A stretch of 25,021 bases of DNA from an uncultured Oscillospiraceae bacterium (GTDB taxonomy: Bacteria > Bacillota > Clostridia > Oscillospirales > Oscillospiraceae). The position numbers were made by a program, and so were the translations under genes. Shown here piece after piece: positions 1 to 25,021 of the stretch (its first letter is position 1; each line of letters begins with the position of its first letter). A model generated the notes under the pieces. It saw only the letters and a program-made list of their open reading frames with translations. It ran no database searches and had not been told where the DNA came from. The stretch spans positions 1 through 25,021 of the forward strand of contig CAKTNW010000029.1 of NCBI GenBank assembly GCA_934589145.1, read 5' to 3'.

Positions 1-18
1 TCAACCCTTAGATGTACA

Positions 19-60
19 AAAACAGGCAGCACTCAACCGAAGCTGAGTGCCGCCTGTTTT
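19..60 (-). terminator. Intrinsic terminator downstream of the MFS gene
   Basis: A stem of about 19 bp closes on the tetraloop UUCG when read on the minus strand, and a run of T follows. One position pairs as G-U only on the minus strand and is an A-C mismatch on the plus strand, so the minus strand is the better-folded direction. It lies about 157 bp past the MFS stop codon. The stretch between (61-216) shows no gene. The T-rich flanks would also allow it to stop transcription entering from the left. Confidence 0.8.
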
Positions 61-216
61 GTTGTCCAATCCTGCTTGACAGATGCCGATTTTGTAGTTT
101 TCTCAAATTACTGTCTTATCGGCACACGGCAAAGGCTCTCTTTTTTTGTTAGTAAACTGCCGGAAAGCACAGATACGCAAACGCTGTCATCTCCGGTGTA
201 CGGATTTCACTTCCTC

Positions 217-1440
217 TTACTTGCTCTTCCGGTCGCACACCGAGATACCCAGCGAACACAGGATGCCCGCCGCGGCCAGGCCGATGATCAGGAAGAAGGT
301 GGCGTTATAGGAGCCGCTGGCGTCAAACAGCGCGCCAGAGATGGTGCTGCCGAAGCTGGCGAAGATCAGGTTGCTGTTGATCAGGGGGAAGTTTACCGGA
401 TAGTGGGCCGGGCCGAAGTAGGCGCGGCAGAAGGCGGAGTTGGTGGGGGTGACGCCGGAGTAGGCCAGACCGCCCAGCACGAAGCCGATGATGACCACCA
501 CGATGCTGCGGGTGCTCAGTGCCAGGATCAGCACCACGGCGGTGATGATGAACAGCACGTTCACCAACTGCATGGACACCTTGCGGCCGAACTTATCGTA
601 CATGCCGCCGAACAGCACGCGGCCCAGTGCGTTGCAGATGGAGATCAGGCCCACGATGGTGGCCACAGAGCTGGCGGTCTGGTCGGCGCTGGCCTCCCAC
701 ACCACGCCGCTGGCCTGGGAGATCAGGGCAAGGCCCGCCGCGCTGACGGCGATGGCCCAGACGTAATACAGCCAGAAGGTGGGCTTTTTCACCATCTCCA
801 GCGGCTTATGGTCATGACCGGCGGCCTTGGCGGTGGTCTTGCCGCCCTTACCGGCAGGGGCCACGAAGTCCGCGCCGGGCGCCACAAAGAAGAAGGAGCA
901 GATGGCCAGCACCACGAAAATGATGACGCCCAGCACCACGAAGCTGACGCGCCAGCCGCCGATCCAGTCGGGCGTCCACGCCTGATAGAGCTTGCCGATG
1001 ACAAAGCTGCCGCCGCCGAAGCCCATCAGCAGCACGCCGGAGATCAGGCCGGGACGGTCGGGGAACCAGCGGACCATGGTGCTCATGACGGCGTTGTAGC
1101 AAAGGCCGGAGCTGAGACCGCACAGCACGCCGAAGCCGATGTACAACATGGCCACGGACTGGGTGCGGCTGGCCAGGAAGAAGCCCAGCAGGAACAGCAC
1201 CGCGCCGATGCGCACGGACATCTTGGCGCTGAGCTTACCGCTCAGCAGGCCGCACAGCAGCGAACCGATGCAGAACAGGATCATCACGATGGTAAAGGTC
1301 ATGCTGAGCTGCGCCTTGGTCCAGCTGGTAAACTCGGCGGCGATGGGGGTGCTCAGCACGCTCCAGGCGTACACGAGACCGGCGAACAGCAGCACGATCA
1401 CGCCCACGATGGCGTAGACCCAGCGGTTCAGTTGTTTCAT
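217..1440 (-). CDS. MFS transporter, oxalate/formate antiporter (OFA)-like family
   Basis: This is a 407-residue polytopic membrane protein with about 12 hydrophobic segments and a more polar central loop around residues 195-215, the usual major facilitator layout. The N-terminal segment (RWVYAIVGVIVLLFAGLVYAW) and the glycine-rich GVLLMGFGGGSF stretch resemble the OFA carriers, which exchange small carboxylates such as oxalate and formate. The start ATG is preceded by GGAGG at 8 nt. It is codirectional with the 2-oxoacid oxidoreductase genes but separated from them by a hairpin terminator, so it probably has its own promoter or depends on readthrough. A small organic acid, perhaps the oxidoreductase substrate or product, is a reasonable guess for its cargo. 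The cargo cannot be read from sequence. Confidence 0.85.
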   Translation of the reverse strand: MKQLNRWVYAIVGVIVLLFAGLVYAWSVLSTPIAAEFTSWTKAQLSMTFTIVMILFCIGSLLCGLLSGKLSAKMSVRIGAVLFLLGFFLASRTQSVAMLYIGFGVLCGLSSGLCYNAVMSTMVRWFPDRPGLISGVLLMGFGGGSFVIGKLYQAWTPDWIGGWRVSFVVLGVIIFVVLAICSFFFVAPGADFVAPAGKGGKTTAKAAGHDHKPLEMVKKPTFWLYYVWAIAVSAAGLALISQASGVVWEASADQTASSVATIVGLISICNALGRVLFGGMYDKFGRKVSMQLVNVLFIITAVVLILALSTRSIVVVIIGFVLGGLAYSGVTPTNSAFCRAYFGPAHYPVNFPLINSNLIFASFGSTISGALFDASGSYNATFFLIIGLAAAGILCSLGISVCDRKSK

Positions 1441-1514
1441 AGGGAAGCCCTCCAGATATGTTTATTCTGTGAATTTTTTCACGCTCTCCTAATCAGTTTA
1501 CCAAATGATTCAAT

Positions 1515-1559
1515 GAAACACAAGAGCCCCACGGAGAAACATCCGCAGGGCTCTGTTTC
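1515..1559 (-). terminator. Terminator-like hairpin after the oxidoreductase operon
   Basis: A 12-bp stem (GAGCCC-UGCGGA paired with UCCGUG-GGGCUC, with two G-U pairs that form only on the minus strand) lies at 1524-1553. An outer GAAACA/TGTTTC pair extends it. The following minus-strand sequence is T-rich but interrupted (TTGTGTTT). It sits 23 bp past the gamma-subunit stop and before the MFS gene. The rest of 1441-1514 holds the MFS ribosome binding site and no convincing promoter. Confidence 0.65.
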
Positions 1560-1581
1560 GTATCGGGAAATTTATTGCCGT

Positions 1582-2127
1582 TTACCGGGCTTCTTTGCCG
1601 ATTTTCAGGCCCGCCTCAAAGGCCTGCTTGTTCAGGGGCAGCAGCTTGGGCTTCTTGCCCAGCTTGTGCTCGATGGTCTGCCACACCACGTCCTCGGGAA
1701 CTACCTGCGTGTAGCCCACATAAGCGCCCAGCATGATAATGTTCAGCACCTTGGCATTGCCCATCTCCAAAGCCATCTCGGTGACGGGGACTTTGACCAC
1801 CTTGATATCCTCACGGGTGATCTCGCTGGTGACGATGGAGCTGTTGATGAACAGCGTGCCGCCGGGCACCAGCTTATAGAGAAACTTGTTGAGGCTGGGG
1901 TCGTTCATGACGATCAAGTCATCCATGCTGTCGCCCAGCGGCGCGCCGATGTCGTCATCAGAGATGACCACATAGCAGTTGGCCGTGCCGCCCCGCTGCT
2001 CCGCGCCGTAGGAGGGGAAGAACGTAACATTTTTATCCGTGCTGTCGCAGGTGGCTTCCGCCAGGAACTTGCCCAGGGTCATGACGCCCTGTCCGCCGAA
2101 GCCGGCCACCATCAGATTCCGTTCCAT
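1582..2127 (-). CDS. 2-oxoacid:ferredoxin oxidoreductase, gamma subunit
   Basis: The product has 181 residues and belongs to the POR/KOR gamma family, which makes up part of the core of anaerobic 2-oxoacid:ferredoxin oxidoreductases. The N-terminal glycine-rich signature VAGFGGQGVMTLGK and the later SYGAEQRGGTANC block are typical. A GTG six bases upstream is possible, but ATG at 2127 fits the ribosome binding site (GGAGG, about 8 nt away). The start lies 2 nt past the beta-subunit stop, so the two are translationally coupled. It is the last gene of the unit, and a hairpin follows. Family assignment is firm. The oxoacid used (2-oxoisovalerate, 2-oxoglutarate or another) is not determined. Confidence 0.9.
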   Translation of the reverse strand: MERNLMVAGFGGQGVMTLGKFLAEATCDSTDKNVTFFPSYGAEQRGGTANCYVVISDDDIGAPLGDSMDDLIVMNDPSLNKFLYKLVPGGTLFINSSIVTSEITREDIKVVKVPVTEMALEMGNAKVLNIIMLGAYVGYTQVVPEDVVWQTIEHKLGKKPKLLPLNKQAFEAGLKIGKEAR

Positions 2128-2129
2128 AT

Positions 2130-2882
2130 TCACGCCTCCTCCTTGCTCTTATCCCGGATCACGCCCAGGGGGAATTCCTTCAGCATGTTCTGCTCCAGAA
2201 AATCCAGGGACTCCAGCGGGTCAAGGCCCCAGTTGGTGGGACAGCTCGTCACGATCTCCACCATAGAGAAGCCCTTGCCGTCCAGCTGGTTCTGGAAGGC
2301 CTTCCGGATGGCCGCCTTGGTCTTGGCCACGTTGGCCGGGGTGTTGCAGCTGGTGCGCTCCAGATAGTAGGGGGCGGTCAGCTGATTGAGGATCTCGCAC
2401 ATGTGCATGGGGTAGCCGTGTTCCTTGGGGTCGCGGCCCTTGGGGGCGGTAGTGGCCTTCATGCCCACCAGCGTCGTCGGGGCCATCTGGCCGCCGGTCA
2501 TGCCGTAGATGCCGTTATTGACGAAGATGACCGAGAAATTCTCGCCCCGGTTGGCGGCGGACATGGTCTCGGCCAGACCGATGGACGCCAGATCGCCGTC
2601 GCCCTGATAGGTGAACACCAGAGACTCCGGGTTGCTGCGCTTGGCGCCGGTGGCTACCGCGCAAGCCCGGCCATGGGCCGCCAGCAGATAGTCGTAGGTG
2701 ATGTAATCCATATGCAGGCCGCAGCAGCCCACGCCCACGGCGCAGGCGGCCTTGTCCAGCAGATCCATCTCCTCCAGCACCTCGCCGATCAGCTTGATAA
2801 TGGTGGAGTGCATGCAGCCGGGGCAGAAGCCGGACACCATGTCGGCCTTGATGCCTTTCGTTCTCGCGTAGACTTTTTCCAT
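2130..2882 (-). CDS. 2-oxoacid:ferredoxin oxidoreductase, beta (TPP-binding) subunit
   Basis: This 250-residue subunit binds thiamine diphosphate and carries out decarboxylation of the 2-oxoacid. The early FCPGCMH cysteine motif is characteristic. The TPP motif is seen as GDGD near residue 91, followed about 30 residues later by NNGIYGMTGGQ. The open frame runs further upstream into the alpha gene, but the start chosen (ATG at 2882) has a perfect GAAAGGAGG ribosome binding site and gives the normal family length. It lies 16 bp after the alpha-subunit stop and is almost contiguous with the gamma gene. Confidence 0.92.
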   Translation of the reverse strand: MEKVYARTKGIKADMVSGFCPGCMHSTIIKLIGEVLEEMDLLDKAACAVGVGCCGLHMDYITYDYLLAAHGRACAVATGAKRSNPESLVFTYQGDGDLASIGLAETMSAANRGENFSVIFVNNGIYGMTGGQMAPTTLVGMKATTAPKGRDPKEHGYPMHMCEILNQLTAPYYLERTSCNTPANVAKTKAAIRKAFQNQLDGKGFSMVEIVTSCPTNWGLDPLESLDFLEQNMLKEFPLGVIRDKSKEEA

Positions 2883-2898
2883 ATTCCGGCGCCTCCTT

Positions 2899-3978
2899 TC
2901 AGCGTTCCAGTAGCGCCTTGGCTGCCTGAATGACCTCGTCGCGGCCCATGATCTCGCCGCCTGCGTGGAGGCAGGTGTGGATGGGGCAGCGATCCATGAC
3001 CGCCAGTTTGACATCGTTGACCATCTGGGCGGGGATGGACATCTCCACGTCCAGAATGGCTTTCACCCGGCCGAAGTCCAGCCCGGCGTAGGTGTCATAG
3101 GGGAAGGGATTGAGGGTCTTGGGGCGGATAAAGCCCACCTTGTAGCCCTCGGCACGCAGCAGCTTCACCGCGCTGCGGGCGATACGGCCGCAGATACCGT
3201 AGCCCGTCAGGACGATCTCCGCGTCCTCCAGGAACAGGGTCTCCACCTGCACGTCCTTTTTCCAGCTCTCGTACAGCTCCTCCATCTCCCGGCAGGCTTG
3301 CTCCTGATCCTTCGTCGACCAGCGGCCCGCCGCCACGATGCCGCGAGGCTCCTTGGTGGAGTCGTGGCCCACGGCGGAGGTGGCACGCAGGGCGTCCTTC
3401 AGGGCTTTTACTTCCTCAGCCGAGCGCATCTCCGGCAGCTCCACCGGCTCCATGATGGTGCCCATGACGCCGTCGGTGAGGATGAGCACGGGGTTATGAT
3501 CCCGCTGGGCGTAGTCGAAGGCGGCATAGGTCATGTCCACCGCCTCCTGCACCGTGGCGGGAGAGAACACCATCATGCGGAAGCCGCCGTTGCCGCTGGC
3601 CTTGGTGGCCTGGGTATAGTCCTGCTGGGCGGGCTGGATGGTGCCGATGGCGGGGCCGCCCCGCTGTACGTTGACGTATACCATGGGCAGCCGCGCGCTG
3701 GCGCAGAAGCTGATGCCCTCACTCATGAGGCTGATGCCGCAGGAGCTGGAGCTGGTCATGGCCCGTGTGCCGGTACCGGCGGAGCCGTAGACCATGTTGA
3801 TGGACGCCACCTCGCTCTCGCCCTGGACAAACGTGCCGCCTACCTCCGGCATGCGGCGGGCCAGATATTCGGGGATCTCGTTCTGGGGGGTGATGGGATA
3901 GCCGGCGAAGAACCGGCAGCCGCTGCGCACCGCAGCCTCGGCGATGGCCTCGGTGCCCTTCATGAATACTCTTGCCAT
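2899..3978 (-). CDS. vorB: 2-oxoacid:ferredoxin oxidoreductase, alpha subunit (VorB-type)
   Basis: The product has 359 residues. It carries the alpha-subunit signature GYPITPQNEIPEYLA near the N-terminus, followed by GESEVASINMVYGSAGTGTR, and a C-terminal region with the conserved ENPxxP-like segment (RPKTLNPFPYDT). This matches the family usually named 3-methyl-2-oxobutanoate dehydrogenase subunit VorB, whose members oxidise branched-chain 2-oxoacids to acyl-CoA with ferredoxin as acceptor. Close relatives are also called KorA (2-oxoglutarate). It is preceded by the ferredoxin subunit gene with only 12 bp between them, giving the order delta-alpha-beta-gamma. The role as an oxidoreductase alpha subunit is secure. 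The symbol reflects naming convention, not proven substrate. Confidence 0.88.
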   Translation of the reverse strand: MARVFMKGTEAIAEAAVRSGCRFFAGYPITPQNEIPEYLARRMPEVGGTFVQGESEVASINMVYGSAGTGTRAMTSSSSCGISLMSEGISFCASARLPMVYVNVQRGGPAIGTIQPAQQDYTQATKASGNGGFRMMVFSPATVQEAVDMTYAAFDYAQRDHNPVLILTDGVMGTIMEPVELPEMRSAEEVKALKDALRATSAVGHDSTKEPRGIVAAGRWSTKDQEQACREMEELYESWKKDVQVETLFLEDAEIVLTGYGICGRIARSAVKLLRAEGYKVGFIRPKTLNPFPYDTYAGLDFGRVKAILDVEMSIPAQMVNDVKLAVMDRCPIHTCLHAGGEIMGRDEVIQAAKALLER

Positions 3979-3990
3979 GTTCTTCCCTCC

Positions 3991-4194
3991 TTACTTATAC
4001 ACTTCGATGGCGGCGTCGGGACACATGCGGCCGCAGATGGCGCAGCCGATGCAGTTCTCCGGATGGGCCGCCGTGACGTAGGGGTAGCCCTTGGAGTTCA
4101 CGTCGTGTCCCACGGCCAGCACGCCTTTGGGACAGAACTTCACGCAGTAGCCGCAGCTTTTGCAGCTCTCCGCGCGGATGGTGACTTGCGGCAT
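3991..4194 (-). CDS. 2[4Fe-4S] ferredoxin-type delta subunit of the oxidoreductase
   Basis: This 67-residue protein has two complete CxxCxxCxxxCP clusters, CKSCGYCVKFCP near residue 11 and CIGCAICGRMCP near residue 48. Each can hold a [4Fe-4S] centre. In this enzyme class it carries electrons from the TPP site to external ferredoxin. The start has GAAGGAGG 7 to 8 nt upstream. It lies between the ATPase gene (31 bp away) and the alpha subunit (12 bp away), as expected for a delta subunit in this operon type. Confidence 0.92.
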   Translation of the reverse strand: MPQVTIRAESCKSCGYCVKFCPKGVLAVGHDVNSKGYPYVTAAHPENCIGCAICGRMCPDAAIEVYK

Positions 4195-4225
4195 AGTGTT
4201 TCCTCCTTCAATTCTCTGATATCAC

Positions 4226-4900
4226 TCACTCAAGTTCCGCTTCCGGGACGGATATATGGGATGTGATGGGGATGAGGGGCAGCGCTGTCTCCCCCTTGGC
4301 CTGTTCATACAGCCCGGCGGGCACGGCGGCGGCCTCTACGGCGACGTAGGGCGACAGCATCTCCAGCCCCTGCCGGACACCGTCCAGATACTCCGCCAGC
4401 GTGGTGTCCCCGCCCAGATTGGGATTCAGCAGGAAGCGGGGCATTTTCAGCCGGGCGGCCCGGAGAATGGCGGACAGTGTGCCGTCGATATGCTCGGTGG
4501 TGGCCGACCAGGGGCGGTAAGGGTTCACCACAAACCACACGTCGGCGGTTTTCAGCAGGTGGGCGTATCCGCCGATCAATTTCGCGCCGGTGTCGTTGCC
4601 GCCCACGTCCAGAATCACGGTCTTTTCCTCGTCCAGCAGCAGGGGGATCAATCCGCCCACCTGTGTGGGCGCGTCGGCGCACTGCTGCTGGAAGTGAACG
4701 GTGACGCCCGCCTGTTCCAGAAGGCCCTCCGCGTCACGGGAGCGCATCAGGGGCTTGGTCTGATCCAGGTCGAAGAAGTGGACCTCCCGTCCCTGCCCCG
4801 CCAGCTCCAGCGCCAGATGGACGGCCAGCTCGGATTTTCCGCACCCGGCCTCGCCGAGAAAGACGATGTTCCGCTGCCGCAGCAGCCCTTCCCATGCCAT
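4226..4900 (-). CDS. P-loop ATPase of unknown function heading the oxidoreductase operon
   Basis: This 224-residue soluble protein has a classical Walker A motif (GEAGCGKS, residues 16-23), a strand ending in FFDLDQTKP around residue 45 and a probable Walker B strand TVILDVGGND near residue 95. The later VNPYRPWSATTEH and NPNLGGDTT segments are consistent with a ParA/MinD/NifH-like fold, but I do not recognise a named family. A GTG at 4909 could extend it by three residues. That GTG lies inside the GAGGTGA ribosome binding site that serves the ATG at 4900, so the ATG was chosen. It is the first gene behind the divergent promoter and 31 bp from the ferredoxin gene, suggesting a job in making, loading or regulating the oxidoreductase. 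That job is inference. Confidence 0.8.
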   Translation of the reverse strand: MAWEGLLRQRNIVFLGEAGCGKSELAVHLALELAGQGREVHFFDLDQTKPLMRSRDAEGLLEQAGVTVHFQQQCADAPTQVGGLIPLLLDEEKTVILDVGGNDTGAKLIGGYAHLLKTADVWFVVNPYRPWSATTEHIDGTLSAILRAARLKMPRFLLNPNLGGDTTLAEYLDGVRQGLEMLSPYVAVEAAAVPAGLYEQAKGETALPLIPITSHISVPEAELE

Positions 4901-4958
4901 GGTATTCACCTCGATATATAAAAGTTATCTACACATATAAAATTTTTCTACATTTTGG

Positions 4959-4987
4959 AGTGTAACACGTCTTGCAATCCTTGTCAA
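4959..4987 (-). promoter_or_regulatory. Promoter of the ATPase-oxidoreductase operon
   Basis: On the minus strand there is a perfect -35 TTGACA (4987-4982), a 17-bp spacer and a -10 TACACT (4964-4959). Transcription would begin near 4952, leaving a leader of about 50 nt before the ATG at 4900. It overlaps the plus-strand promoter of the regulator. Confidence 0.75.
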
Positions 4988-4998
4988 CCGCGTGTACA
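4961..4998. promoter_or_regulatory. Candidate operator: spaced inverted repeat across both divergent promoters
   Basis: TGTAACACG at 4961-4969 and CGTGTACA at 4991-4998 are near-complementary half-sites (one extra A in the left arm) with centres about 30 bp apart. Each half-site covers the -10 region of one of the two divergent promoters. A regulator bound at both could control both genes. No binding site for this protein family is known to me, so this is a sequence-only proposal. Confidence 0.4.
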
Positions 4999-5000
4999 AT
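4972..5000 (+). promoter_or_regulatory. Promoter of the PAS-HTH regulator gene
   Basis: A -35 TTGCAA (4972-4977), a 17-bp spacer and a -10 TACAAT (4995-5000) place the transcript start near 5007, about 30 nt before the ATG at 5037. This argues against the in-frame GTG at 4992, which would lie inside the promoter. Confidence 0.7.
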
Positions 5001-5036
5001 TTAGATAAAAACTTATCCGGAAAGGTGGACACTGCC

Positions 5037-5666
5037 ATGGAACGGGAGAAACTTTTGATCAAATTCTGCGATTTTCTCACCCATGTGATGGGCCCGGAGA
5101 CGGAGGTGGTGCTCCATGACAAGGAGGGCTTCATCATCTGGATCGCCCAGGGCCACATCACCGGCCGGGCCGTGGGCCAGCAGGATCTGCTGCCCGCCAT
5201 GGAGATGGTGGCCCGCCAGCGGGCCATGGAGGGCTTCGACTACACCACGGGGTACAAGAGCTTCAGCCGCAAGGGTACGCCCTTGCGCTCCTCCTCCCTG
5301 TTCTTCCGGGATGACGAGGGCAAGCTGGACTATGTGCTGTGCGTCAACCAGGACATCAGCGCCTATGTGAACCTCCAGCAGATGCTGGACGCCTTCATCG
5401 GCGACCGGCCCGCCGTGGCCCAGGTACAGCCGGAGCAGGACACCCTGGACGATGTGGTGATGAAAATGATCCTGGGCGAGATCGCCCGCATGAAGCCCGC
5501 CGACATCGACAGCAAGGAGGCCAAGCTGCGGCTCATCGCCCGCCTCAACGAGAAGGGCATCTTCGGTGCACGGGGCGCGGTGGCCACCGTGTGTGAGCTG
5601 CTGCACATCGCCCAGCCCACGCTGTACAAGTACCTGCAGGAGAGCAAGGACGCCCCGCAGGCATAA
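5037..5666 (+). CDS. YheO/DauR-like PAS domain transcriptional regulator
   Basis: The product has 209 residues. The N-terminal two thirds (about residues 5-115) read as a YheO-like PAS domain: FCDFLTHVMGPETEVVLHD is the characteristic opening, with HITGRAVG and the SSSLFFRDDEGK strand after it. The C-terminus (about 145-205) is a DauR/YheO-type helix-turn-helix, with ATVCELLHIAQPTLYKYLQE as the recognition region. Such proteins sense a small ligand and regulate nearby catabolic genes. The ATG at 5037 has AAAGGTGG upstream and lies downstream of the proposed promoter. Divergent placement against the ATPase-oxidoreductase operon, with overlapping promoters, makes that operon its likely target. 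Confidence 0.85.
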   Translation: MEREKLLIKFCDFLTHVMGPETEVVLHDKEGFIIWIAQGHITGRAVGQQDLLPAMEMVARQRAMEGFDYTTGYKSFSRKGTPLRSSSLFFRDDEGKLDYVLCVNQDISAYVNLQQMLDAFIGDRPAVAQVQPEQDTLDDVVMKMILGEIARMKPADIDSKEAKLRLIARLNEKGIFGARGAVATVCELLHIAQPTLYKYLQESKDAPQA

Positions 5667-5704
5667 GGCTTCATGCGCCGGCATCGCACGGCAAAGACGC
5701 GCAA

Positions 5705-5740
5705 AAAAATACGCCTGACCGGAAGGTCAGGCGTATTTTT
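5705..5740. terminator. Bidirectional terminator between the regulator and ptsH
   Basis: A perfect 16-bp stem (AAAAATACGCCTGACC and its complement) with a GGAA loop is flanked by A and T tracts on both sides. It serves the convergent regulator gene (plus) and ptsH (minus). Confidence 0.92.
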
Positions 5741-5753
5741 GTTCATCAAGAAA

Positions 5754-6017
5754 TTACTCGCCAAGCTGATGCTCCACCAGCTCGCTCAGGGCGTCCACAG
5801 CGGCGGTCTCGTCGCTGCCGTCGGCGATCAGGGTAATGGTGGTACCCTTCACGATGCCCAGGCTCAGCACGCCCAGCAGGCTCTTGGCGTTCACGCGGCG
5901 CTCTTCCTTTTCCACCCAGATGCCGCTCTTGAACTCGTTGGCCTTCTGGATAAAATAGGTGGCGGGTCTGGCGTGCAGGCCGACCTCGTTATTCACGGTA
6001 ACTTCCTTCGTATACAT
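5754..6017 (-). CDS. ptsH: HPr family phosphocarrier protein
   Basis: This 87-residue protein is full length for HPr. The active-site block GLHARPA places the phospho-accepting histidine at residue 15. The regulatory block NAKSLLGVLSLG places the HPr-kinase serine at residue 46, both exactly where Bacillota HPr has them. It could therefore act in sugar PTS transfer and in catabolite control by Ser46 phosphorylation. The start has AAGGAG in front. No enzyme I or PTS permease gene is adjacent. It forms a single-gene unit with its own promoter and terminator. Confidence 0.92.
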   Translation of the reverse strand: MYTKEVTVNNEVGLHARPATYFIQKANEFKSGIWVEKEERRVNAKSLLGVLSLGIVKGTTITLIADGSDETAAVDALSELVEHQLGE

Positions 6018-6072
6018 TGTCCGTTCTCCTTCACGTCAGAATCTCGGCTTCCCTACCGATACTCGTACTTAT

Positions 6073-6100
6073 ATTATATCGAATCGCAGGGATAATGCAA
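6073..6100 (-). promoter_or_regulatory. Probable ptsH promoter
   Basis: On the minus strand, -10 TATAAT (6078-6073) is perfect and TTGCAT (6100-6095) lies 16 bp upstream as a weak -35. The start would be near 6066, giving a leader of about 50 nt. Confidence 0.6.
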
Positions 6101-6175
6101 TAGCCATTCCCACAAAATATCAACGCCAGCCGGGGCAAATGCGTGTGAAAACTGTCACATTCGCCAAAAATCGCC

Positions 6176-8575
6176 TTATTTCAGCTCCACAACGGTGACA
6201 CCGGCCTCGCCCTCGCCATACCGGCCCAGCCGGAAGGACTTGACGGCCCGGTTCCGCTTCAGCATCTCGTGCACCGCCTTGCGCAGCGCACCGGTGCCCT
6301 TGCCGTGGATGATGGTAACGGTGCCCAGCTTGGCCATCACCGCCGCATCGATGTAATTCTCTACCACGCTCTCGGCCTCCAGCGTCTCCATGCCCCGAAT
6401 ATCCAATTCGGAGGCGGCGCGGGCCGCCAGTTGGATCTGGGGCGACACATTCTTCCGCTGGGCGGCGGCCGCCTGCTTCTTCCGCTTCTCGATCTCCTCG
6501 GCGGATTCCAGCAGCCGCACCTGCCCGGCCTTGACGGTCATCTTCATCTTCCCGGCCTGCAGCAGCATAGAGCCGTCGCCGTTGACGTTCAGCACCGTGG
6601 CGGCGGTCTTGACGCCCGCCAGCTCCACCAGGTCGCCCACGGCGATGGGACGGCTGGGCGCGGGAGCCTCCGCCTCCTCGTCCCGACTGTGGAGCACCGC
6701 CTCCGCCTCCTTCAGGTCGTGGCGGATGGCCGCCTTGGCGTCGTTCATCTGCTGGAAATTTGCTGCCCGGGTCTGCTGCTTCCGCAGCTCGTCCAGCTGG
6801 GCGAAGATCTCCTCGGTTTTCTGCTGGGCCTCCCGCACGATGCGCTTGGCCTCGGCCTCGCCCTTGGCACGGGCGTTCTCCTTGGCCTTCTCCATCTGCT
6901 CCCGGAAGATCCGGGCCTTGCGGGCGTCCTCCTCCCGCTGCTGCCACAGGCGGTTGGCCTCGGTCTGGGCCTTTTCCAGCCGCTGCCGCTTCTCCTCCAA
7001 CTGGGCCAGCACGTCCTCGAACCGGAGGGATTCGCTGTCCATCTGGGCCTTGGCGTCGGCGATGACGCTCTCGTCCAGTCCCAGCCGCCGGGAGATGGCA
7101 AAGGCGTTGGACTTGCCGGGGATGCCCACCAGCAGCCGGTAGGTGGGCCGCAGCGTCTGCACGTCGAACTCGCAGCTTGCGTTCTCCACCCCCGCCGTGG
7201 TCATGGCGAAGGTTTTCAGCTCGGCATAGTGGGTGGTGGCGGCAATCAGCGCACCCTTTGACCGGGCGTGCTGGATGATGGCGATGGCCAGCGCCGCGCC
7301 CTCCACCGGGTCGGTGCCCGCGCCCAGCTCGTCGAACAGGATCAGACTATCGTCGTCCGCCTGCCGCAGGATCTCCACCGTGTTGGACATGTGGGCCGAG
7401 AAGGTGGACAGGCTCTGCTCGATGGACTGCTCGTCGCCCACATCCGCCAGGATCCGGTCAAAGACCCGCACCGTGGACCCGCTGTCGGCGGGGATGTGCA
7501 GGCCGCACTGGGCCATCAGGCACAGAAGGCCCAGGGTTTTCAGCGTTACCGTCTTGCCGCCGGTGTTGGGGCCGGTGATCACCAGCGTGTCATAGTCGCC
7601 GCCCAGCTCCACCGTCACCGGCACGGCCTTGGCCTGATCCAGCAGGGGGTGCCGCGCCCGTTTCAGCGAGATCGCGCCCTTGCGCACCACCTCCGGGCGG
7701 CTGGCGTTCATGGTATAGCTCAGCTGGGCCCGGGCAAAGATCATGTCCAGATGCACCAGCATGTCATAGTCCAGCAGGATGTACTCCATGGCGTCGGCGC
7801 ACTGGGCGGACAGCTCCCGCAGGATGCGCTCGATCTCCTTTTCCTCCCGGGCCTCCAGTTCCTTCAGCTCGTTGTTGGCCTGCACCACGCCCATAGGCTC
7901 CACGAACAGCGTGGCGCCGGAGGAGGAGATGTCGTGTACCAGACCCGGCAGACTGCCCTTGCACTCCGCCTTTACCGGCACCACGAACCGTCCGTCCCGC
8001 TGGGTGATCAGCGCCTCCTGCAGCACCTTGGCGTAGGAGGGGGAGGAGATGATCTTCTGCAGGATCTGCCGTCCCTTGCTGGCGGCGATGCGCATTTTCC
8101 GCCGGATGTCCAGCAACTCGGCACTGGCGGTGTCGGCGATGGTCTCCTCGTCCAGGATGGCCCCGTGGATACGATCCTCCAGATATTTGTTGGTGTGCAG
8201 GGCGCTGAAAAAGCGGTCGATGGCCGTGGCCTCGCCCTTGCGCTCGGCGTCGTATTCATAGACTCGCCGGGCAGCCGTCAGCAGTCCCGCGATGTTCAGC
8301 AGCTCACGGGTGTTCAGCATGCCGCCCCGGTCGGCCCGGGCCAGCGGCTCGGACATGTCCTTCACTCCGGAAAAGCTGGGAGAGCCGTACAGTCCCAGCC
8401 GCTCTCTGGCGGCGTCGGTCTCGTCCAGCAGCCGCAGCACCTCCTGCCGGTCGGTGGCGGGCATGATGCGGCGGCTCTTTTCCCGGGCCGCCTCGCTGAC
8501 GGCTCTGGCCGACAGCATCTCCAATACCGCTGGAAGCTCCAGCGTCCGTATGGATTTTTCAAATAATTCACTCAT
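6176..8575 (-). CDS. mutS2: Endonuclease/recombination regulator MutS2
   Basis: The product has 799 residues, close to the usual MutS2 size. The order is an N-terminal helical core, a MutS-type ATPase with Walker A GPNTGGKT (residues 335-342) and Walker B LILFDELGAGTDP, a long charged coiled coil (about 510-640), and a C-terminal Smr nuclease domain (LDIRG about residue 725, HGKGTGALR after it). It lacks the mismatch-recognition domain of MutS1. Family members suppress homologous recombination and rescue collided ribosomes in Bacillota. Start ATG at 8575 has a modest AAGGA upstream. The gene lies downstream of recO on the same strand, but element copy 1 (777 bp gap) separates them. Confidence 0.96.
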   Translation of the reverse strand: MSELFEKSIRTLELPAVLEMLSARAVSEAAREKSRRIMPATDRQEVLRLLDETDAARERLGLYGSPSFSGVKDMSEPLARADRGGMLNTRELLNIAGLLTAARRVYEYDAERKGEATAIDRFFSALHTNKYLEDRIHGAILDEETIADTASAELLDIRRKMRIAASKGRQILQKIISSPSYAKVLQEALITQRDGRFVVPVKAECKGSLPGLVHDISSSGATLFVEPMGVVQANNELKELEAREEKEIERILRELSAQCADAMEYILLDYDMLVHLDMIFARAQLSYTMNASRPEVVRKGAISLKRARHPLLDQAKAVPVTVELGGDYDTLVITGPNTGGKTVTLKTLGLLCLMAQCGLHIPADSGSTVRVFDRILADVGDEQSIEQSLSTFSAHMSNTVEILRQADDDSLILFDELGAGTDPVEGAALAIAIIQHARSKGALIAATTHYAELKTFAMTTAGVENASCEFDVQTLRPTYRLLVGIPGKSNAFAISRRLGLDESVIADAKAQMDSESLRFEDVLAQLEEKRQRLEKAQTEANRLWQQREEDARKARIFREQMEKAKENARAKGEAEAKRIVREAQQKTEEIFAQLDELRKQQTRAANFQQMNDAKAAIRHDLKEAEAVLHSRDEEAEAPAPSRPIAVGDLVELAGVKTAATVLNVNGDGSMLLQAGKMKMTVKAGQVRLLESAEEIEKRKKQAAAAQRKNVSPQIQLAARAASELDIRGMETLEAESVVENYIDAAVMAKLGTVTIIHGKGTGALRKAVHEMLKRNRAVKSFRLGRYGEGEAGVTVVELK

Positions 8576-8657
8576 AATGTTGTATCCTTGATCAATACCT
8601 CTTTTGTCGGTAAACGTAATACTTGTGCGGCGTTACGGTCGGTTTGGTAAAACCTTC

Positions 8658-8743
8658 GTAGGGGCGGGGTTCTACCCCGCCCGCCGCCCGGTGCCGCACG
8701 GCTCCTTGTCCCCCTCCGTAGGGGCCGATGCCCTCATCGGCCC
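8658..8743. repeat. Two GTAGGGGC-type hairpin repeats
   Basis: Two hairpins each begin with GTAGGGGC. The first is GGGCGGGGT/ACCCCGCCC at 8662-8682 with a 3-nt loop. The second is GGGCCGATG/CATCGGCCC at 8722-8743 with loop CCCT. Related units occur at 9093-9114 and 21674-21699. They look like a small dispersed intergenic palindrome. The upstream part (8576-8657) shows no promoter I would defend. Confidence 0.6.
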
Positions 8744-8750
8744 GTTTGGG

Positions 8751-9350
8751 GAATTTCGCCCTCCGGGGCGAGGACGGCCTCCGGCGGGCTACTTTTCCCA
8801 ATCACGCTGTGTAAACACAGCGGATGCTACGGCGGCATAGCCGCCGAGATTGGATGCTAAAAATATGCCACCGGCATATTTTCTTAACGCACCGACTGGA
8901 AAAGTAGCCAAAAGAGCCGGAAGAAACCAATGGTTTCTTCACTTCCTTGCGCGCTATGCGCTGTACAGAATTGTAACTGCCTGCCGCACGTTCACGGGAA
9001 TTCTCTCTTTTCCGTTCCGTCATCGAATCGTCTCTGCTCCTGCGCCGCTGCCGCTGACCGGAACGGAGAAGAGATTCCTGCGTCTATCGCACGGGGCGAT
9101 GCCCTCATCACCCCGCCGGACAACGATCCATTCCCCGCCGTTGATGCGCATGAGCGGCAGCGGCGCAGGAAGGACAGACGATACGTCATACAGCACGATA
9201 ACGACCATGTTCCGTGAACGCGTGGTAAAAGGCCGCAAATTCGTAATCGGAACAGCGTGCGCGGATTCTTAAACCGCAGGTTTAAGCGGCCCTTTTGGAC
9301 ACTTTTGGGGCCGTGGCCAAAAGTGTCCCGCGTCCGAAGACGCGGAACAA
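8751..9350 (+). repeat. Hairpin-array element, copy 1 (between recO and mutS2)
   Basis: This stretch has no credible gene and consists of successive hairpins: 8757-8770; a 12-bp stem 8787-8798/8898-8909 enclosing hairpins 8805-8822, 8830-8846 and 8860-8882; 8921-8939; a large foldback from about 8988 to 9224 whose inner arm 9039-9055 is perfectly complementary to 9153-9169; 9269-9285; 9297-9328 (12-bp stem); and 9329-9344. The same series in the same order occurs in reverse orientation at 11190-11728. The strand given is an arbitrary reference direction. The right end lies 2 nt from the recO stop codon. A GGGGCGATG/CATCACCCC unit inside the foldback loop looks like a nested small repeat. Confidence 0.75.
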
Positions 9351-9352
9351 TT

Positions 9353-10120
9353 CTATTCCTCCTCCACCGGCAAAAACGCCTTGTAGTAGTCCAGCGTCCG
9401 GAACCCCCGCTCCAACTGCACCGCGCAGAAGGCTTCCCCCGCCCGATCCAGCATCCGCATGTCCCGCGCGCCCAGCGTGAAGCCGTACAGCTTCTTGGGC
9501 GGACAGTAGAGGATGTACCGCAGCGCCTGCACGGCGCTCTCCGTCAATGGCAGGCTCAGCCCACCGCCGCTCAGGCGGCATCCGCCGCACCGCAGCACCC
9601 CCTGCATCACGTCCAGCATGGGCGCCTCCGGCATCTCCCGGCCGCAGACGGCGCAGCCGTCCACCAGCGGCGCGAAGCCCGCCGCCTCCATCAGCCGCCA
9701 TACGAAGGCGGTTTTCACCAGCCGCGGCTCCTTGCCCAATGTTCCCAGCGCGAACAGCGCGTTCAGCAGCAGCGGCAGAATTTCCGCCGCCGCCATGGCA
9801 TCCTGACATACCGCCTCTGTCAGCTCGGCGAAATAGGCCGCCAGCGCCAGCCGCTCGATGTCCTGCCGCACGCCGTCAAACAGCTCGATGGTGTTGGCCT
9901 CCGCCAGATAGTACCACTCGCCCTTGCGCCGCAGCGTCATCTCGTCATAGGCCAATAGCTGGCACGCGGCGGTGTACTTGCTGCGGCGGCTCCGCGCCCC
10001 CTTGGCAATGACGCTGATGCGCCCCAGCTCCGGCGTCAGCACCGTCAGTATCTTGTCCGATTCCTTGGTCTCCGTCTCCCGCAGGACAAGGCCCGCGGTC
10101 ACGAATGTTCCGTTGTCCAC
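9353..10120 (-). CDS. recO: DNA repair protein RecO
   Basis: The product is 255 residues from a GTG start. The N-terminal OB-fold (about residues 1-80, LVLRETETKESDKILTVLTP and then GRISVIAKGARR-like) is followed by a helical domain containing a four-cysteine zinc site (CAVC at about 150, CGGC about 20 residues later), as in Bacillota RecO. It loads RecA through RecF/RecO/RecR in gap and double-strand break repair. A longer frame to 10216 exists. GTG at 10120 has GGAGG at a 7-nt spacing and gives the standard length. The start overlaps the yqzL-like gene by 22 nt, so the two are probably coupled. Confidence 0.93.
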   Translation of the reverse strand: MDNGTFVTAGLVLRETETKESDKILTVLTPELGRISVIAKGARSRRSKYTAACQLLAYDEMTLRRKGEWYYLAEANTIELFDGVRQDIERLALAAYFAELTEAVCQDAMAAAEILPLLLNALFALGTLGKEPRLVKTAFVWRLMEAAGFAPLVDGCAVCGREMPEAPMLDVMQGVLRCGGCRLSGGGLSLPLTESAVQALRYILYCPPKKLYGFTLGARDMRMLDRAGEAFCAVQLERGFRTLDYYKAFLPVEEE

Positions 10121-10197
10121 GTCCCGTCCTCCGTACTTCTGGCCATCAGCCACGCCTCCGGCGCGCCGGTGTCCCAGAACAGCTCCCAGTAGTCCAC
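10099..10197 (-). CDS. yqzL: YqzL-like small protein between era and recO
   Basis: This is a 32-residue frame with GTG start: VDYWELFWDTGAPEAWLMAR followed by STEDGTWTTEHS. It has GAGGTGA 7 nt before the start. The pattern W-x-x-F-x-x-T-G-x-x-E/D-A-W/Y-L is the core of the YqzL family, and the position between era and recO is where yqzL lies in Bacillus subtilis. It is shorter than the roughly 47 residues I recall for that protein. Its end overlaps the first codons of recO in another frame. Function is unknown in the family. It is too short for ordinary gene callers. Confidence 0.7.
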   Translation of the reverse strand: MDYWELFWDTGAPEAWLMARSTEDGTWTTEHS

Positions 10198-10252
10198 CGT
10201 CCATCACCTCATGCATAGCATGTGCGTCCGGGGCGGTTCCATGTCTGGTAAT

Positions 10253-11152
10253 TTACTCCTCGTTGAAGCCCTGGCTTCTGATGAAGTTCACATTATCTCT
10301 CCAGTTTTCCTTCACCTTCACCCAGGTCTCCAGATATACCTTGGTACCCATGAATTTTTCGATATCCTGCCGGGCCAGGGTGCTGATGCGCTTCATCATG
10401 TCGCCGTGCTTGCCGATGATGATGCCCTTGTGGCTGGCCTTCTCGCAGTAGATGGTCACATCCAGATCAATAATGCCGCTGTCCCGTTCGGTGAACCGGG
10501 TCACCTCCACCGCCGTGCCGTGGGGGATCTCCTTGTCCAGGCACTGCAGCATCTTCTCCCGCAGGATCTCGGCGCACACCTGGGCGTCGGGCTGATCGGT
10601 GGTCATGCCGTCGGGGAAGAGCTGCGGCCCCTCCTGGGCATAGTTCTGCAGCTGCGCCAGCAGCTCGTCCAGACCGTCGCCGGTGCGGGCGGAGATGGGG
10701 ATGATGGCGTCAAAGCCGCTGTATACCTCGTTATAGGCGGCGATCACCGCCAGCAGATCGTCCTTCTTCTCCACGGTGTCCACCTTGTTGATGCACAGCA
10801 CCACCGGCAGTTTCTCCTCCTCGATACGCCGCAGCAGGATGCGCTCCGGCTCGCCCACATGGGCGATGGGCTCCACCAGCAGCAGCGCGCACTCCACGGC
10901 ACTCAGGCTCTCCCGCACCACCTTCACCATATAGTCGCCCAGGCGGCTGCGGGGCTTGTGCAGGCCCGGCGTATCCAGCAGCACGAACTGGGTGTCGCCC
11001 CGGTTCACCACGCCGTAGATCCGGTTTCTCGTGGTCTGGGGCTTCTTGGATACGATGGCGATCTTTTCGCCCACCAGGGCATTGGTCAGGCTGGACTTGC
11101 CCACATTGGGCCGTCCGCACACGGTGATCATCGCGGTCTTTGTAATGTTCAT
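10253..11152 (-). CDS. era: GTPase Era
   Basis: The product is 299 residues, normal for Era. G1 is GRPNVGKSS (13-21), the G2 region is the conserved SKKPQTTRN, G3 is DTPGLHKP (60-67) and G4 is NKVD near 122. A C-terminal type II KH domain shows IIGKHGDMMKRI near residue 245. Era binds the 3' end of 16S rRNA and is needed for 30S maturation. The start has GAGGAT upstream. It is followed by yqzL and recO. Upstream, element copy 2 separates it from ybeY, where many Bacillota carry yqfF, dgkA and cdd. Confidence 0.97.
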   Translation of the reverse strand: MNITKTAMITVCGRPNVGKSSLTNALVGEKIAIVSKKPQTTRNRIYGVVNRGDTQFVLLDTPGLHKPRSRLGDYMVKVVRESLSAVECALLLVEPIAHVGEPERILLRRIEEEKLPVVLCINKVDTVEKKDDLLAVIAAYNEVYSGFDAIIPISARTGDGLDELLAQLQNYAQEGPQLFPDGMTTDQPDAQVCAEILREKMLQCLDKEIPHGTAVEVTRFTERDSGIIDLDVTIYCEKASHKGIIIGKHGDMMKRISTLARQDIEKFMGTKVYLETWVKVKENWRDNVNFIRSQGFNEE

Positions 11153-11189
11153 TCAGGTGATCCTCAACTTTCTTTTGTTTGAGCAATGT

Positions 11190-11728
11190 TTAGAGTGTTC
11201 CGCGCCCTCGGGCGCGGGTCACTTTTGGCCGCTGTCCCAAAAGTGACCAAAAAGACAGCTTAAACCTGCGGTTTAAGAATCCGCCCACGCTGTCCATATT
11301 ACAAATTTGAAACCCTTTACCACGCGTTCACAGAACACGGCAATTATCGCAGCGTGTGACGTATCGACTTTCTTCTTGCGCCGCTGCCGCTCACTGTCGC
11401 GACGGTAGCCGCTGAAGCGTTGTTCGTCATTGGCATCAGCGGCAGCGACGCTGTTGCTGTGTCAATTCGATAATGAAACGATATAAAACGTCTTGCGTGA
11501 ACGTGTGGTATAGAGCATCAAAAACAGAACAGACATAGCGCGCCCGGAAGTGAAGGAACCGGAGGTTCCTTCTGGCGTTTTTGGGTACTTTTGCCGTCGG
11601 TGCGTTAAAAAATATGCCGGTGGCATATTTTTAGCATCCGATCTCGGCAGCTATGCTGCCGTAGCATCTGCTGTGTTTACACAGCGTGATCAGGCAAAAG
11701 TACCTCGTCCCCGAGGGGACGAAATCCC
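11190..11728 (-). repeat. Hairpin-array element, copy 2 (between ybeY and era)
   Basis: This is the reverse-oriented counterpart of 8751-9350, with the same hairpins in the same order: 11706-11721; closing stem 11584-11595/11693-11704 around hairpins 11670-11685, 11645-11661 and 11609-11631; 11553-11571; a foldback 11320-11508 with inner arms 11378-11391 and 11438-11451; 11260-11276; 11217-11248; and 11201-11216. Several stems differ from copy 1 by matched changes on both arms. The block abuts the ybeY stop codon exactly. Bases 11153-11189 between it and era hold only the era ribosome binding site. No protein-coding frame of credible composition is present. Confidence 0.75.
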
Positions 11729-12220
11729 TTACCTCTCCAACCCCAATTCCGCCATAATAACCTCTTCCCGTTCCCGCATCTGGACCTTCATAGGCCCCTC
11801 GTCCAGATGGTCATAGCCCAGCAGATGCAGCACCGAGTGCACCACCAGATACGCCAGCTCCCGGCGGTTGGAGTGGCCGTACTCCTTTGCCTGGGCCTGT
11901 ACCCGCTCCATGGACAGCACCATGTCGCCCAGGGGCACCAGCCCCGTGCCGGGATCGGCGTCCTCCTGACCGGGCAGCTCACCGGGCGTCAGCTCGAACT
12001 CCGGAAAGCTCAGCACGTCGGTGGGCCGATCCACCTGCCGCATGTCCCGGTTGATCTGATGGATGCCCGCGTCGTCGGTCACCAGCACGTCCACCTCGCA
12101 GGGAAAGTCCACCCCCTGCATGGAAAGCGCCGTGCGGATGACCCGGCGGATCAGTGCCTTCTTCTCGTCGCTTACCCCCGGCACATCGGCGGTGACGGGG
12201 ATGTAATGCCGCTTCGCCAT
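11729..12220 (-). CDS. ybeY: Endoribonuclease YbeY (rRNA maturation factor)
   Basis: The product is 163 residues, typical length. The metal-binding signature HSVLHLLGYDH near residues 128-138 supplies the three histidines of the UPF0054/YbeY family, preceded by RPTDVLSFPE. It acts in 16S rRNA 3'-end maturation and 70S quality control. The start has AGGAGG at 8 nt and overlaps the phoH stop by one base (TAATG). The stop codon is immediately followed by element copy 2. Confidence 0.96.
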   Translation of the reverse strand: MAKRHYIPVTADVPGVSDEKKALIRRVIRTALSMQGVDFPCEVDVLVTDDAGIHQINRDMRQVDRPTDVLSFPEFELTPGELPGQEDADPGTGLVPLGDMVLSMERVQAQAKEYGHSNRRELAYLVVHSVLHLLGYDHLDEGPMKVQMREREEVIMAELGLER

Positions 12221-13179
12221 TATTTTTTCCTCCTGTCCTCATACCGGGCGTAGGCCTCGATGATCCGCTGCACCATGACGTGGCGCACCACGTCCTCCTG
12301 GGTCAACTGGCAGATGCCCACGCCTTCCACGTCCCGCAGCACCTTCATGGCCTCCTTCAGGCCGCTGACCTTGTCGTTGGGCAGGTCGATCTGGGTGATG
12401 TCGCCGGTGATGACCACCTTGGAGCCGAAGCCCATACGGGTCAAAAACATCTTCATCTGCTCCCGGCTGGTGTTCTGGGCCTCGTCCAGAATGATGAAGC
12501 TGTCGTCCAGCGTCCGGCCGCGCATGTAGGCCAGGGGGGCCACCTCGATGTTGCCTCGCTCCAGATACTTCTGGTACGTCTCCGCGCCCAGCATGTCGAA
12601 CAGGGCGTCGTAAAGAGGCCGCAGGTAGGGATCCACCTTGGATTGCAGGTCGCCGGGCAGGAAGCCCAGCCGCTCACCCGCCTCCACGGCGGGCCGGGTC
12701 AGCACGATGCGGTTCACCTGCTTGTCCCGGAAGGCGGCTACCGCCGCCGCCACCGCCAGATACGTCTTGCCGGTGCCGGCGGGGCCCACGCCGATGGTAA
12801 CGGTGTTGTGCAGCACCGAGTCCACATATTGCTTCTGGCCGATGGTCTTGGGCTTCACGGGCCGTCCCTTGCTGGTGATGCAGATCACATCCTGGGTCAG
12901 CTCGCTGATGCGCTCTGACTGGCCGCTGCGGCACAGTCCGATGACGTAGCGGACGTGCTGCTGGTTGATGGCCTCGCCCTTGGCGCTGAGGGTCAGCAGG
13001 GCCTGCACGGCCTTTTCCGCCAGCATGACGTTCTCCGGCTCACCGGAGATGACGATCTCGCCGCCCCGGTTCACCACCTGCACCTGGAATTCCGTCTCCA
13101 GCAGGCGGATATTCTCATCGAAGGAGCCGAACAGGTTGATGGCCTCCTCCATGCGTTCAATGCCGATTCGTTGTTCCAT
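12220..13179 (-). CDS. phoH: PhoH-like ATPase
   Basis: The product is 319 residues with a small N-terminal KH-like region (about 15-70) and a PhoH ATPase domain: Walker A GPAGTGKT (132-139), then RPAVEAGERLGFLPGD and Walker B FIILDEAQNT near 215. A frame to 13293 exists, but ATG at 13179 has AAGAAGG in front and the standard length. It sits between yqfD and ybeY, the conserved order, and is thought to act with YbeY in RNA metabolism. The 91-bp gap to yqfD contains a perfect 8-bp hairpin with a tetraloop (13221-13240) but no T tract. Confidence 0.95.
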   Translation of the reverse strand: MEQRIGIERMEEAINLFGSFDENIRLLETEFQVQVVNRGGEIVISGEPENVMLAEKAVQALLTLSAKGEAINQQHVRYVIGLCRSGQSERISELTQDVICITSKGRPVKPKTIGQKQYVDSVLHNTVTIGVGPAGTGKTYLAVAAAVAAFRDKQVNRIVLTRPAVEAGERLGFLPGDLQSKVDPYLRPLYDALFDMLGAETYQKYLERGNIEVAPLAYMRGRTLDDSFIILDEAQNTSREQMKMFLTRMGFGSKVVITGDITQIDLPNDKVSGLKEAMKVLRDVEGVGICQLTQEDVVRHVMVQRIIEAYARYEDRRKK

Positions 13180-13270
13180 ATGATAGCCTTCTTTCTGAAA
13201 GGGAAATTGTGGTTGGGGCGTTTCGCGCCGGAGCGCGAAATACTCCGTCCGCGCCCGCAGGCGCACCCCG

Positions 13271-14458
13271 TCACTCGACCTCCACCTCCACACTGACGCC
13301 GATCTCCTCGGCGCACTCCGCCGCCAGCGTCACCAGCAGGCCATCCGCCTGCCGCACCGTGGAGAACTGCGTACTCACCACCGTGCCGCCCTCCGTCAGC
13401 ATTGTCTCCAACTGCCGCAGAAGCTGCGCCTGGCCCTCCGCCTTTGCCTGGGTCTCGGTGCGCTCCACCGCCGCCGTGTCCCGGGCGGTGGTCTCCTCCA
13501 CCACCAGCGTCAGGGGCAGCCGCAGGCCAAAGGGCAGCGTTACCGGGTGATATGTGGTTATTTTATCACAACCGACCCCCAACATGCTACCCTTTCCGTA
13601 GATTTTTATCCGCTGTTTTCCCACATCCAGCGCCACGCGGCGGGCCGTCTCCCCCTCGCCGGTCTTTTCCGCCGCCGTCAGCGGCACCAGCACCGACAGT
13701 GTATACCACGTCCGGGCGTAGACCCGCCCGCTGCCCCGCATGAACCGCACCCCATCCGAGGGGGAGTCCGACACGCCGGAGATGAGAAGCTGTCCGCGGG
13801 TCACCACCGTGCCCGCCGCCACCAGCGCCTTGCCGTCCAGCGCCTCGATCTTCGTCACCAGACCGTCCCGGGCCGCCACCACATTGGCCGGGCGGCTCCT
13901 GTCCGCGATCTCCGGCGGCCGCCTCCGCTCCACCACCTGCACATGGGCCGTGCACCCCTTCACGTTTACCGACAGCCACGAGATATCCCCCAGCTCCAGA
14001 AGCACATGGTTCCGCAGCTCCTCCTGGTCAAAGCTCAGCGACCGGGTGCCGATGGCCACGCCGTTATTCTCCAGCGCCCGCAGAATTTTCTCTGTGGGCA
14101 CGGTGTCGTTGCCCGTCACCTGAAAGTCCCAGATGAACAGGCTGCCGTACCCGTACAGCGCCAGCAGCAGCCCCAGCGCACACCACAGCACATACCGCCG
14201 CCGCATCCGCCCCAGGGCCGCCGGTGCGCCCCGCTCCTCCAGCCGCCGCAGCACCGCGCCGCACTCCGCCGCGGCCTCCTCCAGCCGTAGCGCCCCCTCC
14301 CGGGTGGTGTACAGGGTGAACTGCTCCGGCGTCTCCCATTTCACATCCCAGAAGGGGATCTCGTGGACGGCGCACAGGTTCAGCACCCGCTCCGGCGCCA
14401 GGCTCTGGCACCGGAAGCGGACGGCGCCCCGCAGATAATTCCATACTTTTGCGTACAT
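13271..14458 (-). CDS. yqfD: Sporulation protein YqfD
   Basis: The product is 395 residues, the usual size. The N-terminal cytoplasmic part ends in an arginine cluster (GRMRRRYVLW) followed by one membrane segment (about 88-107), then a long outside or intermembrane domain starting FIWDFQVTGNDTVPTEKIL, which resembles a POTRA-like fold. YqfD is made in the mother cell under sigma E in Bacillus and is associated with engulfment or spore membrane function. It follows yqfC with a 2-bp gap, so the two are coupled. Confidence 0.92.
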   Translation of the reverse strand: MYAKVWNYLRGAVRFRCQSLAPERVLNLCAVHEIPFWDVKWETPEQFTLYTTREGALRLEEAAAECGAVLRRLEERGAPAALGRMRRRYVLWCALGLLLALYGYGSLFIWDFQVTGNDTVPTEKILRALENNGVAIGTRSLSFDQEELRNHVLLELGDISWLSVNVKGCTAHVQVVERRRPPEIADRSRPANVVAARDGLVTKIEALDGKALVAAGTVVTRGQLLISGVSDSPSDGVRFMRGSGRVYARTWYTLSVLVPLTAAEKTGEGETARRVALDVGKQRIKIYGKGSMLGVGCDKITTYHPVTLPFGLRLPLTLVVEETTARDTAAVERTETQAKAEGQAQLLRQLETMLTEGGTVVSTQFSTVRQADGLLVTLAAECAEEIGVSVEVEVE

Positions 14459-14460
14459 CT

Positions 14461-14751
14461 TTACTCCACCAGCTCGATTTTTTCAATGATCCCGTCGATC
14501 CGCAGCTCCTGGTCGGTCATGGCCTGCAACTGCAGACCCCGCCCGGTGATCCGCACCACCACCGACCCGCCGTTGATGTCCACCGTCTCCGTGGAGTACC
14601 CCAGCACGCCCCGGTGGCGATCCATATAAAAGGCCCGGTTCCCCACCAGCTCCATCCGGGGGATGTCCGGGGCCAGCACCTGGGGCAGATCCAGCCGGTC
14701 GGCGGCCTCCAGGCTCTTTTGCGTCAGGCGCTTGCGCAGCTTCTCTCCCAT
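14461..14751 (-). CDS. yqfC: Sporulation protein YqfC
   Basis: This 96-residue protein of the YabP/YqfC family shows the typical pattern LDLPQVLAPDIPRMELVGNR, then GVLGYSTETVDINGG and a terminal GRGLQLQAMTDQELRIDG. The family forms part of the spore envelope machinery. A GTG at 14760 overlaps the ribosome binding site GAGGTGA. ATG at 14751, 8 nt downstream of GAGG, was chosen. It is first in the yqfC-yqfD-phoH-ybeY unit and divergent from ylbJ. Confidence 0.92.
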   Translation of the reverse strand: MGEKLRKRLTQKSLEAADRLDLPQVLAPDIPRMELVGNRAFYMDRHRGVLGYSTETVDINGGSVVVRITGRGLQLQAMTDQELRIDGIIEKIELVE

Positions 14752-14851
14752 TCCCGTCACCTCTGTGGATGTCTATGCGCCGCCGGGGCAAAACTTGCCT
14801 GTCCGGCATGACAGGCCCTCCCCGTGCATAGGCTGTGGGGGAGGTGAGGCC
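14752..14851. promoter_or_regulatory. Divergent yqfC/ylbJ intergenic region
   Basis: This 100-bp region separates two divergent sporulation genes. It contains two small hairpins that share two bases, GGCAA/TTGCC (14787-14799) and CCTGTC/GACAGG (14798-14815). CATAGGCT (14827-14834, plus) and GCATAGAC (minus) faintly resemble sigma E -10 boxes, but I could not find paired -35 boxes and the first sits too close to the ribosome binding site. Confidence 0.35.
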
Positions 14852-15784
14852 ATGAGGGAGCTTTTGAAAAAGGCGGCGCTGTCCCTGCTCCTGCTGGGGC
14901 TGATGGTGGTACTGCTGTGGCAGAACGGCGTGGTGGGACAGGCGGTGCGGCAGGGGCTTCTGCTGTGCGGCCGGTCGGTGATCCCATCCCTGTTTCCCTT
15001 CTTCGTGACGGTGTCCTTCGCCGTGGCCTGCGGCTTTTTCGCCTTTCTGCGGCAGTTGGGCATCCCCCAGAGCGCCGCCGTGTTCCTGCTGGGCATCGTG
15101 GGCGGCTATCCGGTGGGGGGCCGCACCGTGGGTGAGCTGTACCGCTCCGGCGGCATCTCCAAAGAGCGGGCGGAGACGCTGCTGACCTACTGCAACAACG
15201 CCGGGCCCTCCTTCATCCTCTCCATCGCCGGGGCGGGGGTGTTCGGCAGTCAGCGGATCGGGTGGGCGCTGTACGGCATCCATGTGACGGCGGCGGTGCT
15301 GGCCGGGTGGCTGCTGGGTGCATTCGGTGAAAGCCGCGGCGGGGGTAACACCGATACAAAAAGGCGGTTTATTGCACCAATAAAGCCCGTTAATGTACCA
15401 ATAGAGGGCGGTAATGCACCGTTTCTGCCCGCTATTTTTGTGGACGTTACGCGAAATGCCGCGTTTGCCATGGTAAACATATGCGGTTTCGTCATCTTCT
15501 TCCTGGCGGTCATGGCCCTGATCCGGCAGGCGTGGCCCAACGTGCCGCCGGTGGTGCTGGGGCTATTGGAGCTGACCGGCGGCATCACGTCGCTGAAAAA
15601 TGATGCCGCCGGCTTCTGCATGGCGGCGGCGCTGCTGGGCTGGGGCGGCGTGTCGGTCCACTGCCAGACGGCGGCGGTGCTGGAGGATACAGGACTCTCC
15701 CTGAAGCGGTATCTGCTGGCCAAGGCGCTTCAGGCGGTGGTTTCCGCCCTGCTGGCGCTGGGTGTGTGCCGATTTTTCTTCTGA
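14852..15784 (+). CDS. ylbJ: Sporulation integral membrane protein YlbJ
   Basis: The product is 310 residues from ATG at 14852, which has GGGGAGGTGA just upstream. The longer frame from 14663 runs antisense through yqfC and is not used. Several hydrophobic segments and the blocks GRSVIPSLFPFFV, GGYPVGGRTVGELY and YCNNAGPSFI match the YlbJ/nucleoside-recognition (Gate) family. YlbJ is a sigma E-dependent mother-cell protein needed for spore cortex formation in Bacillus. It is shorter than Bacillus YlbJ (about 400 residues). A central hydrophilic linker (about residues 160-190) contains a 21-bp tandem repeat and is poorer in G+C than the flanks. Confidence 0.88.
   Translation: MRELLKKAALSLLLLGLMVVLLWQNGVVGQAVRQGLLLCGRSVIPSLFPFFVTVSFAVACGFFAFLRQLGIPQSAAVFLLGIVGGYPVGGRTVGELYRSGGISKERAETLLTYCNNAGPSFILSIAGAGVFGSQRIGWALYGIHVTAAVLAGWLLGAFGESRGGGNTDTKRRFIAPIKPVNVPIEGGNAPFLPAIFVDVTRNAAFAMVNICGFVIFFLAVMALIRQAWPNVPPVVLGLLELTGGITSLKNDAAGFCMAAALLGWGGVSVHCQTAAVLEDTGLSLKRYLLAKALQAVVSALLALGVCRFFF
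15374..15415 (+). repeat. In-frame 21-bp tandem duplication inside ylbJ
   Basis: Two adjacent 21-bp units (15374-15394 and 15395-15415) agree at 16 of 21 positions and encode APIKPVN and VPIEGGN, followed by a partial third AP. They lie in the hydrophilic linker. The surrounding 60 bases (15361-15420) contain 28 G+C, below the gene around them. Confidence 0.7.
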
Positions 15785-15809
15785 CGGCACTTTTTAGCGG
15801 AAAAAAGAC

Positions 15810-15838
15810 GTGCAAAACGGCGGGCAAGGCGCTATAAT
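15810..15838 (+). promoter_or_regulatory. Candidate promoter for the proBA leader
   Basis: TATAAT (15833-15838) is perfect. GTGCAA 17 bp upstream is a weak -35. If used, the proBA transcript begins near 15845 and has a leader of about 275 nt containing element copy 3 and the hairpin at 16055-16087. Confidence 0.45.
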
Positions 15839-15875
15839 AAGGGTCAAATCAGTCTATCGAAAAAGCTTCGCAGAA

Positions 15876-16010
15876 TTCGCCGCCCGCAATGGCGGCGAAC
15901 AAATCGGATCATTTTTTGACGCGTCGGGGCGTTAAGAAAACATGCCGGTGGCATGTTTTTAGTCTCCGATCTCGGCGGCTATGCCGCCGTAGCATCCGTC
16001 TTAATTTTTG
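15876..16010 (-). repeat. Element copy 3: core fragment in the ylbJ-proB gap
   Basis: Hairpins AAAACATGCC/GGCATGTTTT (15937-15959) and CGGCGG/CCGCCG (15973-15989), with the neighbouring GCGTTAAG and CCGATCTCGGCGG words, match the core of copies 1 and 2. The third core hairpin and the 12-bp closing stem are missing, so this is a fragment or a decayed copy. A separate 9-bp hairpin TTCGCCGCC/GGCGGCGAA lies at its left edge (15876-15899). Confidence 0.65.
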
Positions 16011-16054
16011 CCGCACTCCAGTAGAAAAAGCGCGGGTCGGAGCGATTTCTTTAT

Positions 16055-16087
16055 TTGTCAAAAAAGGGCTATGCCCTTTTTTGACAA
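16055..16087 (+). terminator. Terminator-like hairpin just upstream of proB
   Basis: A perfect 15-bp stem TTGTCAAAAAAGGGC with loop TAT and its complement gives the A-tract, G+C stem, T-tract layout of an intrinsic terminator in both directions. It ends about 20 nt before the proB ribosome binding site, leaving no room for a promoter. It could end ylbJ transcripts or act as an attenuator for proBA. Confidence 0.6.
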
Positions 16088-16120
16088 GCTGAAATATCAT
16101 CATCCCGAAGGAGGGATATC

Positions 16121-16906
16121 ATGCGCATTACCGTAAAGGTCGGCACCTCCACCCTGGCCCACGCCACGGGACGGCTGAACATCCAGCGGATGGAAAAGCT
16201 GTGCAAGGTGCTCAGTGATCTGAAAAACGCGGGCCACGAGATTATTCTGGTGTCCTCCGGCGCCATCGGCATGGGTGTGGGCAAGCTGAATCTGCCGGGG
16301 CGGCCCAAGGATATGCCCACCAAGCAGGCGGCCGCCGCCGTGGGCCAGTGTGAGCTGATGTATACCTACGACAAGCTGTTCAACGAGTATAGCCACACGG
16401 TGGCCCAGGTGCTGCTGACCGGCGAGGACGTAAACAACGAGCACCGCAGCCGCAACATGCGCAACACTATTTTCCGGCTGCTGGAGCTGGGCGCGCTGCC
16501 CATCATCAACGAGAACGACGCCGTGGCCACCGACGAGATCGGCGTGGAGAACACCATCGGCGAGAATGACACCCTGTCCGCCATCGTGGCGGCGGCGGTG
16601 GGCGCCGACCTGCTGATCCTGCTGAGCGACATCGATGGCCTGTACGACAGTGACCCTCATAAGAATCCGGACGCGAAGCTCATCAGCACCGTAAGCGCCA
16701 TCGATGACAGTGTCCTGGCGCTGGGCGGCGGCAGCGGCTCGGCCCTGGGCACCGGCGGCATGGCCACCAAGCTCCACGCCGCCCAGGTGGCTACGGCGGC
16801 AGGCTGCGAAATGGTCATCGCCAACGGCCAGCGGCCGGAGCTTCTCTATGACATCGTGGCGGGCAGGCCCGTGGGCACCCGGTTTCTGGCAAAGGAGGGT
16901 AAGTGA
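16121..16906 (+). CDS. proB: Glutamate 5-kinase
   Basis: ProB phosphorylates glutamate with ATP, the first step of proline synthesis. The 261-residue product is an amino-acid-kinase domain only: VKVGTSTL at the N-terminus, LVSSGAIGMGVGKL, INENDAVATDEIG, LLILLSDIDGLYDSDP and GTGGMATKLHAA are all present. The C-terminal PUA domain of the E. coli enzyme (367 residues) is absent, as in other short ProB forms. GAAGGAGGG lies 4 to 5 nt before the start. proA begins directly after the stop codon. Confidence 0.96.
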   Translation: MRITVKVGTSTLAHATGRLNIQRMEKLCKVLSDLKNAGHEIILVSSGAIGMGVGKLNLPGRPKDMPTKQAAAAVGQCELMYTYDKLFNEYSHTVAQVLLTGEDVNNEHRSRNMRNTIFRLLELGALPIINENDAVATDEIGVENTIGENDTLSAIVAAAVGADLLILLSDIDGLYDSDPHKNPDAKLISTVSAIDDSVLALGGGSGSALGTGGMATKLHAAQVATAAGCEMVIANGQRPELLYDIVAGRPVGTRFLAKEGK

Positions 16907-18163
16907 ATGACCACCATTGACATTCTGAAAAAGACCAAGGCGGCGTGGAAAACCATCTGCAACGCCTCCAACGAGACGAAAAACGCCCTGCTGCTGGCCA
17001 TGGCCGACAGTCTGGAGCGGAACTGCGCCGCCATTCTGGAAGCCAACCGGGCGGACATGGACGGGGCACGGGGCCATATCTCCGACGTGATGCTGGACAG
17101 GCTGTATCTGGACGAAAAGCGTGTGGCCGGGATGGCCGCCGGTATCCGGGACACCACGGCCCTGCCCGACCATACGGGGCGCATTTTGTCCGAGATACAC
17201 CGGCCCAACGGCATGACCATCTATAAGAAGCAGGTACCCCTGGGCCTGGTGTCCATCATCTATGAGAGCCGCCCCAACGTCACCTCCGACGCGGCGGCGC
17301 TGGCCATCAAGAGCGGCAACGTGTGCATGCTGCGCTGCGGCAAGGAGGCCTACCGCTCTGCCCACGCCATCGTGAAGGCGCTGAAGGAGGGCATCACGGC
17401 GGCGGGCGGCGATCCGGACATTGTCAACATCACCGAGGACATCAGCCACCAGAGCGCCGCCGACATCATGACCGCCAAGGGGCTGGTGGATCTGCTGATC
17501 CCCCGTGGCGGCGCGGGACTGATCCGCTCCTGCGTGGCCAACGCCACCGTCCCCTGCATCGAGACCGGCACCGGCATCTGCCATGTGTATGTGGATGACA
17601 GCGCCGACCTTCAAATGGCGGTGAACATCGTGGTGAACGCCAAGGCCAGCCGTCCCTCCGTGTGCAATGCCGAGGAGGTGCTGCTGGTACACAGCGCCGT
17701 GGCGGAGCAGTTCCTGCCCATGCTGAAAAAGACACTGGTGGACGACCGGGCCGCGGCGGGTCAGGTGCCCGTGGAGCTGCGGCTGGATCAGCGGGCGGCC
17801 GCCATCATCCCCGGCACGCCTGCCGGAGAGCGGGACTTTGACACGGAGTTCCTGGACTACATTCTGGCGGTGAAGATCGTGGACGGTGTGGACGAGGCCA
17901 TCGCCCACATTCTGGCCCACTCCACCGGCCACAGCGAGTGTATCGTCACGGAGACGGCGGAGCACGCCCAGCGGTTCGTCGACGAGACGGACAGCGCGGC
18001 GGTGTATGTGAATGTGTCCACCCGGTTCACCGACGGCGGCGAGTTCGGCCTGGGCTGCGAAATGGGCATCTCCACCCAGAAACTCCACGCCCGGGGCCCC
18101 ATGGGGCTGGACGAGCTGAGCACCTATAAGTACATCATCAAGGGCAGCGGACAGGTGCGGTGA
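16907..18163 (+). CDS. proA: Gamma-glutamyl phosphate reductase
   Basis: ProA reduces glutamyl 5-phosphate with NADPH to glutamate semialdehyde, the second step of proline synthesis. The 418-residue product is full length. [26 protein letters not shown] lies in the cofactor region and the catalytic cysteine is in [12 protein letters not shown] (about residue 250). [25 protein letters not shown] forms the typical C-terminal block. The ATG follows the proB TGA without a gap, with AAGGAGG inside the proB end, so the pair is translationally coupled. proC is not in the window. Confidence 0.97.
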
Positions 18164-18169
18164 GATTGA

Positions 18170-18204
18170 ATTAAAAAGGACGGCCAATGGCCGTCCTTTT
18201 TAAT
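18170..18204. terminator. Bidirectional terminator between proA and the LysR gene
   Basis: A perfect stem of about 16 bp (ATTAAAAAGGACGGCC and its complement) with loop AAT has A and T tracts on either side. It lies 6 bp past proA and 26 bp past the convergent LysR stop. Confidence 0.93.
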
Positions 18205-18230
18205 AGAGAGTTTCCAGAGCTTGAAATAGG

Positions 18231-19148
18231 TTATCCCTCCAGCTCACGCAAGATCTGCCGCAGAATGTCCACGAATTCCCGGCCTGACTCGCTCAGGGGG
18301 ACGGAGCGGAGCTTGATATAGCCCAGACGCATGTCGTGCTGGCCCGTCAGGGGCACCGTCACCAGCCGGTCGTCGCCGAAGCCCTCCGGCAGCACGCCGC
18401 TTCCGGTGGAGACGCAGTTGGTGTGGGCGATGACGCTGTAAATGGTGGCCCGGTCGGACACATAGACCACCTGGTTGAAGTCGGCGGCGGTGCCCACCAC
18501 CACCTCTTCGGCGTAGTTGAGGTTGGTGTCGCTCTGGGTAAAGGCGGCGTAGGGGTACTGGTGCAGCTGCTCCAGCGTCACGGAGCTTTCTCCGGACAGG
18601 GGATGGCCCCGGCGCATGAACACATGGGGCCGCAGCCGGGCCAGCTGGTGGAATTCCAGATTACGGCCCTCTAAAATACGGCGGATGAAGTGCTCCGTCA
18701 TGTCGGAGACGAAGATGACGCCCAGGTCGCTCTGCTGCTGGGCCACCTGCTCGATGACGGCGGCCATCTCCACCTCCTTGAAGCTGACCTCGATGCGGGG
18801 TTCCTCCCGCAGGTGCAGGAACTCCACGAATGCCTTGGCGCAGAAGGGGTAGCGCTGGGCGGCGATGGAGAGGCTGACCCGGTTTTCCGCCTTGCGCTCG
18901 CTGTAATAGCGGGTGATCTTGCGGCTGCGCTCCACGATGGGGGTGATCTGGTTCAGCAGCTCCCTGCCGTCCTCCGTCAGCGCCACGCCCCGGTTGGAGC
19001 GGTGGAAGATGGTGATGCCCAACTCCTTTTCCACCTCGGCAATGGCGCTGGACAGGGCGGACTGGGACACGAACAGGTTCTGGGCCGCCCGGTTGATGGA
19101 GCCGCAGCGGTCGATCTCCAGAATATAGCTCATCTGCAAAAGCGTCAT
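18231..19148 (-). CDS. LysR family transcriptional regulator
   Basis: The 305-residue product has the LysR winged helix at residues 1-60 (CGSINRAAQNLFVSQSALSS followed by IAEVEKELG and FHRSNRGVALTEDG), a linker helix, and a type 2 periplasmic-binding-protein-like sensor domain (about 90-300). A GTG three codons upstream lies in the GAGGTG ribosome binding site, so ATG at 19148 was chosen. It is divergent from the leucine-rich-repeat/dockerin gene, the usual placement for a LysR target. The co-inducer is unknown. proBA, across the terminator, is a less likely target. Confidence 0.92.
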   Translation of the reverse strand: MTLLQMSYILEIDRCGSINRAAQNLFVSQSALSSAIAEVEKELGITIFHRSNRGVALTEDGRELLNQITPIVERSRKITRYYSERKAENRVSLSIAAQRYPFCAKAFVEFLHLREEPRIEVSFKEVEMAAVIEQVAQQQSDLGVIFVSDMTEHFIRRILEGRNLEFHQLARLRPHVFMRRGHPLSGESSVTLEQLHQYPYAAFTQSDTNLNYAEEVVVGTAADFNQVVYVSDRATIYSVIAHTNCVSTGSGVLPEGFGDDRLVTVPLTGQHDMRLGYIKLRSVPLSESGREFVDILRQILRELEG

Positions 19149-19174
19149 GGCGTGCACCTCACTTTTTTATCTCA

Positions 19175-19203
19175 AGCATACAGGAAATGGGGGAGAAATG
19201 CAA
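19175..19203 (-). promoter_or_regulatory. Possible LysR gene promoter
   Basis: On the minus strand TTGCAT (19203-19198), a 17-bp spacer and TATGCT (19180-19175) form a weak sigma A type promoter that would start transcription near 19168, just upstream of the ribosome binding site. Confidence 0.4.
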
Positions 19204-19231
19204 GAATTTTGAAGAATGGACAAGGTATCGC

Positions 19232-19260
19232 TTGTAAAGCCGGAAATGTTGGTGTACAAT
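19232..19260 (+). promoter_or_regulatory. Promoter of the leucine-rich-repeat/dockerin gene
   Basis: TTGTAA (19232-19237), a 17-bp spacer and TACAAT (19255-19260) give a start near 19267 and a leader of about 32 nt. A perfect inverted repeat ACAAG-N6-CTTGT (about 19220-19235) overlaps the -35 box and could be a binding site for the divergent LysR protein. Confidence 0.65.
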
Positions 19261-19298
19261 CGACGATACAGAGACTTTTCGAGAAAAGGAGAGAGTGT

Positions 19299-20906
19299 AT
19301 GAAAAAGCGCGTAGTAAGCATGGTGCTGGCCTTGGTGATGCTGTGCAGTCTGACCGTGTCGGCCTGGGCCGAAGACCCGATCGTGGCCAGCGGCCAGTGC
19401 GGCGACAGTGACACGGAATCAAGGATCCAGTGGCTGCTGTTGAACACCGGAAAACTGGAGATTTCCGGCCAGGGGCATATGGAGAATTATACCTATTACA
19501 GTAGTGCTCCGTGGGCAGGGTATAAGGAACAGATCAAAGAGGTCGTGATTTACGGGCTGCAGGATGAGCTGCAAAGCTGTGTGCTCTCCATTGGAAATTA
19601 TGCCTTTTATGGGTGTGCGAATCTGACAACGGTCACGATCGCGGATACAGTTGCGGTGATAGGCTCGAGTGCTTTTGGAGACTGTGAAAGCCTGAAGGAG
19701 ATCGCGATCCCGGACTCTGTGGGAAAAATCGACGGAGCATTTTGGGGGAGCGGGATTGAAAGCATTCGGCTGCCTGCGGGGCTGACCAGTATCGGTGAGA
19801 ATACGTTTTCTGGCTGTGAGAACTTAAAGGAAGTGACGCTTCCGGAGAGCTTAACCAGTATCGGGAGAGATGCCTTTTCTAAATCGGGCTTGACCAGAAT
19901 AGTAATTCCGGATTCTGTAAGTGAGATCGGACAATCTGCGTTTAGCCGATGCATGGAGCTGGAATATGTGCGGCTGCCGGACGCCCTGGAGGAATTATCT
20001 GAATGGTTGTTTTACGGCAGCTATAAGCTTAAAAAAGTGGAAAATATTTCCCCTACCGTAAAAACAATATCCGATTCGGCGTTTAACAAATGTATATCGC
20101 TGGAAAGCGTTGAAATTCCGTTTGGCATTGAGACGATTGGTAGTCATGCCTTTTTGTGGTGCGAAAGCCTGCCGGAGATCACGATTCCTGACAGCGTCAA
20201 GACGATTGAAATATCTGCATTTAATTATTGTAAGAGCTTAAAGGAGGTTACGATTCCTGCCGGCGTGACGGAGATCGGGCGGTGCGCATTTGCTGGCTGC
20301 GATAGCCTACAGGCGGTCTATGTGGCCGAGGACAACCCGGCCTATCAGTCGGTGGACGGTGCACTGCTGTCAAAGGACGGAACAACGCTGTACTGCTGTC
20401 CGGGAGCAAAGACCGGGTGCTATGAGATCCCCGAAGGGGTGACCACATTGGAGAGAAATTCAATCTTTTGCCCCAAATTGGAGACGCTCGTGTTCCCGTC
20501 AACGGTGGAATCTGCTTATTATGCGGTCGAAGGATGCCTTGCGTTGACCAGCTGCTTCTTCCGCGGGCCGGGTGTGGAAGACTTCAACAACCTGCGCGCG
20601 TATGGCGCGACCTTCTACTACATTGAGGGCCAGCCCGGCTGGACATCGCCCACCTGCTACGGGCACCAGACCGCCCTGTGGGACGGCGGCAGCCTGATCC
20701 CCGGCACGCTGCTTGATGGTGACACCAACGGTGACAGCAAGGTGGACGCCACGGATCTGCAGCAGCTCTATGGTTACCTCACCGGCCAGGTGACGCTGGG
20801 TATGGCCCAGAAGATGGCCGCCGATTACAACGGCGACGGTATGGTGGACGTGTACGACCTGCAGGCGTTGTATGAGCACCTGGCCCTGCAGGGAACGGCG
20901 CAATAA
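19299..20906 (+). CDS. Secreted BspA-like leucine-rich-repeat protein with C-terminal dockerin
   Basis: The 535-residue product has a signal peptide (residues 1-24, MKKRVVSMVLALVMLCSLTV then SAWA). About ten LRR_5/BspA-type repeats follow (roughly 105-430), with the recurring pattern IPDSV-x-x-IG-x-x-AF-x-x-C-x-x-L. A type I dockerin closes it (475-531), with two calcium loops DTNGDSKVDATD and DYNGDGMVDVYD. BspA repeats mediate adhesion or surface binding, and dockerins dock onto cohesins. The frame is open upstream to 18690, but the ATG at 19299 has AAAGGAGAG and starts the signal peptide. The repeat region is clearly more A+T-rich (21 of 60 G+C at 20041-20100) than the dockerin end (38 of 60 at 20701-20760), suggesting a mosaic origin. 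Confidence 0.9.
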   Translation: MKKRVVSMVLALVMLCSLTVSAWAEDPIVASGQCGDSDTESRIQWLLLNTGKLEISGQGHMENYTYYSSAPWAGYKEQIKEVVIYGLQDELQSCVLSIGNYAFYGCANLTTVTIADTVAVIGSSAFGDCESLKEIAIPDSVGKIDGAFWGSGIESIRLPAGLTSIGENTFSGCENLKEVTLPESLTSIGRDAFSKSGLTRIVIPDSVSEIGQSAFSRCMELEYVRLPDALEELSEWLFYGSYKLKKVENISPTVKTISDSAFNKCISLESVEIPFGIETIGSHAFLWCESLPEITIPDSVKTIEISAFNYCKSLKEVTIPAGVTEIGRCAFAGCDSLQAVYVAEDNPAYQSVDGALLSKDGTTLYCCPGAKTGCYEIPEGVTTLERNSIFCPKLETLVFPSTVESAYYAVEGCLALTSCFFRGPGVEDFNNLRAYGATFYYIEGQPGWTSPTCYGHQTALWDGGSLIPGTLLDGDTNGDSKVDATDLQQLYGYLTGQVTLGMAQKMAADYNGDGMVDVYDLQALYEHLALQGTAQ

Positions 20907-20998
20907 TGATGGCACTGTGCCTCCGGCGGCGGGGCGGCGTTCCTCAGTCGAACGTGCTTTCCAACCGCACCGTCGCCGGGGCTTTTGCGATAAGATGA

Positions 20999-21027
20999 AA
21001 AATGACCGCCCATCGGGCGGTCATTTT
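20999..21027. terminator. Bidirectional terminator between the LRR gene and the zinc-ribbon gene
   Basis: A perfect 13-bp stem AAAATGACCGCCC with loop ATC and its complement ends in T on both strands. It lies between convergent genes, 92 bp past the LRR stop and 11 bp past the zinc-ribbon stop. Confidence 0.9.
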
Positions 21028-21038
21028 CTGTGTGTGAA

Positions 21039-21536
21039 TTATTCCTGGGGCTCCGCGGGGGTCTCGGGCTCCGCTTCGGCTGCGGGCTCGGCGGGAGCAA
21101 CGGGCTGGGGATCCACCTCGGCGCCGCACTCGGGGCAGAACTTGGAGTTGGTGGCGGTGCCGCACACGGGGCAGGACTTCAGCTCGGGGGCGGCGTCGCT
21201 GTCCTTCTCAATGGTGATCTCGATCTCGGTGTGGGGCTTCTCGGCCAGGGCGGCCTCCATCTCCTCCACCTTGGCCTTGCTGGCCTCGATGGCGGCCACG
21301 ACGTCCTTCACGGCGTCGGGGATCTCGCCCTGATACTCGGAGACGAACCACTGGCCGATGGCACGGTAGTTCTTGTCCATCTCGCGCTGCTCGGACTTGA
21401 TGGCCATGGTGAGCTGGGCGGTCTCCTTCACGTCTCTCGCCTTATCGGCGGCGGCTTCGGCCACGTCCTTGGCCTTGTCGGCGGCGATGTTGGCATACTG
21501 CTTGGCTTTTTCGGTGATGTTATCAAAGAATGACAT
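21039..21536 (-). CDS. Zinc-ribbon protein with helical N-terminus, function unknown
   Basis: The product is 165 residues. Residues 1-100 are strongly helical and rich in Ala, Lys, Asp and Glu (AKQYANIAADKAKDVAEAAA and similar), with a probable coiled coil at about 83-100 (IEASKAKVEEMEAALAEK). A zinc ribbon follows (CPVC near 121, CPEC near 133), then a Pro-Ala-Glu-rich tail. There is no signal peptide or membrane segment. AAAGGAGA lies 7 nt before the start. I do not recognise a named family. Similar small zinc-ribbon/coiled-coil proteins are common in Clostridia and uncharacterised. It is a single-gene unit with its own promoter and terminator. Confidence 0.8.
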   Translation of the reverse strand: MSFFDNITEKAKQYANIAADKAKDVAEAAADKARDVKETAQLTMAIKSEQREMDKNYRAIGQWFVSEYQGEIPDAVKDVVAAIEASKAKVEEMEAALAEKPHTEIEITIEKDSDAAPELKSCPVCGTATNSKFCPECGAEVDPQPVAPAEPAAEAEPETPAEPQE

Positions 21537-21581
21537 AGGATGATCTCCTTTCAGAATATGTTCCGGGCTTTATTAAGGCTG

Positions 21582-21610
21582 ATTATAGCCACTGAATGGC
21601 GATTTTGCAA
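21582..21610 (-). promoter_or_regulatory. Promoter of the zinc-ribbon gene
   Basis: On the minus strand TTGCAA (21610-21605), a 17-bp spacer and a perfect TATAAT (21587-21582) place the start near 21575, about 39 nt before the ATG. Confidence 0.75.
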
Positions 21611-21673
21611 GGCTTTCCGGGCGAAATTCATCAAATGTTAATCAAATGCGGGGCGGGGGAATCAACACGGCGT

Positions 21674-21843
21674 GTAGGGGCGGGCGACTCTGCCCGCCCT
21701 TTGCCTCCCTCTGTGAGGCACCCCAGTGTGCACACTGGGGCGTGCACAGCTGAGGTGGCGCGAAGCGCCGGAGGGAGAGAATTAAAGCCTTTTATTCTCT
21801 CCCCTAGTCTCGCTTACGCTCGACAGCCCCCTCTCAGAGGGGG
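21674..21843. repeat. Composite palindromic repeat between glpK and the zinc-ribbon gene
   Basis: Five hairpins lie in a row: GGGCGGGC/GCCCGCCC (21678-21699), the perfect 20-bp palindrome 21721-21740 (CCCCAGTGTG and its complement), GGCGC/GCGCC (within 21758-21770), a 10-bp stem GGGAGAGAAT/ATTCTCTCCC (21773-21803) and CCCCCTC/GAGGGGG (21827-21843). The first is of the same GTAGGGGC type as 8658-8743. The 10-bp stem or the hairpin at about 21872-21897 may end glpK transcription, but neither has a clear T tract. No gene is visible between 21611 and 21900. Confidence 0.65.
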
Positions 21844-21900
21844 CCAGGGCGCAGCGACCGCAAACTCATTTGGCATGAAATCGTCAGATTTTATGCCAGA

Positions 21901-23394
21901 TTAGTGCTCGATCCAATCTCCCGCTCGCTGCACCGCCCGCTTCCACATGCGGTAGGCGTCGTCGCACTCGGCCTGCACCCGCTGGGGGGTGAATACCCAG
22001 TCGCTGCGGCGCAGGGCCGACAGCTCCTCCAGGCTCTCCCACATGCCGCAGTTCAGTCCCGCCAGCGCCGCCGCGCCGAAGGCGGTGGTCTCCACCATGG
22101 CGGGGCGATCCACCGGGATGCGCAGCAGGTCGGCCTGCATCTGCAGCAGGATGTTGCTGACGCTGGCGCCGCCGTCGGCCCGCAGGCAGGTGATGTCGCA
22201 GCCCGCGTCCTGCCGCATGGCCAGCATCAGGTCGGTGACCTGGAAGGCGATGGCCTCCAGCACCGCCCGGGCGATGTGAGCCCGGCCCGTACCCCGGGTG
22301 ACGCCCAGGATGGCGCCCCGGGCGTACATGTCCCAATAGGGCGCGCCCAGTCCCGTGAAGGCGGGTACCACGATGACGCCGCCGCTGCTGTCCACCGATT
22401 CCGCCAGACGGTCGCACTCTGGGGCGGAGTCGATCAAATGCAGCTCGTCCCGCAGCCACTGGATGGTGCTGCCGCCGTTAAAGACGCTGCCCTCCAGGGC
22501 GTAGGTGACGGTGCCGTTCACGCTCCAGGCCACGGAGGTCACCAGGCCCGCGCGGCTGCGGACGGGCTTGCCGCCCACATTCATCAGCGTGAAGCAGCCG
22601 GTGCCGTAGGTGTTCTTGGCGTCGCCCGCGTGGAAGCAGGTCTGGCCGAACAGGGCGGCCTGCTGGTCGCCTGCCGCGCCGCACACCGGCACGCCTGCCA
22701 GGGCTTCCAGTCCGGGGATGCCCTCCTTCACTGTGCCGTATACCTCTGAATTGCCCACGCACCGGGGCAGCATGCACATGGGGATGCCCAGCATGCCGCA
22801 CAGCTCCGCGTCCCACCGCAGGGCGTGGATATCGAACAGCATGGTGCGGCTGGCGTTGGAATAGTCGGTGACGTGGGCGCCGGTCAACTGCCAGATGAGC
22901 CAGGTCTCCACCGTGCCGAAGAGGAGCTGTCCCTGCTCCGCCTTCTGCCGTGCACCGGGGACGTTGTCCAGGATCCAGCGGATCTTGGTGGCGGAGAAGT
23001 AGGCGTCGATCAGCAATCCGGTGGTGGACTGGATCCGCTCACTGAGGCCCCGGCGCTTCAGCTCCTCGCACAGCTCCGCCGTGCGGCGGCACTGCCACAC
23101 GATGGCGTTGTATACCGGCACGCCGGTGGTCTTGTCCCAGATGATGGTGGTCTCCCGCTGGTTGGTGACGCCGATACCGGCGATGCTCCCGGCGGGCAGT
23201 CCGGCGATGGCGTCCGCCGCCGCCTGGGCCTGGGTGTGCCAGATCTCCATGGGATCGTGCTCCACCCAGCCGGCCCGGGGATAGTGCTGGGTGAAGGGAT
23301 ACTGGCCCCGGCCTGCGATGCCGCCCTGCTTGTCGAATACGATGGCGCGGGAGCTGGTGGTGCCCTGATCCAGCGCCAGGATGTAGGAAGCCAT
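21901..23394 (-). CDS. glpK: Glycerol kinase
   Basis: GlpK phosphorylates glycerol to sn-glycerol 3-phosphate with ATP. The 497-residue product is full length for the FGGY kinase family. The N-terminal phosphate-binding strand YILALDQGTTSSRAIVFD, VTNQRETTIIWDK, the substrate region GAAGDQQAALFGQTCF and the ATP-side motif YGTGCFTLMNVG are all present. The start ATG has a purine-rich GGGGGA upstream. No glpF or glpD/glpA is adjacent. It is divergent from a monoacylglycerol-lipase-like gene. Confidence 0.97.
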   Translation of the reverse strand: MASYILALDQGTTSSRAIVFDKQGGIAGRGQYPFTQHYPRAGWVEHDPMEIWHTQAQAAADAIAGLPAGSIAGIGVTNQRETTIIWDKTTGVPVYNAIVWQCRRTAELCEELKRRGLSERIQSTTGLLIDAYFSATKIRWILDNVPGARQKAEQGQLLFGTVETWLIWQLTGAHVTDYSNASRTMLFDIHALRWDAELCGMLGIPMCMLPRCVGNSEVYGTVKEGIPGLEALAGVPVCGAAGDQQAALFGQTCFHAGDAKNTYGTGCFTLMNVGGKPVRSRAGLVTSVAWSVNGTVTYALEGSVFNGGSTIQWLRDELHLIDSAPECDRLAESVDSSGGVIVVPAFTGLGAPYWDMYARGAILGVTRGTGRAHIARAVLEAIAFQVTDLMLAMRQDAGCDITCLRADGGASVSNILLQMQADLLRIPVDRPAMVETTAFGAAALAGLNCGMWESLEELSALRRSDWVFTPQRVQAECDDAYRMWKRAVQRAGDWIEH

Positions 23395-23406
23395 GACAAA
23401 TCCCCC

Positions 23407-23435
23407 TTTTCAAGTGTGGTTTGCTGTGGTAAAAT
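23407..23435 (+). promoter_or_regulatory. Candidate promoter for the lipase-like gene
   Basis: TTTTCA (23407-23412), a 17-bp spacer and TAAAAT (23430-23435) would start transcription near 23442, about 40 nt before the ATG. It overlaps the glpK leader on the other strand. Confidence 0.5.
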
Positions 23436-23453
23436 GGATATGATAATAACAAG

Positions 23454-23468
23454 AGTATATCACAGGAA
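23454..23468 (-). promoter_or_regulatory. Candidate extended -10 promoter for glpK
   Basis: On the minus strand TATACT (23459-23454) is preceded by TGA, an extended -10 (TGnTATACT). The -35 region is poor. The start would be near 23447, about 50 nt before the ATG. Confidence 0.45.
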
Positions 23469-23481
23469 GGACGGAATTGCC

Positions 23482-24417
23482 ATGACAAATAAGACTGACT
23501 TTACGTTTCTTTCCAGCGACGGGAAAACGCGGCTGCACGGTATCTCGTGGGTGCCGGAGGATGTGGCGCCGGCGGCGGTGCTGCAGCTGGTCCACGGTGT
23601 GGCGGAGCACATCGACCGTTATGACGATTTTGCCCGGTTCCTCAACGGTCACGGTGTCATCGTGGTGGGCCACGACCACCTGGGCCACGGCAAGTCCTTG
23701 CCCGAGGGCGGTACGCCGGTGTATTTCGGCGACGGCAATACCTGGAACACGCCGGTGGACGACGTGTATGTGCTGCATACCCGGCTGAAGGAGCAGTATC
23801 CCGATCTGCCGCTGCTGCTGATGGGCCACTCCATGGGCTCCTTCCTCAGCCGCACCTATCTCATCCGCTATCCCGGCACGGTGAAGGCTGCCGTCCTGAT
23901 GGGCACCGGGTGGCAGAGCGCCGCCACACTGGCGGGCGGTCTCGCCCTGGCGGGAACGCTGGCCCGGCGGGGCGCGGCGTCCACCAACGCCACGGTAACG
24001 GCGCTGGCCTTCGGCGCGTACAACAAGACCTTCAAGCCCAACCGCACCGAATACGACTGGCTGTCGGCGGATGAGGAGAATGTGGACAACTACATCGCCG
24101 ACCCCATGTGCGGCCATGATGCCACCGTGGGCCTGTTCCACGAGATGCTGTGGGGTATCCGCTTCAACCAGCGGCCCGGCAATCTGCAAAAGATGAACCG
24201 GGAGACGCCCATTCTGCTGATCTCCGGCGAGGATGACCCTGTGGGCGGCATGGGCACCGGTGTGCGCCAGACGTATCAGGCGTTCCGCCGCGCCGGGGTG
24301 GCCGACTGTACGCTGAAGCTGTACCCCGGACTGCGGCATGAGCTGCTGAACGAGAAGGCGCACCGGGACGAGGTGTATGAGACGATCTGGAATTGGATGG
24401 AGGCGAGACTGAAATGA
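23482..24417 (+). CDS. Alpha/beta hydrolase, monoacylglycerol lipase/lysophospholipase-like
   Basis: The 311-residue product belongs to the Hydrolase_4 (serine aminopeptidase S33/MGL) group. The oxyanion motif is VHGVAEHIDRYDDFA, followed by GHDHLGHGKS. The nucleophile elbow is GHSMGSF (serine near residue 115), the acid is in ISGEDDPVGG, and the catalytic histidine is in GLRHELLNE. There is no signal peptide, so it probably acts inside the cell. Family members cleave monoacylglycerols or lysophospholipids. It is divergent from glpK and overlaps the next gene by ATGA. The longer frame to 22825 runs antisense to glpK and is discarded. Confidence 0.9.
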   Translation: MTNKTDFTFLSSDGKTRLHGISWVPEDVAPAAVLQLVHGVAEHIDRYDDFARFLNGHGVIVVGHDHLGHGKSLPEGGTPVYFGDGNTWNTPVDDVYVLHTRLKEQYPDLPLLLMGHSMGSFLSRTYLIRYPGTVKAAVLMGTGWQSAATLAGGLALAGTLARRGAASTNATVTALAFGAYNKTFKPNRTEYDWLSADEENVDNYIADPMCGHDATVGLFHEMLWGIRFNQRPGNLQKMNRETPILLISGEDDPVGGMGTGVRQTYQAFRRAGVADCTLKLYPGLRHELLNEKAHRDEVYETIWNWMEARLK

Positions 24418-24992
24418 CCGCGTGGGAGGAACTGAGAGAGACCTGCCTGAAATGCCAGGCGTGCCAGCTGCGGCAGACCTGTACCCAGGTGGTGTTCGGC
24501 GTGGGCGACCCCAACGCCGAGGTGCTGTTCATCGGCGAGGCACCCGGCGCCAACGAGGATCTGCAGGGCGAGCCCTTTGTAGGCCGGGCGGGCAAGCTGC
24601 TGGACGATATGCTGGCCATGATCGGCCTGCACCGGCAGAATATCTATATCACCAACTCCGTCAAGTGCCGTCCGCCGGAGAACCGGGATCCCCTGAATAC
24701 GGAGAAGGACGCCTGCCGGGGCTATCTCCGGGCCCAGGTGCGGCTGATGAAGCCCAAGATCATCGTGTGTCTGGGCCGCATCAGCGCCATGGAGCTGATC
24801 AAGCCGGACTTCAAGATCAGCCAGGAGCACGGCCAGTTCTTTGACCGGAACGGCACGCTGATGATGGCCCTGTACCATCCGGCGGCGCTGCTGCGGGATC
24901 CCCGGAAGAAGCCGGAGACCTTCGAGGATCTGAAAACGCTGCAGGCCAAGATCCGGGAGATCTGCCAGCACACCCCACTGACCTTTGAATAA
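24414..24992 (+). CDS. Uracil-DNA glycosylase, family 4 (Fe-S)
   Basis: The 192-residue product removes uracil from DNA at the start of base excision repair. The N-terminal CLKCQACQLRQTC cysteines and C85-region SVKCRPPENRDP supply the four ligands of the [4Fe-4S] cluster typical of family 4/5 enzymes. Motif A is GEAPGANED and motif B is HPAALLRDP. A TTG-initiated extension to 24393 is possible. ATG at 24414 overlaps the hydrolase stop (ATGA) with GGAGG about 10 nt upstream, so it is translationally coupled to the hydrolase. The two functions are not obviously related. Confidence 0.93.
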   Translation: MTAWEELRETCLKCQACQLRQTCTQVVFGVGDPNAEVLFIGEAPGANEDLQGEPFVGRAGKLLDDMLAMIGLHRQNIYITNSVKCRPPENRDPLNTEKDACRGYLRAQVRLMKPKIIVCLGRISAMELIKPDFKISQEHGQFFDRNGTLMMALYHPAALLRDPRKKPETFEDLKTLQAKIREICQHTPLTFE

Positions 24993-25006
24993 GAGCTAAA
25001 GAAGTG

Positions 25007-25021
25007 CCGCCCAACGGGCGG
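25007..25021 (+). terminator. Terminator hairpin cut by the window end
   Basis: CCGCCC-AAC-GGGCGG forms the top of a stem 14 bp past the uracil-DNA glycosylase stop. The outer part of the right arm and any T tract lie outside the window. Confidence 0.55.

Follow-up and report, generated by a model that had tools for sequence, protein, structure and literature searches.

A palindromic intergenic element of gut Clostridia, probably mobile, with a loop-linker pseudoknot in its end modules

Two stretches of DNA in an uncultured Oscillospiraceae bacterium carry the same series of hairpins, and the question they raise is whether their conserved pairing belongs to a functional RNA or to a mobile element. 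Both lie in the window, the 25,021-nt stretch analysed here, in which a Pfam scan identified minus-strand genes including MutS2, RecO, Era, YbeY, PhoH and YqfD. The stretches at 8751-9350 (plus strand) and 11190-11728 (minus strand) are diverged copies of one palindromic non-coding element, 76.6% identical over 539 columns of a MAFFT alignment. The window sequence bore out the original prediction that the two are mutually inverted with a common stem order, and all five stem changes that it had described as paired were found. Its reading of the stretches as non-coding was also right, since the element contains no protein. RNA folding gave -278 kcal/mol for copy 1 (z -12.0, none of 20 shuffles being as good) and -245.8 kcal/mol for copy 2 (z -13.1, none of 100 shuffles).

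One part of the prediction needs correcting, namely that there are no obvious terminal inverted repeats. The ends are one module that is inverted in architecture, though the sequences differ. The plan common to the family comprises an outer hairpin H1, two further hairpins joined by an A-rich linker (H2, with a stem of about 12 bp, and the short-looped H3, with about 8-10 bp), a core, and the mirrored module. The core of about 250-300 nt is largely but imperfectly self-paired, the whole element measures about 400-600 bp, H1 is usually present, and the left and right modules within one genome are usually of differing types. By eye, the inward loops of H1 in the window, in G001 and in G228 are often TCCG, TTCG or TGCG, i.e., UNCG when read as RNA. 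Positions in the window copies are listed in Table 1.

Table 1. Positions of the two element copies and their parts in the window
Feature	Position	Strand	Remarks
Copy 1 of the element	8751..9350	+	between RecO (9353-10216, minus strand) and MutS2 (6176-8575, minus strand)
Copy 1, outer hairpin H1, left end	8756..8771	+	TCGCCC-TCCG-GGGCGA
Copy 1, left-end hairpin H2	8787..8909	+	arms 8787-8798 and 8898-8909; module A in loop
Copy 1, module A	8799..8892	+	independent repeat unit with three hairpins, inside H2 loop
Copy 1, left A-rich linker	8910..8919	+	AGCCG 8915-8919 opposite CGACT 8893-8897: pseudoknot with one A-C
Copy 1, left-end hairpin H3	8920..8940	+	GAAGAAACC/GGTTTCTTC
Copy 1, core	8941..9267	+	central stem 9040-9055 with 9153-9168
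REP-like hairpin inside core, copy 1 only	9088..9115	+	
Copy 1, right-end hairpin H3	9268..9286	+	CTTAAACC/GGTTTAAG
Copy 1, right-end linker	9287..9296	+	CGGCCC 9287-9292 opposite GGGCCG 9308-9313: pseudoknot
Copy 1, right-end hairpin H2	9297..9328	+	GGACACTTTTGG/CCAAAAGTGTCC, 8-nt loop
Copy 1, outer hairpin H1, right end	9329..9344	+	CGCGTC-CGAA-GACGCG
Copy 2 of the element	11190..11728	-	between YbeY (11729-12220, minus strand) and Era (10253-11152, minus strand)
Copy 2, right-end module	11217..11277	-	H2 11217-11248; linker 11249-11258 (GACAG opposite loop CTGTC); H3 11259-11277
Copy 2, left-end module	11552..11595	-	H3 11552-11572, linker, H2 inner arm 11584-11595, outer arm 11693-11704
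Copy 2, module A, nested in H2 loop	11596..11692	-	
Copy 2, outer hairpin H1, left end	11705..11722	-	

Between the local hairpins of the two copies 64 pairs were countable, a set that omits the left outer hairpin (out of register) and the right outer hairpin (removed by the no-overlap rule of the script). Fifty-six pairs were unchanged, four had both bases replaced to give a different Watson-Crick pair, three had become G-U and one A-C. When the same 64 pairs were randomly re-paired, the mean number of double changes was 0.57, and four or more were obtained in 2 of 5000 trials.

The element belongs to a wider family. Searching the genome collection with RecO gave 18 loci, the best of which, L001, was 89% identical; of the seven genomes reached through these loci, three had matches to the element: 22 in G001, from which L001 comes, four short ones in G004 and one in G006. 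When 99 relatives were searched for the element, with G001 among them, nine had matches. A covariance model of the H2-linker-H3 module, called R1, was built from 39 modules with the pseudoknot pairing left out, and showed changes on both sides at 14 of its 17 pairs. In the family to which G001 belongs, 70 of 200 genomes had an R1 match (E<=0.01), nine of these 70 with at least 24 matches each. At E<=1e-4 the model matched 21 of 295 genomes sampled from the order and, among those sampled from the phylum, 7 of 398, G001 being counted in both. Among the matches listed, the element occupies at least about 16 places in G093, at least about 19 in G320 and over 25 in G070. The sequence of the element is characteristic of each lineage. 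The comparison with Rfam that had been proposed gave no family match at the gathering score for the window or for 19 loci, and at E<=5 positions 8600-11760 returned only chance-level matches. Literature searches found no description of this repeat.

The pairing between the H2 loop and the linker, a pseudoknot, is conserved across the family. The loop is complementary to the end of the linker, and the complementary sequences vary by module (TGGCG/CGCCA, GACAG/CTGTC, TCGG/CCGA, GTCGC/GCGAC). From 134 R1 matches of at least 37 bits we obtained 114 unique parsed modules, seven matches being unparsed and the rest duplicates. Simple shape limits retained 105 of the 114; the nine dropped include both left-end modules of the window, which have module A in the H2 loop, and that of copy 2, left out of the family test in this way, shows weak loop-linker pairing by eye. 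In loop plus linker, 88 of the 105 were unique. Over the best five facing columns, these 88 pairs had a mean of 3.98 Watson-Crick pairs, against 2.79 (sd 0.074) when linkers were dealt among modules irrespective of kinship, and none of 2000 deals reached the observed value; shuffling the letters within each linker gave a mean of 3.03. For 74 pairs from outside the discovery loci, with later groups added and three modules with a misparsed H3 kept, the values were 3.93 and 2.80 (sd 0.088), again with 0 of 2000 deals. Two small later groups taken alone (8 and 9 pairs) were equalled in 2 and 17 of 2000 deals, respectively. The commonest mismatch in the pseudoknot, read inward, was A-C (AC 30 and CA 4, versus 5 for GT and TG together), with many cases from related lineages; such a mismatch is a G-U pair on the outward strand.

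Empty sites in relatives, which the original prediction had suggested looking for, were found. In L001, the closest relative found, RecO and MutS2 are immediate neighbours with nothing inserted between them, copy 1 being absent, while the gap between YbeY and Era has just a short H1-like hairpin remnant in place of copy 2. Two further empty sites came from L227 of G093, which holds three elements, one common to G320 and two missing there. The G320 gaps at the missing sites are 53 and 5 bp long and the flanks are 87-96% identical. The third L227 site has an insert of about 0.9 kb, in which the element is bordered by rows of short G+C-rich hairpins. At the cleanest junction of the L227/G320 comparison there was no clear target-site duplication, the junction being ambiguous by about 3-6 bp. 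Because sites are empty in relatives, including the syntenic pair G093 and G320, genome comparison indicates that the element is mobile.

A similar comparison was made at the junction of dnaN and yaaA, genes identified by Pfam (beta clamp and S4 domain). Forty genomes were searched, 24 matched, and 20 junctions were fetched besides that of G014; G029, G030 and G003 were not judgeable. The element is present in G014 and G001. The 20 junctions comprised 17 short gaps, about 180 bp of other DNA in G018, a REP array in G010 and the element in G001. The array of G010 (L160) is made of GTAGGGG-type hairpins and occupies the gap in which G001 and G014 have the element. The G001 and G014 elements have only short stretches in common (the best of 27 bp), and the dnaN-yaaA element of G014 is matched by five other loci of that genome at 1e-61 to 1e-80. 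This dissimilarity at one locus would be consistent with independent arrivals or with copies being homogenised inside each genome. Between two genomes, elements occupying a common locus were 85-89% identical, and copies within a genome reached 97% over 469 bp in G093, 94% over 487 bp in G278 and 92% over 558 bp in G320. The greater similarity within genomes would result from recent amplification or gene conversion. Between the copies of G001, end modules are swapped mosaically.

Other repeats occur in and around the element. Module A was absent from the 11 G001 element copies read. It stands alone at window positions 15923-15998, with hairpins GGCATGTTTT/AAAACATGCC and CGGCGGC/GCCGCCG, and is also solitary in G001 (L036) and, partially, in G006 (L022). 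REP-like hairpins starting with GTAGGGG adjoin copy 1 at 8651-8745 and lie within it at 9088-9115. Three G001 copies (L068, L069 and L070) have a GGCGCCGTGAAGCGAAGCGG unit inserted in the core, and in L068 a CAAAATTTC...GAAATTTTG repeat takes the place of one H2 arm. In the group of G093, G320, G278 and G070, short hairpins rich in G+C, each about 20 bp long, stand in rows beside the element (L227 18540-19460, L219-L226), and at site 3 of L227 these rows are missing from G320 along with the element. Elsewhere in the window, a long hairpin (GTCAAAAAAGGGC/GCCCTTTTTTGAC, 16053-16090) lies just 5' of an amino-acid kinase gene (16121-16906, plus strand), and the plus-strand ORF 18690-20906 encodes BspA-type leucine-rich repeats with a C-terminal dockerin domain.

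The element might instead be a large structured RNA, either a free non-coding RNA or one embedded in mRNA, with two pseudoknotted end domains and spread by duplication or by the usefulness of an RNA gene. In favour of this, an H-type pseudoknot with an A-rich linker is kept over the 74 independent pairs, and strongly conserved stretches are present in 13 cores from the window and G001. The consensus of these 13 cores also folds better on the plus strand (-92.5 versus -79.7 kcal/mol, both far below column shuffles), which together with the bias toward A-C over G-U in the pseudoknot gives a hint of RNA. The H2 and H3 stems argue otherwise. Among 2207 pairs in 107 modules, with 77 different H2 arms and 48 different H3 arms, there were 3 G-U, 9 A-C and 11 other non-Watson-Crick pairs; seven of the 114 modules were dropped from this count as misparsed, and H3 was included at 7 bp or more. 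The parser penalises all non-Watson-Crick pairs and trims stems, so that G-U is somewhat undercounted (e.g., in L118), but the comparison of G-U with A-C is fair since both are penalised alike. A small control of five tRNAs, parsed differently from H2 and H3, gave 4 G-U in 108 pairs.

Scarcity of G-U is accompanied by a lack of consistent strand preference. Elements at the same locus were compared in three cases, each in both directions, with hairpins of the flanking rows possibly misaligned. In local perfect hairpins 594 pairs were the same, 46 had double changes to Watson-Crick pairs, one a double change to G-U and five a double change that broke the pair; single changes gave 10 G-U, 11 A-C and 15 broken pairs, and 82 pairs involved a gap. 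Over all pairs of the predicted folds, single changes gave 48 G-U, 44 A-C and 84 broken pairs. Near-equal numbers of G-U and A-C are what sites free of strand-specific constraint would show. Whole elements, 27 of which were folded, had the lower energy on the forward strand in 13 of the 20 with defined orientation (mean -3 kcal/mol). Since H2 and H3 are nearly purely Watson-Crick and neither strand consistently folds better, the signature is not that of a classic RNA. An RNA is further disfavoured by the absence of an Rfam match. We consider a structured RNA unlikely, though still a reading to be reckoned with. Neighbouring genes occur in all orientations: among 36 elements examined, the 33 flanked on both sides had 14 codirectional, 10 convergent and 9 divergent neighbours, a count too rough to carry weight, as it was made with a crude ORF picker that took wrong frames in places, e.g., beside copy 2.

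The original prediction had taken the paired substitutions to mean conserved pairing, as in a functional RNA or a mobile element. Pairing beyond chance and mobility both stood, but paired changes alone do not prove a functional RNA, because G-U is scarce, and about equals A-C between copies at the same locus, and no strand is consistently favoured, and also because template switching can give double changes and REPINs show them as well. Template switching is described as making multibase compensatory changes in one step, thereby creating or mending hairpin arms (PMC8794818), and compensatory changes are also described in REPINs, which are mobile DNA (PMC3116915). With moderate confidence, pairing at the level of DNA is favoured over RNA.

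An asymmetric relative with one end also bears on the RNA reading. Eight copies of this element, about 255 nt long with sharp boundaries, were found in the phylum sample, spread over the genomes G694, G813, G854 and G874. It opens with the H2-linker-H3 module, and because of this the end module can be regarded as a reusable unit. Its asymmetry and sharp ends would suit a structured RNA; its alignment gives similar folds for the two strands (-58.0 inward and -54.1 outward), so the lack of a consistent strand extends to it. These relatives (L192-L195 and L199-L202) have GGA in hairpin loops opposite the module strand (CAAGGAUG, CAUGGAUG). GGA loops recall CsrA-binding RNAs. CsrA is present in G813, G854 and G874 and was not found in G694; it was detected in 3 of 10 genomes tested that carry two-ended elements (G064, G255 and G107; not G001, G014, G228, G248, G159, G320 or G278). 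As CsrA is this patchy across the tested genomes, a CsrA sponge was rejected as a general explanation of the window family.

Another alternative treats the copies as passive palindromic debris, with hairpins created and kept perfect by template switching in replication, copies spread and made alike by ordinary recombination, and a fold that has no role in movement or function. The multibase compensatory changes attributed to template switching (PMC8794818), the double changes with few intermediates and the mosaic swapping of end modules among the G001 copies agree with this view. It leaves unexplained the complementarity of loop and linker, which is not a simple hairpin, the fixed order of H2, linker and H3 with usually distinct left and right types over many genomes, and the amplification to tens of copies. 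We judge passive debris to be rather improbable.

A mover was sought among known enzymes. The Pfam scan of 20 window ORFs detected no transposase catalytic domain; ORF 4226-4909 gave a borderline match to an IstB-type ATP-binding protein (E 2.8e-5). An ordinary REPIN/BIME or an IS200/IS605-type element moved by a Y1 (RAYT) transposase would account for inverted hairpin ends, intergenic location, many copies and the lack of a clear target duplication, and compensatory changes are seen as in REPINs (PMC3116915). Y1 transposase (PF01797) was detected in 82 of the 200 genomes of the family draw, namely in 8 of the 23 in which R1 matches at least 10 times and in 74 of the remaining 177, and mobilisation of the REPIN/RAYT type was rejected on finding no association with copy number over the 200 genomes. 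Y1_Tnp was not found in five high-copy genomes (G001, G064, G107, G115, G255) or in G093, G320, G278 and G070, and by eye the ends have no GTAG-type guide. A Y1-moved element of ordinary type is thus very improbable. Mobilisation by a reverse transcriptase, or derivation from a group II intron, was likewise rejected, as RVT_1 was present in G014, G255 and G163 and not found in the other 11 of the 14 high-copy genomes. Since some genomes may lack part of their sequence, the absence of an enzyme from any one of them carries little weight; the pattern of absences speaks against both Y1 transposase and reverse transcriptase.

Mobile-element and virus records were searched as well. Among phage records, a window copy gave one 59-bp match in one record, and the G014 element matched five unannotated faecal 'Bacteriophage sp.' records. 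In plasmid records the window matched once, through the REP-like stretch beside the element and outside it, and the G014 element had no match there. In IMG/VR, two typed end-module patterns gave no matches; among the 247 loci of this analysis they recover 23 and 14, respectively.

Known systems resemble the element in part. Large ornate RNAs such as GOLLD, ROOL and OLE are long and have many stems and pseudoknots; unlike them, the element is mirror-symmetric, occurs in many copies, has few G-U pairs in its hairpins and matches nothing in Rfam. MITEs and BOX/ERIC-type repeats are small non-coding palindromic intergenic repeats. The element may differ from them in that an incidental look noticed no parent transposon with matching ends and that no clear target duplication was seen at the ambiguous junction. 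With IS200/IS605 elements it shares hairpins at the ends and short base pairing; in those elements, subterminal hairpins and a short pairing between guide and target tetranucleotide are described as deciding the recognition of single-stranded DNA (PMC6006769). Here, in contrast, the ends are mirror-symmetric, no tnpA was seen in the element copies read, and Y1 was not found in several high-copy genomes.

The closest likeness in lifestyle is to REPINs and BIMEs, which are also non-coding, intergenic and multicopy, with two inverted hairpin-forming ends and a spacer. REPINs are described as folding, by prediction, into a single long hairpin in which compensatory changes are common (PMC3116915), whereas each end of the present element has two hairpins with a loop-linker pseudoknot. 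It is also larger, 400-600 bp as compared with the 71 bp given for the distance between the conserved 16-mers of a GI REPIN (PMC3116915), has by eye no GTAG-type guide, as defined in PMC6006769, at the feet of its modules, and shows no link to a Y1 transposase. By the tests made, the element is REPIN-like in lifestyle and not a REPIN.

On balance we lean, by a modest degree, toward a non-autonomous intergenic mobile DNA element that has the lifestyle of REPINs and BIMEs and another design. Such an element would spread in trans. Its ends may be recognised by a recombinase as folded single-stranded DNA exposed in replication, and copies within a genome would be homogenised by gene conversion that exchanges whole hairpin units. 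The arms could stay complementary for two reasons: a foldable end would be needed to move, and template switching inside hairpins would repair them. More tentatively, and with more doubt than belief, we propose a new class of non-autonomous element, in which each end would have to fold as hairpin-pseudoknot-hairpin on single-stranded DNA (or an RNA copy), the mover would be neither Y1 nor a reverse transcriptase, and the same end unit would serve in the one-ended 255-nt element found elsewhere in the phylum.

The case is a warning that a functional RNA need not lie behind strong paired substitutions in the intergenic DNA of bacteria; counts of G-U and A-C, together with folds of both strands, help to tell RNA from DNA readings. 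If the mobile-element reading is true, the ends would provide a concrete and testable folding code, in which the loop pairs with the linker, and gut Clostridia would carry an abundant, overlooked mobile palindrome that alters the gaps between core genes such as dnaN-yaaA, RecO-MutS2 and Era-YbeY.
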